A DNA stretch of 64,000 nucleotides, taken from Spartobacteria bacterium. Lineage in GTDB: Bacteria; Verrucomicrobiota; Verrucomicrobiia; Chthoniobacterales; UBA10450. Below, one piece after another: positions 1-64,000 of the stretch (within the stretch, counting starts at the first letter, position 1; every line of letters begins with the position of its first letter). A program made the position numbers and the translations under genes. Where the stretch lies: the NCBI GenBank assembly GCA_003134765.1, contig PLCM01000032.1, positions 62,001 through 126,000 on the forward strand, in the 5' to 3' direction. The notes under the pieces were generated by a model. That model was not told the DNA's origin, did not search any database, and worked only from the letters and a program-made list of their open reading frames with translations.

Positions 1-1
1 T

Positions 2-643
2 TCCGGCAAACACGACGCCTTCGCGAACATTCTCGATTTTATCGATCCGAAACGTTTTCTGCTTTTGCCGAACACGAGCGGGGCGCGGAACGCTGAAGAA
101 GCCGTGCGACTGGCGCGGCTCGCGGTGGCGGCCGGCCTCCCAAACTGGGTGAAGCTGGAGATTCATCCGGACGCACGCTATTTGTTGCCCGACCCGGTGG
201 AAACGCTGGCTGCCGCGGAAATTCTCGTGAAGGAAGGGTTCGTTGTTTTGCCTTACATCAACGCGGATCCGGTCCTGGCGAAACGGTTACAGGATGTCGG
301 GACCGCCACCGTAATGCCGCTCGGCTCACCCATCGGGAGTAATCGAGGAATCGAAACGCGCGCGCAGATTGAGATCATCATCGAGCAGGCAACCGTGCCG
401 GTGGTGGTGGATGCCGGCCTGGGCGCGCCTAGCCAGGCCGCCGAAGCGATGGAGATGGGGGCCGACGCAGTCCTGGTGAACACCGCCATCGCCATCGCGT
501 CCGATCCGAGTCGAATGGCGCAGGCCTTTCGCAAAGCGGTCGAGGCCGGCCGCGAAGCGCGCGAGATTGGTTTGGCCGAAATGAGAACGAGCGCGTCGGC
601 CACCAGCCCGCTCACCGGATTTTTCTCCGCACGCGGAGAATAA
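2..643 (+). CDS. thiG: Thiazole synthase ThiG (5' truncated by window edge)
   Basis: Frame open from window start; [81 protein letters not shown] are ThiG signatures. Confidence 0.95.
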
Positions 644-659
644 ATCTTCTGTAGCTCTT

Positions 660-737
660 CTGTAGCCGCTGCCCTGTGGGCAGCGTCTGGATAGCGGCAT
701 CGTTGCTCTCACGCTTCGCACAGCGAAGCGGCTACAG
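660..737. repeat. GTAG-foot REP/BIME element (thiG | 741 ORF convergent gap)
   Basis: CTGTAGCCGCTGCCCTGTGGGCAGC ... CGCTTCGCACAGCGAAGCGGCTACAG. Confidence 0.9.
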
Positions 738-740
738 AAA

Positions 741-965
741 TCAAAGCGGGCGGAACAACACGCCGGCGTCGTTATAAAATTCCACCTGCCGCCCGCCGAC
801 GCGGCGCACGAAACGCCAGCCATGCTGGCGAGTGATCTCGCGCAGTTCGTCATCCGAAAGCGTGCGGACGACTCGCAACTCCGACGGATGCGTCACGGAA
901 TATTCCGGCTTCACCGCGAGCATTCGCGCGATTTTGGCGATGACCGCGGGCAATTGCTCGTCCAT
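741..965 (-). CDS. Small conserved-looking hypothetical protein (74 aa)
   Basis: ORF MDEQLPAVIAKIARMLAVKPEYSV...; convergent to thiG with a palindromic element between; no family recognised. Confidence 0.5.
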   Translation of the reverse strand: MDEQLPAVIAKIARMLAVKPEYSVTHPSELRVVRTLSDDELREITRQHGWRFVRRVGGRQVEFYNDAGVLFRPL

Positions 966-1041
966 CCCGTTACTCTCGCACAGGGGAGAGGAAGGTCACA
1001 AGGTTTGGCGGGGCGACGGGGCTGAGGTAGGTTCCGGCCCG

Positions 1042-2259
1042 ATGTTTTCCGAGACCGTCATCCTTCGGGGCCACATTATCGATTCGCTGATTCTGCCGAA
1101 GGTGCTCGACCAAATCCTGACCCAGGGCGGCGACTTCAAAATCGGCGAAATCAAGATTGGCCAGAACCGCGTCGATCAAAGCTACGCCCGTATCGAGGTC
1201 TCGGCGAAAACCCACGCGGTCCTCGACGAAATTGTCCTGCGTCTTCGCCAGCACGGGGCGGAAGTCCTGGAAAAAGCCGACGTGCAACTGGCGCCCGCGC
1301 CTGCCGACGGAGTTTTCCCGAAGGATTTCTACGTTACCACGAACCAGCAAACGTTTATTACGCTCGAGGGTGCCGAGATCGAAGTCCGACCGGCCTTGAT
1401 GGATTGCGCGGTAACGGTTGATCGCGAGGCGCGCCGCGCGACTGCGAAGAAGTTCCACGAAGTCCGCCGTGGAATGGAAATCGTCGTCGGCCACCAGGGA
1501 ATCAAAGTCGTGCCGGTTCAGCGTTCCACGTCGCGGACGGATGTTTTTGAATTCATGTCGACCAGCATCGCGCTTGAGAAACCGAAGAGCGGGGTGATTC
1601 GAGAGATGGCGACGGAGCTAAAGCGCGCCCGGGACGTGGGCGGCAAGATTCTGGTCGTGGCCGGTCCGGCGGTGGTGCATACCGGGGCGGTTCCGCATCT
1701 GGAGAAGTTGATCGAGTGGGGTTACATCGACCTTCTTTTCGGTGGGAATGCGATCGCGTTGCACGACATCGAGAACGCACTCTTCGGCACTTCGCTCGGG
1801 ATCAACCTGGAGCGGGGCTCCCTGGCGGAGCGCGGCCACGAAAATCAGATGCGCGCGATCAATGTTATCCGGGAAGCGGGGAGCATTTCGCGCGCGGTCG
1901 AAACCGGCACGCTCAAGAGCGGGATCATGTCTGCTTGCGTGCGCCACGGGGTGGAGTTCATCCTGGCGGGTTCGATCCGTGACGATGGCCCGCTGCCGGA
2001 GGTCATTACCGACACGCTCGCGGCGCAGGATGCAATGCGCGAGAAGATCACCGGTGTTACCACCGCGTTGATGATGGGAACAATGCTGCACTCGATGGCG
2101 GTCGCGAATCTCCTGCCAGCGACGGTGAAGACCTTGTGCATTGATGTGAATCCGGCCGCGGTCAGCAAGTTGACCGAACGCGGCTCTTTTCAATCACTGG
2201 GTCTGGTCTCCGATCTGGAGCCTTTCCTGCGTGAGTTGACCGTGGCGCTGGCGCGTTAG
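1042..2259 (+). CDS. LOR/SDH-domain protein, TIGR00300-like (putative ornithine cyclodeaminase)
   Basis: MFSETVILRGHIIDSLILPKVLDQI..GGDFKIGEIKIGQ...; internal ATG at 1042 preferred over ORF start 832. Confidence 0.82.
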   Translation: MFSETVILRGHIIDSLILPKVLDQILTQGGDFKIGEIKIGQNRVDQSYARIEVSAKTHAVLDEIVLRLRQHGAEVLEKADVQLAPAPADGVFPKDFYVTTNQQTFITLEGAEIEVRPALMDCAVTVDREARRATAKKFHEVRRGMEIVVGHQGIKVVPVQRSTSRTDVFEFMSTSIALEKPKSGVIREMATELKRARDVGGKILVVAGPAVVHTGAVPHLEKLIEWGYIDLLFGGNAIALHDIENALFGTSLGINLERGSLAERGHENQMRAINVIREAGSISRAVETGTLKSGIMSACVRHGVEFILAGSIRDDGPLPEVITDTLAAQDAMREKITGVTTALMMGTMLHSMAVANLLPATVKTLCIDVNPAAVSKLTERGSFQSLGLVSDLEPFLRELTVALAR

Positions 2260-2273
2260 CGGTTTTTTCGGAT

Positions 2274-3086
2274 ATGCGCCAGTTGCTTCTTTGCCCGCCG
2301 GATTACTACGGAATCGAATACGAGATTAATCCCTGGATGAGCCGCGCGCGTGGCGCGGATACGCCACTGGTCCAGGCGCAATGGAAAGGACTCTTCGAGA
2401 CGCTCTCCAGGCTCGAATGCAAGATCGAGCTTGTCCCGCCCAAGCCGAAATTGCCGGACATGGTTTTCACGGCCAATGCCGGCCTCACCGTCGGCCGCCG
2501 TTTCATTCCCAGTAATTTTCGGCACGAAGAGCGGGCCGGCGAAGCGCCGCATTTCGCGCGGTGGATGGAAGAGCACGGCTACGAAATAGTCTGGCTGCCG
2601 AAGGATCTTTATTTCGAAGGGGAAGGCGATGCGCTCTTCGGTGGTGACGTTCTCTTCTGTGGCTACAAATTTCGCTCCGACATCAATTCGCATCGCGCCG
2701 TCGCCGACAACCTTGGTTGCCTCGTGATCTCAGTGGAGCTGGTCGACCCGCGGTTTTACCACATCGACACCTGCTTTTGTCCGTTGCCCGACGGGGGTGC
2801 GTTCTGGTTTCCCGACGCGTTCGATGAATATGGGCAGCGCGCGATTCGCGATCATTTGCGGGATTTGATCGACGTGGCGCCGGACGAGGCCGCCCATTTT
2901 TCCTGCAACGCCGTCGTCCTCGGGCGCGATGTTGTTTTGCCGGAGGGTGCGCCGACGCTGGTCAGCACGCTGAAAGAGCGCGGCTACACCTGCCATCCGT
3001 TACCGATGAGCGAATTCCTCAAAGCCGGCGGTGCCTGCAAGTGCCTGACGATGTTCATGCCGCAACGGGAAAGTATTAAGGGTTAA
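2274..3086 (+). CDS. Amidinotransferase/dimethylarginine dimethylaminohydrolase-fold protein, putative arginine dihydrolase
   Basis: MRQLLLCPPDYYGIEYEINPWM, MVFTANAGLTVG, EGEGDALFGG, C-terminal GGACKCLTM; 14 bp downstream of LOR/SDH gene. Confidence 0.82.
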   Translation: MRQLLLCPPDYYGIEYEINPWMSRARGADTPLVQAQWKGLFETLSRLECKIELVPPKPKLPDMVFTANAGLTVGRRFIPSNFRHEERAGEAPHFARWMEEHGYEIVWLPKDLYFEGEGDALFGGDVLFCGYKFRSDINSHRAVADNLGCLVISVELVDPRFYHIDTCFCPLPDGGAFWFPDAFDEYGQRAIRDHLRDLIDVAPDEAAHFSCNAVVLGRDVVLPEGAPTLVSTLKERGYTCHPLPMSEFLKAGGACKCLTMFMPQRESIKG

Positions 3087-3114
3087 GTTTTAAGGTGCGA
3101 ATTCCGCTTAACAC

Positions 3115-4920
3115 TTAAACCTTAAAACTGGTTCGTTTCTTCTCGAGCGCCGCTTCGATCTTTCCGAGCGGCAGGCAGTTCATTACCTCTTTTTTCGTCA
3201 GCCAGCCCTTGCGCGCGACGCCGACGCCGAACCACAACTCCTGGAGCCGTTCGACGCCGTGCGCGTCGGGGTTGATCACGCATTTCACTCCCTTGTCCTT
3301 CGCCAGAGGCCACCAGCGCCAGTCGAGATCGAGTCGTTTCGGCGCGGCGTTGATCTCGATCCAGGTGCCGGTCTCCGCCGCCGCCTCGATGACGGCCGGA
3401 ATATCCACGGCGTACGGATCGCGTTTTAGGAGCAAACGGCCCGTCGGATGGGCGAGCATCGTCACGTAAGGGTTCTGCATCGCGCGGACGATCCGGCGCG
3501 TCATGTCCGCTTCGGAGAGCGTGAACCCGGAGTGCACGGACGCGACGACGTAATCGAGCTCCGCCAGGATTTCGTTGGGAAAATCGAGCGAGCCGTCGCG
3601 CAGGATATCGCACTCGACTCCCGCGAAGAGACGGAAGTTTTCGAAATCTTCGTTGAGCTTGCGGATCATCGCCAGTTGCACGCGCAACCGGGCCGCATCC
3701 AGGCCGCGTGCCTGGATCGAGCTGCGGCTGTGATCCGCGATCCCGAGGTATTGGAGCCCGAGCTCCTGCGCGGCGGCCGCCATTTCCTCGAGGGAATTGC
3801 GTCCGTCGCTCGCCGTCGTGTGGCAATGAAAAGTGCCGCGCAGGTTTTCCGCCTCGACGAGGCGGGGAAGAGTGCCGGCTGAGGCAGCGTCAAATTCGCC
3901 GGAGTTCTCGCGTAATTCCGGCGGAATGTAATCGAGATCGAGCGCGCGATAGAGTTCGGTCTCGTCCCGAATCACGGGAATCTTTTGCGGCGATGTTTTT
4001 TTGGTAGGGACGCCGCGCTGCGGCGTCCGGTCGGCGCGGCGCGCCGACCCTACCTCCGGCACCGCTTCGCCGAGACGATATTCGTTCAACGTCCATCCGC
4101 GCTGCAACGCCCGGCTCCGGACTTCGATATTGTGTTCTTTGCTCCCGGTAAAATAATTCAGCGCAAACGGATATTCCGCCGCGCTTACCACGCGCAGATC
4201 GCATTGAATGCCGGAGCACAACCGCACACTCGACTTCGTCGGCCCCTGGGCGATGACCGATTCGACGAGCGGATGCTGGACAAACATCGCGGAAATCTCC
4301 GCGGGCGCCGAAGTCGCCACGATAAAATCGAGATCGCGCACGATCTCCTTGCGGCGGCGATAACTGCCGGCGATGCAAACATGCAACGCTTCCGGATGCG
4401 CCCGCAGGTCGCTTTGCAATTGTTCGGCTTCCCCCGCGATCTGCCCGAGATGGAACGAGCCGGCGTATTTCTGCCGCTCATCGATGGCGCGACCGAGCTT
4501 TTCCTGCGTCGTCTTGCCGAATCCAGGCAGTTCCGCAACCCGCCCGGCGACGCAGGCCTCGCGCAACTGCGCGATTGAGCTGACCTGCAATTTTTCGTGC
4601 AACGCTTTGATTTTTTTTGCGCCGAGCCCGGGCAAGGAGAAGAGCTCGAGGATGTCGGCCGGAAATTCCGCACGCAGTTCGTCGAAGAATTTCAGCGATC
4701 CGGTTTCAACGAGTTCTTTGATCTTCGCCGCGATCGCCTTGCCGACGCCGGGAATTTTTTCCAGCGTCTCCTGGTCGCCGAGATCGGTGATGTTCCCACC
4801 CCAGGTTTCGAGTGAACGGGCCGCGTTCGTGTAAGCGCGGATCTTGAACGGGTTCTCATCTTTCAATTCGAGAAGAGTCGCGATCTTGTCGAGCACGTCC
4901 GCGATCGTGGCCTTGTCCAT
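3115..4920 (-). CDS. polX: DNA polymerase/3'-5' exonuclease PolX (Pol X core + PHP domain)
   Basis: HhH region EKIPGVGKAIAAKIKELVETG, Pol X IAGSYRRRKEIVRDLDFIV, PHP FHCHTTASDGRNSLEEMA / LGIADHS; start chosen at MDKATIADVLDKI; upstream part of the ORF is repeat DNA. Confidence 0.92.
   Translation of the reverse strand: MDKATIADVLDKIATLLELKDENPFKIRAYTNAARSLETWGGNITDLGDQETLEKIPGVGKAIAAKIKELVETGSLKFFDELRAEFPADILELFSLPGLGAKKIKALHEKLQVSSIAQLREACVAGRVAELPGFGKTTQEKLGRAIDERQKYAGSFHLGQIAGEAEQLQSDLRAHPEALHVCIAGSYRRRKEIVRDLDFIVATSAPAEISAMFVQHPLVESVIAQGPTKSSVRLCSGIQCDLRVVSAAEYPFALNYFTGSKEHNIEVRSRALQRGWTLNEYRLGEAVPEVGSARRADRTPQRGVPTKKTSPQKIPVIRDETELYRALDLDYIPPELRENSGEFDAASAGTLPRLVEAENLRGTFHCHTTASDGRNSLEEMAAAAQELGLQYLGIADHSRSSIQARGLDAARLRVQLAMIRKLNEDFENFRLFAGVECDILRDGSLDFPNEILAELDYVVASVHSGFTLSEADMTRRIVRAMQNPYVTMLAHPTGRLLLKRDPYAVDIPAVIEAAAETGTWIEINAAPKRLDLDWRWWPLAKDKGVKCVINPDAHGVERLQELWFGVGVARKGWLTKKEVMNCLPLGKIEAALEKKRTSFKV
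4003..4054. repeat. GTAG-foot palindromic (REP/BIME-like) element inside polX
   Basis: GGTAGGGACGCCGCGCTGCGGCGTCC...CGCCGACCCTACC: inverted GGTAGGG/CCCTACC ends and two internal hairpins; matches intergenic copies at 47787 and 52967. Confidence 0.85.
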
Positions 4921-4950
4921 CGATACAATTGTCATACAACCCACTGAGAC

Positions 4951-5042
4951 TGTCATCCCGAGCGTAGCGAAGCGAAGTCGAGGGACCCCGATGAGAGTCG
5001 ATCGACGCACTGCGGGATCCCTCGACTTCGCTCGGGATGACA
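4951..5042. repeat. TGTCATCCCGAG-family inverted repeat pair (copy 1)
   Basis: TGTCATCCCGAGC..GTCGAGGGA ... TCCCTCGACTTCGCTCGGGATGACA. Confidence 0.9.
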
Positions 5043-5068
5043 GGCGTAACCCGCCCGTTTCAGAATCC

Positions 5069-5671
5069 CTACATTCGCCCGCGCCGCTTGTAGAATTCGT
5101 AGCGGGCGATGATCGAATCGACGTACTTGCGGGTGCCCGGAAAATCGATGTTCGCGAGGAAGGTTTTCGCGGCCACCGCTTTGGTATCGTCACCTCCCGC
5201 CCACCGCAACGCCCGGCTCGCACCGGCGTTGTATTCGGCGAGCGCAAAGGGAAGGGGATTGGCCTGGTTTTGCCAATGCTCAATCGCCCGGCGCAGATAC
5301 CAGGTGCCGGCTTCGAGATTCGTCTTCGGATCGAACAATTCTTCCGCGCGGAAATTCTCCACTTTCGTTTCCCGCGCCCATTCCGCCGCGGCTTTTTCGC
5401 TCACCTGCATCAAACCGCGTTCACCCGCGGTGCCAAATTTCTGCGCGTCGAACCGACTCTCTCGCCAGACCACCGCTTTTACCAGCATCGGGTCGAGCTG
5501 ATGCTCGGCGGCTACCGCGCGAATGAGCGCGTCGTGCTGCTGAAAACGGGCCGGGCTGATCCATTCGTAGAGCGTGTAGAGCGGATCGCCCGAGCGCATC
5601 GAGAGATAGATCAGGCCCGCCGCTCCGGCGAGGAGGGCGCAGATGATTAGCTTGAACAAAAATCGGGTCAT
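5069..5671 (-). CDS. Lytic transglycosylase (SLT domain)
   Basis: N-terminal TM; LVKAVVWRESRFDAQKFGTAGERGLMQV, ALAEYNAGASRALRW. Confidence 0.92.
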   Translation of the reverse strand: MTRFLFKLIICALLAGAAGLIYLSMRSGDPLYTLYEWISPARFQQHDALIRAVAAEHQLDPMLVKAVVWRESRFDAQKFGTAGERGLMQVSEKAAAEWARETKVENFRAEELFDPKTNLEAGTWYLRRAIEHWQNQANPLPFALAEYNAGASRALRWAGGDDTKAVAAKTFLANIDFPGTRKYVDSIIARYEFYKRRGRM

Positions 5672-5710
5672 TCGGTCGTAGCTCGTGCCCCAAAAAATTT
5701 CATGGATAAG

Positions 5711-5752
5711 TAGTCGATTACGAGCAGGAGCACGAGCACGATTACGAATCTG
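5711..5752. repeat. GATTACGAGCAGGAGCACGAGCACGATTACGA low-complexity repeat
   Basis: Related to 9737-9773 and to the arms flanking the four-helix-bundle ORF (26740-26770, 27174-27214). Confidence 0.6.
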
Positions 5753-5757
5753 AGCAG

Positions 5758-7989
5758 ATGAGCAAATCCTCCTACGCCCGCGTCATCATCGACCGTTCGA
5801 TCCATCGCGAACTCGATTATCTCATTCCAGAGATGCTGGCGGAGAAGTTGGGCATCGGATCGCGGGTGCGCGTTCCGTTCCGGGAAAGGTCGGCATTGGC
5901 GACCGTGGTGGCGGTGCTCGAGGAGACGGACGCCCAAGGGATCCGGCCGATCGAAGCGCTCGTGGGCGACAAACCGGTTCTGAGTGCGAAGCTCATCGAG
6001 CTGGCGCGCTGGATGGGCGCCTATTATTGCTGCCCCATCGAAGCGGTCATGCGGAGTTTGCTGCCGCAGGTAATCCGAAGGGCGGAGGTGACCTGGAAGA
6101 AGCAACTTTTTGTCAGCGCTGCCAAAGAGATCCCGTCGGACGAGATCGACAAATTGCGACGTCGGGCACCGCGGCAGGCGGAATTACTGGAAGCCGTTTC
6201 AAAATTGCGCCAGCCGGTGCCCGCGGCGGACTTGTTGCGGGAAACGTCGCTCGATAACCAGACTCTGCGGGCGCTGGAGAAGCGAGGTTTTATCGTCCTC
6301 CGCGAGGAGGCCGTCGCGCGCGATCCGCACGCGGAGGACCTCTTCATTGCTTCGAGCGATCTCGTGCTCAATCCCGAGCAGGCCGCGGCGCTGGGCGCCG
6401 TCGAAGAAGCGCTCGTGGCGCCGGCGAAGGCGAAACCGATTCTGCTCCATGGCGTTACCGGGAGCGGCAAGACGGAAATTTATTTGCAGGCCATTCACTC
6501 GACGTTGTCCCGGGGCAGGACCGCGATCGTGCTTGTGCCCGAGATTTCGCTCACTCCCCAAACCGTTGAGCGCTTCAAGAGTCGTTTCGCTGAGGCGCAG
6601 GATACGGTCGCGGTTTTGCACAGCCATCTGTCCGAAGGCGAGCGGCACGATGAATGGCACAAGATCCACGCCGGCCGCGCCCGGATCGTGGTGGGCGCCC
6701 GGAGCGCCGTCTTCGCCCCGCTGGAAAATCTCGGCCTCATCGTCGTCGATGAAGAGCACGAAACTTCGTATAAACAGGAGGAAGCTCCGCGCTATCACGC
6801 CCGGGATGTGGCGGTCGTGCGCGCGAAGATGGAGCAATGCGTTGTTCTCCTGGGAACCGCCACCCCGTCGCTGGAGAGTTATCACAATGCGATCCAGCAG
6901 AAATACCGGCTGCTGAACCTCACCCAGCGGGTGGACAACTGCCAGATGCCGTTGATGCGGATTGTCGATCTTCGGCTGGAGCGACGGAAGCAAAAGGTCG
7001 CCGCGATTCTCTCGGAGAAATTGCGCGCCGCGATCACGTCCCGCCTCGAAAAGCACGAGCAGACGATCCTCTTCCTGAACCGTCGCGGCTTTTCCACCTC
7101 GCTCCTCTGCAGTAACTGCGGGGAAGCGCGCGACTGCCCCAATTGCAGCGTCGCGCTTACTTTCCATCGCGGTGCAGCGCGGCTGAGTTGCCACTTATGC
7201 GGGCACACGGCCGCGGTGCCAAAGAAATGCCCGGCCTGTTCCCAGGACGCATTGATCTATTCCGGATTCGGGACGGAGAAAGTGGAAGCGAACGTGACCC
7301 AGCTTTTCCCCGGGGCGGTCGTGCGCCGGATGGATGCCGATTCGATGTCGCGCAAGGACGCGTATCGCGAAACGCTTCACGCCTTTCGCGCCGGCAAGAT
7401 CGACATCCTCGTCGGGACCCAGATGATCGCGAAAGGCCTGCACTTCCCGAATGTGACGCTGGTTGGAATTATCAACGCCGATCTCGCCTTGCATATGCCC
7501 GATTTCCGGGCGGGCGAGCGGACGTTCCAATTGCTCACGCAAGTTGCCGGTCGGGCCGGCCGCGGCGAAACGCCCGGCGAAGTGTTTGTCCAGACCTACA
7601 CGCCGTTTAGTCCCTCGATCCAGTTTGCGCGCCATCACGATTTCGCCGGCTATTTCCAACAGGAGCTGGAATTCCGGGAGCGTTGCGATTTCCCGCCGTT
7701 CAAGCACGCGGTCCTGATCACGGTGCGTTCCGCCCATGAAGCGCGGGCGCAGTTCTCCGCCGAGACAATCACGCGCCGGCTCAAGGAAGCGTTGCCGGCC
7801 GAGTTCATCCTGAGCTCACCGGTGCCTGCCCCGCTGGAAAAATTGCAGGGCCATTTTCGTTTTCACATTCTGATGCGCGGCGAAGCCATCATGCGCCTGA
7901 GCCGCCTTATTCGCGAAACGCTCGACAAACTTCCGCTGCCCGAGGATGTCGTCGCCTCGGTGGATGTCGATCCGTATCAATTGCTGTAG
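5758..7989 (+). CDS. priA: Primosomal protein N' (replication restart helicase PriA)
   Basis: GVTGSGKTEIYLQAI, VDEEHETSYKQEEAPRYHARDVA, zinc-binding CSNCGEARDCPNCSVALTFH..LSCHLCG..CPACS. Confidence 0.97.
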   Translation: MSKSSYARVIIDRSIHRELDYLIPEMLAEKLGIGSRVRVPFRERSALATVVAVLEETDAQGIRPIEALVGDKPVLSAKLIELARWMGAYYCCPIEAVMRSLLPQVIRRAEVTWKKQLFVSAAKEIPSDEIDKLRRRAPRQAELLEAVSKLRQPVPAADLLRETSLDNQTLRALEKRGFIVLREEAVARDPHAEDLFIASSDLVLNPEQAAALGAVEEALVAPAKAKPILLHGVTGSGKTEIYLQAIHSTLSRGRTAIVLVPEISLTPQTVERFKSRFAEAQDTVAVLHSHLSEGERHDEWHKIHAGRARIVVGARSAVFAPLENLGLIVVDEEHETSYKQEEAPRYHARDVAVVRAKMEQCVVLLGTATPSLESYHNAIQQKYRLLNLTQRVDNCQMPLMRIVDLRLERRKQKVAAILSEKLRAAITSRLEKHEQTILFLNRRGFSTSLLCSNCGEARDCPNCSVALTFHRGAARLSCHLCGHTAAVPKKCPACSQDALIYSGFGTEKVEANVTQLFPGAVVRRMDADSMSRKDAYRETLHAFRAGKIDILVGTQMIAKGLHFPNVTLVGIINADLALHMPDFRAGERTFQLLTQVAGRAGRGETPGEVFVQTYTPFSPSIQFARHHDFAGYFQQELEFRERCDFPPFKHAVLITVRSAHEARAQFSAETITRRLKEALPAEFILSSPVPAPLEKLQGHFRFHILMRGEAIMRLSRLIRETLDKLPLPEDVVASVDVDPYQLL

Positions 7990-8075
7990 CATCCGGGGCT
8001 TCGCAAACAGCGAAGCGGCTACAGAAGAGACTTGTGGCGGGCGCTTTCTTCTGTAGCCGCTGCCCTGTGGGCAGC
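7984..8075. repeat. GTAG-foot REP elements on the 3' side of the RAYT gene
   Basis: CTGTAGC..GCTTCGCAAACAGCGAAGCGGCTACAG, then CTGTAGCCGCTGCCCTGTGGGCAGC (8051-8075, identical to 660-684 and 8556-8580). Confidence 0.9.
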
Positions 8076-8086
8076 ATCTTGGCGGC

Positions 8087-8554
8087 TCACACGCGGTCGA
8101 TTCTGATAATTTCCCCGGCGTACGGCCAGTCTCGGGCGTCTCTTACAAGACCGGCCCGCACCGGATTTTCGCGCACGTAATTCCACTTTTGTGCGTAACT
8201 CTCCTCACTTCGCAACACATGATCAAAAAATCTACGCTGCCAAAGCGGTTCTGTGCTCGTATCGCGCACGATTTGTTTATCCAAGCATTGCTTCAGCATG
8301 CCAACCCATCGACCAAGCATAAAGTCATCGTGCCCGCAGACGAATAAATGAATATGATCGGGCATGATCACGTAGCGTCCCACCGCGATGTTGCGCTCGG
8401 AGTAGGCGCGTTCTGCGAATTGGATGAATGCAGTTGCGACTGGGTTGCTGGCAAGGATCGGTCGGCGTCGATACGTGCAAGCCCTGACAAAGAAAACGGG
8501 GTTACTGGGAACGACGCGGCCAAGTCGTGGCGGAGTTCTGGGGTAACTCTTCAT
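8087..8554 (-). mobile_element. REP-associated tyrosine transposase (RAYT, Y1 HUH family)
   Basis: YVIMPDHIHLFV (HUH-type HIH motif), LWQRRFFDHVLRSEESYAQKWNYVRENPVRAGLV (catalytic Tyr region); flanked by REP-like repeats. Confidence 0.92.
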
Positions 8555-8555
8555 C

Positions 8556-8650
8556 CTGTAGCCGCTGCCCTGTGGGCAGCGTGAGATAAGCGTAGAACAG
8601 AAAAATATTCGACGCCACCCCTCGCGCTTCGCACACCCAAGCGGCTACAG
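8556..8650. repeat. GTAG-foot REP/BIME element immediately 5' of RAYT
   Basis: CTGTAGCCGCTGCCCTGTGGGCAGC ... CGCTTCGCACACCCAAGCGGCTACAG. Confidence 0.9.
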
Positions 8651-8679
8651 AAAGAGGCTTGTGGCGGGTGCTTTTTTTT

Positions 8680-8729
8680 GTGTAGCCGCTGCCCTGCTTG
8701 CCACGCCGGAGCTAGGCGGGTGGGCAGCG
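8680..8729. repeat. Long-loop REP variant
   Basis: GTGTAGCCGCTGCCCTGCTTGCCACGCCGGAGCTAGGCGGGTGGGCAGCG; same loop expansion in the copy at 44993-45048. Confidence 0.8.
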
Positions 8730-8736
8730 TTGGGTG

Positions 8737-9645
8737 CTATTTCCGGATCAACTTCGGGACTTCGCTTTTGACCAGGGTGGTAAATGCGGCCACGGCGCTA
8801 TTCGCGCTCGAGTCGATCAGGCGAAGGAGGCCGATTTCCAGGTTCAGTTTCTTCCCCTGGAGGCGAATCGCTTTCAGTTTCAGGCCTTCGCGTCCTCGCA
8901 GCGCGATCTTCGGCATGAGGGCGGCTGCTTTCAACGGGGCGAGCGAGCGAAGCAAGGTCTCGATCGCATTCAGCTCCGCGACGGTTCGCGGGCGAACGTG
9001 ATGGTTGAGACAAATCTGGTCCGTCATCCGGCGCATGACGAAGGTGTCGAACAGTTGCAGCATGCGCTGCTGGTGGAGCTCGGAAAACTGGATGACGCGC
9101 CGTTTCCACCAGGGATGGTTCTGGGCAACGATGAGGGCAAACTCATCGTTGCAAAGCCGCTCGTAACGCAGGTTCGGCGAATGCCGGGTCAGGAATCCGA
9201 GGCCTACATCCATCCGCCCTTCTTCGAGGGCGGTTTCAATCTCGGTCGATGAAATTTCTTCAACCGTGAGGCTGATCCCGGGATGCTTCGCGGCGAACCC
9301 ACCCAGCAGGTCGGGCATCAGGGCGACGTTGAGGATCGGGACAACGCCGACATGAAGCGCACCGCGCAATTGTCCCGGTTCGCTCGCGACTTCCTGAAGG
9401 AAATTCTCCAGCTGCCGCAGAACGGCGCGCGCGTGTTCCTGAAAGATCAGGCCGGTGGAAGTGAGCAGGATGCGCTTGCCGCGCCGCTGAAAGAGCGACA
9501 CCCGCAACCCCGCTTCCAGGTCGCGCATTTGCTGGGAAACGCTCGGCTGGGATATCCCGAGGCGGTCCGCGGCGCGGCTGAAACTGCCGGCCTCAGCTAC
9601 CGCGAGGAAGTAGCGCAAATGGCGAATCTCCAACGGGTCTTGCAT
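8737..9645 (-). CDS. LysR-family transcriptional regulator (CynR-like)
   Basis: EIRHLRYFLAVAEAGSFSRAADRLGISQPSVSQQMRDLEAGL. Confidence 0.93.
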   Translation of the reverse strand: MQDPLEIRHLRYFLAVAEAGSFSRAADRLGISQPSVSQQMRDLEAGLRVSLFQRRGKRILLTSTGLIFQEHARAVLRQLENFLQEVASEPGQLRGALHVGVVPILNVALMPDLLGGFAAKHPGISLTVEEISSTEIETALEEGRMDVGLGFLTRHSPNLRYERLCNDEFALIVAQNHPWWKRRVIQFSELHQQRMLQLFDTFVMRRMTDQICLNHHVRPRTVAELNAIETLLRSLAPLKAAALMPKIALRGREGLKLKAIRLQGKKLNLEIGLLRLIDSSANSAVAAFTTLVKSEVPKLIRK

Positions 9646-9736
9646 CGCCCGGAATAATGTGGGGCTGAATCGGCAAATGCAATCAGTCAGGTTTCTCGCC
9701 CGTGCGTGGTTCTCATCATCTCGTTTTGAGGAGAGA

Positions 9737-9773
9737 GTCGATCACGAGCCGGAGCCCGAGCACGATCACGAAT
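9737..9773. repeat. GATCACGAGCCGGAGCCCGAGCACGATCACGA repeat
   Basis: Second copy of the 5711-5752 type, also in a divergent promoter gap. Confidence 0.6.
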
Positions 9774-9866
9774 GAGAGGGGGCCGGCCTTTGGACAACGG
9801 GTGAGATTGTGCTTCCATAGGTTGAAGTTATTGAGGTATTTCCTTTACCTCTGGTTAGGAGGCCAA

Positions 9867-10988
9867 ATGAAATTCACTAAACTCACCACGGTCCTGGTGT
9901 TGGGCGCCCTTTTTCTGACAGGATGTCGGAAGAGCGCCACCACCGGTGCCTCGAACAAAATCCGTGTCGGCTACATCGGCTTGACCTGTGAAGCGCCGAT
10001 CTTCTGCGCGGTGGAGAACGGTTTCTTCAAGGAAGAGGGCCTCGACGTCGAAATGGTGAAATGCGAATGGGCCAACTACAAGGATGTTCTGGCCCTGGGC
10101 GGATTCGACATTACCCACCATCTCGTCATGTATTTTCTGAAGCCAATCGAACAGGGGCTCGATGTCCGTTTTACGGCGGGAATCCATAAGGGCTGTCTGC
10201 GGGTCCAGTCCTCGACGAAAGGAAATATCCATTCCGTGCAAGATCTCCGCGGAAAACGGATTGGCGTCCCGGGAATGGGGACACCTCCCTTTATTTTTGC
10301 CAATCGCGTTTTGGGCGCCAGCGGCATTGATGCAAGCAAGGACGTAAGCTGGCGCGTTTTTCCGGCGGGTGAGCTGGGACTCGCGCTCGACAAGGGTGAA
10401 GTTGACGCGGTCGCGGACTCCGAACCGATCGGCAGCCTTCTTCTCGCCGACGGCAAGGTCCGGAATGTCGCCGACCAGGCGCAGGACATGCCTTACAAAA
10501 ATGAATACTGCTGCGCCGTGATTGTGAACGGCAAGTATCTGGCGGCGCATCCGAAGGAGTCGGCGGCTGGGACCCGCGCGCTTCTCAAGGGAGCAAAGTG
10601 GGTGGAGGCCAATCCGGCGGCGGCGGCGCGGTTGTCCGTCGAGAAAAAGTATCTCGCTTCCAGTCCCGAACTGAACACGGTGGCGATTTCGCACCTGCGT
10701 TATGTGCCGAGCGTTTCCGGCGCGGATCAGGCAGTCCAATCCGCCGCCGAGGAAATGAAAATTGCGGGCATGCTCAGTCCGACCACTAATGTGGCCGACC
10801 TGGCGAAGCGCGCGTTTGTTCATCTCGATGGCGTTTCGGACGAGTGGCTCGAGAGTTTAAAGGTGGAAAAAGTGGCGGGCGGCCAGGTCCCGCCGGATCA
10901 GGACATCCGCCTTTACGCGGAACTGATTCTCGCTGATACCGAGGATTCATGTTGCAAAAAGAGACCGGTCCTGGCGGCGGAGAAGTAG
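9867..10988 (+). CDS. ABC transporter substrate-binding lipoprotein (NMT1/TauA/SsuA-like)
   Basis: Lipobox LFLTGC; IRVGYIGLTCEAPIFCAVENGFFKEEGLDVEMVK; DLRGKRIGVPGMG; internal ATG with upstream GGAGG. Confidence 0.88.
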   Translation: MKFTKLTTVLVLGALFLTGCRKSATTGASNKIRVGYIGLTCEAPIFCAVENGFFKEEGLDVEMVKCEWANYKDVLALGGFDITHHLVMYFLKPIEQGLDVRFTAGIHKGCLRVQSSTKGNIHSVQDLRGKRIGVPGMGTPPFIFANRVLGASGIDASKDVSWRVFPAGELGLALDKGEVDAVADSEPIGSLLLADGKVRNVADQAQDMPYKNEYCCAVIVNGKYLAAHPKESAAGTRALLKGAKWVEANPAAAARLSVEKKYLASSPELNTVAISHLRYVPSVSGADQAVQSAAEEMKIAGMLSPTTNVADLAKRAFVHLDGVSDEWLESLKVEKVAGGQVPPDQDIRLYAELILADTEDSCCKKRPVLAAEK

Positions 10989-11983
10989 ATCAGGCGTGGA
11001 CTGAAGGCGCGCCGCGCACGGCGCCGCCCGCGAGCATAACCGCATCGCTGCGGACATGGCTGCCGGTCACCGCGGCGACGGCGATCTGTCTTGGAATCCA
11101 CTGGTTTGTTTCAAGCACGGAGCTGCCCGCCGAGACGCGCTCTTACTTCGTGTTCCTCTGGAGCGTGCTTGGGGTCTCACTCGTTCTCGCGGGCGCGCAA
11201 ATCGGATGGCCGGCGCTGCGCCGATGGATGCGACAGATGGGGCCGATTTTTTCGGTGGCGCTTTTGACCCTGGGCCTCTGGGAGATGATCACTTCGGGTT
11301 TCCGGTGGCTGCCGCTCCCGTATTTCCCGAGCCCGGCCGGAGTTTTCCAAAGCTTGATCAACGATCGGGCGCTGCTTTTCGACAGCACCTGGCACTCGCT
11401 CATCCTGCTCCTGAGTGGCTACGCGCTTGGCGTCGTCGCCGGTTTGATCAGCGGCATCTGTATCGGGTGGTCGTCGCCGGTTCGTTATTGGGGAATGCCG
11501 ATCCTGAAAGTCGTTGGCCCGATTCCCGCGACGGCTTGGATTCCCCTCGCAATGGTCGTTTCCCCTTCCGCAATTTTTTCCGCCGCGGCCTTGATTGCGC
11601 TCGCCGTCTGGTTCCCCGTTACGATGCTGACCGCATCCGGCATTTCGAACACGCGTGCCTCGTATCTGGACGTCGCGCGCACTCTTGGCGCGGGCCGGCG
11701 TTTCCTGATTTTCCGGGTCGCCATTCCCGCCGCGCTGCCGAGCATCTTCATCGGTTTATTCATGGGTTTGGGCGCATCATTTCTGACCTTGGTCGTCGCT
11801 GAAACCGTCGGAGTGAAGTCAGGGCTCGGCTGGTATGTGAGCTGGGCGCAGGGCTGGGCCGAATACGGAAAGGTTTTCGCCGCGCTCGTCATCATGGCGG
11901 CGTTCTTCTCCACCATCATGACCCTCCTTTTCAAGGTGCGCGATCGCGTGTTGGTGTGGCAAAAGGGAGTAATCAAATGGTAA
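10949..11983 (+). CDS. ABC transporter permease (nitrate/sulfonate/taurine type)
   Basis: Multi-TM; SYLDVARTLGAGRRFLIFRVAIPAALPSIFIGLFMGLGASFLTLVVAE; overlaps neighbours. Confidence 0.9.
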   Translation: MLQKETGPGGGEVDQAWTEGAPRTAPPASITASLRTWLPVTAATAICLGIHWFVSSTELPAETRSYFVFLWSVLGVSLVLAGAQIGWPALRRWMRQMGPIFSVALLTLGLWEMITSGFRWLPLPYFPSPAGVFQSLINDRALLFDSTWHSLILLLSGYALGVVAGLISGICIGWSSPVRYWGMPILKVVGPIPATAWIPLAMVVSPSAIFSAAALIALAVWFPVTMLTASGISNTRASYLDVARTLGAGRRFLIFRVAIPAALPSIFIGLFMGLGASFLTLVVAETVGVKSGLGWYVSWAQGWAEYGKVFAALVIMAAFFSTIMTLLFKVRDRVLVWQKGVIKW

Positions 11984-12771
11984 CGCAAGAGGCGGTGGAA
12001 GCGTCGTCGCTTCGCGTTCGTGAAGTCAGCAAGAGCTTTCCTCTGCCCGACGAACCGACGACCCGCCGATTGGCCCTCGATAACGTTTCGCTTTCGCTCA
12101 CCGCCGGTGAGCTCGTTTCTCTCGTCGGCCCCAGCGGCTGCGGCAAATCCACCCTGCTGCGTCTCATCGCCGGTCTCGATTCGCCGGACTCCGGTGAACT
12201 GATGGTCGGCGCGGAATCGATCACCGGCCCGAACGCGGAGCGCGGCCTGGTCTTTCAGGATCCGAACCTGTTCCCGTGGCTGACGGTCCGGCGAAATATC
12301 GAAGCGGGTTTGGTGGCGCGGCATGTCTTGAAGGAGAAACGTCACGAAGTCGATGAGTTCATGCGGCTGGTCGGCCTGGAAAGTTTTGCGGGTGCGTATC
12401 CGCACCATCTCTCCGGCGGAATGGCGCAACGCGTCGCGCTCGCGCGGGCGCTGATTAATCATCCGAAAGTGTTGCTGCTCGACGAGCCGCTGGGAGCGCT
12501 CGATGCCTTCACCCGGATGCGGATGCAGGATGAAGTGCTCCGGCTCTGGCAGGCGCGCCGGACCACCATGCTGCTGGTGACGCACGACATCGACGAATCG
12601 ATTTACATGAGCGATCGCATCGTCATTATGACGCAACGGCCCGGGCGAATCGAACGAACAATTCCGGTGGCGCTGGAGCGACCGCGCGATCGCAGCAGCG
12701 CCGATTTTCTTCAACTCCGCGGAGAAATTCTGGAGCTCCTGCATTTCGCGGGCAACGCGGTTGCGATTTAG
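11977..12771 (+). CDS. ABC transporter ATP-binding protein (nitrate/sulfonate/taurine type)
   Basis: Walker A GPSGCGKST, HLSGGMAQRVALARAL, LLLDEPLGALDAFTR. Confidence 0.95.
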   Translation: MVTQEAVEASSLRVREVSKSFPLPDEPTTRRLALDNVSLSLTAGELVSLVGPSGCGKSTLLRLIAGLDSPDSGELMVGAESITGPNAERGLVFQDPNLFPWLTVRRNIEAGLVARHVLKEKRHEVDEFMRLVGLESFAGAYPHHLSGGMAQRVALARALINHPKVLLLDEPLGALDAFTRMRMQDEVLRLWQARRTTMLLVTHDIDESIYMSDRIVIMTQRPGRIERTIPVALERPRDRSSADFLQLRGEILELLHFAGNAVAI

Positions 12772-12928
12772 CGGGTCTGGAGATGGCCTGCCCTCAGGCC
12801 GTGGGGAGAACGCGACGCCGCCCATTTTCCGGCGCGGGGGCGCGCCAGCTCCAATCGCCAGCGTTGTTCTTAACCTCGTTAAAAGACTTCCACCGATAAG
12901 CTCCCGCTGCGTATCATCGCCCCGCGCC

Positions 12929-14608
12929 ATGGACGAAACGGCCGGAAAGCTAACTTCGGGTGAGCCGCTCAGCGTCGAGCAACTCCTCGAGTACTTGCCC
13001 GCGTTGAAGGAAGTCCCGGCCGTGCAGCTGGAGAAATACGCGAAAGGGGCGGCGGTGCTTCATCGCTACCGGAAAGGCGAAACCGTCTGCGTGGAAGGCG
13101 AGTTCGGCTCGACCGCCTATTACATCGTTTCGGGCACGGTCGAGATTTCGATTCAAAATCCGCTCGCCCACCTCCGCACCCGACCGGCGTCCGGATTTTT
13201 CGGCCGCAGCATGGCGCGGATGAAAAGCTTTTTGCTCGATGAAGAGCAGGACAAACGCGCCGAGGCGCACGACCGCAAGTTCATCGGGATCGACGCGAAC
13301 ATTGATCTTCCGATGAACAAACCGATCGCGGAGCTCGGGCCGGGAGAGCTGTTTGGCGAAATGACCTGCCGGACATTTCAACCCCGGTCTGCCACGGTGA
13401 TCGCGCGCGAGCCCTGCGAGATGGTCGAGATGCTGCGGGTGATCCTCGACATGCTGGTCGGGAACCGCCAGGTCTCGGAGGCCTCGAAGGCGACGTCGAA
13501 AGTGAAGGCGCCGACGTTCAAGGGCACCTCGTTCAAGACGCAAATGGACGAAAAATACCGGCAGCGCTCGCTCGAGACGCATCTCCGGAGCGTGCCGCTC
13601 TTCGCCAGCGTGGGCGAAGAATTCCTGCGTTACCTGAAGGAGAAGGTCGAGCTGGTTTCCTTCAACCAGAACGACGTCATCTGCAAGGAAGGAGAAGAGG
13701 CGGACGCATTTTATCTCATCCGTTCCGGAATGGTGCGCGTCTCGCAGACGATGCCGGGCGGCGATATGGTTCGGACGTATTTGAGTCGCGGCGATTTTTT
13801 TGGCGAGATTGGTTTGCTCCGGTCGATTAAGCGAATCGCGACCTGCAGCGCGCTGGACGCGGTGGACGTCGTGAAAATTCCCGGCGCCGAGTTCAATCTC
13901 ATGCTGGAAAAATTTCCCGGCGTCCGCGCGCAGCTCGAGCCGGTCGCGGATGCACGCATGACCGCGACGATGAGCCGGCAAATCCCGCCCGGGCTGGGGC
14001 TGGACGATTATCTCAACCAGGGATTGTTCGAAGCGCAGAACCTGTTGCTGATCGATCTGGATAATTGCACGCGTTGCGACGCCTGCGTGCAGGCCTGCGC
14101 CAAAGCGCACGACGGCATCTCCCGCCTGCTGCGCGACGGTTTGCGCTACGATCACTTCCTCGTCGCGACGGCCTGCCGTTCCTGCCGCGATCCGCTTTGC
14201 ATGACGCAATGTCCGGTCGGCTCGATCCGACGGAAGGAGAACCTCGAGATCATCATTGAAGATTGGTGCATCGGCTGCGGGAAATGCGCCGAGCTTTGTC
14301 CCTACGGCAACATCAACATGCACCCGCTCGAAGTGACCAAAGAAGTGAAGACGGAGGTCAAATCGCCGAATCCGAACATTCCGCCCACGGTAAAAATCGA
14401 GAAGAAAAAGACGACGACCTACAAAGCGAACACCTGCGATCTCTGCACGCAGTTATCGGTCCCGAGCTGCGTTTATGCCTGCCCGCACGATGCCGCGAAA
14501 CGGGTCGATCCGCAGCGCTTTTTCGGCGATGCCCTCGAATTGCAGAACCGCCTGTTCAACGATGAATGGACTCCGGCGCGCCGTTATCAAATGCACCATA
14601 CCCACTGA
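12929..14608 (+). CDS. Tandem cyclic-nucleotide-binding domains fused to a four-cluster 4Fe-4S ferredoxin domain (HybA/NrfC-like)
   Basis: cNMP-like FGEMTCRTFQPRSATV and FFGEIGLLRSIKRIATCSAL; four Cys quartets CTRCDACVQAC, CRSCRDPLCMTQC, CIGCGKCAELC, CDLCTQLSVPSCVYAC; start at MDETAGKL. Confidence 0.9.
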   Translation: MDETAGKLTSGEPLSVEQLLEYLPALKEVPAVQLEKYAKGAAVLHRYRKGETVCVEGEFGSTAYYIVSGTVEISIQNPLAHLRTRPASGFFGRSMARMKSFLLDEEQDKRAEAHDRKFIGIDANIDLPMNKPIAELGPGELFGEMTCRTFQPRSATVIAREPCEMVEMLRVILDMLVGNRQVSEASKATSKVKAPTFKGTSFKTQMDEKYRQRSLETHLRSVPLFASVGEEFLRYLKEKVELVSFNQNDVICKEGEEADAFYLIRSGMVRVSQTMPGGDMVRTYLSRGDFFGEIGLLRSIKRIATCSALDAVDVVKIPGAEFNLMLEKFPGVRAQLEPVADARMTATMSRQIPPGLGLDDYLNQGLFEAQNLLLIDLDNCTRCDACVQACAKAHDGISRLLRDGLRYDHFLVATACRSCRDPLCMTQCPVGSIRRKENLEIIIEDWCIGCGKCAELCPYGNINMHPLEVTKEVKTEVKSPNPNIPPTVKIEKKKTTTYKANTCDLCTQLSVPSCVYACPHDAAKRVDPQRFFGDALELQNRLFNDEWTPARRYQMHHTH

Positions 14609-14621
14609 TGAGCACTCATTC

Positions 14622-14736
14622 TGTCATCCTGAGCGGAGCGAAAGCGGAGTCGAAGGATCCCGGTGTGCAACGTGCGGCGCCGCCGCCGGTTCTTCCGCGG
14701 GGTCCCTCGACTCCGCTTCGCTCCGCTCGGGATGAC
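14622..14736. repeat. TGTCATCC(T)GAG-family inverted repeat pair (copy 2)
   Basis: TGTCATCCTGAGCGGAGCG..GTCGAAGGAT ... GTCCCTCGACTCCGCTTCGCTCCGCTCGGGATGAC. Confidence 0.88.
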
Positions 14737-14747
14737 GTGTTTGCAAG

Positions 14748-16142
14748 ATGAGGATCAACAACTGGAAACACTTTCCCTGGCTCGTCTTCGTTTGCCTCGC
14801 CACGATTGCGGCCTGCATTCTTTACGCCGGTAATTTTCATCCGGACGCGCTCCCATCGTGGATTCATTTGCCGGCGTCATTGGTCCAAACGCCGACCGAG
14901 CACCACACCGTCGGCGGCACGCCGCTTGGTCTGGCTTTTGGCGCGATCTCTTTGGCGATCTTTGTTTTCGCCGCCTTGCTGAGTTTGCGAAAAAAAATTC
15001 CGCTCTGGCGCGTCGGGACCGTGCAGCGGTGGTTGCGCGCCCATATCTGGCTCACGCTCCTCACGATTCCGCTCGTCATTTTGCACAGCGGGTTCCGGTT
15101 GGGCGGGCCGATGACCACATTCCTGATGGCGCTCTATGGGATCGTAATGGTGAGCGGAATTTACGGACTCTTTCTCCAGCATTTGATGCCGCGCCTGATG
15201 AAGGAGCGATTGCCGGCTGAGACGGTCTTCGAGCAAATCCCCCATATCCGCTCGCAACTCGCCGCCGCCGCCGAGAAAATGCGCGATTCATTCAAACCGG
15301 CGCCGCCGAAAAAACCCGGCGCCGGTGCGCCCGCGCCGAGCGGGGCGAAAGCAGCGACGGCTGGTGCGGCGGTAATGGCGTCAACGAAAGGGGAGTTGAG
15401 CACTCCGGTCGCGCGCGCAAAATCGGTAACCGGATCGGCTATTACCGCCGCACCCGTCGCAGCGGCGGCCACGAGCGCGTCGGCAGGCCCGGCCGCGAAA
15501 ACAATGGAATCGGAGGCGGAGCCCGCGCCGGCATCGATTCCGAATGCCGCCGTTAAACCGGCGGCACCGAAGGCGGAGACGATTGGCACGCCGACGGCGC
15601 GCGTGCAGAGCGACCCGCCCGGCGAACCCGTGGCGCGAACGGACGTTCCGGCCGGCGATCAGGCGGCGCCTTCTCCGCCAGTGGCTCCCGCCGCGCCGCC
15701 GCCGGCGGAAAAACCCGCGACAACGTCACCGCCGCCTGCTCCGGCCGCGAAGCCCGCGGCGCCGGCAGCCGCGCCAAGACCTGCCGCCTCCGCTGCGGCG
15801 AAACCGGCGGCGCCCGCCGACCCCGCTTCGGAAGCGGTGCTCGTCGAATTTATCGAGCGCCAGATTCTTCCTTATCTGCAGGCGCGTCGCGGCGATCGGA
15901 TGCGACTGAACAATCCCCGTTTTTCCGATGACACTTTTCGCTTTGTGAAACTGCGCGTGGCCGAAGTCTACCGGAGCCGCGTCGAAGAAATCCAGGGCTG
16001 GTGCGATGAGCGCCGCATGCTCGACCTTCAGGTGCGTCTGCAACATTGGCTGCATGGGTGGCTTTTCGTGCATGTGCCGTTTTCATTTTTGCTTTTGATG
16101 CTCACGATCTGGCACGCCAGCGTGACGCTTTTTTACTATTAA
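14748..16142 (+). CDS. Integral membrane protein, putative diheme b-type cytochrome with long Ala/Pro-rich insert
   Basis: Helix AHIWLTLLTIPLVILHSG (H-X13-H) and C-terminal FVHVPFSFLLLMLTIWHAS (H-X13-H); about 200 aa Ala/Pro-rich segment between. Confidence 0.8.
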   Translation: MRINNWKHFPWLVFVCLATIAACILYAGNFHPDALPSWIHLPASLVQTPTEHHTVGGTPLGLAFGAISLAIFVFAALLSLRKKIPLWRVGTVQRWLRAHIWLTLLTIPLVILHSGFRLGGPMTTFLMALYGIVMVSGIYGLFLQHLMPRLMKERLPAETVFEQIPHIRSQLAAAAEKMRDSFKPAPPKKPGAGAPAPSGAKAATAGAAVMASTKGELSTPVARAKSVTGSAITAAPVAAAATSASAGPAAKTMESEAEPAPASIPNAAVKPAAPKAETIGTPTARVQSDPPGEPVARTDVPAGDQAAPSPPVAPAAPPPAEKPATTSPPPAPAAKPAAPAAAPRPAASAAAKPAAPADPASEAVLVEFIERQILPYLQARRGDRMRLNNPRFSDDTFRFVKLRVAEVYRSRVEEIQGWCDERRMLDLQVRLQHWLHGWLFVHVPFSFLLLMLTIWHASVTLFYY

Positions 16143-16167
16143 TATGGTTGCCCTTGAGATTCATCGA

Positions 16168-16226
16168 TGGAGGGGCGAGCTCCCGCGAGCCCGTCGCGCC
16201 CGGGCCTCGCAGAGCTCAGCCCTCCA
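16168..16226. repeat. Palindromic element TGGAGGGGCGAGCTC...GAGCTCAGCCCTCCA
   Basis: Inverted arms around a GC-rich centre, intergenic. Confidence 0.75.
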
Positions 16227-16242
16227 AATCTAGACGCCCATC

Positions 16243-17748
16243 ATGGCCACGCCGGGACGAACCCAAAAACAGATCGCCGAGCGTTACAAAGGCAATCTCG
16301 GCTATTACAAAAAGAAGCATCCGTGGCGAGTGGCCCGGTTTGTCACCAGCTTCCTCGCACTCGCCGGCGGCATCGCGGGCATCATCGTTTACCAGAAGCT
16401 GATTTTTCAACGGCAGGTGAGCGAGGAATTTTTCAGTTCGGGAAAAATTTCCAGCCAACACGCGAAGTACGAGCAGGACTGCGCCCAGTGCCATGACAAG
16501 AATGCTGCGATGGGCAGCGACCTGACCCTGGCGAAATTCCACGGGGTCATCAGAGATCGGTTTCATCGCGGAATCGATTTCAGCTCGATCGATCACAAAT
16601 GTCAGGAGTGCCACGAAAAGAACCCGCCCTTTGGCACCGCGAAAAAATACGACCTGCACGAACCGAACGTGGTCGACAATCGGTCCTGCTCGATCTGCCA
16701 TCAGGAACATCTCGGGCCCGGGCCCATGAAACCGGTGGCCGATCTGCAATGCGCCTCGTGCCACAACGACCGAGGGATCATGGAAGCGTCCGCGAAGAAG
16801 GGGGCGACGTTACCGGCGGACGTTTTTCACCTTCGGGCGCATCCGCCCCAGCAAATTGTCTTCGAAATGCCGCGGCCGGCGCGTGGTTACACGCAGGTTT
16901 TTCGCTCGTTTGCCGATGAGCATCCCGAATTCCAGCTCATCCAGCAAAAGGCGCGCGATCCCGATGTGCTTCGCTTCAATCACCAGCGCCATTTCGCCAA
17001 CGACATTCCGCCGGTGAACGGGCAGAAGCTCGATTGCAATTACTGCCATAAGCCGGAGCCGGGCGGCCGCTTTTACCAGCGCGTTAGTTTTGCCGCAAAC
17101 TGCCAGGCGTGCCACGCCCTCCAGTTCGACAAGAATAATCCGCAGCTTCATCTCCCGCATGGCGACGTGAACCTGGTGCGGACTTTCCTGCGGACGCTGC
17201 CGGCGCAATACGCGACGTTCGCGCGTCTCCAGGACGCAAAGACGGCGCGTAACGGCGATGTGAGAACGTTCGTGGCGCAGCAAATGAATCAACTGCGCGC
17301 CCAGTTTGGGAGCGACGACGAAGTGGAGCGGGCGGTGTTTTTCGAAACCGATCCCTACAAACCGCAGCGGCAGGCGCCGGCGTTGCACCGCGCGAACTTT
17401 GCCGGCTGCGCGTTTTGCCACGAGGTAAAAACGGTGAAGGGCGGCCCGGTTGTGACTCCACCCGTTCTGGTCGACCGCTGGATGCCGCAGGCCCACTTCA
17501 ATCACGTGAAGCACGCGAGCGTAAAGTGTGACGATTGTCATCACGCCAGCCAGAGCCGCGAGACCGCCGAGGTGTTGATGCCGGCCAAAGCCAACTGCGT
17601 GACCTGCCACAGCCCGAAGGGCAGAGTCGTGAGCGAATGCATCACCTGCCACACGTATCACGCCCCTGGTCAGGTGGTGACGGTTGAGATGCACGCGGAT
17701 GCGAGCCCCTCGTTCAAACAGATGCTGCTAGGCGGCAATGAAAGATAG
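16243..17748 (+). CDS. Membrane-anchored decaheme c-type cytochrome
   Basis: Ten CXXCH motifs (CAQCH, CQECH, CSICH, CASCH, CNYCH, CQACH, CAFCH, CDDCH, CVTCH, CITCH); N-terminal TM helix. Confidence 0.95.
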   Translation: MATPGRTQKQIAERYKGNLGYYKKKHPWRVARFVTSFLALAGGIAGIIVYQKLIFQRQVSEEFFSSGKISSQHAKYEQDCAQCHDKNAAMGSDLTLAKFHGVIRDRFHRGIDFSSIDHKCQECHEKNPPFGTAKKYDLHEPNVVDNRSCSICHQEHLGPGPMKPVADLQCASCHNDRGIMEASAKKGATLPADVFHLRAHPPQQIVFEMPRPARGYTQVFRSFADEHPEFQLIQQKARDPDVLRFNHQRHFANDIPPVNGQKLDCNYCHKPEPGGRFYQRVSFAANCQACHALQFDKNNPQLHLPHGDVNLVRTFLRTLPAQYATFARLQDAKTARNGDVRTFVAQQMNQLRAQFGSDDEVERAVFFETDPYKPQRQAPALHRANFAGCAFCHEVKTVKGGPVVTPPVLVDRWMPQAHFNHVKHASVKCDDCHHASQSRETAEVLMPAKANCVTCHSPKGRVVSECITCHTYHAPGQVVTVEMHADASPSFKQMLLGGNER

Positions 17749-17752
17749 TTTG

Positions 17753-17842
17753 TAGGGCGTCTGTGTCAGCCCCGAAAGCTTTCGGGGTTCACAGCCGTAA
17801 CGCAGGCGGAATGCCGAGGCCGGGCTTTCAAACGCCCTACAA
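17753..17842. repeat. GTAG-foot palindrome in convergent gap
   Basis: GTAGGGCGT...CCCCGAAAGCTTTCGGGG...ACGCCCTAC. Confidence 0.85.
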
Positions 17843-17843
17843 T

Positions 17844-20315
17844 TCACGCCGCGCTGCGCGACGCCGAATCTTTCACCGGCGTGAGCCGCTCGATCTCGCT
17901 CCGCAGCCGATCCCAATCCACCGGCTTCGTCAGGTGGCTCGCAAATCCAGCGGCCAGGCTCGCCGCTACATCTTCATCTGTTCCAAATCCGCTCAGCGCA
18001 ATTCCGGTCAAACCCTGGGCATCGCGCAACGCGCTCATCAGCTCGAGCCCGCTGCCATCCGGCAAACCGAGATCGCTGATGACGAGATCGAAGCGTCTTC
18101 CCGCGGCCAGCGTTCGGGCTTCGGCGACGGTTCCCGCGTGGCTGACGTCGAATCCTGCGTTTTTCAAAATACGTCCCAAAACGCGCGCAGTGTCCTCGTG
18201 GTCTTCCACGAAAAGAAGCGGGACGTGTTTCATCGACGGCGGTTCGCTTTCGAGAAAGAGAACGGGCCCTTCGAGCAGGGACGTTTCCATCGCGTTCAAC
18301 GTGACGGTGAACGTCGCGCCGCGACCCGGCCCGTCGCTGCGGACAGCGATCGTGCCGTGATGCAGGTCGACCACGCGCTTGGAAATCGCCAGGCCAAGGC
18401 CGAGCCCTCCGTATTTGCTGGTGATAACGCCACCGCCCTGCTCAAACGCGTCAAAAATTCGCGGCATCAATTTCATGTCGATGCCGATCCCGGTGTCGGC
18501 GACCTCAATCACGATCTGATGGGCTTCGGTATTTTTCGTGGAAATCTCGATGCGACCTCCCTCGGGAGTGAACTTCGCGGAGTTCTTGACCAGGTTCCAA
18601 AAGACCTGCTGCAAACGCGCGGGATCCGCCCAGCAATGATGTTCCCTCGCGTCGAGGTGTCGAATTACCTGGATTTTTTTCGCCAGAATATCGCCTAGGG
18701 AAATGCTCAGGGCGTGTTCGAGGATGCCATGGATATCGACCGCATCGTTATGCAATTCCAATTTCCCATGGGCGATCCGCGTCAGGTCGAGCAAATCGTC
18801 GATGAGAAGCGCCTCGAGTTCGACGTTGCGCTGGAGCACTTCGAGATCGCGGCGCATGTCGTCCGTTAAGTCAGGCTCGCGCCGAAGCGATGCGATCGTC
18901 ATCAAGACAGGTGTGAGCGGCGTCCGCAGCTCATGGGAAAGCATCGCCAGGAACCGGTCCTTCGCGCGGTTCGCTTCCTCGGCTTCGTTCTTCGCGCGCT
19001 GCAAAAAGAATTCCGCATTTTTCTTGTCGGTGATGTCGAGCATCGTCCCGATGAACCGCGTCACCTGTCCCGCCGAGTCCAGGACGGCACGCCCACGCTC
19101 GGCGACCCAGCGTTCCTGTCCGTCGGCAATGCCGATCGTGCGATATTCGATATCGAAACGTCCGGTGCTGCCCCGCTGGCGCACGCGCGCGACCGTCTCA
19201 GGCACGATGTGGCGATCGTCCGGATGGATGCCCGCGAGATAGGTCTCGTAGGTCACGTTCATGTCCGGTGGAATACCGAACAGTTCCCGGCTGCGATCGG
19301 ATAACTGAAGCTCGCCGGTATTTGGATAGAAATCGAAAGTCCCGATGTCCGCCGCTTCGGTGGCGAGCTGCAAACGGCCCTGGCTCTCTTTTAGTTTCGC
19401 TTCCCGTTCGGCAGCCACGCGCGCCTGTTCCTTTCGCTCAGTGATGTCCGCGCTGAAAATGACGATCCCTCCCTTGGTCGGGTAGATCCGCGTGTCGACC
19501 CAGCGCTTCCAGGGCGCATAAAAAAATTCACCATGGCTTGCCTCGCGGGTCTGCATGACTCGGTGGGCTTTCTCGTAGAATTCGGTGCCGACCGCTTCCG
19601 GGAAAATCTCCCAAATGACACGGCCGATCATTTTTTCCTTCGGCCAGCCCGCCATTTCGGCGACGCGGTCGTTGACGTGGGTGTAACGCCAATCGCGGTC
19701 CAGCGCGGAGAATGCCTCGCTGATGCTGGCCAGAACGGTATCGCGCTCCTCTGTCAGATCGCGCACTTCGTACTGGCTGCGCCGCGCGCGCAATGTTGCG
19801 CGGACCGCACTGATTAGCGTAAAAGCGCGCAGCGGCCGCGCGATCAAGATCACGTTTGCGCTGGCGCCGGCAAGGTCGCGGATCGATCGCGGCACCTCGG
19901 TTCCACCGGTCAGGACGAGCAATGGCAGGTCGGACCACTTCGGCTGCTCGCGCAGACGCTTCATTAACTGCGAAGCCACTGCCTCCGCGAAAGCTTCTTC
20001 GGCCAGCAGAACCGCGCCGGTCTGATCGCTGATCTGCGCGGCGAGGTGATCGAGCTGGTCAAAAACTTCCGCACGAATGCCGGCGCGGCTAAGCGTGTTG
20101 GTTACAAGTAATTTTTCGCGGCTGCCCGGGAGAAAGACGAGAACGGGCCGGCCCGATTTTTCCGCGGACGGCATCGTGGGCGACGCTGTCGGTTTGCGCA
20201 GAGGGCGTGAAGATTTACGGCGCGTGCGCGTCGAGAGGGGAGCCTTTTGTCGCGCTGTCGGGCGCGGCCTTTTCTTCATCAGGGCCGAGGATAGCGGACG
20301 CGGTTTGGAAGGCAC
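17844..20315 (-). CDS. Hybrid sensor histidine kinase (PAS-PAS-HisKA-HATPase-REC)
   Basis: PAS motifs, FLAMLSHELRTPLTPVLMTI H-box, KYGGLGLGLAISKRVVDLHHG, C-terminal receiver FVEDHEDTARVLGRIL..DLVISDLGLPDGSG. Confidence 0.95.
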   Translation of the reverse strand: MPSKPRPLSSALMKKRPRPTARQKAPLSTRTRRKSSRPLRKPTASPTMPSAEKSGRPVLVFLPGSREKLLVTNTLSRAGIRAEVFDQLDHLAAQISDQTGAVLLAEEAFAEAVASQLMKRLREQPKWSDLPLLVLTGGTEVPRSIRDLAGASANVILIARPLRAFTLISAVRATLRARRSQYEVRDLTEERDTVLASISEAFSALDRDWRYTHVNDRVAEMAGWPKEKMIGRVIWEIFPEAVGTEFYEKAHRVMQTREASHGEFFYAPWKRWVDTRIYPTKGGIVIFSADITERKEQARVAAEREAKLKESQGRLQLATEAADIGTFDFYPNTGELQLSDRSRELFGIPPDMNVTYETYLAGIHPDDRHIVPETVARVRQRGSTGRFDIEYRTIGIADGQERWVAERGRAVLDSAGQVTRFIGTMLDITDKKNAEFFLQRAKNEAEEANRAKDRFLAMLSHELRTPLTPVLMTIASLRREPDLTDDMRRDLEVLQRNVELEALLIDDLLDLTRIAHGKLELHNDAVDIHGILEHALSISLGDILAKKIQVIRHLDAREHHCWADPARLQQVFWNLVKNSAKFTPEGGRIEISTKNTEAHQIVIEVADTGIGIDMKLMPRIFDAFEQGGGVITSKYGGLGLGLAISKRVVDLHHGTIAVRSDGPGRGATFTVTLNAMETSLLEGPVLFLESEPPSMKHVPLLFVEDHEDTARVLGRILKNAGFDVSHAGTVAEARTLAAGRRFDLVISDLGLPDGSGLELMSALRDAQGLTGIALSGFGTDEDVAASLAAGFASHLTKPVDWDRLRSEIERLTPVKDSASRSAA

Positions 20316-20338
20316 GATTATTCTGGCTACTTTCCGCG

Positions 20339-22834
20339 ATGCCGTCTGGACTCGAAATCAATCTCGTTGTCCCGGACCTCTGGCAACAGCAGGCAGTGCG
20401 GGCCCTCCGCGAACGCAAGGATGTCGTGGTGCAAGCTCCGACCGGCTCGGGCAAGACCTACATCTTCGAGTTGCTCTATCCTTCGCTGAAAGGGCAGGCG
20501 ATTTTTACGGTCCCGACTCGCGCCCTCGCCAATGACAAGCTCGCGGAATGGCGGGCCCGCGGCTGGGATGTCGGCATCGCGACGGGCGATCTGGCTTTGA
20601 ATCTGGGAGCGAAAGTTTTGGTGGCGACGCTGGAGACGCAACGCGCTCGTTTCTTGCGGCGCGACGGACCGAAGCTTCTCGTCGTCGACGAATATCAGAT
20701 GATCGCCGATCCGGTCCGGGGTGTGCATTACGAGCTGGCGCTGGCCCTCGCGCCTCCTGAAACGCAATTGCTGTTGCTGAGCGGCAGTGTTCAAAATCCG
20801 CACGACATTGTGGCCTGGTTCCAACGAATCGGCCGCGATCCGGTCCTGATTTCACACGACGAGCGACCCGTTCCGCTGGAGGAGGTCGATCTGCGCTCTC
20901 TCTCCGATTCGCAGTTTATTCAGACGAAAGATTTCTGGCCACGCATGATTGGCAGAGCCTTGCGCTCCGAGCTGGCGCCAGTGCTGGTTTTCGCGCCGCG
21001 CCGCAAGGCGAGCGAAGAGATGGCGCAGGCGATCGCGTCGGCGGTGTCGTTGCGCGATCCCTTGTCGCTCTCGGCCGAACAGGAAGCGCTTGCGGGCAAA
21101 CGGCTGGCGAAATTATTGCGCAGCCGTGTCGCCTATCACCACAGCGGCCTGAGTTACGCCGTTCGGGCCGGTCTCATCGAGCCCCTGGCGAAAGCCGGCC
21201 AGCTGAACGTAGTCGTCGCGACGATGGGGCTCGCGGCCGGGATCAATTTCTCGATGCGCTCCGTTCTGATCACCGACACGCGTTACAAGGCTGGAAACTT
21301 CGAACGGCACGTGGAGGCCGATGAACTTCTCCAAATGTTCGGACGCGCCGGCCGTCGCGGCCTCGATGACGTCGGCTATGTCCTGATGCTGCCGGACATT
21401 CCTCGACTCGGCGATGCGCGGCCGAGAAAACTAAAACGCGCGACACAGGTCGATTGGCCGAGCCTGATCAGCGTGATGCGTCCTGTAGCCGGGATCGATG
21501 ATCCCGGCCTTATGAAACCGCGTCATCCCGCCGGGATCACCGATCCCGGCTACAGCACACATTCCGAAGCCGATAGCGTTCTCGACCTTCCATTCGCCGC
21601 TGCGGTCGATCTAAGTCGGTCGCTTTTCAGCACCCAGGAAGTTCCGATCGGCGCCGAGCATTCCCTTTCCACTGGGCCCAAACCGTGCGGTCTCTGGGTG
21701 GACGCCGAGCGCTTCAGGTTCGTTCGGCGACCGATCATCGAAATCCTGAACTCGGCCGGCGAATGGGAGCCAAAACCGGCTCACGACGGGAACGTGTCGT
21801 TAGGCCAGCTTTTTGTGCGCGAAAACGAAACATGGATCCGGGCCTTGACCGTGCCGCGAATGCTCGATGGGCGCGGGTTTGGCAACCTTTGCAAGCTGCG
21901 CGACAGGGGGATTTACGGTCGTGAGATTCCGCTCGCGACGATTGTTGGGGATGACGCCATCGCGCCCGTGAAATGGCTGCGAAAACAATTGGCGCAAAAA
22001 TCCCTGACAAAAAAACTCTTCGACGAAACCGTGCCGCCCTTGCTCCCGGAGATCACCGGCGGGCAGGTCTCTGAAATCGTGGCGCGCGCCCGGACGATTT
22101 ACGCGCGCCTCGATTTTTCCGAAGTTCCGGTCACGGCAATTCTCGATTCGCGCGGCGTCGCCTTGCTTGATCCGCCCGAGCGCGAAGCGATTCCTCCAGT
22201 TTGCCGCGCTTGTTCCGAATTGCAGCACGACCTGACGGCCGTCATCACCAACTCGCCCGCATATGCCTGGCGTCAGCTCGGTCTGGTGTCGGATGACGGA
22301 ACTCCGACGCGGCGCGGAATTCTCTTCTCATTCTTTCACGCGGGCGAAGGTCTCGCGATTGCCGCCGGCCTCGAGGATGAAGGTTATCCGATTGACGACC
22401 TTGTTTTCGACCTGGCGAACATCAGGGCCGGGCCGCGTTTTGCCGGTGAAGACGCTCCGATGGGGGGACGGCTCGGTATCATCTGCCAGCAGGTTTACGG
22501 TCGCGCGGATCACCCTGGCTATCTCGAAATGGGTGTTCCTGCCCAATATGGATCAGGTGCGTCGGAAGTAATCCGCGAGCTGGTTTCGAATCCGTCCGCG
22601 CGTTATCGGCTTACAAATGAATCACTCCGGCACGGCGACATCGAGCGCGCCTTGATGGAATGGCGCAGTTTGCTCCGGCATATTGCCGGCGCGCCCGCCC
22701 TGGACTGGGAACGGTGGCGCTCATTGCAAAAAGCCGCCCACCATTTCATTGGCAACACCACTTCGCCGGCCGCCGTTGATTTTCCGCCGCTCCTTGCGTC
22801 CCAACAAACGCGGCCCCGTCTCTTCGTGGTCTAA
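20339..22834 (+). CDS. DEAD/DEAH (Ski2/Hel308-like) helicase
   Basis: QAPTGSGKTYIFE, VVDEYQMIAD, AYHHSGLSYAVRAGLIEPLAKAGQLNVVVATMGLAAGINFSMRSV, QMFGRAGRRGLDDVGYV; start at MPSGLEINLV. Confidence 0.9.
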   Translation: MPSGLEINLVVPDLWQQQAVRALRERKDVVVQAPTGSGKTYIFELLYPSLKGQAIFTVPTRALANDKLAEWRARGWDVGIATGDLALNLGAKVLVATLETQRARFLRRDGPKLLVVDEYQMIADPVRGVHYELALALAPPETQLLLLSGSVQNPHDIVAWFQRIGRDPVLISHDERPVPLEEVDLRSLSDSQFIQTKDFWPRMIGRALRSELAPVLVFAPRRKASEEMAQAIASAVSLRDPLSLSAEQEALAGKRLAKLLRSRVAYHHSGLSYAVRAGLIEPLAKAGQLNVVVATMGLAAGINFSMRSVLITDTRYKAGNFERHVEADELLQMFGRAGRRGLDDVGYVLMLPDIPRLGDARPRKLKRATQVDWPSLISVMRPVAGIDDPGLMKPRHPAGITDPGYSTHSEADSVLDLPFAAAVDLSRSLFSTQEVPIGAEHSLSTGPKPCGLWVDAERFRFVRRPIIEILNSAGEWEPKPAHDGNVSLGQLFVRENETWIRALTVPRMLDGRGFGNLCKLRDRGIYGREIPLATIVGDDAIAPVKWLRKQLAQKSLTKKLFDETVPPLLPEITGGQVSEIVARARTIYARLDFSEVPVTAILDSRGVALLDPPEREAIPPVCRACSELQHDLTAVITNSPAYAWRQLGLVSDDGTPTRRGILFSFFHAGEGLAIAAGLEDEGYPIDDLVFDLANIRAGPRFAGEDAPMGGRLGIICQQVYGRADHPGYLEMGVPAQYGSGASEVIRELVSNPSARYRLTNESLRHGDIERALMEWRSLLRHIAGAPALDWERWRSLQKAAHHFIGNTTSPAAVDFPPLLASQQTRPRLFVV
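21483..21555. repeat. GTAG-foot REP/BIME element inside the helicase CDS
   Basis: CTGTAGCCGGGATCGATGATCCCGG...CCGGGATCACCGATCCCGGCTACAG; read through in frame as PVAGIDDPGLMKPRHPAGITDPGYS. Confidence 0.92.
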
Positions 22835-22890
22835 GGCAACTCGCCCCTGCAACGGTCCGGGGCATCGGATCGGCCAGCTCCCCCAAAAAT

Positions 22891-23349
22891 TCACGGACTT
22901 CCCATCATCTTGTAACCGGAAGACTGGTTTGTCTGGTCCGAAGGGCCGCGCATCATCCTCGGGGTCGGCGAAGCCTTGGCGTCCGCCATCTTTTTCACCT
23001 TTTTCCCGCCCAGGCTCACGTTGTTGTCATCCGCGATCTTGTCCCAGGTCTGGCCCTGTTTCTTGAGTTTGACGATTTCGGTAAAACTTTTCCCCGAGGC
23101 GCTGGCGATGGCGTGGGCGATGTAGAGGTCGCCAAAGCTCACCCCGCTGTTAGCTTTTTCTTTCTCCAGGATTGCGACCGGAATATGGGTGCTCGCCGAG
23201 ATGGATTTCAGGGCGCGCTCGGATCCGCCCGGTTTTTGCGCGTCGGCATTGATGCTCGCGATTGTCTGGCTGATCGACATTTCCGTCGCCCAGCCAGTCA
23301 TCGCCCAGAGAAGAACTGCAAGCGTGAGTAGAATGTTTTTCGTTTTCAT
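22891..23349 (-). CDS. Secreted hypothetical protein
   Basis: Signal peptide MKTKNILLTLAVLLWAMTGWA; conserved-looking body; start internal to the ORF. Confidence 0.7.
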   Translation of the reverse strand: MKTKNILLTLAVLLWAMTGWATEMSISQTIASINADAQKPGGSERALKSISASTHIPVAILEKEKANSGVSFGDLYIAHAIASASGKSFTEIVKLKKQGQTWDKIADDNNVSLGGKKVKKMADAKASPTPRMMRGPSDQTNQSSGYKMMGSP

Positions 23350-23466
23350 AGGATGTGAAAAGTAAGCTGTGAAAGGGTAAGCCTTCGACGGCCAGCGTGA
23401 TTCCCGTGGCGCGTTTTGTCGAGAAGCTTCCTGTCGCAAGGGCGCCGAAAGTGTAATCGTTCGCCG

Positions 23467-24522
23467 ATGTCCCAAGAGAAGAAACCACCCGCCGCGCTCG
23501 GTTACCGCATGCCGGCGGAATGGGAGCCGCACGCCGCTACCTGGCTTTCGTGGCCGCGGCGCGAAGGCATTAGTTTTCCGGGCGCGTTCGATCGTGTTCT
23601 CCCCACGCTGCGGCGGATGGTAGAAGTCCTCCTCACGTCGGAGGCCGTCTGTATCAACGTCTGCAATGGCGCGCACGAAGCCGAAGCGCTCAAAGTGCTC
23701 GAAGGCTTGCCCCACGAGCGTCTCACGTTTTATCGCATCCCGACGAACGAGCCGTGGTGCCGCGATCACGGTCCTACTTTTCTGACGCGCCAGGCTCCGT
23801 CGGGCGCGGGACGGCTGGCCATCGTCGACTGGGATTACAACGCCTGGGGTGGCAAGTATCCGCCCTGCGATCTGGATGAAGTCGTGCCGACTCGTGTCGC
23901 CGAAATTCTCGGCGCGCCTGTATTTTATCCGCGCATGATCCTCGAGGGCGGATCAATCGATGTGAACGGTGCCGGCGCGCTTCTCACTTCCGAAGGCTGC
24001 CTTCTGAATCCGAATCGAAATCCGACGCTTTCGCGCGAGCAAATCGAGGAGCGATTGCGGGATTACCTCGGCGTCACCGACATCCTGTGGCTCGGCGATG
24101 GCATCGAGGGCGACGACACCGACGGACACGTCGACGATCTCGCGCGCTTTGTGAGCGAGCGAACCATCGTTACGGTCATCGAAGGGAATAGGACCGATCC
24201 GAATTACGAACCGCTTCAGGAAAACCTGGCACGGCTCCGCGCGATGATATGGAAGGGCGGGCCTTTTGAAGTGATCACGCTTCCGATGCCCGCCAGGATC
24301 GACCGCGAAGATCTGCGATTGCCCGCCAGCTATGCGAACTTCTACATCGCGAACGAGTGCGTCTTACTGCCGACGTTTAACGATCCGAATGACGCCGCAG
24401 CTGAAGCGACTCTCACGAAGCTTTTCCCCAAACGCCGCGTTGTCCCGATCGATTGTACCGAATTGATCTGGGGCCTCGGCGCCTTTCATTGCCTCACCCA
24501 GCAGCAGCCCGATTTCGGGTAG
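23467..24522 (+). CDS. Agmatine deiminase / peptidylarginine deiminase family
   Basis: MPAEWEPHAATWLSWPR, NEPWCRDHGPTFL, ILEGGSIDVNGAGALLTSEGCLLNPNRNP, GDDTDGHVDDLARF, GLGAFHCLTQQQP. Confidence 0.95.
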   Translation: MSQEKKPPAALGYRMPAEWEPHAATWLSWPRREGISFPGAFDRVLPTLRRMVEVLLTSEAVCINVCNGAHEAEALKVLEGLPHERLTFYRIPTNEPWCRDHGPTFLTRQAPSGAGRLAIVDWDYNAWGGKYPPCDLDEVVPTRVAEILGAPVFYPRMILEGGSIDVNGAGALLTSEGCLLNPNRNPTLSREQIEERLRDYLGVTDILWLGDGIEGDDTDGHVDDLARFVSERTIVTVIEGNRTDPNYEPLQENLARLRAMIWKGGPFEVITLPMPARIDREDLRLPASYANFYIANECVLLPTFNDPNDAAAEATLTKLFPKRRVVPIDCTELIWGLGAFHCLTQQQPDFG

Positions 24523-24549
24523 GGGTGGGCGTCTCGCCCAGCCTACCCG
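24517..24549. repeat. GTAG-foot palindrome overlapping aguA-like stop codon
   Basis: GGGTAGGGGTGGGCGTCTCGCCCAGCCTACCC. Confidence 0.8.
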
Positions 24550-24562
24550 GGAAACGGCCGGA

Positions 24563-24829
24563 TTAATCCGCGATCGGTGCGGGCTTGTAGCCACTCTTCA
24601 GGATGGCATCGTGCAAATCCGGCGCGTGCGTCTTCCGCGCATCGAAAGTAACTATAACGCGCTCTTTCGCGGTATTGACCCGCACTTCGGCTACGCCGGG
24701 GATTCGCAGGAGCGGCTCCCGCAATTTTCGGACGCATTCGTCGCAATCTTCGCCTTCGGTGGCGATCTCGATTGTTTCCAGAATCGGGTGATCGGCGTGT
24801 TCCGGATTGTACGGGTCGGCGGGATCCAT
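24563..24829 (-). CDS. Heavy-metal-associated (HMA)-like domain protein
   Basis: EIATEGEDCDECVRKLREPLLRIPGVAEVRVNTAKERVIVTFDA; CxxC-type metal motif. Confidence 0.8.
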   Translation of the reverse strand: MDPADPYNPEHADHPILETIEIATEGEDCDECVRKLREPLLRIPGVAEVRVNTAKERVIVTFDARKTHAPDLHDAILKSGYKPAPIAD

Positions 24830-24832
24830 CTT

Positions 24833-25516
24833 CTATTCTACGTGCGCCGAAGGCGTCGCGGCCGTCTGTCGCAGCAATGGTTGAAGCACACGCCAGACAT
24901 TCTCCGCCAGGACGCGCTGACCGGCGGCGTTCGGATGGACGCGGTCCCATTGATTGAGCGCGGGATTTCCGCCCACGCCTTCGAGGAGATAGGGAATCAA
25001 GGTCGCGTGATTTTTCTCCGCGAGCGGGGCGAAGATTCCGCCGAAAGCGGTGACATAATCGTCGGTTGAATAATCCGGGAGCTGCATCCCGGCGATGACG
25101 ATCGAGACGGCCGGATAACGACCGCGCACCTGGTCGATGATGGCCTGAAGATTCGTGCGGATTTGCTCGATGGGCGCGCCGCGGAAGGCATCGTTGATCC
25201 CAAGTTCGAGAATGAAGATGTCGATTTTCTTGTGAGCGCGCAGAATTCCCGGCAACCGGCCGAATCCGCCCGCGGTGGTGTCGCCGCTGGACCCAGCGTT
25301 TACGACATCGAATTGGTAACCCGCCTCCCGCATTTTCTCGGCAATGAGCGCGGGATACGCCTGTTTGCGCGAGAGTCCATAACCCGCCGTCAAACTATCG
25401 CCGAGCGCCACGATCGTGATCACATTGGAAGCATCGCGTTTCGCGGCGGGCCCGGTTTGCAGGGGAGTAAGGGAAAGGAGTGCGATCGATGCCACGGTGA
25501 CGAAACATCTCTTCAC
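24833..25516 (-). CDS. GDSL/SGNH esterase (TesA-like)
   Basis: IVALGDSLTAGYGLSRKQAYPALI, NAGSSGDTTAGG, ELGINDAFRG, DRVHPNAAGQRVLA. Confidence 0.93.
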   Translation of the reverse strand: MKRCFVTVASIALLSLTPLQTGPAAKRDASNVITIVALGDSLTAGYGLSRKQAYPALIAEKMREAGYQFDVVNAGSSGDTTAGGFGRLPGILRAHKKIDIFILELGINDAFRGAPIEQIRTNLQAIIDQVRGRYPAVSIVIAGMQLPDYSTDDYVTAFGGIFAPLAEKNHATLIPYLLEGVGGNPALNQWDRVHPNAAGQRVLAENVWRVLQPLLRQTAATPSAHVE

Positions 25517-25556
25517 GAAAACTCTTGGACGATGTCGACGCGTTTCCGTTCAATTT

Positions 25557-25632
25557 GTAGCCGCTTCGCTGTGCGAAGCGTAAGTGAAGCGACGCTTGCC
25601 GCCCAACGCCGCCCACAGGACGGCGGCTACAG
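25557..25632. repeat. GTAG-foot REP/BIME element
   Basis: GTAGCCGCTTCGCTGTGCGAAGCG ... GACGGCGGCTACAG. Confidence 0.85.
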
Positions 25633-25730
25633 GAAGAAAGCGCAACAGTTCATTTGCGTTCCCTATTCCCCACAATTAATAACTTACCCGCTCCGCAGGG
25701 GCGCATCAGTCACTTCAACCCACCTTTCCT

Positions 25731-26732
25731 ATGGCAACTTACGGTATCAACGGCTTCGGCAGAATCGGTCGCAACGTCTTGCGCGCAATGGAGCAGAGCG
25801 ACGTCAAACGGATCGCGGCGATCAACGATCTCACGGACACAGCTACCATTGCGCACTTGCTCAAGTGGGATTCGGTCCACGGAAAGTTCGATGGCGAGAT
25901 CGGCCACGATCCCGAAAACATCATCGTGCGCGGCCACAAGATTAGGCTCCTCAAGGAACGCGACCCGGGCAATTTGCCCTGGAAAGATCTCGGCGTGGAT
26001 GTCGTGCTGGAATCCACCGGTTTTTTCACGAGCCGGGACAAAGCGGAACTGCATCTGACCAGGGGCGGCGCGAAACGCGTCCTCATCAGCGCCCCGGCGA
26101 AAAATCCGGACGCGACCCTCTGTCTCGGGGTGAACGACGAAGTCTACGACGCCAGCAAGCATTTCATCATCTCCAACGCGAGCTGCACCACGAACTGCCT
26201 TGCCTCGATGGCAAAGGTGTTGCACGACAATTTCGGGATCGCGAACGGCTTCATGAGCACGATCCACAGCTACACGAACGACCAGAAAATCCTCGACTTT
26301 CCCCATGAAGATTTACGGCGCGCGCGGGCGGCGGCCGTCAGCATCATCCCGTCGAGCACCGGCGCCGCGAAAGCGATTGGCGAAGTGATCCCGGCGTTGA
26401 ACGGAAAACTGAATGGCGGCGCCTTTCGCGTCCCCACGCCAGACGGGTCCGTCACCGATTTCACCGCAATCCTCGAGAAAGACGCGACGGTCGAATCCAT
26501 CAACAACGCTTTCAAGGAGGCGGCCGCGAGCAAGCGTTACAAAGGCATTCTCGAGTACAGCGACGAACCCCTGGTCTCCATCGACATCGTCGGGAACCCG
26601 CACTCCTGCATTTTCGACAGCAAACTAACGATGACGCACGGCGGCAAGTTCGTGAAGATCGTCGGCTGGTACGACAACGAGTGGGGCTACAGCAACCGCT
26701 GCGTCCAAATGCTCGAGCTGCTGGGGAAATAA
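25731..26732 (+). CDS. gap: Type I glyceraldehyde-3-phosphate dehydrogenase
   Basis: YGINGFGRIGRNVLRA, ISNASCTTNCLASMAKVL, WYDNEWGYSNRCV. Confidence 0.98.
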   Translation: MATYGINGFGRIGRNVLRAMEQSDVKRIAAINDLTDTATIAHLLKWDSVHGKFDGEIGHDPENIIVRGHKIRLLKERDPGNLPWKDLGVDVVLESTGFFTSRDKAELHLTRGGAKRVLISAPAKNPDATLCLGVNDEVYDASKHFIISNASCTTNCLASMAKVLHDNFGIANGFMSTIHSYTNDQKILDFPHEDLRRARAAAVSIIPSSTGAAKAIGEVIPALNGKLNGGAFRVPTPDGSVTDFTAILEKDATVESINNAFKEAAASKRYKGILEYSDEPLVSIDIVGNPHSCIFDSKLTMTHGGKFVKIVGWYDNEWGYSNRCVQMLELLGK

Positions 26733-26739
26733 TTTACTC

Positions 26740-26770
26740 CTGCTCTTGATCATGATCCTGCTCATGATCT
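26740..26770. repeat. Left arm of inverted repeat flanking the four-helix-bundle ORF
   Basis: CTCCTGCTCTTGATCATGATCCTGCTCATGATC; inverted relative to 27174-27214. Confidence 0.7.
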
Positions 26771-26776
26771 TTCCCT

Positions 26777-27226
26777 ATGACCCCTCCATACTTCGATCAC
26801 GAGAAACTGGATGTTTACCGCAACTCAATCACCTTCTGCGCCTGGGTCGGTGAATTCCTGCCCTCAATTACAGCCAAAACATCTGCGAAGGATCAGCTCG
26901 ACCGGGCTTCGACCAGCATTCCGCTCAATATTGCCGAAGGGAATGGTAAGTTTTCTGTTAAGGATCGCGCCCGGTTTCTCGAAATGGCGCGGGGGTCAGC
27001 CCTTGAGTGCGCAGCATGTCTCGACGTGTTGGTGGCCAGGAAACTGGCGGCCGAGGAACAGGTAGCGGACGCGAAAAGCAAGTTGGCGACGATCGTTCGA
27101 ATGATGATCGGCTTGTTGAAACGATTTTCCGAGCGGGCTGATGTCCTCCGCGAGGAAGATGGAGACTACGGCTATCAGCAGGATCAAGAGCAAGATCAGG
27201 ATCAGGAGCAAGAAGGGAAGCAATGA
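26777..27226 (+). CDS. Four-helix-bundle protein (TIGR02436 / 23S rRNA intervening-sequence protein family)
   Basis: DHEKLDVYRNSITFCAWVGEF..KDQLDRASTSIPLNIAEGNGKFSVKDRARFLEMARGSALECAACLDVL; overlaps pgk start by ATGA. Confidence 0.9.
   Translation: MTPPYFDHEKLDVYRNSITFCAWVGEFLPSITAKTSAKDQLDRASTSIPLNIAEGNGKFSVKDRARFLEMARGSALECAACLDVLVARKLAAEEQVADAKSKLATIVRMMIGLLKRFSERADVLREEDGDYGYQQDQEQDQDQEQEGKQ
27174..27214. repeat. Right arm of inverted repeat; encodes QQDQEQDQDQEQE tail
   Basis: TATCAGCAGGATCAAGAGCAAGATCAGGATCAGGAGCAAGAA. Confidence 0.7.
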
Positions 27227-28434
27227 CCAAGCTCACCCTTCGCGAACTCGAAGTCCGCGGGCAGCGCGTGCTGGTGCGCGTCGACTTCAACGTGCCGACG
27301 GAAGAACGCGACGGGCAGATCGTCATCACGGATGACACCCGGATCCGGGAAAGCCTGCCGACTATCAATTATCTTCGTGAGGAGGGAGCAAAAGCGATCC
27401 TGATGGCCCACTTCGGGCGGCCCAAGGGAAAGCCGGTCGGGAAATATTCGCTCCGTCCGGTCGCCGATTATTTGCACACCCTGCTCGATCGCCCGGTCGC
27501 GTTCAGTCACGACACCATCGGGAACATCCCGGAAGAGATCATCGCTCATATGAACGAAGGCGACGTGACGCTTCTGGAGAACGTGCGATTTCATCCAGGC
27601 GAGGAGGCAAACGATCCGGTCTTCGCCGAGTCGCTCGCCGGGCTGGGCGATCTTTATGTGAACGACGCGTTTGGCGCGGCCCATCGCGCGCACGCCAGCA
27701 CGGCCGGCGTCCCCCGGTTCGTCAAGCAGGCGGCCATGGGTTTCCTGATGGAAAAGGAAATCCAATATCTGTCCCACGAGCTGGCCACGCCGGCGAAGCC
27801 ATTCCTCGTCATTCTCGGCGGATCGAAAGTCTCGGACAAGATCGGTGTCATCAAGGCGCTCATGGAAAAGGCCGACACGATTTTGATCGGCGGCGCGATG
27901 GCGAACACTTTTTGGAAAGCGCAGGGAGTGCCGATCGGCAGCAGCCGCGTCGAAGCAGACAAGCTCGATCTCGCGCGCGAAATTCTCGATCTCGCGAAGA
28001 AAAAAAAGGTCCGGTTCCTGTTGCCGGTGGACGCCGTGGAAACGCAAAAAGTGGAACCGGGTTCGCCGGGCCGAAACACCAGCCGCGTTTCGCTTGCGCA
28101 TGGGATCACCGACGGCTGGCAGGCGGTCGATATCGGGCACGCGACGATCAGCCTTTACGAAGACGAAATCGCCAGGGCGAAAACGATTTTGTGGAACGGG
28201 CCGGTAGGCGTTTTCGAAATACCGGCGTTCGCGACCGGAACGATTGCCATCGCGGAAGCGCTGGCACGCTCGAAAGCGACGACGATTATCGGTGGCGGCG
28301 ATTCGGTTACGGCGGTGAAGCAGGCCGGCCTGGCTGACAAAATGACCTTCATCTCGACGGGGGGTGGGGCGTCGCTCGAATTGCTCGAGGGGAAAGAATT
28401 GCCTGGCATCGCCGCGCTGAGTGATCGGTTATGA
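27223..28434 (+). CDS. pgk: Phosphoglycerate kinase
   Basis: [72 protein letters not shown]. Confidence 0.98.
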
Positions 28435-28441
28435 CGAAATG

Positions 28442-28530
28442 ATGGTGGATCGAGCGCTCCGCCGCTCGATGACAAGATTGCCGGCAAAGCCGGGATTGGT
28501 AACATCGCGCGCGGAGTGCACGATCCACCA
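28442..28530. repeat. Palindromic element TGGTGGATCGAGC...CGATCCACCA
   Basis: Arms match the element at 46563-46649. Confidence 0.8.
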
Positions 28531-29556
28531 ATGAGCGTCCAGTTTCCCAAAAAGCTCGGCTATGTCGCGATCGCCCTCTTCGCATTCTTCGCGACAAGCG
28601 CTCTAATCCACTCGTTCCTGCCGCCGATAATCCCGAAAGGGATCGCGGCAAAGCTGAAATTCTTCTCGGAGCACAGGGACGAATTCGACACCGTCATCGT
28701 CGGCACCAGTCGGCTTTATTATTCGGCGTCCCCGGAAATTTTCGACGCGACCACGCGCGAGAACGGCCTGCCGACGCGCACCTTTAATTTCGGCATCGAC
28801 GGGATGCATCCGCCGGAAAATTTCTACGTGATCGAACAAATCCTGAAAACGAAACCGCGAAATCTGAAGTGGGTTTTGATCGAACTCGAAGACATCCAGA
28901 CGAAGTGGGACAATATCCTCGGGACCGAACGCGCGGTCTATTGGCACGACTGGGCTCGCACCTCGTTGACATTCAGGAAAGCGCTCAATCCGCGCGGCAA
29001 CGCGAACTGGTTCATCAAGCTGACCCGGCTCTGGCTCGCCCGACGCGATTTCATTTCGAACCTGATGCTGTTCGGAAAACAATTCGCCAACATCGGCCGC
29101 GCGACGGATTTCCTTCCGTCGGCGAATGCCGAACGCTTCGCAGACGCCGCCTCAGAGCTTGGGCCGCGCGGTGACGGTTATCGGATCGCGGGCGACGCGA
29201 TGTCGGCGGAGCGTGCGACGGGGTTCCAGAAGCGGCTGGCGCTGGAGGTTTCGAGGGCGACCCAGAAATATCTCGATCCCGCCACGGAGAGCGGCTATCG
29301 CAATGCGGCCGCGCAAATCAGGGCCGCGGGCGCGGCGCCGGTTTTCGTCGTTACCCCGATCATCTTTCAATCTACCTCGCGCTTCCGGCAATCCCCACCC
29401 CCCGCGCCGGTATTGGCCTTCAACGACGCGCGGAAATATCCGGATTTTTACGACGTGAAAGTTCGGATTGACGACGGGCACCTGACCCGTGAAGGCGCGG
29501 AGAATTTCGCTCGCGCGCTCGCGCGGGAATTTGGGCACCGCGCCCGCCAGCCATAG
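28531..29556 (+). CDS. Membrane-anchored SGNH-like hypothetical protein paired with MBOAT
   Basis: N-terminal [24 protein letters not shown]-terminal [25 protein letters not shown]; next to MBOAT gene. Confidence 0.75.
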
Positions 29557-29561
29557 CGCTC

Positions 29562-31016
29562 ATGCTTTTCGTCGAGTTTCGCTTCTTCTGGTTTTTCCTC
29601 GCGGTCTTCGCCGTTTACTGGTCGCTGCGCGACAACAGGACACGCAAACTCTGGCTGCTCGCCTGCAGCTACTTTTTCTACGCCGCCTGGAACTGGAAAT
29701 TTCTCTTCCTCATCATGGCGTCGAGCGCGCTCGACTACTTGGTCGGGATGATGCTGTCGCGGACCGAGAATCCGCGAACGCGGCGCGGCTGGCTGATCCT
29801 GAGCCTGTGCGCCAATCTCGGCACGATCGCGTTCTTCAAATATTACAACTTTTTCGTCACCTCCGCCGCCGCGCTTCTCGAGTGGCTCGGTTTGCCGGCG
29901 AGCCTGCATACCCTGAACATCGTCATTCCGGTTGGCGTGAGTTTTTACACGTTCCACTCGATGAGTTACACGATCGACGTTTATCGGAGGAAACTGAAGC
30001 CCGTCTCGAGCATTCTCGATCTCGCCTGCTTCATCGGGTTCTTTCCGCAGATGGTGGCCGGCCCGATCGTGCGCGCCTCCACGTTCCTGCCTCAGCTGCA
30101 AACCATCCGCCGGTTTGCCGACGTCGATGGCCGCGGCGCGCTGGTCCTTTTCCTCACGGGCTTCATCAAGAAGGCGTGCATCGCTGATGCGGTCGCGCCG
30201 TTTGTGGATCGCTATTTCGAGGCGCCGTGGAATTTCACGATGGCGAGCGCCTGGGTCGCCGTCCTCTTCTACGCGATCCAGATCTATTGCGATTTTTCCG
30301 GGTACACCGACATGGCGATCGCGACCGCGGGTTTGCTCGGCTACCAACTGCCGGTCAATTTTCGTTTCCCGTATTTCGCGAGCAACATTTCCGATTTCTG
30401 GCATCGCTGGCACATCAGTCTTTCGAGTTGGTTGCGCGATTATCTGTATATCCCGCTGGGCGGAAACCGCGGGCCGGCCTGGTTCGTTTATCGCAACATC
30501 ATGATCACGATGTTGCTCGGTGGTTTGTGGCATGGTGGGGCCTGGACCTTTGTGATCTGGGGCGGATTGCATGGTCTTGCGCTGGTTGTCCATCGCGAAT
30601 GGAATCGCCGCACGCATTCACGGCAAGATGTGCTTCCGTCCGCCGACGAGATGCAGAAACGTAATCGTCCGAAAAACCTGCGATCCGTCGCCGGCTGGCT
30701 AGCGTGGCTGTTCACGATCTACTGGGTTTGCGTGGCCTGGATTTTCTTCCGTGCGGTCGATCTGCCTCACGCCGCTCCGGCCCTGCGGAGTTTTCTGTTC
30801 TTGCCGGGCGGCGGCAGCCAGGACCTGGGCGCGTGGATGCTTGGGATTGTCGTCGCGCTCGCGTTTGTTCACTGGCTGAACTTCCGGGGAACTTTTTCAG
30901 AATGGTGGCGGCGTCTGCCCGCTTCCGCTTTCGCTGCCGGGTACGGTTGCGCGTTCGCCATCGTGCTCTTATTTATTCCCCCGCACTACGCGCCCTTCAT
31001 CTATTTCCAGTTTTGA
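29562..31016 (+). CDS. MBOAT O-acyltransferase (AlgI-like)
   Basis: Multi-TM; LLACSYFFYAAWNWKF, VSFYTFHSMSYTIDVYR, FPQMVAGPIVRAS, WHRWHISLSSWLRDYLYIPLGGNRG, LLGGLWHGGAWTFVIWGGLHG. Confidence 0.96.
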   Translation: MLFVEFRFFWFFLAVFAVYWSLRDNRTRKLWLLACSYFFYAAWNWKFLFLIMASSALDYLVGMMLSRTENPRTRRGWLILSLCANLGTIAFFKYYNFFVTSAAALLEWLGLPASLHTLNIVIPVGVSFYTFHSMSYTIDVYRRKLKPVSSILDLACFIGFFPQMVAGPIVRASTFLPQLQTIRRFADVDGRGALVLFLTGFIKKACIADAVAPFVDRYFEAPWNFTMASAWVAVLFYAIQIYCDFSGYTDMAIATAGLLGYQLPVNFRFPYFASNISDFWHRWHISLSSWLRDYLYIPLGGNRGPAWFVYRNIMITMLLGGLWHGGAWTFVIWGGLHGLALVVHREWNRRTHSRQDVLPSADEMQKRNRPKNLRSVAGWLAWLFTIYWVCVAWIFFRAVDLPHAAPALRSFLFLPGGGSQDLGAWMLGIVVALAFVHWLNFRGTFSEWWRRLPASAFAAGYGCAFAIVLLFIPPHYAPFIYFQF

Positions 31017-31038
31017 GCCGAGCAATACAAAGTCCGTG

Positions 31039-31131
31039 GTCATTCCGAGCGAAGCGGAGCGCAGTCGAGGAATCCCGTTTTGTAAGCTTTAAGGTAACGC
31101 ATCGGGATTCCTCGACTGCGCTCGGAATGAC
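31039..31131. repeat. GTCATTCCGAG-family inverted repeat pair (copy 3)
   Basis: GTCATTCCGAGCGAAGCGGAGCGCAGTCGAGGAATCCCG ... CGGGATTCCTCGACTGCGCTCGGAATGAC. Confidence 0.9.
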
Positions 31132-31154
31132 ATGCTGAGATAGCTTGAACTCTC

Positions 31155-31919
31155 ATGAGAAAAAAAATCGTCGCCGCGAATTGGAAGATGAACATGACCC
31201 AGGGGGAGGCGAGTGCCTTCGTCGGAACGTTTCTGCTGGAAATCGGCGAGTCGAGGGACGTCGAGGTTGTGCTCGTCCCGCCGTTCACCGCGATTGCCGC
31301 GGTCAACGCCGCGCTCGAGCACGCACAACACATCAAAGTCGGAGCGCAGAACATGCATTGGGAACGCTCGGGCGCGTTCACGGGTGAGATCAGCCCCGCG
31401 ATGTTGCGCGATCTTTTTGTGCGCTACGTCGTGCTCGGCCACAGTGAGCGCCGGACGCTTTTCGGTGAGACCGATGAGATCGTGAACCGCAAGGTGCGGG
31501 CGGCGCACGAAGCGATGCTGCGGCCGATCCTCTGCGTGGGCGAGAGTTTGGAGCAACGCGAACGCGGTGACGTGGAAAAAGTCTTGTCGACGCAACTCAG
31601 AGGCAGCCTTGCCGGTTTGAGCGCCAGGGAATTGCAGGAAACGGTGATCGCTTACGAGCCGGTCTGGGCGATCGGCACGGGCAAGACTGCGACGGCGGAG
31701 CAGGCGCAGGAAGCGCACGCTTTCATTCGTCAGGTGCTCGGCGAAATCTCGGAGGAAGCGACCGCCGACAAAATTCGGATTCAATACGGTGGTAGCGTGA
31801 AGCCGGACAACGCGCGAACGCTCATGTCGCAGCCTGATATTGATGGCGCGCTGGTCGGCGGGGCCAGCCTCGATCCGCGCAGTTTTGCGCTGATTGTGCA
31901 GGGGGCGGGGGAGAAGTAA
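31155..31919 (+). CDS. tpiA: Triosephosphate isomerase
   Basis: KIVAANWKMNMTQGEA, VVLGHSERRTLFGE, AYEPVWAIGTGKTAT, IQYGGSVKPDNA. Confidence 0.98.
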   Translation: MRKKIVAANWKMNMTQGEASAFVGTFLLEIGESRDVEVVLVPPFTAIAAVNAALEHAQHIKVGAQNMHWERSGAFTGEISPAMLRDLFVRYVVLGHSERRTLFGETDEIVNRKVRAAHEAMLRPILCVGESLEQRERGDVEKVLSTQLRGSLAGLSARELQETVIAYEPVWAIGTGKTATAEQAQEAHAFIRQVLGEISEEATADKIRIQYGGSVKPDNARTLMSQPDIDGALVGGASLDPRSFALIVQGAGEK

Positions 31920-31931
31920 CGCCCTACTGCC

Positions 31932-32103
31932 TGTCATCCCGAGGCTGGCGAAGCGCGCCGAGGGACCTCGCAGGCCTACAACAAGCGAAACAAAATTCGC
32001 TGTCGCGAGATGCGCAAAGCATGCCGTCGAACATGCTGGCTCTAAACTGTGTAACTCCAGAGCGATTGGGAGGTCCCTCGCCGTCTGCGCGGCTCGGGAT
32101 GAC
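31932..32103. repeat. TGTCATCCCGAG-family inverted repeat pair (copy 4)
   Basis: TGTCATCCCGAGGCTGGCGAAGCGCGCCGAGGGACCTCG ... GAGGTCCCTCGCCGTCTGCGCGGCTCGGGATGACA. Confidence 0.9.
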
Positions 32104-32110
32104 ATTCGCT

Positions 32111-33844
32111 TTACGGCAGCTGGTAAACTTCCACCGAGCCCACGCCGGTCCCGCCATTCGCCCCGTGAACAACCGCGGTATAAGCACCGGCCGCCAGCGT
32201 TTGCACGATAGCGGATTCTTTCGCGTTCGTGGGTGCCAGTCCGCTGTTTTGAATCTGCGTCTTCTGCGGGCTGTTCATCCAGTCGTCGTTCGAATCGACC
32301 AATGCTCCCTGGCTGTCGTGCAGCTCCAGCGTCGGATCGGCCAGCGCGTTTGAAACGCCGAAGCTTGTCAGCGAGGGTCCAATCGCCCGCACCAGAATCT
32401 GTTTCGACTGGGTGCCGCCGAGAATGAACCCGCCGATCAAGGCGTTTGGATCGGTTCCAACCTGGCCGCGAGTCGAAATGTTGAGCAAGGTTGAACCCGG
32501 CCCGCTATCGAGATCGTAAACTTCGACCACACCCAGGCCCGTCGTGTTGTTCACTCCGCGCATCACGGCGGTATAGGCCGCCGCCGAGGTGTCCGATGGC
32601 ACGGTGGTCAGGATCACAGACTCTTTAGGCGAACCGGGCGCGAGTCCAATATCGATCACGTCCTGCTTGTTCGCGGCGTCACCCCAATTGTCATTGGTCG
32701 CGATAGTGGCGCCACTGCTATCGTGCAATTCCAGGATGGGATCGGCCACGGCACCGCCGAGGCCGCTGGATGGTCCGATGGCGCGGACGGCAAGCCGTTT
32801 CGATACCGAGCCACGCATGATGAAGCCGGCGATGAGCGCGTTGTCGCCGGTGCCGACCTGCATGCGAGTCGAGAGATTAACCAATCGCCCGGGGGCGGCC
32901 GTTACGGTGACCGTAAATATTTGCGAGACAGTCCCGCCGTCGAAGTCGGTCGCGGTCACCGTGACGTGAGCGGTGCCGACGCTGTTTCCGGTGACGAGCA
33001 GTTTCGTGCCGCTCACGGCAACGCTCACGCTCGCGTTGTCGCTCGTCGCGGAGAAAGTCAGCGTAGAAATTTGGACGATGCCGGGGACGTTGACGAGATT
33101 CGCCACTTTGATGGGATTAGGCGACGTGTAATTGCGCAGCGGCAGCGAGTCGAACGGCGCGGCAAGGGCATAGCGTGGCACAGACGCGATCGTGTCGACG
33201 ACAGTCATCCCATTCCCAACGACCCGGCCGAAGACCGTGTAAGGGCCCGAGTTGTTAGAACGGAGGTCGAGATTATTTGGAGCGCCGCCGTTATCCGAGA
33301 GATTGATGAACCATTGGCTCGTGGCGCTGTTCGCGTCGCTGCCCACCTGCGCCATTGCAATTGTGCCGCGTTTGTTCGAGATGCCGGGTTCGTTTTGGAT
33401 CGCGGCAAAAGGGGCGACCTGCGTCGGTTTGGCGTTTTGTTTGGTGGAATCGGCCGGATCCACCGTGCCGATGAAGCCGCCGCCCTGGATCACGAACGCC
33501 GAGACGGATCGATGGATGAAGCTGGAGGCGGTCTGATTCGTGGTTGGATCGGGAAGGAAATAGCGGCCCTGATCCACATATTTTAGGAAATTCGCCACCG
33601 TGATCGGCTTTTGTTGACCGAAGAGCGCGATGTCGATGTTGCCGAACACGGTCGTCATGCGAACGGCGTTGCTCACATCCGGGTCGGAAAAATCCGGGGC
33701 TAGATCGATGGATTGCGCGGGAGCGCCGGCGTATTCAGTAAAGTCCGCGATTTGGTTGGTCACAACCGGCGGGACATTTTGGGCGATCGCGGAAAGCGTG
33801 AAGGCGCCGAGGGCGCCGGTGAGAAGAAGTCTGATCCGATTCAT
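32111..33844 (-). CDS. Secreted cyclophilin-type peptidyl-prolyl isomerase with two C-terminal tandem repeat domains
   Basis: Signal peptide; FIHRSVSAFVIQGGGF, ISNKRGTIAMAQVG..NSATSQWFINLSDN, GRVVGNGMTVVD; two LxNxSTR.QVGT..NALI.GFI...KR..VRAIGPS repeats. Confidence 0.92.
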   Translation of the reverse strand: MNRIRLLLTGALGAFTLSAIAQNVPPVVTNQIADFTEYAGAPAQSIDLAPDFSDPDVSNAVRMTTVFGNIDIALFGQQKPITVANFLKYVDQGRYFLPDPTTNQTASSFIHRSVSAFVIQGGGFIGTVDPADSTKQNAKPTQVAPFAAIQNEPGISNKRGTIAMAQVGSDANSATSQWFINLSDNGGAPNNLDLRSNNSGPYTVFGRVVGNGMTVVDTIASVPRYALAAPFDSLPLRNYTSPNPIKVANLVNVPGIVQISTLTFSATSDNASVSVAVSGTKLLVTGNSVGTAHVTVTATDFDGGTVSQIFTVTVTAAPGRLVNLSTRMQVGTGDNALIAGFIMRGSVSKRLAVRAIGPSSGLGGAVADPILELHDSSGATIATNDNWGDAANKQDVIDIGLAPGSPKESVILTTVPSDTSAAAYTAVMRGVNNTTGLGVVEVYDLDSGPGSTLLNISTRGQVGTDPNALIGGFILGGTQSKQILVRAIGPSLTSFGVSNALADPTLELHDSQGALVDSNDDWMNSPQKTQIQNSGLAPTNAKESAIVQTLAAGAYTAVVHGANGGTGVGSVEVYQLP

Positions 33845-33910
33845 GGAAGGACATTTTTACTCCATTTGGTGAAAACGCGCCAGTGAGTTCGGATGGCCGC
33901 TTTTTCACCC

Positions 33911-33991
33911 TGTCATCCCGAGCGAAGTCGAGGGACCCCGCGAAACGTCGCTCGACTCACCACGGGATCCCTCGACTTCGCTCGGGATGAC
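33911..33991. repeat. TGTCATCCCGAG-family inverted repeat pair (copy 5)
   Basis: TGTCATCCCGAGCGAAGTCGAGGGACC ... GGATCCCTCGACTTCGCTCGGGATGAC. Confidence 0.92.
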
Positions 33992-34009
33992 GCCGCTTCG
34001 GGAGCGGCG

Positions 34010-34687
34010 TCACTTCTTGATCTCGAGATACGTCCGAGTCCGGACTTTGCCGGTGCTGGTATCGAACTCCTCGATCCGCATCTGTTTCAAGAACCAACGG
34101 CCCTCGATCTTTTGACCGGAGACGACGGTGAAGCGTTTCGCCAGTTTGCCGCTCCAGTCGTATCCCTCCAACTTCATCAGCGCCCCTGCATCCTTTGCCA
34201 CCCAGAGCCGGACGTTGGAGTACTGCGATTGCCGGTTCGGTGCCTTTAGTTCGAGCTTCCAGCAATCCTGCAGTTGAATAGAGTCGTCGCCCATGACACG
34301 CGCGTTGGGCCAGTAAAGAAATTTAAGAGCCAGGTCTTCGTAAGTCACCCCGGTGTCGCGCACCTTGTGGTCAAATTGTGCCGGCATGATTTTTTCCACG
34401 CCCTCGCGCGTAACCTCCTCCAGCCGCGAATCGTTATCGCTCAGCCGCAATTGCAGCGCCTCGTTCGGATTGGAAAAGGTGTAACGAATCAGCGGCCCCG
34501 TCTGGGTAAGACGAAAGGGAACGATCGTTGCGCCTTCCCGCAGCTGGCCTTGCAGATCCAATTCCTGCTGCGCCTGCCGCAGCCGGACCGACTCGAGAAT
34601 CTCTTTAGCCGGCGGCGGGGCGACCGCGCTCGCGAACGAGAGAATGGTGGTGAGCGCCAGCAGGACGAATCCGATTTTCTTGTGCAT
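34010..34687 (-). CDS. Outer membrane lipoprotein-sorting-like protein (LolA-fold, secreted)
   Basis: Signal peptide; KFLYWPNARVMGDDSIQLQDCWKLELKAP, RLWVAKDAGALMKLEGYDWSGKLAKRF. Confidence 0.78.
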   Translation of the reverse strand: MHKKIGFVLLALTTILSFASAVAPPPAKEILESVRLRQAQQELDLQGQLREGATIVPFRLTQTGPLIRYTFSNPNEALQLRLSDNDSRLEEVTREGVEKIMPAQFDHKVRDTGVTYEDLALKFLYWPNARVMGDDSIQLQDCWKLELKAPNRQSQYSNVRLWVAKDAGALMKLEGYDWSGKLAKRFTVVSGQKIEGRWFLKQMRIEEFDTSTGKVRTRTYLEIKK

Positions 34688-34785
34688 CCGAAAGGAGTTT
34701 TAAGTGTTAAGTGTTAGGTCTTAGGTGGAGGGCCGTCCGCTCCCTATCCTTAACACTTAATCCTTAACACTTAAAACTGGCGGCA

Positions 34786-35427
34786 ATGGATCAGGCAATT
34801 TTTCATCTTATCAACGAACGATGGACGAGCCCGGCGCTCGACTTGTTCATGGCGGCAGTGAGCGACGTGGAAATCTGGAAGCCGTTTATCGCGATCCTGG
34901 TGGTGTGCGCGCTCATTTTCCTGGGGTTTAAGGGCCGCGCCTTCATCATCTGCCTGGTCCTTGCCCTCGCGGTCGCGGATTTTTTCCTGGTCAGCACCTT
35001 GAAAACGGCGATCGACCGACGGAGACCGAAACAGGTGCAAAAGGTGCGGATGGTGCAATTGGAACGAACCCGGCCGCAGTTCCTCACGCTCTTCAAACAA
35101 CCGACAATCCGGTACTCGGATGAAACCGACCGGACGAAATCCGGCCCGTCGTTTCCGTCGGGACATGTCACCGACAACGTGGTCATAGGGACGCTCTGCG
35201 CGCTCTTTTTTCGCCGCTGGGGCTGGTTGTATTTCATCCTGGCGACGGCGATCGGATACTCGCGGATTTATCTCGGGGCGCATTGGCCGAGCGACGTGCT
35301 GGCCACCGCGTTCATGGCCGCAGGCGAGGCGCTGTTGATCGTGGCGTTCGCGGAATTCATCTGGAAACGCTGGGCGCCGCGGTTTGCGCCGGGTTGGTTC
35401 GCCCGGCATCCGCGCCTGATCGAGTAA
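34786..35427 (+). CDS. PAP2-superfamily phosphatase
   Basis: KTAIDRRRPKQ, GPSFPSGHVTDN, GYSRIYLGAHWPSDVLA. Confidence 0.94.
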   Translation: MDQAIFHLINERWTSPALDLFMAAVSDVEIWKPFIAILVVCALIFLGFKGRAFIICLVLALAVADFFLVSTLKTAIDRRRPKQVQKVRMVQLERTRPQFLTLFKQPTIRYSDETDRTKSGPSFPSGHVTDNVVIGTLCALFFRRWGWLYFILATAIGYSRIYLGAHWPSDVLATAFMAAGEALLIVAFAEFIWKRWAPRFAPGWFARHPRLIE

Positions 35428-35430
35428 CGC

Positions 35431-37011
35431 ATGAGCCACACGCGCGCGGTTTGGTTGTTCATCCTGGGTTTGACCGCGATCCGGTTCACTTTTCTCGGCA
35501 CCACGGACCTCTCGTTCGACGAGGCGCATTACTGGATGTGGTCGGACCGTCTCGCCCCGGCTTACTTTAGCAAGGGACCGGGGATCGCCTTTGCGATCCG
35601 TGCCAGCACCGCGATTTTCGGTGCGACCGAATTTGGCGTGCGTTTCTGGAGCCCGATTCTCGGCGCCGCCACCAGCCTGCTCCTCTATTATTTCACGCGG
35701 AAACTGTTCAGCGAGCGGGCCGCTTTCTGGGCGGTCATCGCGCTCAACGCGGTTCCTCTTTTCAACGTCGGCAATCTCATCATGACCATCGATCCGCTCT
35801 CGATCTTCTTTTGGGTGGCGGCCATGTTCACGTTCTGGCTCGCGCTCGAGCGAACCCCAAAGGGGGGCTGGCTTTGGGCGGCCACCGGGTTCCTGATCGG
35901 GCTCGGCTTTCTCTGCAAATACACGAACGCGTTCGAACTCGTCTCTGTCGTCATTGTCCTCGCGCTTGTCCCGCGCCATCGCCGCGAATTCAAGCGGCGA
36001 GGCCTCTACCTTCTCCTTGGCGCCTTCGCCCTTTGCCTCGTCCCGCCCATCATCTGGAACGCGGAGCACGCCTGGATCACGATCTCGCATTTGCGCTCGC
36101 GGGGCGGGCTCGACGAATCGTTCGGCATCCGTCCGCTGGAATTGCTCGGATTTCTCGGCGCACATTTCCTTACCTTTTCCCCGCTTCTTTTTCTGGCTCT
36201 CGCCTGGGCCGTGGTGGCGAACTGGCGCCGGGCCCGGCAACAATTCAAGATCCTTTACCTTTTCTGGTTCGGCCTGCCGGTCTTCGGGTTTTATTTCCTG
36301 CTCTCCTTGAACGATCAGGCGGCCCCGAACTGGGACGTCCTCGCGTTCATCAGCTTGGCGGTCCTGGCGGCGTCTTATTGGACCGAGCGGCTCGAATCGA
36401 ACCGCGCCGCGGCGCGATTTCTTTCCGGAGGGATTTTCGTCGGGCTCGCCCTGAGTTTGTTCGTCGTCGATACCGATCTTCTGCGCACCCTGAATCTCCC
36501 GTTCCCGCATCATCGCGATCCGGCGGATCGCGCCCGCGGCTGGAAATCCGCGTCGCGGGCCGTGGAACAGATTCGGGCTGATCTCGAGGCAAAAAACAAA
36601 GAGCAGCTTTTCATCATTGCTGACCAGCGCGATCGGGCCTCGGAGATGTCGTTCTATTTCGAACGGAAACGGGTCGAAGGCCCGGGCCATCCGCCGGTTT
36701 ACATTGTGGAATCGCAGGACATCTCGAACCAGTTCTCGTTCTGGCCGCGTTACGACGAGTTCGTCGAGGCGCCGCCGAACATGCCGATCCCGGACGGTGA
36801 AGTGTATACCGAGGAGGGTGGAATCAACCAGTTCACCGGCCGAAGCGCGCTTTACGTCCAGAACGGACCGTCGGAGCTTGTGCCGCATAACATTCGCGCC
36901 GCGTTCCAATCGGTCGACCGCATTGCCACCATCGAGGTCAGCCGCTTCGGCCTGAAGATGCGCGAATGGCAGGTGTTTGTTTGCCGGAATTATCGGACAC
37001 TGCCGCTATGA
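35431..37011 (+). CDS. Glycosyltransferase family 39 (ArnT/PMT-like)
   Basis: Multi-TM; DLSFDEAHYWMWSDRLAPAYFSKGPGIAF. Confidence 0.9.
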   Translation: MSHTRAVWLFILGLTAIRFTFLGTTDLSFDEAHYWMWSDRLAPAYFSKGPGIAFAIRASTAIFGATEFGVRFWSPILGAATSLLLYYFTRKLFSERAAFWAVIALNAVPLFNVGNLIMTIDPLSIFFWVAAMFTFWLALERTPKGGWLWAATGFLIGLGFLCKYTNAFELVSVVIVLALVPRHRREFKRRGLYLLLGAFALCLVPPIIWNAEHAWITISHLRSRGGLDESFGIRPLELLGFLGAHFLTFSPLLFLALAWAVVANWRRARQQFKILYLFWFGLPVFGFYFLLSLNDQAAPNWDVLAFISLAVLAASYWTERLESNRAAARFLSGGIFVGLALSLFVVDTDLLRTLNLPFPHHRDPADRARGWKSASRAVEQIRADLEAKNKEQLFIIADQRDRASEMSFYFERKRVEGPGHPPVYIVESQDISNQFSFWPRYDEFVEAPPNMPIPDGEVYTEEGGINQFTGRSALYVQNGPSELVPHNIRAAFQSVDRIATIEVSRFGLKMREWQVFVCRNYRTLPL

Positions 37012-37712
37012 ACGCTGGTTCGCCCGCGGTGTCGGTGGTGGTGCCGCTGTTCAACGAAGAAGAAAATGTCCCGATCCTCCAGGCGGAGCTGACCGCGGCG
37101 CTGGGCGGGCTCGATTACGAAATCATTTTCGTCGATGACGGTTCCTCCGATCAAACCGTGAAGCGAATCGCGCCTGAACCTCGGGTCCGGCTGGTGCGGT
37201 TCGAGCGAAATGCCGGGCAGAGCGCGGCGATGTATGCCGGGCTCCAGAGTGCGCGGGGAGCCGTGGCGGTCCTGATCGACGGCGATCTCCAAAACGATCC
37301 CGCCGATATTCCAAAACTGCTCGCCGGGATTGAGGGCGGCGCCGATCTAGTTTGTGGTTTTCGCGCGCAGCGGAAGGACACGGTCGTCAAACGCATCACC
37401 AGCCGGGTTGCGAATTTTGTCCGGAGCCGCTTCACCAAAGATGGCGTGCGCGACACGGGTTGCACCCTGAAAGCGATGAAACGCGAATGCATTGGCGCGC
37501 TGCTTCCATTTAAAGGCATGCATCGCTTCATTCCTGCGCTGGTGAAGGGCGCTGGTTATCGCCTGGTGGAAATCCCCGTAAACCATCGCCCCCGAAAATT
37601 TGGCCAGAGCAAGTACGGGCTCGGCAACCGCGCCCTGCGCGCGACGACCGACATGTTTGGAGTCCGCTGGCTGCTCTCCCGCCGGCTGAATTACAGAGTG
37701 CGCGGCGAATAA
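37008..37712 (+). CDS. Glycosyltransferase family 2 (DPM1/ArnC-like)
   Basis: VSVVVPLFNEEENVPIL, IIFVDDGSSDQTV, LIDGDLQNDPADIPKLL; ATGA overlap with upstream GT39. Confidence 0.94.
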   Translation: MNAGSPAVSVVVPLFNEEENVPILQAELTAALGGLDYEIIFVDDGSSDQTVKRIAPEPRVRLVRFERNAGQSAAMYAGLQSARGAVAVLIDGDLQNDPADIPKLLAGIEGGADLVCGFRAQRKDTVVKRITSRVANFVRSRFTKDGVRDTGCTLKAMKRECIGALLPFKGMHRFIPALVKGAGYRLVEIPVNHRPRKFGQSKYGLGNRALRATTDMFGVRWLLSRRLNYRVRGE

Positions 37713-37735
37713 CGGAATTGGCACGGCTGCGAGGA

Positions 37736-37896
37736 TGTCATCCCGAGGCTGGCGCAGCGCGCCGAGGGACCTCGCAGGCGCTCAATCGCTTACGCGTTAC
37801 TCCGCGCGCTGCCGTCAGATAACGCCTGAATGTTCGCGAGAGGGGAAATTACAGGTTCGAGGTCCCACGGCGCGCTGCGCCAGCCTCGGGATGACA
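37736..37896. repeat. TGTCATCCCGAG-family inverted repeat pair (copy 6)
   Basis: TGTCATCCCGAGGCTGGCGCAGCGCGCC ... GGCGCGCTGCGCCAGCCTCGGGATGACA. Confidence 0.92.
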
Positions 37897-37987
37897 GCGA
37901 TTTTGGCCGTCGCCCGTTTTACGGCCAAATCACGCTTGTCATCCGAAAGCTCCACGTTAAGCTTTCGACCCCCAACGGGAATACTGC

Positions 37988-38452
37988 ATGTCCTTGGCCA
38001 GCCTACTCTCTGCCGAGCAAATCATTCCCGAGATGAAAGCGACGGAACGTTGGAGCGCCATCGTCGAGCTGACCGACCTCCTGGTAGCCCAGGGCAAGAT
38101 CAAGCCCGAGGATCGCGACAGCATCCTCGCGTCGCTCAAGCAACGGGAAGAAACGATGAGCACCGGGATCGGGTTTGGGATTGCGATCCCGCACGCCTCC
38201 TCCGATCGGATCGAAGAAGTGGTGGCCTCCTTTGGCCGCTCTTCGCAAGGAATCGAGTTCGACGCGCTCGATAACGCTCCGGTCAAATTCGTCGTGCTTT
38301 TCATCGTCCCGAAGAACCAGTTTCAAACCCATCTCCGCACTCTGGCTTCCATTGCAAAATTTCTGAACGACCGGAGCGTTCGCGAAAGCCTCGCCGCCGC
38401 GAAGACTGCGGACGAGATCCTGGCCATCTTCCGCGAGCGCAGCCAAAAATAA
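37988..38452 (+). CDS. PTS EIIA component, PtsN/fructose-like
   Basis: REETMSTGIGFGIAIPHASSDRIEEVV (active-site His), NQFQTHLRTLASIAKFL. Confidence 0.9.
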   Translation: MSLASLLSAEQIIPEMKATERWSAIVELTDLLVAQGKIKPEDRDSILASLKQREETMSTGIGFGIAIPHASSDRIEEVVASFGRSSQGIEFDALDNAPVKFVVLFIVPKNQFQTHLRTLASIAKFLNDRSVRESLAAAKTADEILAIFRERSQK

Positions 38453-38460
38453 TCTGTGGC

Positions 38461-38480
38461 CGCCCCGCTCAGTCGGGGCG
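38461..38480 (+). terminator. Hairpin CGCCCCG-CTCAGT-CGGGGCG after ptsN-like gene
   Basis: Perfect 7-bp GC stem 9 bp after stop; no strong U-tract. Confidence 0.4.
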
Positions 38481-38534
38481 AATTATCGCGCGGAATAAGT
38501 GGCGATCCGGCAGCTGCCGGACCGCGGCAACAGT

Positions 38535-40265
38535 ATGGAGACATTTCAAGAGATTCTTGGACAGAAGATGACGGAAGCGCTTGACGCCTCTGGTCTTCCC
38601 CAGGCCGGCGCGGTGACCCCGGCGACCGACGCGCGCTTCGGCGATTACCAGAGTAACGCTGCGCTCATCCTGGGAAAACAGCTCGGAGAAAATCCACGCG
38701 CGATCGCGCAAAGAATATTGGACGCATACGACCTATGGGACCTATGCGATCCGCCCACGATCGCGGGCGCTGGCTTCATTAACTTTACGCTCCGCTCGGA
38801 AACGATCGCTGCTCACACCGGAGACCTCTTGCGTGATGAACGGCTCGGTGTCGAAAAGGCGGCGACGCCCAAGCGCATCGTCATCGATTTCGGATCTCCG
38901 AACGTCGCCAAGCCGATGCACGTCGGGCACATTCGCAGCACCGTGCTCGGCGATGCGCTCGCCCGGATCGCTTCCTTTCTCGGCCACGAAGTTATCCGGG
39001 ACAATCACATCGGCGATTGGGGGACGCAGTTCGGCATGGTCATTTACGGCTGGAAGCATCTGCTCGATCGCGCCGCCCTCGAGCGCGATCCGATCGCGGA
39101 ATTGGTTCGCATCTACAAAGAGACCAATGAAAAAGCGACGAGCGACCCCAAAGTGCGGGAGGCGGTCCGGGAGGAATTGGTCAAACTCCAGGCCGGCGAC
39201 CCGGAGAATTTCTCGATTTGGAAAGAGACGGTTGACCTTTCCCTGAAGGAATTCGAACGCGCCTATCAGGTGCTGGACATTCATTACGACATCCAGCGAG
39301 GGGAAAGTTTCTACAACGATCGGCTGCCCACAGTGGTGGAGCGCCTGCTTAAATCGGGAATCGCCGAGGTGAGCGAAGGCGCGGTTTGCGTTTTCTTCCG
39401 GGACATTCCCGAGTTGGGAGAAAAGCCCGCCATCATTCGCAAGAGCGACGGGGGGTTCAATTACACCACGACCGATATCGCCACGGTGGATTATCGGATC
39501 CAGGATTTGAAAGCGGACACGGTTTGGCTGGTCGTCGGAGCGCCCCAAATCCTGCACTTCAAACAAATTATCGCGATCGCCCGCCGCGAGGGTTACACGG
39601 CCGATTTTCGCCACGTTACCTTTGGCAGCATTCTCGGCGAAGACCGCAAGCTGATGAAAACGCGCTCGGGCGAAAACGTGCCGTTGCGCGATTTGCTCGA
39701 TGAGGCTGTCCAGCGCGCCCGGAAAATCATCGAAGAGAAGAACCCCGACCTGAGCGAGTCGGAGAAGGTCGACATCGCCCAGAAAGTTGGGATCGGGGCG
39801 GTGAAATACTACGATCTCTCGCAATACCGGATGACCGATTACATTTTTTCCTGGGACCGGATGCTGTCATTCCAAGGGAACACCGCGCCCTATCTGCAGA
39901 ACGCCTACGTTCGCATCCGCTCGATCTTCCGGAAAGCTGCTGTAGCCGTGCCCCTGTGGGGCGCGTTGGATGGCGCGAATCCAGCGAAAATCACCCTGAT
40001 CACGCCCGAAGAAAAATCACTTGCGCTGAAACTCTCCCAGTTCGCCGAAGTTGTCCCGAGCATGCTGAATGATTTCCGTCCGAACCTGCTCGCGAATTAT
40101 CTTTACGAGCTCGCGAACGCCTTCCACTCGTTTTACGAAGCGTGCCCGGTCCTGAAGTCAGAAGAACCGGCTCGCAGCTCTCGTCTCGGGCTATGCGAAC
40201 TGTCCGCGCGGGTTTTGGCGAAAGGCCTCGATCTGCTTGGGATCAACGTCCCGGAAAAGATGTGA
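38535..40265 (+). CDS. argS: Arginyl-tRNA synthetase
   Basis: VIDFGSPNVAKPMHVGHIRSTVLGDALARI, IGDWGTQFGMV, TRSGENVPLRDLLDEA, C-terminal anticodon-binding region. Confidence 0.97.
   Translation: METFQEILGQKMTEALDASGLPQAGAVTPATDARFGDYQSNAALILGKQLGENPRAIAQRILDAYDLWDLCDPPTIAGAGFINFTLRSETIAAHTGDLLRDERLGVEKAATPKRIVIDFGSPNVAKPMHVGHIRSTVLGDALARIASFLGHEVIRDNHIGDWGTQFGMVIYGWKHLLDRAALERDPIAELVRIYKETNEKATSDPKVREAVREELVKLQAGDPENFSIWKETVDLSLKEFERAYQVLDIHYDIQRGESFYNDRLPTVVERLLKSGIAEVSEGAVCVFFRDIPELGEKPAIIRKSDGGFNYTTTDIATVDYRIQDLKADTVWLVVGAPQILHFKQIIAIARREGYTADFRHVTFGSILGEDRKLMKTRSGENVPLRDLLDEAVQRARKIIEEKNPDLSESEKVDIAQKVGIGAVKYYDLSQYRMTDYIFSWDRMLSFQGNTAPYLQNAYVRIRSIFRKAAVAVPLWGALDGANPAKITLITPEEKSLALKLSQFAEVVPSMLNDFRPNLLANYLYELANAFHSFYEACPVLKSEEPARSSRLGLCELSARVLAKGLDLLGINVPEKM
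39939..39966. repeat. Half REP-like element inside argS
   Basis: CTGTAGCCGTGCCCCTGTGGGGCGCG: GTAG + GTGCCCC-TGT-GGGGCGC hairpin; encodes AVAVPLWGA. Confidence 0.7.
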
Positions 40266-40274
40266 AGGAAATGA

Positions 40275-40405
40275 CGAAGTTCGAATGCCGAATGCCGAAT
40301 GAATGACGAAGCTCGAATGACGAAAGGCTGCGATGCGCGAGATGCCCTTTCGGATTTCGTCAATCGGGTTTCATTCGTCATTCGTCATTCGTCATTCGAC
40401 ATTCC
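40275..40405. repeat. GAATGACGAA / TTCGTCATTC repeat cluster
   Basis: Multiple CGAATG(A/C)CGAA units facing CGTCATTCGTCATTCGTCATTCGACATTC. Confidence 0.8.
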
Positions 40406-40411
40406 CCCGGC

Positions 40412-43294
40412 ATGACAGCGCAACCACACCCGCGCATTCCGAGTTCGACCTATCGGTTGCAATTCAACCGGCAGTTCACCTTTACCCAGGCGCGGGAAAT
40501 CGTGCCGTATCTCGATGCGCTCGGGATCAGCGACTGTTACGCGTCCCCTTATTTCCAGGCGCGTGCGGAGAGCCTTCATGGGTACGACATCACCGACCAC
40601 AACAAGCTCAATGCCGCGATCGGTTCGCGCGCGGAGTACGACGCCTGGATCGCCGATCTCCATGGCCACGGCATGGGACAGATCGTCGATTTCGTCCCCA
40701 ACCACATGGGCGTGGGCGAGCCGCTCAATCTCTGGTGGATGGACGTCCTGGAAAACGGCCCCAGCTCGATTTATGCGCCTTACTTCGACATCCAATGGAA
40801 GCCGCTCAAATCCGATCTCGAAGACAAAGTGTTGCTTCCGATTTTGGGCGATCAATACGGACGAGTCCTGGAGCGCGGCGAGTTGCAGGTGCGTTTCGAC
40901 GCCGGCGCATTTTATCTCCGCTATTACGATCACGAATTTCCCATCGCGCCCGGCACCTACCGCCACATTCTCCAGATCGCACTCGAGAAACTGGAGCCGT
41001 TTAAGAGCGAGGATTTCTACGCCGAATTTCAGAGCATCATCACCGCGCTGGAATATTTGCCGCGCCGGACCGAGACCGACCCCGAGCGGATCTCCGAGCG
41101 GGCGCGAGAGAAAGAGATCATTAAGCGGCGGCTGGAGCGGCGTTGCCAGGAAGCCCCGCAAGTCCAGGCCGCCGTTATCCAGGCGGTCGCCCAAATCAAT
41201 GGCACTCCCGGTGATCCGCGCAGTTTTGATGCGCTCGACCTGCTCCTGAACGACCAATCATATCGGCTCGCTTTCTGGCAGGTCGCGGCCGAGGAGATCA
41301 ATTACCGGCGTTTCTTCGATGTGAACGATCTCGCGGCGATCCGGATGGAGTTGCCGGAAGTTTTCGATGCGACCCACCAGTTGCTCCTGGAGTTGATCGC
41401 CGCCGGTGCGGTCTCCGGCGTGCGAATCGATCATCCGGACGGCCTCTATTTGCCGAAGGAGTATTTCGAAAAATTGCAGCGCCGTTGCGCGGCCGCGCTC
41501 GGTCTTCCCGTCCCGGAAGATGGGCGCGCGATCCATCTCGTGGTCGAGAAGATATTGTCGGGCAACGAGACGCTGCGCCGCGATTGGCCGGTCCACGGCA
41601 CGACCGGTTACGAGTTCGGGAAACTGGTGGCGAATGTTTTGGTGGACGCCTCCGCCGAGCAGGCGATCACGAAGACGTTCCAGCGTTTCATTGGCCACTC
41701 GATGCATTTCGGCCATTTGGTTTATGCGAAGAAACGGCTCGTCATGCGCCTGTCGCTCGCGAACGACGTGAACGTCCTCGGTGATATGCTCGATCGGCTT
41801 TCCGAAAAAAATCGCTGGTTCCGCGATTTCACCCTGGAAGCGCTCGCCCGCGCCGTCCGCGAGACGATCGCGTGCTTTCCTGTTTACCGGACCTACGTCG
41901 AGCCCGGCCAGCCCGTGAGCGACGAGGACCGCGCCATCATCGAGCGCGCGGTCACGGCAGCGAAACGGCGAAACCCGGCCCTGGAAGAATCGGTCTTTAA
42001 TTTTCTCCGCGACATCTTGCTCTTCCGGTTTCCGGAAAATCTCGATGACGCGGGGCGCCAGGAGCACGCGCATTTCGTTTTGAAATTCCAGCAGAGCACC
42101 GGTCCGATCATGGCGAAGGGGCTGGAGGACACCGCCTTCTATATTTATAACCGGCTGGCGGCGCTGAACGAAGTCGGGGGTGAGCCTCAGCATTTCGGGA
42201 TCGGGCTCGATGAATTTCATCAGCGCAATTTCGAACGCCAGCGCGACTGGCCGGCGACGTTGCTGGCAACTTCCACCCACGACACAAAACGCAGTGAGGA
42301 CGCTCGTGCGCGAATGCTGGCGATTTCGGAAGTGCCGCAGTTATGGCGGAGCGCCCTGCAACGCTGGCGGGTGATCAACCGGCGCTGGAAGCGGAACCTC
42401 GAGGAGGTGACGGCGCCGGACGCGAACGAAGAATATTTGTTTTACCAGACTCTTCTTGGCACCTGGCCCATGGACGGAGCGGGCCGCGCGGAGCCGACGG
42501 CGACGGACGAATACATTGAGCGCATCCGGGCTTACATGGCGAAAGCGCTGAAAGAGGCCAAGATCAACACGAGCTGGATCCAGCCTAACGAGCAGTGGGA
42601 CTCGGCCATGAACGATTTCGTGGCGCGAGTTCTGGATTCGTCGTCGAAGAACAAATTTCTCCCGGCCTTCCTCCCGGTCGCGGAAGAGATCGCGCGCCTC
42701 GGAGCCATTAACTCGCTTTCGCAGGTGGCGTTGAAGCTAACCGCGCCCGGTGTGCCCGACATTTACCAGGGAAACGAAATCTGGGATTTCAGCCTGGTGG
42801 ATCCCGACAACCGGCGGCCGGTCGATTACGCGCAGCGCGGCGAGATGCTGCGCTCGCTGGAAACCGCGTCGCCCGGCGAATTGCTGCAGCAGTGGCCGGA
42901 TGGCCGAATCAAACTTTTCCTCACCCAACGGCTCCTGCGTTTTCGCCGCGAGCATCCGCAGTTGTTCCATCAGGGGACTTATTCGCCGCTCAACGTCACC
43001 GGCGCATTCGCGGAGAGCTGCGTCGCGTTTGCACGAGAGCACGAGGGGAGATGGATCGCGATCGTCGTGCCACGGCTTTCGTCGCGCGTGGGTTTCCCGC
43101 CGACCGGCGAGGTGTGGCAGGATACGGCGGTGGAATTACCGCGGTCACTCCCATGCGAAGACGCTAAGGAATTGTTTACCGGCCGCGCGCTCAACCTCAA
43201 GGATAACGTCCTGAGATTAGCCGACGCTCTCGCCGTTCTTCCCTTCGCCGCCTATACAAATCAAGGAGCGGCGATTTACAAATCGCCGACCTAA
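40412..43294 (+). CDS. treY: Malto-oligosyltrehalose synthase
   Basis: SSTYRLQFNRQFTFTQA..LGISDCYASPYFQARAESLHGYDITDHNKLNAAIG, DFVPNHMG, VRIDHPDGL, TSTHDTKRSEDARARM. Confidence 0.97.
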   Translation: MTAQPHPRIPSSTYRLQFNRQFTFTQAREIVPYLDALGISDCYASPYFQARAESLHGYDITDHNKLNAAIGSRAEYDAWIADLHGHGMGQIVDFVPNHMGVGEPLNLWWMDVLENGPSSIYAPYFDIQWKPLKSDLEDKVLLPILGDQYGRVLERGELQVRFDAGAFYLRYYDHEFPIAPGTYRHILQIALEKLEPFKSEDFYAEFQSIITALEYLPRRTETDPERISERAREKEIIKRRLERRCQEAPQVQAAVIQAVAQINGTPGDPRSFDALDLLLNDQSYRLAFWQVAAEEINYRRFFDVNDLAAIRMELPEVFDATHQLLLELIAAGAVSGVRIDHPDGLYLPKEYFEKLQRRCAAALGLPVPEDGRAIHLVVEKILSGNETLRRDWPVHGTTGYEFGKLVANVLVDASAEQAITKTFQRFIGHSMHFGHLVYAKKRLVMRLSLANDVNVLGDMLDRLSEKNRWFRDFTLEALARAVRETIACFPVYRTYVEPGQPVSDEDRAIIERAVTAAKRRNPALEESVFNFLRDILLFRFPENLDDAGRQEHAHFVLKFQQSTGPIMAKGLEDTAFYIYNRLAALNEVGGEPQHFGIGLDEFHQRNFERQRDWPATLLATSTHDTKRSEDARARMLAISEVPQLWRSALQRWRVINRRWKRNLEEVTAPDANEEYLFYQTLLGTWPMDGAGRAEPTATDEYIERIRAYMAKALKEAKINTSWIQPNEQWDSAMNDFVARVLDSSSKNKFLPAFLPVAEEIARLGAINSLSQVALKLTAPGVPDIYQGNEIWDFSLVDPDNRRPVDYAQRGEMLRSLETASPGELLQQWPDGRIKLFLTQRLLRFRREHPQLFHQGTYSPLNVTGAFAESCVAFAREHEGRWIAIVVPRLSSRVGFPPTGEVWQDTAVELPRSLPCEDAKELFTGRALNLKDNVLRLADALAVLPFAAYTNQGAAIYKSPT

Positions 43295-43328
43295 TAAACC
43301 GGCGGTTTGTAAACCGCCGCTCCTTGAG
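43261..43328. repeat. Palindromic element overlapping treY 3' end
   Basis: TCAAGGAGCGGCGATTTACAAATCGCCG...CGGCGGTTTGTAAACCGCCGCTCCTTGA. Confidence 0.9.
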
Positions 43329-43330
43329 GC

Positions 43331-44119
43331 TTATCGTGCGAGCGCGCTGACCCACCGCGCGAACTTGTCCGCGTTTGCGACGAACTCGCGTCCGAGATCG
43401 GCGAACGTGATCTGCGACGACGCGAGCACGAGCATCACGCTGAGCAGGGCCAGGTTCATCAGATAGATTACGACCAGCGAGAAGACGGTTCCGTGATCGG
43501 TTAGATCGGTTTGTTTCTTTGGGATCATCCAGCAGGTGAACGTGAAGTGGAACGCCCACGTCGCTCCGATCAAGGCATAGAGCAGCCGGCCGTATGGCTG
43601 GACGTTGAAGAACAAACCGAGGGTGCCATAGCCCGCGATGACGATGAGGCTGTAGAGCGGGAAAAAATAAGGCGCCAACGCGATCCAGAAATTGTTCCGG
43701 TCGGTCACGATATGGCCGCCTTTTCGTCCCACCCGGAACCGGCTGACCCGTCCGCCCATGAGCCAAACCCAGAGAGCATGGGTCAGTTCATGGCCAAAGA
43801 CGTAAACCACCATCGGCCGGGGCAAACCGAAGAAGGCAATCAACCAGAGGACGGCGCCTAACGAGAAAAACCAGAATTCCTCACCCGCCCAAAGCCGCTG
43901 GGTGACGGTCGCGCGCGTGAACACGGTGAAAAACGTCTGGGTCAGGATCGCGCAGAGCGGCAGCAGAAAAATCGCGACGACGAATTTCACCCAGCGCGTC
44001 GGGATGAGCCAGGTGCTCTGGGCCGGAGCACGGCGAACGATCGGCACGGACACCTTCGCGCGACGCCCGGATCGTCGCCCGTGGTGCAAGGTTGTTTTTC
44101 GTTTCTTCTTCGCCGGCAA
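43331..44119 (-). CDS. Membrane protein with HExxH-type motif (M50-like, putative)
   Basis: Several TM helices; VYVFGHELTHALWVWLMGGRVSRFRVGRKGGHI. Confidence 0.7.
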   Translation of the reverse strand: MPAKKKRKTTLHHGRRSGRRAKVSVPIVRRAPAQSTWLIPTRWVKFVVAIFLLPLCAILTQTFFTVFTRATVTQRLWAGEEFWFFSLGAVLWLIAFFGLPRPMVVYVFGHELTHALWVWLMGGRVSRFRVGRKGGHIVTDRNNFWIALAPYFFPLYSLIVIAGYGTLGLFFNVQPYGRLLYALIGATWAFHFTFTCWMIPKKQTDLTDHGTVFSLVVIYLMNLALLSVMLVLASSQITFADLGREFVANADKFARWVSALAR

Positions 44120-44152
44120 GTTATCCGCAGATTACGCAGATTTTGGCAATGG

Positions 44153-44256
44153 CGAATGTCGAATGTCGAATGTCGAAGGAATGACGAAGCACGAATTGCC
44201 GGAGCAACGGGCCGGCGCGTCAACGTTCGTCATTCGTCATTCGAGCTTCGTCATTT
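44153..44256. repeat. GAATGTCGAA / TTCGTCATTC repeat cluster (second locus)
   Basis: CGAATGTCGAATGTCGAATGTCGAAGGAATGACGAA ... TTCGTCATTCGTCATTCGAGCTTCGTCAT. Confidence 0.8.
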
Positions 44257-44276
44257 GCGCCGAGTCTCTCGGCGCT

Positions 44277-44834
44277 CTACGCCCGCCCCATATACGCGCC
44301 GGTGCGCGTATCGATCTTGACCGTCTCGCCTTCCTGGATGAAAAGCGGGACGTTCACCGTTTTCCCGGTTTCGAGGATCGCGGTTTTTGTGACGTTCGAT
44401 GCCGTATCGCCGCGGAGGCCTTCCGGCGATTCCACTACCTTCAGTTGCACCGATGACGGCAGCTCCACCTGCACGGCCTTGCCTTCGGCATAAAGGACCT
44501 GCACTGGCAAATTTTCGACGAGGTAATCCTTGGCTTCACCCAACAGGTTATCCTGCAACGTCACCGTGTCGAAGGTCTCCGGATCCATGAAATGGTATCC
44601 GTTATTGTCCTTGTAGCTGAACTCGAGGGTGGCGCGATTGATATCCACCAGCTCGACTTTATCGGTCGAACCGAAGCGCACGTCCGCGCTCTTCCCGGTG
44701 CTGATGTAGCGAATGATCGCCTGGACGAACGCCCGCAAGTTCCCTGGCGTGCGGTGATTGACCTCGAGGACAATAGCGGTGTTGCCATTGTATTTTATCG
44801 CCATTCCTTTTCGAAGATCGTTCGCAGCGGGCAT
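44277..44834 (-). CDS. efp: Translation elongation factor P
   Basis: MPAANDLRKGMAIKYNGNTAIVLEVNHRTPGNLRAFVQ, YHFMDPETFD, GDTASNVTKTAILETGKTVNVPLFIQEGETVKIDTRTGAYMGRA. Confidence 0.95.
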   Translation of the reverse strand: MPAANDLRKGMAIKYNGNTAIVLEVNHRTPGNLRAFVQAIIRYISTGKSADVRFGSTDKVELVDINRATLEFSYKDNNGYHFMDPETFDTVTLQDNLLGEAKDYLVENLPVQVLYAEGKAVQVELPSSVQLKVVESPEGLRGDTASNVTKTAILETGKTVNVPLFIQEGETVKIDTRTGAYMGRA

Positions 44835-44878
44835 AAGCGGGAAAGGTTGATAGTTTAGGGTTGGAGCTTTTTCAAGTG

Positions 44879-44953
44879 CTGTAGTCGCGGCGCTCTGTCG
44901 CCGCGGGCTCGCCGCGCTCAAATTGACGCCCCGACAGAGCGGGAGCTACATCT
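44879..44953. repeat. GTAG-foot REP/BIME element
   Basis: CTGTAGTCGCGGCGCTCTGTCGCCGCG ... CCCCGACAGAGCGGGAGCTAC. Confidence 0.7.
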
Positions 44954-44992
44954 GTGCGAAGCGGCCGGAGAGATCGCTTTTACGCCGGGCCG

Positions 44993-45048
44993 CGCCGCCC
45001 ACCCGCCTTCGCTTAGCTCCGGCGTGGCAAGCAGGGCGGCGGCTACAG
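44993..45048. repeat. Long-loop REP variant (second copy, opposite orientation)
   Basis: Reverse complement CTGTAGCCGCCGCCCTGCTTGCCACGCCGGAGCTAAGCGAAGGCGGGTGGGCGGCG matches 8680-8729. Confidence 0.8.
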
Positions 45049-45089
45049 AAGAGGGCGCGGACGGTTCGACTGAGTCTCGCCCTACCAAT

Positions 45090-46061
45090 TCAAAGCAACT
45101 TCAACTTCGTCAGGTCCTGCGAATCGACGATCCCGACCGGCGCCTGGTGATCGTCGACGACAACGAGGTCATCGATGCGGTGGCGCTCGAGCAGGTTCAA
45201 AACTTCCACGGCCAGTTTGTCCTGGTGGACGGTCACGGGATTGAGCGTCATGAGGTCGCCGACGAGACGGTCGGCAATCTTCGGGTCGGACTGGAAATGG
45301 CGGACGAAATCGCCGTGGGTAAAAATCCCCAGAAGCTGTCCTTCTTCGTCGGCGACAACGGCGGCCCCGGCCCTGACCTCGGTCATGGTCTTGAGAACCG
45401 CGCGGATGGCGGCATCCGGGGCGACCATGGCCAGCGCGTGGCGTGGCCGCATGATCTGGTGGACGCGCAGGAGCAGACTGCGCCCGATCATTCCAGCGGG
45501 ATGGAAGCGGGCGAAATCCTCCTTCTGAAATCCGCGGGCCTCGAGCAGGACCATGGCCAACGCATCCCCGAGCGCGAGCATCACGGTGGTGCTGGAGGTC
45601 GGCGCCAGGTTCAACGGACACGCTTCCTGTTCGATATTGACGTCCAGAACAACGTGGGCGTTTTGGGCCAGGCTCGAATTCATGTCGCCGCAGACCGCGA
45701 TGATCTGCACCTGGAACCGGGCGATCGCCGGGAGGACGCGTAACAGCTCTTCGGTTTCGCCGCTCGCACTGAGTGCCAGGATGACATCGCCGTCCGCGAC
45801 CATGCCGAGATCGCCGTGCAATGCGTTCAGGGAATCCAGGACCACCGCCGGCGAACCCGTGCTCGTCAGGGTCGAGGCAATCTTGCGCCCGATATGTCCC
45901 GATTTGCCCACGCCGAGGACGACGACCTTGCCGCGCGCTTCCACGCAATCCTTGATCAGGTTGACCGCCCGGGAAAAATTCTCATCTAGCCGGCCGCGCA
46001 GGCGTTGGAGCTCAAAGATCTCCACATCCAGGACGCGTCGCGCTTTTTCCAGGTAGTCCAT
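45090..46061 (-). CDS. kdsD: KpsF/GutQ-family arabinose-5-phosphate isomerase (SIS + CBS domains)
   Basis: VVLGVGKSGHIGRKIASTLTSTGSPAVVLDSLNALHGDLGMV, SASGETEEL, FHPAGMIGRSLL, two CBS domains. Confidence 0.95.
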   Translation of the reverse strand: MDYLEKARRVLDVEIFELQRLRGRLDENFSRAVNLIKDCVEARGKVVVLGVGKSGHIGRKIASTLTSTGSPAVVLDSLNALHGDLGMVADGDVILALSASGETEELLRVLPAIARFQVQIIAVCGDMNSSLAQNAHVVLDVNIEQEACPLNLAPTSSTTVMLALGDALAMVLLEARGFQKEDFARFHPAGMIGRSLLLRVHQIMRPRHALAMVAPDAAIRAVLKTMTEVRAGAAVVADEEGQLLGIFTHGDFVRHFQSDPKIADRLVGDLMTLNPVTVHQDKLAVEVLNLLERHRIDDLVVVDDHQAPVGIVDSQDLTKLKLL

Positions 46062-46212
46062 TCGTCCTGAGTGTGCGCCGGGTCGCCGGGTCGGGCAAGA
46101 ATTCCCGAAACCAATCAGCCCTTTTGGTGATTCAATCACTGGTGAATGCAGAAGGCTTGCTTTCCGTGGCGGGACCTGTTTCAACTGGCCCTCCATCGCC
46201 GTGCCTTAACCT

Positions 46213-46551
46213 ATGAAAACCTGCCTGCTCGTCCTTTGCCTGATCGCGACCGCTGCCAGTTCCGTAGTCGCGGAAACGTACCGAGCGCCGATCGCGCGCA
46301 CCCGTCAAAAGCAACAGCCCCAGCGTCCGGCCCCGCCGATTACGCGAAGGGAAGTGGACGGCGTCATCCCGCGCGGAATTCGCGGCGGCAACTTCCTGCA
46401 GATGTTCAATCCGAAAGCGCCCGCCAAGTACGGCACTTCACAGGAAGCGATCGTTTTCGATCCCTCGCCAATGAACTCGGTGCCGGCTCAGAACGGTCAG
46501 ACCGATCCGGGCAAATGGAAGGGCATTAAGTTTTTCGTTTTCCGGTTTTGA
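46213..46551 (+). CDS. Small secreted hypothetical protein
   Basis: Signal peptide MKTCLLVLCLIATAASSVVA; Pro/Arg-rich. Confidence 0.6.
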   Translation: MKTCLLVLCLIATAASSVVAETYRAPIARTRQKQQPQRPAPPITRREVDGVIPRGIRGGNFLQMFNPKAPAKYGTSQEAIVFDPSPMNSVPAQNGQTDPGKWKGIKFFVFRF

Positions 46552-46562
46552 CGCAACTTTGC

Positions 46563-46649
46563 GGTGGATCGAGTCCCGCGGCTGCGGGACCGCTCGAGGC
46601 TTAAAATGGCGGCGGAGCCGCACTTGACCGACACGGCGCGATCCACCAC
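46563..46649. repeat. Palindromic element GGTGGATCGAG...CGATCCACCAC
   Basis: Same arms as 28442-28530; overlaps the 5' end of the downstream GT4 ORF. Confidence 0.8.
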
Positions 46650-47790
46650 GCGACCGGTGGTGGCGTGTTATTGCGCGACGTTCCTGAAGCCGGAGATGCT
46701 GCACATCTATCGGCAAATCACATCGCTCCAACGCTTCGAACCGTTTGTGATTGCGCAAAAGCGGGAGGAGGCGACGCGCTTTCCGTTCGATCGCATCGCG
46801 ATCGTCGGCAAGCCGGCAACGCATTTCGCACGGCGATTCTGGTTCAAGGAAGTTCGCGACGCACCATGGGAGGTTTCGCGCGGAGAAGTGCGAAAGCTGA
46901 CGGGAATTCTTGCCGAGGTCAAAGCGGAGTTGATCCACATTTATTTTGGCCACATCGCCGTGCATTTGCTGCCCTTGATCCGGGCCTGGTCGAAGCCTTC
47001 CGTTGTCTCGTTTCACGGCGCCGACGTGATGGTCGATCTGGAAAAGCCGGCTTACCGCGTCGCGACTCAGCAGATGCTCGAGGCCGTGCGGCTTATCCTG
47101 GTGCGGTCGGAGTCGTTAGGCCGGGCCCTGATTAACCTTGGTTGTCCCGCAGGAAAGATCAGGCTTCAGCATACGGGAATACCGGTCGACGACATTCCGT
47201 TTCGTCCAAGGGAATGGCCGGATAACGGCGCCTGGAAATTTGTTCAGGCCTGTCGGCTCATTGAAAAAAAAGGGCTTCGCGTAAGCCTGCGGGCGTTTGC
47301 AAACTTCGCGGTGCAGCATCCGGCCGCGACCTTTACGATTGCGGGCGAGGGTCCGCTCCGCAGCGAGCTCGGCAGAATGGCGGCAGAACTGGGTGTCGCC
47401 GACAAAGTTTTCTTTCCCGGTTTCATCTCGCAAACGCAGCTGCGCGAATTGTTTTACCAAGCGCACATTTTTCTTCACCCGAGCGAGGTCGGCGGCGATG
47501 GAAACCAGGAGGGCGTTCCGAACTCGATGCTCGAAGCGATGGCGAGCGGCCTGCCCGTCTTCGCCACGGAGCACGGCGGAATTCCGGAAGCGATCGAGAA
47601 TGGCAGAAGTGGAATTCTTGTGCCAGAGCGCGACGACGCGGCCCTCGCGCTTGCCCTCCACGAGCGAACCGCCAATCCGGAGGGACTGGCCGCGATCGCC
47701 CGAAATGGCGCGGAAGTAGTGCGGAAGCATTTCGAGCAAAATGGACAGACCCGGCAGCTCGAAGATTATTACTTCGAAGCGATCGGGTAG
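46564..47790 (+). CDS. Glycosyltransferase family 4 (true start uncertain, possibly about 46606-46660)
   Basis: IHIYFGHIAVHLLP, VSFHGADVMVD, GEGPLRSELGRMAAELGV, HPSEVGGDGNQEGVPNSMLEAMASGLPVFATEHGGIPEAI. Confidence 0.92.
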   Translation: MDRVPRLRDRSRLKMAAEPHLTDTARSTTRPVVACYCATFLKPEMLHIYRQITSLQRFEPFVIAQKREEATRFPFDRIAIVGKPATHFARRFWFKEVRDAPWEVSRGEVRKLTGILAEVKAELIHIYFGHIAVHLLPLIRAWSKPSVVSFHGADVMVDLEKPAYRVATQQMLEAVRLILVRSESLGRALINLGCPAGKIRLQHTGIPVDDIPFRPREWPDNGAWKFVQACRLIEKKGLRVSLRAFANFAVQHPAATFTIAGEGPLRSELGRMAAELGVADKVFFPGFISQTQLRELFYQAHIFLHPSEVGGDGNQEGVPNSMLEAMASGLPVFATEHGGIPEAIENGRSGILVPERDDAALALALHERTANPEGLAAIARNGAEVVRKHFEQNGQTRQLEDYYFEAIG

Positions 47791-47863
47791 GGACGCCGCG
47801 CCGCGGCGTCCGCGGATTCAATGACGCGCACCAACGGCGGACGCCGCCGCGCGGCGTCCCTAC
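47787..47863. repeat. GTAG-foot REP/BIME element filling a convergent gap
   Basis: GGTAGGGACGCCGCGCCGCGGCGTCC ... GGACGCCGCCGCGCGGCGTCCCTACC. Confidence 0.92.
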
Positions 47864-48882
47864 CTGAAGAAGGCTTCGAGCTGTTTGGCGACCACTTCGA
47901 AACTAAGAGATTTCGAAGCGGCTGGGATCATCGCAGTGACGCTTGCCTTATAGAAATCTCGATCGGTGAGCAGACGTGCGGCGGCCTGCTGGATCTCAGC
48001 GACCGAACGCGCGAATCCGCAAAAATCCGGAAACCCGATTCGATCGATTGCGCCATTCCCTCCCACGCAGGGAAGGCGACAGAGGAGGGCATCACCCGCG
48101 ACCTGACCGGGAACGAAACTGGTGTCGAGTTGCAGGATGATTTTGTGACGCGCGAGTTCTCGCAAATAATCGGGATAGGAGAGCTTCCTGTTCAGAACGC
48201 GCAATCTCTCCTCGGCGAATCCAATTTCAGACAAAACCCGCGCGCCCTTGCGACCTTCGTAATCGAAAACGGTCACGGATTCGCCTGTACTCTCGCTCAA
48301 TTGCCGGGCGAGAAAGAGCGCGGCCAGGTGATTCCGCGAGAGGACATCCCATTCGCGGGTCCCGATGAAGATTCCGGCGCGTTGTTCGATTGGGCGGGAA
48401 AAATCCCAGCGCGGATCATCAACCGGATAAGGGGTGGGGATAAATGCAGCGTGCTCCGGGCCGCGCAGGGCGCGATACAAATCGGCGGCCTCCGGTGTCG
48501 GCGCGAGACAGACATCCGCTTTCTGTACGATGCGAACGAAACGCGCAAGCCGGGCCGAGTTGTGCAACTGATTCGCGATTTGATGCAGGCCCGTTTCCTT
48601 CAGCGAAATAGCAACGAAGCGCCCGGCGTTCTGCAATCCTTCGAGGGCGCGTTCGGAAGCTGCGAAATCTCCGCGGAGCAAAAGCAAAACGGGCGCGCCC
48701 TGCGCGATGGCATCTCCGGTTTCACGCTGAAAACTTCCGTGCGTGCATGCCGCGTAGGCGTGGAAGTTTGTCGGCGGATGCGGAAGCGCTGTTTCGCCGG
48801 CGCCATCCGGAAAGTCCTGGGCGACGTCGCGGCCGCCAGGATTCAGGACCGTGAGACGAAAATTGGAAAGCGCATTTGCCAT
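47860..48882 (-). CDS. Glycosyltransferase-like protein
   Basis: KADVCLAPTPEAADLYRALRG, RELARHKIILQLDTSFVPGQVAGDALLCRLPCVGGNGAIDRIGFPDF; GT-B-like C-terminus. Confidence 0.65.
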   Translation of the reverse strand: MANALSNFRLTVLNPGGRDVAQDFPDGAGETALPHPPTNFHAYAACTHGSFQRETGDAIAQGAPVLLLLRGDFAASERALEGLQNAGRFVAISLKETGLHQIANQLHNSARLARFVRIVQKADVCLAPTPEAADLYRALRGPEHAAFIPTPYPVDDPRWDFSRPIEQRAGIFIGTREWDVLSRNHLAALFLARQLSESTGESVTVFDYEGRKGARVLSEIGFAEERLRVLNRKLSYPDYLRELARHKIILQLDTSFVPGQVAGDALLCRLPCVGGNGAIDRIGFPDFCGFARSVAEIQQAAARLLTDRDFYKASVTAMIPAASKSLSFEVVAKQLEAFFR

Positions 48883-48958
48883 CGCGAGAACCCTATCAGA
48901 TTCGCGGCGTGTGCAAGAGGGTGGATCGCTCGATGATCATGCCACGCGTCCGTCTCTT

Positions 48959-49035
48959 CTGTAGCAGCGGCCCAGTGGGCCCCGCTCGAGAGCGGCCGCG
49001 AGCTTCGAGGAGCGGCCCACGGGCCGCTGCTACAG
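48959..49035. repeat. GTAG-foot REP/BIME element
   Basis: CTGTAGCAGCGGCCCAGTGGGCC ... GCGGCCCACGGGCCGCTGCTACAG. Confidence 0.88.
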
Positions 49036-49057
49036 ACAGGACAAAATGTCTGAGTTC

Positions 49058-51736
49058 CTACTCATTCGGATCCGACGGCGGAGGGGGCGTCGGCCGCAGG
49101 ATCGAGTCTTCCGGGATTTCGTCGCTCGGATGAACCGGTTCTGCCCGCCGGATTTCCTTCGGCGATTGCTGTGGCGTCGGCGTCACCGGCTCCGCCCGGA
49201 GAACCGGTTTCGTCGATTCAGGCTCGACGCGCTCGGCTTTCAGGACTGGTTTTTCAGGAGGCGATTCCACGGCCTCGGCCTTTGGGGTCGGCTTGGTCTC
49301 GTTCGGCTCGACGGCCTCCGCTTTCAAAACTGGTTTCGTCGGATCGGGCAACTTATCCTGTTCGTCGCCGTTCGCCGACTTGTCGCGCTCGGTCTTTTCA
49401 ACCGGCTTTGGTTTCACGGTTGAGTGAACTGCGTTGTACGGATCGTTCTCGGCCAGCAGAACCGGTCCCTGGGCCGTGACCGGTGAAACCTGCTTGGGAT
49501 CAACGGCGAGAGACGCCCGGGGAAAACCGGAGGCGGGCAGATCGCGCACCAGCCGCGTCCGGGCCTCGCCGTGGACATTGCACGGTTCGGTCGGCATTTG
49601 CGCGGAGGTCGCCAGCTCGACGTAGGTCGTGCGCTTGTGCACGGTCTCGCCACTCGCGGATTTTACGGTGTCATAACACTTGTCGGTCGCGAGCAATCCC
49701 GAGCGCGTGCAAATCTCCACCTTCTGCATCCCTTTGGGCTCCGGGATCTCTTTCGCGGGGTAGCGTTCGTTCGCCGAATTCATCACATCCACCCAGATAG
49801 GCAGTGCGATTTCCCTCCCGAAAGCGCCGCGATAAATCCTCTGCGGTTTGTCGAATCCGGCCCAGACGGCACAGGTGATCGAGTTGTCGTATCCGGCGAA
49901 GAGCGCGTCGGTGAAATCATAGGCTGTCCCTGTTTTTCCGGCCGCGGGAAATTTCTTCAGCCCGAATTTCTCCCGGGCGGCGCGCCCCGTCCCTGACTCG
50001 AGCGCATCGACCAGGCAGGAATGAACTTCGTAGGCCGTCTCGGGTTTGATGACGGTTTGCCGGGCGCGATCCTTGGGCGCTTCCCAAACAACCGTCCCAT
50101 CCTTTTCCTCGATCCGATCGAGAATGTGCGGTGGGTTCGGCCGCCAGCCGCCATTCGGAAAAATCGTGTAGGCGAGGGCGAGCTCGGCCAGCGTGATTTC
50201 ACTGCTCCCGAGGAAGGTCGCCGGGAACGGGCGGAGCGGGGAGCGGATGCCGGCCGCCTTGCAAAGTTGTAGGACCGGGTCAACGCCTACCGTCATGCCG
50301 ATGCGGACGGTGGCGCCGTTTTTCGATTTCGCCAGCGCCTGTCGCGCCGTGATCGGTCCTTCGTAGCGGTTCTCCTCCGACTCGGGTCCCCATTCGCCGA
50401 GAATCCCTGTCGTGCCGCCGATCATCACCGCCCGGTTATCGAGCGCGGAATCCTCGACGAGCGATCCGGGAAACAATCCATTCTCGAACGCGGCGGCGTA
50501 AACGAATGGCTTGATCGCGGTGCCGGCGGGACGCCTGGCCTGCAAGGCGCGGTCGTACTGGTTGTGCTCGAAATCGCGGCCGCCGATGAGAACGAGAATC
50601 CCGGCGGTCTGGTTATCGAGCGCGATCAGCGCGCCCTGCAAATAATCGGGCGCGATCGTGACGTTCGGCACCGCGATTTGCTTCGCACTCTTGTAGCGGT
50701 TCGCATACAGCTCGTAGGTCGGGTGATTGTAACCGGGATGTTGTTCCGCTTCCGCGAGATGCGTGCGGAGCGATTCTTCGCCCACTCTCTGCATTTCGGC
50801 ATCGATCGTCGTGTGGATCCGATAGCCTTCATTCATGGCGCGATCCCAACCGACTGCGGCGATGACCTGCTGACGAATGTAATCAACCGCATAAGTCTGG
50901 CCCTGCGCGCTTTGCCTGCTGCCGGTGACGATTTCTTCCGCCTGGGCCGCCTCGCATCGTTCGCGCGAGATGAAGCCGAGATCGCGCATCTTCGCGAGGG
51001 CCACGTTCCGCGCATCGCGCGAAGCATTTTTGTCGCTCCAGGGGGAAAGTTTGTTTGGGCTTTTGATCAACCCGGCGAGCGTGGCCGCTTCCGCCAGCGT
51101 CATATCGCGCGCGGGCTTTCCGAAATAGCCGCGCGATGCCGCCTCGGCGCCGTAGAGCCCGCCGCCGAAGTAGATCCGATTGAGGTAGAGCTCCATGATT
51201 TTCTGTTTCCCGAACCGCTCCTCAATCCGGCGCGAGAGGAGAATCTCGAGCAGCTTGCGGCGGAAAGTTCTTTCCTTGAGCGCAAAACTGTTGCGCGCCA
51301 GCTGCTGCGTGATCGTGCTCGCTCCCTGGCGGACATGGCCCGCGGTGAAATTCTTCAGGGCAGCGCGAACGATGCCCGACAGATCGTATCCACCGTGCTG
51401 GTAGAATTTGTTGTCTTCGACCGCCACGACGGCGTTCACCAGATCCCGCGGCAGCTGCTCGTAGGGAACGGTCTCGCGGTTCTCGACATAGATCTGCCCA
51501 AAGATCTTGTCATTCCGGTCGAGGATTACACTGGCCGACTCCATTTGTTCCAACTTCGAGAGATCGAGGGTCCCGGCCTCGGCGGAGAGGACGTTGACGA
51601 GGTACCAGAAATAGATTCCGAATCCGAGGAGGGCGACGAGCGCGCCGGCGATCGGGATGCAGAATTTCGGCTTCTGAAACCAGCGACGGCGAGGGAAGTA
51701 GTCGACCGGCGTTTGCGGAAGATAAGAAACGGGCAT
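49058..51736 (-). CDS. Class A penicillin-binding protein (PBP1A)
   Basis: GT51 AVVAVEDNKFYQHGGYD, GASTITQQLARN; transpeptidase AKSKNGATVRIGM, AGKTGTAYDFTDALFAGY; Pro/Glu-rich tail. Confidence 0.96.
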   Translation of the reverse strand: MPVSYLPQTPVDYFPRRRWFQKPKFCIPIAGALVALLGFGIYFWYLVNVLSAEAGTLDLSKLEQMESASVILDRNDKIFGQIYVENRETVPYEQLPRDLVNAVVAVEDNKFYQHGGYDLSGIVRAALKNFTAGHVRQGASTITQQLARNSFALKERTFRRKLLEILLSRRIEERFGKQKIMELYLNRIYFGGGLYGAEAASRGYFGKPARDMTLAEAATLAGLIKSPNKLSPWSDKNASRDARNVALAKMRDLGFISRERCEAAQAEEIVTGSRQSAQGQTYAVDYIRQQVIAAVGWDRAMNEGYRIHTTIDAEMQRVGEESLRTHLAEAEQHPGYNHPTYELYANRYKSAKQIAVPNVTIAPDYLQGALIALDNQTAGILVLIGGRDFEHNQYDRALQARRPAGTAIKPFVYAAAFENGLFPGSLVEDSALDNRAVMIGGTTGILGEWGPESEENRYEGPITARQALAKSKNGATVRIGMTVGVDPVLQLCKAAGIRSPLRPFPATFLGSSEITLAELALAYTIFPNGGWRPNPPHILDRIEEKDGTVVWEAPKDRARQTVIKPETAYEVHSCLVDALESGTGRAAREKFGLKKFPAAGKTGTAYDFTDALFAGYDNSITCAVWAGFDKPQRIYRGAFGREIALPIWVDVMNSANERYPAKEIPEPKGMQKVEICTRSGLLATDKCYDTVKSASGETVHKRTTYVELATSAQMPTEPCNVHGEARTRLVRDLPASGFPRASLAVDPKQVSPVTAQGPVLLAENDPYNAVHSTVKPKPVEKTERDKSANGDEQDKLPDPTKPVLKAEAVEPNETKPTPKAEAVESPPEKPVLKAERVEPESTKPVLRAEPVTPTPQQSPKEIRRAEPVHPSDEIPEDSILRPTPPPPSDPNE

Positions 51737-51842
51737 GCGGCGGAAGACGTGGAGCGTTAAAGCGTTAAATAGTTAAATCGAAAGGGATCGTATCGTTCTG
51801 GCGCCCTCTTAACGATGTAACGATCTGACGGTAAAGATACCT

Positions 51843-52970
51843 ATGCTCACCAGCGATCAAGCTCCGTCCGAATTCATTCGGCAGACGATCCATCAAAAGG
51901 GCCCGGTCGGGTTCGACTGGTTCATGGAACAGGCGCTCTACCATCCGGAATTTGGTTACTACAGCTCGGGCCGCTGCCAGATCGGACGGCAGGGCGATTA
52001 TTTCACCAATGTCAGCGTCGGCCCGCTCTTCGGCCGGCTCCTCGCGGCGCAGTTTTCCGAGATGTGGGAAATCCTGGACCGGCCCACCCACTTCACGATC
52101 GTCGAACAAGGCGCACATCATGGCGACTTCGCGAAGGACGTTCTCGAAGCGGTTCGGGAACGGGCGCCGGATTTTCTTTCCGCGCTCCGGTATTGTGTGA
52201 TCGAGCCGTTTCCGGTTTTACAGGCGCGGCAGCGGGAAAGACTTCACGCTTTCAGCGAAAAACTGATGTGGCGAAACTCGGTTGCCGATCTCAAGCCGTT
52301 CTCGGGCGTCCATTTTTCCAATGAGTTGCTCGACTCGATGCCGGTGCGGCTGGTCAGCCGCGAACACGACGAAGATTGGCAGGAACGGCTCGTGGGGATA
52401 TCGGGCGAGGGCCTGGGTTTCGTCACGGGGCCGATCACGGACGAGAAGTTGCTGCGTCAGCTGGAAAAAGTGCCGCGCTCTGGTGACGACTATTACGAGA
52501 CTGAGGTAAACCTTGCCGCATTGGATTGGATCGGGGAGGTATCCCCAAAACTGATCCGCGGATTTGTGATCGCGGTCGACTACGGTTTTCCCCGCACGGA
52601 ATTTTATACGAAGGAGCGCAGGACCGGCACGTTGCAAGCTCGCGCCGCGCATCGGGCGGTCAGTTCGCCATTGGTTGAACCAGGGAACGTCGACATCACT
52701 GCCCATGTTGATTGGACGAGCGTAACAGAAAGGGCGGAGGCGTATGGTCTCAACCTGATCGGCTTCACCGATCAATATCACTTCATCACCGGAATGCTCG
52801 CGCGCTTGACTCCACAGGAGGGTGAACGGCGTGCCCTGCAAACGTTGCTGCACCCGGAGTTTCTCGGGACGCGGTTCCAGTATCTCGCGCTTGGCAAGGA
52901 AGTGGGCGAGGAGCCACTCAGCGGTTTTCGCTTTGCGCGCGATCCTCGGAAAGTGCTTGGTCTTTGGTAG
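51843..52970 (+). CDS. SAM-dependent methyltransferase, NDUFAF7/MidA family (DUF185)
   Basis: GPVGFDWFMEQALYHPEFGYYSSG..IGRQGDYFTNVSVGPLFGRLLA, HFSNELLDSMPVRLV, VDYGFPR. Confidence 0.92.
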   Translation: MLTSDQAPSEFIRQTIHQKGPVGFDWFMEQALYHPEFGYYSSGRCQIGRQGDYFTNVSVGPLFGRLLAAQFSEMWEILDRPTHFTIVEQGAHHGDFAKDVLEAVRERAPDFLSALRYCVIEPFPVLQARQRERLHAFSEKLMWRNSVADLKPFSGVHFSNELLDSMPVRLVSREHDEDWQERLVGISGEGLGFVTGPITDEKLLRQLEKVPRSGDDYYETEVNLAALDWIGEVSPKLIRGFVIAVDYGFPRTEFYTKERRTGTLQARAAHRAVSSPLVEPGNVDITAHVDWTSVTERAEAYGLNLIGFTDQYHFITGMLARLTPQEGERRALQTLLHPEFLGTRFQYLALGKEVGEEPLSGFRFARDPRKVLGLW

Positions 52971-53043
52971 GGACGCCGCAGCGCGGCATCCGGTGTCCTT
53001 GGGGTTGGCCATAGGGCGGACGCCGCAGCGCGGCATCCCTACC
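52967..53043. repeat. GTAG-foot REP/BIME element filling a convergent gap
   Basis: GGTAGGGACGCCGCAGCGCGGCATCC ... GGACGCCGCAGCGCGGCATCCCTACC. Confidence 0.92.
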
Positions 53044-54272
53044 TAAAACCGGACGGTGAATTGCGCGGCGAAGATGTGGTCCGAGTCGTTTCCGCCGTCC
53101 TTTTCGTGCTGGAAACTGTACTGCAGTTTGAGCTGAGTGTGCGCGGTGAAGCGATAGCCAACCGCCAGATCGGCGCGCCAGAGATCGCGGCCCCACGGCG
53201 CGGTGCCGCCATAGCTGTTGGTCACGTCGCCAAAGAACTGCTGGTTCCAGCGCACGGCGCCAAAAAACTGCGGAGTAAATTTGTATTTCGCCTCGAGGTA
53301 GTAGGCGAACGTGTCGGCATCGGTAAACCCCGGGACTTCGAAACGCGCTTCGAAAAATTCCGCCCACAATTGCCAGTGATGCCAGGCAAAACCGATGTCC
53401 TGGCCGAAGAGACGCTCATGGTAATCGCCCGGATCGCGGCCGAACGGTAACGTGGACATCGCCTCCGGCCGGAGATAGGCGCCTTCGCTGGCCGAGAATC
53501 CAAAAGTCCACATTTCGTTAGGCCGAAATCCGACGCGGCCGCTGACGGTGGGATTGGCAAAGTCCATTCGCGTGATTGGCCACGACTCCGGCCGCGAGGA
53601 AAGCGACGCGTTCTTGATTTCCCCGGCATAATCGAATTGGCCGATTTTCCCGGCCACGGAAACGCCGGTGGCATAACTCGGCCCCCAGATGATGGGGTTG
53701 TGTTCGTATTTCTCCGCCGGCGTGCCGATGCCGAGGAAACTGTAATAGGGCGCCGATTTGTCTCCGATCGCGGTCACGTTTTCATAGGGCAACGGCGCGT
53801 TGACGAACGGATTTTCCCAGGAGAGATGCCGGGGCACCCAGTTGCCGACCACGGTGGAAAACTGGCCGGCCTGGAGGGTGAACCGGCCGTCTTCCCAGGG
53901 CGTGACGCGCACCGCGTATTCATCGAGGCGCAATTGCGCACCTCGATCACTCGGATCGAAGCCGCGATCGACCCGGGTTTGCGTGAACAGATAGACGGAC
54001 GGGCCGAGCTGAGCGTCGAGGAACAGACTGAGCCGCGGATTAAACAGAGTGTCGTTTGTGGTCCGGATGAGACCGGGCGACAGCCCGCTGAAATGATAGA
54101 CTTCAAGGTCAAGGGTGCCGCTCACCCGTGCGCGGACCTCGCCGTTGAGCGCGCTGAAGCTCAGCGCTTCGTCGACGTGATCGAGGAAATCCTGGGCTTT
54201 TGCACTGGGAATGGCACAGGCGATGAGCACAAGTCCGAGGGCGAGTCCGCAAAGGGACGAGTGCCGCGACAC
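53043..54272 (-). CDS. Outer-membrane beta-barrel (porin-like); probable GTG start at 54272
   Basis: Signal peptide VSRHSSLCGLALGLVLIACAIPSAKA; alternating beta pattern; C-terminal aromatic FTVRF; N-terminal extension of the ORF to 54413 is repeat DNA. Confidence 0.78.
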   Translation of the reverse strand: MSRHSSLCGLALGLVLIACAIPSAKAQDFLDHVDEALSFSALNGEVRARVSGTLDLEVYHFSGLSPGLIRTTNDTLFNPRLSLFLDAQLGPSVYLFTQTRVDRGFDPSDRGAQLRLDEYAVRVTPWEDGRFTLQAGQFSTVVGNWVPRHLSWENPFVNAPLPYENVTAIGDKSAPYYSFLGIGTPAEKYEHNPIIWGPSYATGVSVAGKIGQFDYAGEIKNASLSSRPESWPITRMDFANPTVSGRVGFRPNEMWTFGFSASEGAYLRPEAMSTLPFGRDPGDYHERLFGQDIGFAWHHWQLWAEFFEARFEVPGFTDADTFAYYLEAKYKFTPQFFGAVRWNQQFFGDVTNSYGGTAPWGRDLWRADLAVGYRFTAHTQLKLQYSFQHEKDGGNDSDHIFAAQFTVRF

Positions 54273-54278
54273 CTTTTC

Positions 54279-54391
54279 GTCATTCCGAACGGAGCGCAGC
54301 GGAGTCGAGGAATACCGCTGCGGCACCTTCAAGGTTTGATCACGGGATCCCTCGACTCCGTTTCGTTCCACTGCACTTCGCTCGGGATGAC
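54279..54391. repeat. GTCATTCCGAA/CCCGAG-family inverted repeat pair (copy 7)
   Basis: GTCATTCCGAACGGAGCGCAGCGGAGTCGAGGAATACC ... GGATCCCTCGACTCCG..CTTCGCTCGGGATGAC. Confidence 0.85.
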
Positions 54392-54409
54392 CGGACGGGA
54401 ACATTCTCG

Positions 54410-56188
54410 TCAAATCTCCAAGGAAGCGACCCGTTGCGGTTCTGAAAGCCGAAAGCGCACCTCGAACTCAGTCCATTCTTCACTCGACGAAACCAAATGG
54501 AGGTCCCCGCCATGGAGCCGCACGAGTTCGCGCGCGAGATTCAGGCCGAGCCCGTGGCCCGCGATTTTTTCGCCATTGGCGCCGCGCGAAAAGCGCTCAA
54601 AAATGTGAGGCTGCATTTCCTCGGGAATCGGACGCCCTGTGTTGCCCACCGTCAAATAAATCCAGCCATTCTCGCTGCGCGCGCTGACATGGACCCGGCC
54701 GCCGGGTCGATTGTACTTCCGCGCGTTTTCGAGCAGGTTTTGCAGAATGAGGGAAGTGTAACGCCGTTCACCGGCGATGGAGAGCGAAGGCAGGACATGC
54801 GCCTTCACCTCGAGCCGGAGCGGGTCGGGCAATGCGTTCAAATCGTCCAGCCATTCTGCGATCAGTTGGCTGAGATTGACGGGACTGAATTCAATCCTGA
54901 GATGGCCGGCGTCCATCCGCGAAAGCAGAAGCAGATCGTCGATCACGCCGGTCAGGCGATAGGTCTGGTGATGAAGCGCGGAGAGTTCGTCATAGAGCGA
55001 GGACTCGAGGCTTTCGCGGCGAAGGAGTTCCTCGATCCCGGCGCGCAAAACCGTCACGGGAGTTTTGAGCTGGTGCGACGCATCGGCCGAAAATCGCGTC
55101 GACCTCTGCAGTTCCTCGTGGGTGGAGGCCAGCGCGGCCTCGACCCGTTTTCGGCGGGCGCGGTTTTCCTCCGAATCAAGGGCGAGTCTGGCGACTGGCG
55201 CGGAAAGTCGTTTCGCAATGAGATGACTGGCCGCGAACCCGATGAGAAGCAGCACCGCCCCCGCGCCCAGAATTTGCCAGCGGAGTCGATGCTGCCGTGC
55301 GATCGCGTTTTGGAGTGGATAGACACAGACCTCATAGACTGCGGGGAACGCGGATTCCGGGTTAAGCCGCTTGAAGAAGAGCAGGTGCGGATCGCCTTCG
55401 ATATCGACGCGCGAACTGCGTTCCGCCTTGTTCCCTTCGGCGAGCAGACGCGTCATCTCCCGGTCGACCACGGCTCGCGCGGATTCCGGAAGGGCCGGCA
55501 GATGCAACCAGCCGTTCAGCCAAATTCCGCTCTTCATTTCGTCCGCGCCCCGTTTTTGCACGACTTCGAGCGGCTTGAAACCAATGACCAGCGCAGCAAT
55601 CAGTTCGTTACTCTCGGTCGAGGTAATTGGCAGCGCGATGATCTCGTCGATCGTTTCTTCCGTCGTGCCGCTCCGGCGCAGGAGGTAACCGATTTGCGCC
55701 ATTTGCGGCAACGGTTTCAGAGTGAGCTGCGCTTCCTCATCGGCGCGAAGGATACCCACCTCGGCTGGATTCGGTGGCGGCAGCAGCGCTCCCGTTCGAT
55801 CGAGGAAGCGATAAAACCTCGCGTGCGGCACGCCCGAGATTTGGTCCGGTTGCGGATTGGCTTCATCCTGCGTGATGTCGCGCAGTTCATCCTTCGCGCT
55901 GGGATAGAGAAGATCGAGGGCGTTGTCTTCCAGCGCCGCGTGGATGCGCGGCTTCGCCACCAGGGTGCGGCAGCGCTCGGCGAGCGCGTCGTAGCGCAGT
56001 TCCTCAACGCTGTGCAGCGTGGTCAGGTCGGATTGAAAATCGCGCTGCAGACCGCGCTCCAGATCGGCCATCGCTTTGCGTTGTGCCAGATAGAGGCCGG
56101 TTGCCGTCAGGCCCGCGACCACGAGCATCATGGCGAGGGCAAGCTTCGCGCGGAATCTGGCGGCGTGAGATTTTCTTTCGGCGCTCAA
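54410..56188 (-). CDS. Sensor histidine kinase (two TM, HisKA-HATPase_c)
   Basis: RFSADASHQLKTPVTVLRAGIEELLRRE, LILQNLLENARKYNRPGGRV, GHGLGLNLARELVRLHGGDLHLV. Confidence 0.95.
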   Translation of the reverse strand: MSAERKSHAARFRAKLALAMMLVVAGLTATGLYLAQRKAMADLERGLQRDFQSDLTTLHSVEELRYDALAERCRTLVAKPRIHAALEDNALDLLYPSAKDELRDITQDEANPQPDQISGVPHARFYRFLDRTGALLPPPNPAEVGILRADEEAQLTLKPLPQMAQIGYLLRRSGTTEETIDEIIALPITSTESNELIAALVIGFKPLEVVQKRGADEMKSGIWLNGWLHLPALPESARAVVDREMTRLLAEGNKAERSSRVDIEGDPHLLFFKRLNPESAFPAVYEVCVYPLQNAIARQHRLRWQILGAGAVLLLIGFAASHLIAKRLSAPVARLALDSEENRARRKRVEAALASTHEELQRSTRFSADASHQLKTPVTVLRAGIEELLRRESLESSLYDELSALHHQTYRLTGVIDDLLLLSRMDAGHLRIEFSPVNLSQLIAEWLDDLNALPDPLRLEVKAHVLPSLSIAGERRYTSLILQNLLENARKYNRPGGRVHVSARSENGWIYLTVGNTGRPIPEEMQPHIFERFSRGANGEKIAGHGLGLNLARELVRLHGGDLHLVSSSEEWTEFEVRFRLSEPQRVASLEI

Positions 56189-56835
56189 GGAGTCGCAGGA
56201 AAGTCGACCTGGAGAGTCGAGCCGCTCTTGAGATCGATCGGATGTTCGCGGGTGGTGCGGCTATCGATCCAGGCTTTGAGGGTGTAATGGCCGGCAGGAA
56301 GACCCTTTAACCGGAAGTGGCCACTGTCGTCGGTGACCACGAAATGCGGCGTCGCCAGGACGAGGATGAGTCCGCGCATGTGCTCATGAATATCACAGCG
56401 CAACGTGACCAGTCCGGCCACGTCAAAGATCTGGGACGGCACCGGTTTTTCGTCTGGCCGGTAGCGGCCGAGATCGAAGCGTTTGGCGGGAGAATAAGAG
56501 AAGATGTTGTGATAGGTGTCCTTCTCAAGATTCGGAAACTCGACTTTTGTGCCGACCTGGACCGGCAGGAGCGCGGGCACGAACGCGAGGTCTTTCTGGG
56601 CAACTTGTTTGGTCGGCAGATTCGAGGAAGTTGGGAACGATCCTTCCAGATAGACCACGGCGAGCGGCGGATTGGTCCCGAGCACGCCTCCGGTCGTGAC
56701 GATCTCGTAGCGCTTGGTCATGACCGGCGCGGATTTCGTCCTGGGCAAGTCCACTTGTCCCTCCACTGACCCCTGCGCTGGCGCGGAGCGGGTGAGCGCG
56801 CTCAGGAGGCAGAGGCAAAAGACAAGACAGCGCAC
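56185..56835 (-). CDS. Secreted cupredoxin-like protein (methylamine-utilization/plastocyanin-type) with carboxypeptidase-regulatory-like C-terminus
   Basis: VEFPNLEKDTYHNIFSYS ... VTLRCDIHEHMRGLILVL (His + Cys/His/Met copper-ligand pattern), FRLKGLPAGHYTLKAWID. Confidence 0.82.
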   Translation of the reverse strand: MRCLVFCLCLLSALTRSAPAQGSVEGQVDLPRTKSAPVMTKRYEIVTTGGVLGTNPPLAVVYLEGSFPTSSNLPTKQVAQKDLAFVPALLPVQVGTKVEFPNLEKDTYHNIFSYSPAKRFDLGRYRPDEKPVPSQIFDVAGLVTLRCDIHEHMRGLILVLATPHFVVTDDSGHFRLKGLPAGHYTLKAWIDSRTTREHPIDLKSGSTLQVDFPATP

Positions 56836-56932
56836 ATTACTAGTTCGCGTTAGATAGCCTTGCCCTCAAGGCGCAAGACGATCTTTCGAACTGTCGGCTT
56901 CCTTCAACCGCCGGGTGGCGGCGCTGTGGGGA

Positions 56933-59431
56933 TTATTCCGTTCGCAGCGCTACCATCGGATTCACGCGGGTGGCGCGGCGGGCGGGGACGAAGCAGGAGA
57001 TCGCGGCGACCAGGGTAAGGAGGCCGGCAACGACCAGGTAAATGAACGGGTCGAGCGGCTTTACCTTGAACAGGATGTTTTGCAGAGCGGCGGCTGCAAC
57101 CACCCCGAGCAGGAGAGCGGCGCCACCGGCGCCCAGCACGAGACCAATCACGAGCTGCCACGCTCCCTGTTGCATGACCATCCGGAAAATCCGCTTCGCG
57201 TCCGCACCCAACGCCATCCTGATGCCGAATTCCTGGGTGCGCTGATTCACCGAGAAGCTCATCACGCCATAGAGCCCGACCGCCGACAACATGAAGGCGA
57301 CAGCGCCGAAAATGGTGAACAGCGTCGCGGTCAGCCGGTTAACGCCAAGGATCTCATCATGCAGCCGTGCGGGCGTCCCGGTGAAGTAAGTGGGCAGGTT
57401 GGAGTCTAATTCGGCGATCGCTTTGCTCAGGACTGGGCCGATATTCGCCGCGTTTTGGCCGGCGCGCGGACGCACCACAATGGTGCAGAACTGCGCGGCG
57501 GGTGTGGCCGCTAACAGCGGAACATAGAAGCCAACGCTATCCCGCTCCGCATTGAACGGCCCTTGCATCAGCATGTCAGGCGCGACCCCGACGATCGTGC
57601 GCCACGGCTCCGGCTTTGCCGGATTGAAACGCCGCACCTGATGCCCAAGCGCACTCTGGTTGCCAAAGTATTTTCGCGCGAAACTTGCGTTCACGATCGC
57701 GACCGGTTGTTTCGTGTCGGAATCTTCGATCGTGAAATCCCGGCCTTCGAGGATCTTCAGGCCGAGGGAGCTGAAATAGCCGTCCGAAACTGACTCCGAG
57801 TTGCCTCGCGGCCGGTCGCGATCAGTCACGTAGGTCTGGCCGTCGACTTCGTACTGGCCGAAGTTCGCAAAAGTCATCCGGAACCGGTCGCTCATCGCCG
57901 CATCGACGAAGGCCGGATTGGCCCGAAGCGATCGCAAGGCCCGAACAAAAAACTGGTGCTTCGCGTCGTCGGTCGGGTAATCGCCTTCCATCAATCCCAT
58001 GCGCGCGCTGTAAACGGCGTTCTCATCGTAACCGTAATCCTGCGAGGTCTGGTTCCGAATCGACTTGATCTGCAGGGTCGCGGCGATAAGCAACGCCGCA
58101 GTGAGCGCGATCTGACCGATGACCAGGACCCGCGTGATCACGTTCACCAGGCGGCTGCTGTTGCCGCGACCGCCCTCTTTCATCATTTCTGCGGCGTTGC
58201 CCCGGGCGCTCAGGATCGCCGGGACGAGCCCGGACAGGAGCGTCGCGAAAACCACAATGCCGAGAGTAAAAGCGAGGACTTTGCCATCAATTGTGAACTG
58301 GACCCAGTAGGGCAACGGGAACGGCAAAGCGTTCATCGAGCGGATAAGCAGACGAACGGCCAACTCGGCCAAGAACACGCCGACGAGTGCGCCCATGGCG
58401 GCAAGGAGGAAACTTTCCGTCATCATCTGACGGACCAGGCGCCAGCGGGTAGCTCCGAGGGCTCCGCGGATGGCCAGTTCCTTGGCGCGCAAGGCAGCGC
58501 GGCCAAACTGCATGTTCATCACGTTTACGCAGGCAATCACCAGGACGAGAATCACCGCGCCCAGCATCGCGTAAACGATCTGGCGCAGTTGCGGACCCGT
58601 GAACGAATTGAGGAGCGGCTGGACGCTGGCCGAGGTCAGATGCTCGTTGGTTTTGGGATTGTCGTGCGCGATCCGTTTTGCCAGCGCGGAAAATTCCGCG
58701 TTAACCTGATCGAGCGAGATCCCTTCCTTGAGCCGCCCCATGATGGCGGGCGCTGAGCCCCCGGCCAGGGGGTCTTCGCGAGGCCGGAGCGGAAACTCAT
58801 TGTAGAGCGGCACCCACAGTTGCTCCGAGATCGGGAACTTAAAGTTTTCGGGCATGACTCCGATGATGGTGGCCGCCTTGCCATTTATTCGGACCGATTG
58901 CCCGACGATGTTCGAATCTCCGCCGAAATCGCGCTTCCAGATTTCGTAGCCCAGGATCGTTGTCTTCTCCGCGCCGGGCTTGTTGTCGTCCGCCGTAAAA
59001 TCGCGGCCCATGATCGGCGACACGCCCACGATCCGGAAGAAATCCTCGGTGACATATCCGCCGGTGTAGCGTTGCGGGTTGTTCTTGTAGGTGACGTTGA
59101 TCGTCGATCCATTCAGGTAGCCCGACATCAGCGCGAAGGATTGCTGGCCGGCCTTCAAGTCTTCGTAGTCCTGGGCGGACGGGATGAAGCCGCTCCCGAA
59201 ATTATTCTGCTGCGGCGTTGCCTGCGGATCGAGCAGGCCGACGCTCACGAGCTGTTCCGGATGCGCGAAGGAAAATCCGCGGAGGACAAAGGCGTTGACG
59301 ATGGTGAACTGCGTGGTCACTCCGGCGATCCCCAGGGCGAGGACCAGCACGGCAAGAAAACAGAACGTTTTTTCTTTGAAAAGAATCCGCAAACCGATGC
59401 GGACATCCTGGTGAAAGGTATCGAGTATCAT
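56933..59431 (-). CDS. ADOP/MacB-type ABC transporter permease (FtsX repeats)
   Basis: MILDTFHQDVRIGLRILFKEKTF, AIRGALGATRWRLVRQMMTES, FSVNQRTQEFGIRMALGADAKRIFRMV, FVPARRATRVNPMVALRTE. Confidence 0.93.
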   Translation of the reverse strand: MILDTFHQDVRIGLRILFKEKTFCFLAVLVLALGIAGVTTQFTIVNAFVLRGFSFAHPEQLVSVGLLDPQATPQQNNFGSGFIPSAQDYEDLKAGQQSFALMSGYLNGSTINVTYKNNPQRYTGGYVTEDFFRIVGVSPIMGRDFTADDNKPGAEKTTILGYEIWKRDFGGDSNIVGQSVRINGKAATIIGVMPENFKFPISEQLWVPLYNEFPLRPREDPLAGGSAPAIMGRLKEGISLDQVNAEFSALAKRIAHDNPKTNEHLTSASVQPLLNSFTGPQLRQIVYAMLGAVILVLVIACVNVMNMQFGRAALRAKELAIRGALGATRWRLVRQMMTESFLLAAMGALVGVFLAELAVRLLIRSMNALPFPLPYWVQFTIDGKVLAFTLGIVVFATLLSGLVPAILSARGNAAEMMKEGGRGNSSRLVNVITRVLVIGQIALTAALLIAATLQIKSIRNQTSQDYGYDENAVYSARMGLMEGDYPTDDAKHQFFVRALRSLRANPAFVDAAMSDRFRMTFANFGQYEVDGQTYVTDRDRPRGNSESVSDGYFSSLGLKILEGRDFTIEDSDTKQPVAIVNASFARKYFGNQSALGHQVRRFNPAKPEPWRTIVGVAPDMLMQGPFNAERDSVGFYVPLLAATPAAQFCTIVVRPRAGQNAANIGPVLSKAIAELDSNLPTYFTGTPARLHDEILGVNRLTATLFTIFGAVAFMLSAVGLYGVMSFSVNQRTQEFGIRMALGADAKRIFRMVMQQGAWQLVIGLVLGAGGAALLLGVVAAAALQNILFKVKPLDPFIYLVVAGLLTLVAAISCFVPARRATRVNPMVALRTE

Positions 59432-59516
59432 AGTGGTAGTAGGGTTGGAGTCAGAGGCGATGAAGGGCGCTTCGAAAACGAGATGCGGGAGAAGGCCGAA
59501 GACGCATCAAAATATT

Positions 59517-62021
59517 TTACTCGGTGCGGAGCGCTACCATTGGGTTGACCCGCGTGGCGCGGCGAGCTGGAACGAAACACGACGCCGCGGCAACCAGGGT
59601 GAGCAGACCCGAGACCACGAGGTAAATCGTAGGATCGAGCGCATTGACCTTGAACAAGATGTTTTTGAGCGCGGCGGCGGCGACGACGCCGAGGAGCAGC
59701 GCGATGCCGCCCGCACCCAGGACGAGGCCGATCGCGAGCTGCCACGCGCCCTGGCTCATGACCATGCGCAAAATCCGCACCGCATCGGCACCGAGCGCCA
59801 TGCGAATGCCGAATTCTTGCGTCCGTTGATTCACGGAAAAGCTCATTACGCCGTAAAGGCCGACGCCGGAGAGAATGAAGGCGACGATGCCGAAGATGCT
59901 GAAGAGCGTGGCGATGACGCGATTGCCAGAGAGGATGTCGTTGTGGAATTGCGCGGGCGTGCCGGGGAAGTACGTCGGCAGGTTTGAGTCGAGCACGGCG
60001 ACGGCTTTGCTCAGGACAGGGCCGATGGTGTCGGCGCGCTGGCCGGCGCGTGGCCTAACGAGGACTGTGGCAAACTGCGTGGCGGGCGAGGCGCCGAGCA
60101 GCGGCATGTAAAAGCCGGCCGCCTCGGTCTGCTGATCGAACGGGCCCTGCATCAACGTGTCGGGCACGACGCCGACGATGGTACGCCACGGCTGTTCTTT
60201 GCCGGGATTGAAGATGCGCACCTGATGTCCGAGCGCGCTCTGGTTGCCCCAGTGTTTGCGCGCGAAGCTGGCGTTCACAAGCGCAACTGGTTGCTTCGCG
60301 TCGCTGTCCTCGATGGTGAAATCGCGGCCTTCGCGGAGCTTGAGACCGAGCGTCGTAAAGTAGCTGTCCGAGACGGATTCGAAATTGCAGCGCGGACGAT
60401 CGCGATCGGTTAGATAACTTTGACCGTCGACCTCGTATTGGCCGCCGGGCGCGAAGGTCATGCGGAAGCGATCGGTCATGGCCGCGGCTTCGAATTGCGG
60501 ATCGTTGCGCAGCGCACGGACCGCGCGAGTGAAGAAATCACGGCGCGATTCCTCCGTCGGATACGGCGCTTCCATCAAGGCCAGGCGCGCGGCGTAGACT
60601 CCGTTCTCGTCGTAGCCGTAGTCGAGCTTCGTTTGGTTACGGATTGATTTGATCTGCAACATCGCGGCAATGAGCAGCGCCGCGGTCAGCGCGATTTGTC
60701 CCACGACGAGCACACGCGTGATGACGTTGACGAGACGGCTGCTGTTGCCCCGCCCGCCTTCTTTCATCACTTCGGCGGGATTGCCGCGCGAGCTGAGGAA
60801 GGCCGGGAGCAAACCGGAGACGACCGTCGCGAGGAGCGTGATCGCGAGAGTGAATGTGAGCACGCGACCGTCGATCGTGAAGCGCCACCAATACGGCGGC
60901 GGGAACGGCGCGGCCTTCACCATTTTGTCGAACATGTCCGTGCCCCAAAAGGCGAGCAGGCAACCGGCGATTGCACCGAAGATCGCAACGACCAGGCTTT
61001 CCGTAAGCATCTGCCTGACGAGTCGCCAGCGCGTGGCGCCGAGCGCGCCGCGAATGGCCAGCTCTTTCGCGCGCAAGGCAGCGCGGCCGAATTGCATGTT
61101 CATCACGTTCACGCAGGCGATGAGCAGGACGACAATTACCGCACCGAGCGCGGCCCAAACCGTCTGGCGCAGCTGCACGCCCGTAAAGAATTTTATTAGC
61201 GGCATGACACTGGCGGAGGTGAAATTCTGGTTCGTTTTCGGATTATCGGCCGCGATGTTGCGCGCGATCGCGATCATCTCCGCGTTGGCCTGATCGAGCG
61301 TGACGCCTGGCTTCAGCCGGCCCATCACCGCAGGCGCACGACTGTTCGCGCCCAGGAAAAGTTCGCCGCGCGGCGTCGGCGGCCACTCATTATACAGAGG
61401 CGTCCAGAGTTCCTCCGAGATCGGGAACTCAAAGCCCGGCGGCATAACGCCGATGATCGTCGCGGCTTTGCCGTTAATCGTAACGCTCTGCCCGACGATG
61501 TTCGGATCGGCGTTGAAATCGCGGCGCCAGATTTTGTCGCCGAGGATCGCGGTCTTCGGTGCGCCGGCCTTGTTGTCCTCGGCGGTGAAATCGCGGCCGA
61601 GAACGGGCGAGACGCCGATGATCTTGAACAGGTCGTCCGTGATATAGGCGCCGGTATAACGCTGCGGATTGTTGTTGTAGGTGACGTTGATGGTCGAGCC
61701 GTTCAGGTAGCCGGCCATCATCAAGAACGATTTCTGCGCCGCTTTAATGTCCTCGTAATCCTGCGCGGCGGGAATGTTGCCGTTGCCGAAGTTGTTGTTC
61801 TGATCGCTCGCCTTCGGATCGATTAGCCCGACGCTGACGAGCTGCTCGGGATGCGGAAACGAAAACCCGCGCAGGACGATCGCGTTGACCACCGCGAACT
61901 GCGTCATCGCGCCGCCAATGCCGAGCGCGAGGACGAGCACGGCCAGAAGACAAAACGATTTTTCCTTGAAGAGGATGCGCAGACCGATGCGGACATCCTG
62001 GCGAAAGGCATCGAGGATCAT
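59517..62021 (-). CDS. ADOP/MacB-type ABC transporter permease, tandem paralog
   Basis: Strongly similar to 56933-59431 over its whole length (MILDAFRQDVRIGLRILFKEKSF...RVNPMVALRTE). Confidence 0.93.
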   Translation of the reverse strand: MILDAFRQDVRIGLRILFKEKSFCLLAVLVLALGIGGAMTQFAVVNAIVLRGFSFPHPEQLVSVGLIDPKASDQNNNFGNGNIPAAQDYEDIKAAQKSFLMMAGYLNGSTINVTYNNNPQRYTGAYITDDLFKIIGVSPVLGRDFTAEDNKAGAPKTAILGDKIWRRDFNADPNIVGQSVTINGKAATIIGVMPPGFEFPISEELWTPLYNEWPPTPRGELFLGANSRAPAVMGRLKPGVTLDQANAEMIAIARNIAADNPKTNQNFTSASVMPLIKFFTGVQLRQTVWAALGAVIVVLLIACVNVMNMQFGRAALRAKELAIRGALGATRWRLVRQMLTESLVVAIFGAIAGCLLAFWGTDMFDKMVKAAPFPPPYWWRFTIDGRVLTFTLAITLLATVVSGLLPAFLSSRGNPAEVMKEGGRGNSSRLVNVITRVLVVGQIALTAALLIAAMLQIKSIRNQTKLDYGYDENGVYAARLALMEAPYPTEESRRDFFTRAVRALRNDPQFEAAAMTDRFRMTFAPGGQYEVDGQSYLTDRDRPRCNFESVSDSYFTTLGLKLREGRDFTIEDSDAKQPVALVNASFARKHWGNQSALGHQVRIFNPGKEQPWRTIVGVVPDTLMQGPFDQQTEAAGFYMPLLGASPATQFATVLVRPRAGQRADTIGPVLSKAVAVLDSNLPTYFPGTPAQFHNDILSGNRVIATLFSIFGIVAFILSGVGLYGVMSFSVNQRTQEFGIRMALGADAVRILRMVMSQGAWQLAIGLVLGAGGIALLLGVVAAAALKNILFKVNALDPTIYLVVSGLLTLVAAASCFVPARRATRVNPMVALRTE

Positions 62022-62186
62022 AGTTGTAGTTGGGTTGGAGTTAGAGACGGTGAAGGGCGCTTCGAAGATGAGATGCGGGCGGAGCCGAAGATGGATTCAA
62101 AAAAGGCGAACGCCGCGCCTCGATCCGATTGGCTCACGCTAAACAAACGCCGCCCCGCGGTCTTTTTGTTTAACCGGTTCGGTTGG

Positions 62187-62357
62187 CTAATCGATGGCAT
62201 AAAGGTTTCCATCAGTGCTGCCGAAATAGATGGTGCCGTTGATCAGCTTCAGCTCATGCCCGGGAATTTGCGCGACGCCTTCCCAGCGGCCGGCCGTCTT
62301 TTCCGTCGCCTCGCAAAGGGCGACGGAAGCAAACAGGATGGTGGCGAATAATCGCAA
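62187..62357 (-). pseudogene. Putative chimeric remnant: signal peptide + GRWEGVAQIPGHELKL joined to a PQQ beta-propeller-like end INGTIYFGSTDGNLYAID
   Basis: Own translation with TTG start (absent from ATG-only ORF track): (M)RLFATILFASVALCEATEKTAGRWEGVAQIPGHELKLINGTIYFGSTDGNLYAID*. Confidence 0.45.
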
Positions 62358-62384
62358 CGAAGTTCTCCGGAACTGCGTTGTCGA

Positions 62385-62612
62385 TTAGGCGGGTTGATTC
62401 GTATCGACCGATTGCGCGATCGAAGTCGTGTGGACCACGGTGAGTGGCAACTCGATCGGCTGCTTCGCCATTTGCCAGATCGAGAAGAGAGCGCTCAGGA
62501 CGACGGCAAAATAAACGGCACCTTCAAAGATGCTGCGTTCTTTTTCTTCGGAACGAACCAGTAACGCGTAGGTCGACTCGAATCCTTCGACGGAGAAAGT
62601 ATTGTTTTTCAT
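62385..62612 (-). CDS. Small single-TM hypothetical protein
   Basis: MKNNTFSVEGFESTYALLVRSEEKERSIFEGAVYFAVVLSALFSIW. Confidence 0.5.
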   Translation of the reverse strand: MKNNTFSVEGFESTYALLVRSEEKERSIFEGAVYFAVVLSALFSIWQMAKQPIELPLTVVHTTSIAQSVDTNQPA

Positions 62613-62796
62613 AGGGTTGATTTGATTGACGATCATCCCTATTGCAAAGGCCGTGCCACCATCCCATGAAGAATTATAAGTCGTTGATGAACAAAAGTTT
62701 GCTCATGTCGTCTAAGCGTTGTCCCAATCGTTGCCCGTCTCGCGCTCGGGATTGACCGTTCCGAATTTGGGACAACAAAATTCGTCCCGAAAACAG

Positions 62797-62830
62797 AAGC
62801 GCAGGGGCCGAAACCCCCCTGCGCTTCAAG
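62797..62830 (-). terminator. Intrinsic-terminator-like hairpin after the 62848 ORF
   Basis: GAAGCGCAGGGG-CCGAAACC-CCCCTGCGCTTC, 12-bp perfect stem; followed on minus strand by TGTTTTC. Confidence 0.65.
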
Positions 62831-62847
62831 TGAACTGACCAGCCGGA

Positions 62848-63042
62848 TTACATGTAGTTCAACGCGCCGCAACGCCAGCACGTGAACCAGCTCCAATTGC
62901 CGTGGACATAGTTTCCCGCGCCATCTTTCCAGCAGGTGTAGAGCATGTGCCGGCGGCGCCCGCCCGCTTCACTCTCATCGCCTTTTTCCGTCCCACCACC
63001 GCCCTCTTTATCCGGTTTTTGACCTGATTTTTCGTCAGCCAT
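62848..63042 (-). CDS. Small protein with Gly/charged N-terminus and Cys/Trp-rich C-terminus
   Basis: MADEKSGQKPDKEGGGGTEKGDESEAGGRRRHMLYTCWKDGAGNYVHGNWSWFTCWRCGALNYM; upstream purine-rich RBS (GAGAGGAAAT on minus), terminator downstream. Confidence 0.65.
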   Translation of the reverse strand: MADEKSGQKPDKEGGGGTEKGDESEAGGRRRHMLYTCWKDGAGNYVHGNWSWFTCWRCGALNYM

Positions 63043-63156
63043 AATATTTCCTCTCTTTGTTGGTTAGTGTTTGCCTGCCACATGTTTCCGTGTGACGGCG
63101 GGTCGCCAGTTATGCCGATTCCCGGCAGGTGAGGCAAGCCCTCAGTCAGTCCAAAA

Positions 63157-64000
63157 TCATGTAGTGGAGAGCAGACGTTCCGGCTCCGGCGAATTTCGAA
63201 ATTGTTCGTGTTCGCGAATGATTTCTTCGAAGACAGAACGCTCGTTAGGTCCGATGTCGCCGGGAAATTTGGCGGCGGATCGTTCCCATTTTGCCAGCCA
63301 ATCGCGGCTGAGCAGTTTGCGTCGTCCGGCGAGTCCGCTTTGGAACGCCGCGGGCGTCAGAGCGATGGTCGTCTCGAGCTTTTCTCCCGCGTTGCGGCCC
63401 CGGGCGACGTAAAACCCGGCAGCGAGGAGCGCGGCGCGGTTCGCCGTCGAACAGGTGTAGGTGAAAAGCTCGGCGGGCCGGCCGGCACAGGCGGCGAAGA
63501 CGCGTTGAAAAGTCGCGGCAGTCCAGAGCTGCGCTGAAGTTTTAGTCGAAAACATGTCGTAGAAAATAAAGTCCGGTGCGGGGGCGCGGCTCATTGCTTC
63601 GAGAAAATCCCCCGGGAAGAGGAGCCAGCTCAAACCGGGATGATTCTGCGATTGCCAGTGACCATCCGCGAGAAGCGCCTTGGCCGCGTCGGCTCGAAGA
63701 TAGGGAAAATCTTCCCGGCAGAGGAGGGCGAGCCGCAGGGAATCAAGATCGTTTTCGAAGCTCACGATGCGCATTGGCCGTCCTGCCGGGACTTCCTCGT
63801 AGCACTCGATTGCCGCCATCGCATTGGCCGCCGCGCCGAGACCGGCGTCCCAGATCACGAGCGGTGATTCGTCCTCGGAACTCCTCCCCAGCCTCTCCGC
63901 GAGGCGGGATTGTTCGACGTAAAGCTGCCTCGCCTCTTCCATCGGCGCGGTGCGCGAATGCATGATCTCGCCCGACGATAACTGGCGGATGCTGGAGAAG
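63157..64000 (-). CDS. MnmC-like tRNA 5-methylaminomethyl-2-thiouridine methyltransferase (5' truncated by window edge)
   Basis: Frame stays open to window end (FSSIRQLSSGEIMHSRTAPMEEARQLYVEQSRLAERL); IWDAGLGAAANAMAAI, FIFYDMFSTKTSAQLWT, ELFTYTCSTANRAALLAAGFYVARG. Confidence 0.88.
   Translation of the reverse strand, partial: FSSIRQLSSGEIMHSRTAPMEEARQLYVEQSRLAERLGRSSEDESPLVIWDAGLGAAANAMAAIECYEEVPAGRPMRIVSFENDLDSLRLALLCREDFPYLRADAAKALLADGHWQSQNHPGLSWLLFPGDFLEAMSRAPAPDFIFYDMFSTKTSAQLWTAATFQRVFAACAGRPAELFTYTCSTANRAALLAAGFYVARGRNAGEKLETTIALTPAAFQSGLAGRRKLLSRDWLAKWERSAAKFPGDIGPNERSVFEEIIREHEQFRNSPEPERLLSTT

Follow-up and report, generated by a model that had tools for sequence, protein, structure and literature searches.

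A candidate PCC4-type electron conduit with a ferredoxin fused to cyclic-nucleotide-binding-type domains in a Spartobacteria genome

The closest described relatives of the genes studied here are the porin-cytochrome clusters of PCC4 subgroup II, a bioinformatic prediction that combines a porin, multiheme cytochromes (MHC) with 4, 5 and 10 hemes, an Fe-S gene and other redox proteins (He et al. 2017, Front Microbiol 8:1584, PMC5566968). The membrane protein of these clusters has five helices, an SGXXG element on TM4 and a WX3HX13H motif on both TM3 and TM5; He et al. likened its His pairs to the ferric-reductase domain, inferred two b hemes from them and proposed that electrons run towards the quinone pool (PMC5566968). 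The same authors judged extracellular transfer unlikely for pairs of an MHC and an HX13H membrane protein that come without a porin, and the terms 'cyclic nucleotide' and 'cAMP' are absent from the main text of their paper (PMC5566968). Clusters with a porin beside multiheme cytochromes have also been described from Verrucomicrobia, including Opitutus and 'Ca. Udaeobacter' (He et al. 2017, mSphere, PMC5615132).

The window analysed here is a stretch of 64,000 nucleotides from a Spartobacteria bacterium. A sequence-only reading of it had described three genes on the same strand, encoding two cyclic-nucleotide-binding domains (cNBDs) fused to four [4Fe-4S] Cys quartets (FER), a membrane protein with two H-X13-H pairs (MEM) and a membrane-anchored cytochrome with ten CXXCH motifs (DEC), and these contents are confirmed throughout. 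The interpretation given to them holds in part: it is supported by synteny, by the His residues of MEM and by the ligand residues of the cNBDs, but the remark that no named system has such a composition does not stand, since PCC4 subgroup II (PMC5566968) has the same core. A literature search, largely without subscription papers, found no functional work on cNBD-ferredoxins with multiheme cytochromes. What appears to be new is a conserved, putative PKA-like ligand site on the Fe-S subunit, together with a split between lineages in which one or two such sites look intact.

The locus and its three genes

FER, MEM and DEC are three ORFs in that order, all on the + strand (Table 1), in a draft genome of 4.05 Mb (41 contigs, 94% complete), hereafter the host. 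The longest reading of the FER frame begins with TTG at 12761, and the alignment of its homologues begins with ATG at 12929. ABC-transporter genes upstream (9702-12771) were considered as part of the system and rejected: they are common to the congeners only, being missing from two other FER carriers (G013 and G167), and are hence mere neighbours of the trio.

Table 1. Positions of the three genes and of their main features in the window.
Feature	Position	Strand	Description	Evidence
FER	12929..14608	+	559 aa; tandem cNBDs fused to ferredoxin domain with four [4Fe-4S] Cys quartets; predicted cytoplasmic	Pfam; alignment and residue counts; AlphaFold model matching PKA-R/PKG tandem CNB
cNBD1 phosphate-binding cassette	13352..13396	+	FGEMTCRTFQPRSAT, E144 and R153	
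cNBD2 phosphate-binding cassette	13799..13843	+	FGEIGLLRSIKRIAT, E293 and R302	
FER ferredoxin domain	14042..14518	+	residues 372-530; 16 Cys, four quartets	
MEM	14748..16142	+	464 aa; five hydrophobic helices; two b hemes predicted	
MEM first WX3HX13H motif	15030..15086	+	W95-H99-H113, helix 3	
MEM Ala/Pro-rich linker	15291..15821	+	residues 182-358; specific to the window clade; mostly disordered in model	
MEM second WX3HX13H motif	16059..16115	+	W438-H442-H456, helix 5	
DEC	16243..17748	+	501 aa; membrane-anchored decaheme cytochrome c, predicted periplasmic; ten CXXCH	

FER matches the Pfam family cNMP_binding (PF00027; 6e-36 over three stretches) and several Fer4 domains; it is without a membrane segment, and no helix-turn-helix was detected in it. 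The 16 Cys of its four [4Fe-4S] quartets are kept in 102-104 of 104 homologues, and the nearest solved relatives of its ferredoxin domain are four-cluster subunits of the HycB type.

MEM contains two exact H-X13-H pairs, HIWLTLLTIPLVILH (H99-H113) and HVPFSFLLLMLTIWH (H442-H456), a spacing that the sequence-only reading had connected with bis-His heme b ligation. All four His, together with W95 and W438, are invariant among 51 aligned sequences, and 94 of 101 MEM homologues carry two WX3HX13H motifs (0 of 2020 shuffled sequences), the seven homologues without both being mostly truncated or fused frames. The window MEM has no match of its own in Pfam or NCBIfam; among its 51 relatives, 23 match DUF4405 (best 3e-6) and six match Ferric_reduct (best 0.0015), in both cases weakly, at a threshold of E up to 1. 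A fold search gave no significant match, with STEAP2, SpNOX and STEAP1 appearing at E above 2 throughout, and MEM is accordingly treated as a candidate and not as a proven member of the ferric-reductase domain family. From the H-X13-H pairs of helices 3 and 5, which MEM shares with DUF4405 and with the FRD proteins (ferric reductase/NADPH oxidase/STEAP), and from the weak matches of its relatives to these di-heme b families, we infer two b hemes. By the positive-inside rule, H99 and H442 would lie towards the cytoplasmic side of the membrane, with H113 and H456 towards the periplasmic one. Unlike the FRD proteins, MEM has no fused flavin domain; in relatives a reductase is encoded by a separate gene, which is absent from the locus studied here.

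DEC has exactly ten CXXCH motifs and a positively charged N-terminus followed by one hydrophobic helix, from which its hemes are predicted to be periplasmic. Genes for cytochrome c assembly are present in the host.

Linkage of the trio and its relation to PCC4

In a survey of the phylum (289 genomes), FER matches at 1e-30 were found in 13 genomes, and MEM adjoins FER in 11 of the 12 relatives other than the host, mostly with DEC. A scan of species representatives yielded at least 513 relatives; in the best 80 loci, FER and MEM are adjacent in 79 and FER, MEM and DEC in 72, and the loci without the full trio are mostly cut by contig ends. The labels of these best 80 include Alphaproteobacteria, Gammaproteobacteria, Mariprofundus, Nitrospinota, Planctomycetota, SAR324, Poribacteria, Omnitrophota, Verrucomicrobiota and others, with the taxon labels of some MAGs looking doubtful. 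Within the genus and family of the host, the trio is intact in every carrier with enough flank; the surrounding genes vary. The trio is a real module and not a coincidence, and its synteny, on which the earlier reading hinged, holds across many phyla.

Most other loci consist of a tetraheme c554-like cytochrome, FER, MEM, a decaheme DEC, a weakly ExtKL-like pentaheme cytochrome, a barrel-like protein without a Pfam match and, upstream or downstream, an FAD/NAD(P)H/2Fe-2S reductase (FNR). Since this matches the composition of PCC4 subgroup II, the kind of system is already known, as a prediction, and in many relatives the trio is, as judged from sequence, the core of PCC4 subgroup II. The window resembles these clusters in its MEM (five helices, an SGXXG element in the form of SGIYG at residues 136-140, two WX3HX13H motifs), in a FER gene directly upstream of MEM and in a decaheme cytochrome, and its FER and MEM have homologues in clusters with the exact PCC4 composition. 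It differs in that the 4-heme and 5-heme cytochromes, the porin and the reductase are missing from its locus; in the long linker of MEM, which is found in the window clade only; and in DEC, which is without the Cys-rich N-terminus of its Opitutaceae-type counterparts. Its FER, furthermore, would have two intact cNBD sites and not one. With porin, tetraheme and pentaheme cytochromes missing from the locus, a canonical PCC4 was ruled out.

In a FER tree of 99 proteins, a quick tree with midpoint root and long inner branches, the window clade groups with proteins fused to a NuoG-type N-terminus (L017, L141 and L142; support 100), and 86 PCC4-type rows stand apart from this joint clade. On this phylogenetic evidence the window clade branches deeply and forms a variant lineage apart from the PCC4 type.

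Candidate donor and outer-membrane partners

The earlier reading saw no terminal reductase near the trio and named no partner for it. This stands for the window locus, which has no porin, tetraheme cytochrome, pentaheme cytochrome or FNR, but not for relatives, where an FNR or a NuoEF/NuoG-type module is placed beside FER. An FNR-type reductase accompanies FER and MEM in most clusters, and in the sister lineage, where FER is fused to the NuoG-type N-terminus, it adjoins a NuoEF fusion. In one member of the host family (G325), MEM and DEC (identities of 65% over the first 210 residues and 54%, respectively) lie between a porin-MHC pair and the pair of a NuoEF fusion and NuoG-cNBD-Fer4. A NuoEF donor of this kind was considered for the host and rejected, its sole match sitting in an ordinary complex I operon.

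On the outer side, three loci (L018, L025 and L026) unite in one cluster FER, MEM and DEC with a barrel-like protein and a cytochrome of ~1300 aa, which has ten CXXCH motifs and LVIVD repeats. An FNR lies upstream of the L018 cluster, and in some Opitutaceae-type genomes all parts form one operon (FNR-FER-MEM-DEC-porin-MHC). The porin of G325 is 51% and its MHC 64% identical to the L018 counterparts; by porin we mean a putative barrel, so called from its position, lack of helices and terminal aromatic residue. A search of eleven genomes, all FER carriers, recovered the porin in ten (five congeners, G013, G167, G325, G328 and G085), the host draft being the one without it; it is present in 9 of 9 other FER-carrying family members tested, mostly unlinked to the trio. 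An MHC of ~1300 aa with ten CXXCH adjoins the porin in all seven loci read, and the MHCs at six further porin loci are 77-79% identical to that of G325. The congeners, carrying the trio and an unlinked porin-MHC pair, thus hold both halves at separate loci.

Searches of the host draft for porin, tetraheme cytochrome and FNR were empty with positive controls, and those for pentaheme cytochrome and large MHC were empty without positive controls. In a comparison of contig ends with the congeners, a 10-kb host contig (C19) matches a congener stretch ~16-27 kb from the porin locus and then ends, and the absence of the porin-MHC pair from the draft may be an assembly gap. As to an outer partner, therefore, none was found in the host draft, but relatives encode the porin-MHC pair, either adjoining the trio or at another site.

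Putative ligand sites, proposed electron path and alternatives

The model of FER (mean pLDDT 70) was matched by Foldseek to the tandem CNB domains of PKA-R and PKG (best E 7e-17), and a profile search aligned its phosphate-binding cassette to that of PKG. In cNBD1, E144 is kept in 104 of 104 homologues from many phyla and R153 in 102 of 104, with the spacing of nine residues found in PKA and PKG. The E293/R302 pair of cNBD2 is present in 16 of 16 sequences of the window and NuoG-fused lineages and in 0 of 88 of the PCC4 lineage, which suggests one competent-looking site in PCC4-type FER and two in window-type FER, so that both cNBDs of the window clade are predicted to be competent for cyclic nucleotide. 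The ligand-binding Glu and Arg that a second-messenger role, as first proposed, calls for are thus present, in a predicted tandem fold like that of PKA-R/PKG. FER departs from these proteins in its output, a four-cluster ferredoxin instead of a kinase, and in an insertion of ~50 residues in cNBD1 (78-129), which has low confidence in the model. The residue after R153 is Ser; it would fit either cAMP (as in CRP) or cGMP (Thr in PKG). The class III cyclase family has four matches in the host. A dedicated operon cyclase was rejected: among ~100 loci, only L141 has a cyclase adjoining MEM-DEC, and this single locus does not amount to a conserved link with the trio.

We consider it fairly probable that the trio is the part of an envelope-spanning electron conduit that crosses the inner membrane, that it belongs to a variant lineage of the PCC4 type, and that electrons flow outward, gated, as we propose, by cyclic nucleotides. 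The path from cytoplasm to periplasm proposed in the sequence-only reading appears to be the best one, given synteny and the invariant cofactor-ligand residues. NAD(P)H or reduced ferredoxin would donate to cytoplasmic FER, the electrons of NAD(P)H entering, in relatives, by way of FNR or NuoEF-type modules. From the four [4Fe-4S] clusters of FER, docked to MEM, they would pass to two stacked b hemes (from the H99/H442 side to the H113/H456 side), from which DEC would collect them on its ten hemes. DEC would hand them either to a periplasmic acceptor or to a porin-MHC pair in the outer membrane, with its genes at a different locus; quinones would not be needed. This flow may be gated by cAMP or cGMP, which on binding to the two cNBDs would move the ferredoxin domain relative to MEM or to the donor. 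That relatives place NAD(P)H-oxidising modules next to FER points to an outward flow fed by NAD(P)H, a direction favoured by the membrane potential and by NAD(P)H being a low-potential donor. More tentatively, the conduit could be one that spans many phyla and bears a PKA-R-like switch on its Fe-S subunit, with cyclic nucleotides gating the export of NAD(P)H electrons directly and post-translationally and bypassing the quinone pool. Should cyclic nucleotides indeed bind to the cNBDs, a second messenger would here act, in a widespread manner, directly on an electron-transfer chain and not on transcription. PCC4-type conduits would also gain a quinone-independent input from the cytoplasm, running from NAD(P)H through Fe-S clusters to heme b, and the question of what feeds the many uncharacterised porin-cytochrome systems would become testable with one soluble protein.

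It is quite possible, on the other hand, that electrons take this path and that the cNBDs serve for structure or docking, or recognise another ligand, with no gating by a second messenger. CRP-fold domains are known for ligand change, linked cyclases are confined to one locus, and the loss of the Glu/Arg pair from all 88 PCC4-lineage sequences implies that at least cNBD2 works there without cyclic nucleotide. The near-complete retention of Glu and Arg in cNBD1 at PKA/PKG spacing across many phyla, and in both domains of the window lineage, argues against this. Quinones are frequent reaction partners of b-type membrane cytochromes, and an inward flow has to be weighed, in which an extracellular donor such as Fe(II) would feed a porin-MHC pair, DEC, MEM and the quinone pool, with FER as a side branch to NAD+. 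We regard this as improbable, even though He et al. proposed such a model for PCC4 (PMC5566968) and some iron oxidisers carry PCC4: FER and an NAD(P)H reductase beside MEM in most clusters fit a cytoplasmic and not a quinone partner, electrons moving from periplasm to cytoplasm would run against the membrane potential as well as against the potential of NAD(P)H, and the locus of the window clade is without a porin.

This missing porin, together with the failure to find tetraheme and pentaheme cytochromes in the locus or the host draft, would suit a trio that works alone in the window clade, outside extracellular electron transfer, as an inner-membrane reductase of a soluble periplasmic acceptor (another cytochrome, a peroxidase or a detoxifying reductase are candidates), and the doubts of He et al. 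about an extracellular role of porin-less pairs (PMC5566968) agree with it. It seems rather doubtful: an unlinked porin-MHC pair was present in each of the congeners tested, Opitutaceae-type genomes combine these parts in a single operon, and the gap in the host may lie in its assembly. The porin-MHC pairs in genomes related to the host recall, by gene composition, the verrucomicrobial clusters of He et al. (PMC5615132), which differ from the present case in that inner-membrane transfer was left unspecified and the periplasmic cytochromes have eight hemes.

Elements within and beside the FER-MEM-DEC module

The gap between the genes for FER, the tandem cyclic-nucleotide-binding (cNBD) ferredoxin, and the five-helix membrane protein MEM is occupied by a palindromic repeat, which has related copies in the window at 4942-4993, 33921-33945 and 54278-54372 and further ones in the host genome. 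The palindrome looks like a MITE/REP element that was inserted into the operon, and it might fold into a hairpin separating FER from MEM.

In G325, a genome of the host's family, a class III cyclase-TPR protein is encoded downstream of MEM and the ten-heme cytochrome DEC, on the same strand. Orthologue-like proteins on host contigs C34 and C1 show no linkage to the trio.

Coordinates of features in the window and at homologous loci
Feature	Locus	Position
Palindromic repeat, ~115 bp	window	14623-14736
NuoG-type N-terminus fused to cNBD-4x[4Fe-4S] domain, with adjoining NuoE-NuoF fusion	L017	9706-14275
	L141	13253-17842
	L142	10217-14802
DEC with Cys-rich region ahead of membrane helix	L018	4051-5763
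	L020	6501-8819
	L067	12492-14513
Class III cyclase-TPR protein	L141 (G325)	6932-11773
Reductase with inserted FHA domain and FER with FHA-like extension	L020	9641-13506

Domain variants among the relatives

The NuoG-fused ferredoxins adjoin a NuoE-NuoF fusion at all three loci, and together the two proteins are an unusual NADH dehydrogenase module bearing a cyclic-nucleotide domain. The Cys-rich region of DEC, absent before the membrane helix in the window clade, is predicted to be cytoplasmic in the three lineages listed and is possibly a metal-binding dock for FER. At L020, FER carries an N-terminal extension that is FHA-like by eye; with the FHA domain of the reductase, this suggests a phosphorylation input in addition to the cNBDs.

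Copies and labels of FER

Near-identical FER genes occur in records whose labels differ at the level of phylum or order, Kiritimatiellae and Gammaproteobacteria (L022, L028) and likewise Minwuia and Kordiimonadales (L066, L067, L071), so that some labels are wrong or transfer was recent. A partial second copy in G309, restricted to the N-terminal cNBD1 part (L140, C18:77318-77776), and a split FER in G332 (L137, C106) are perhaps pseudogenes or assembly effects.
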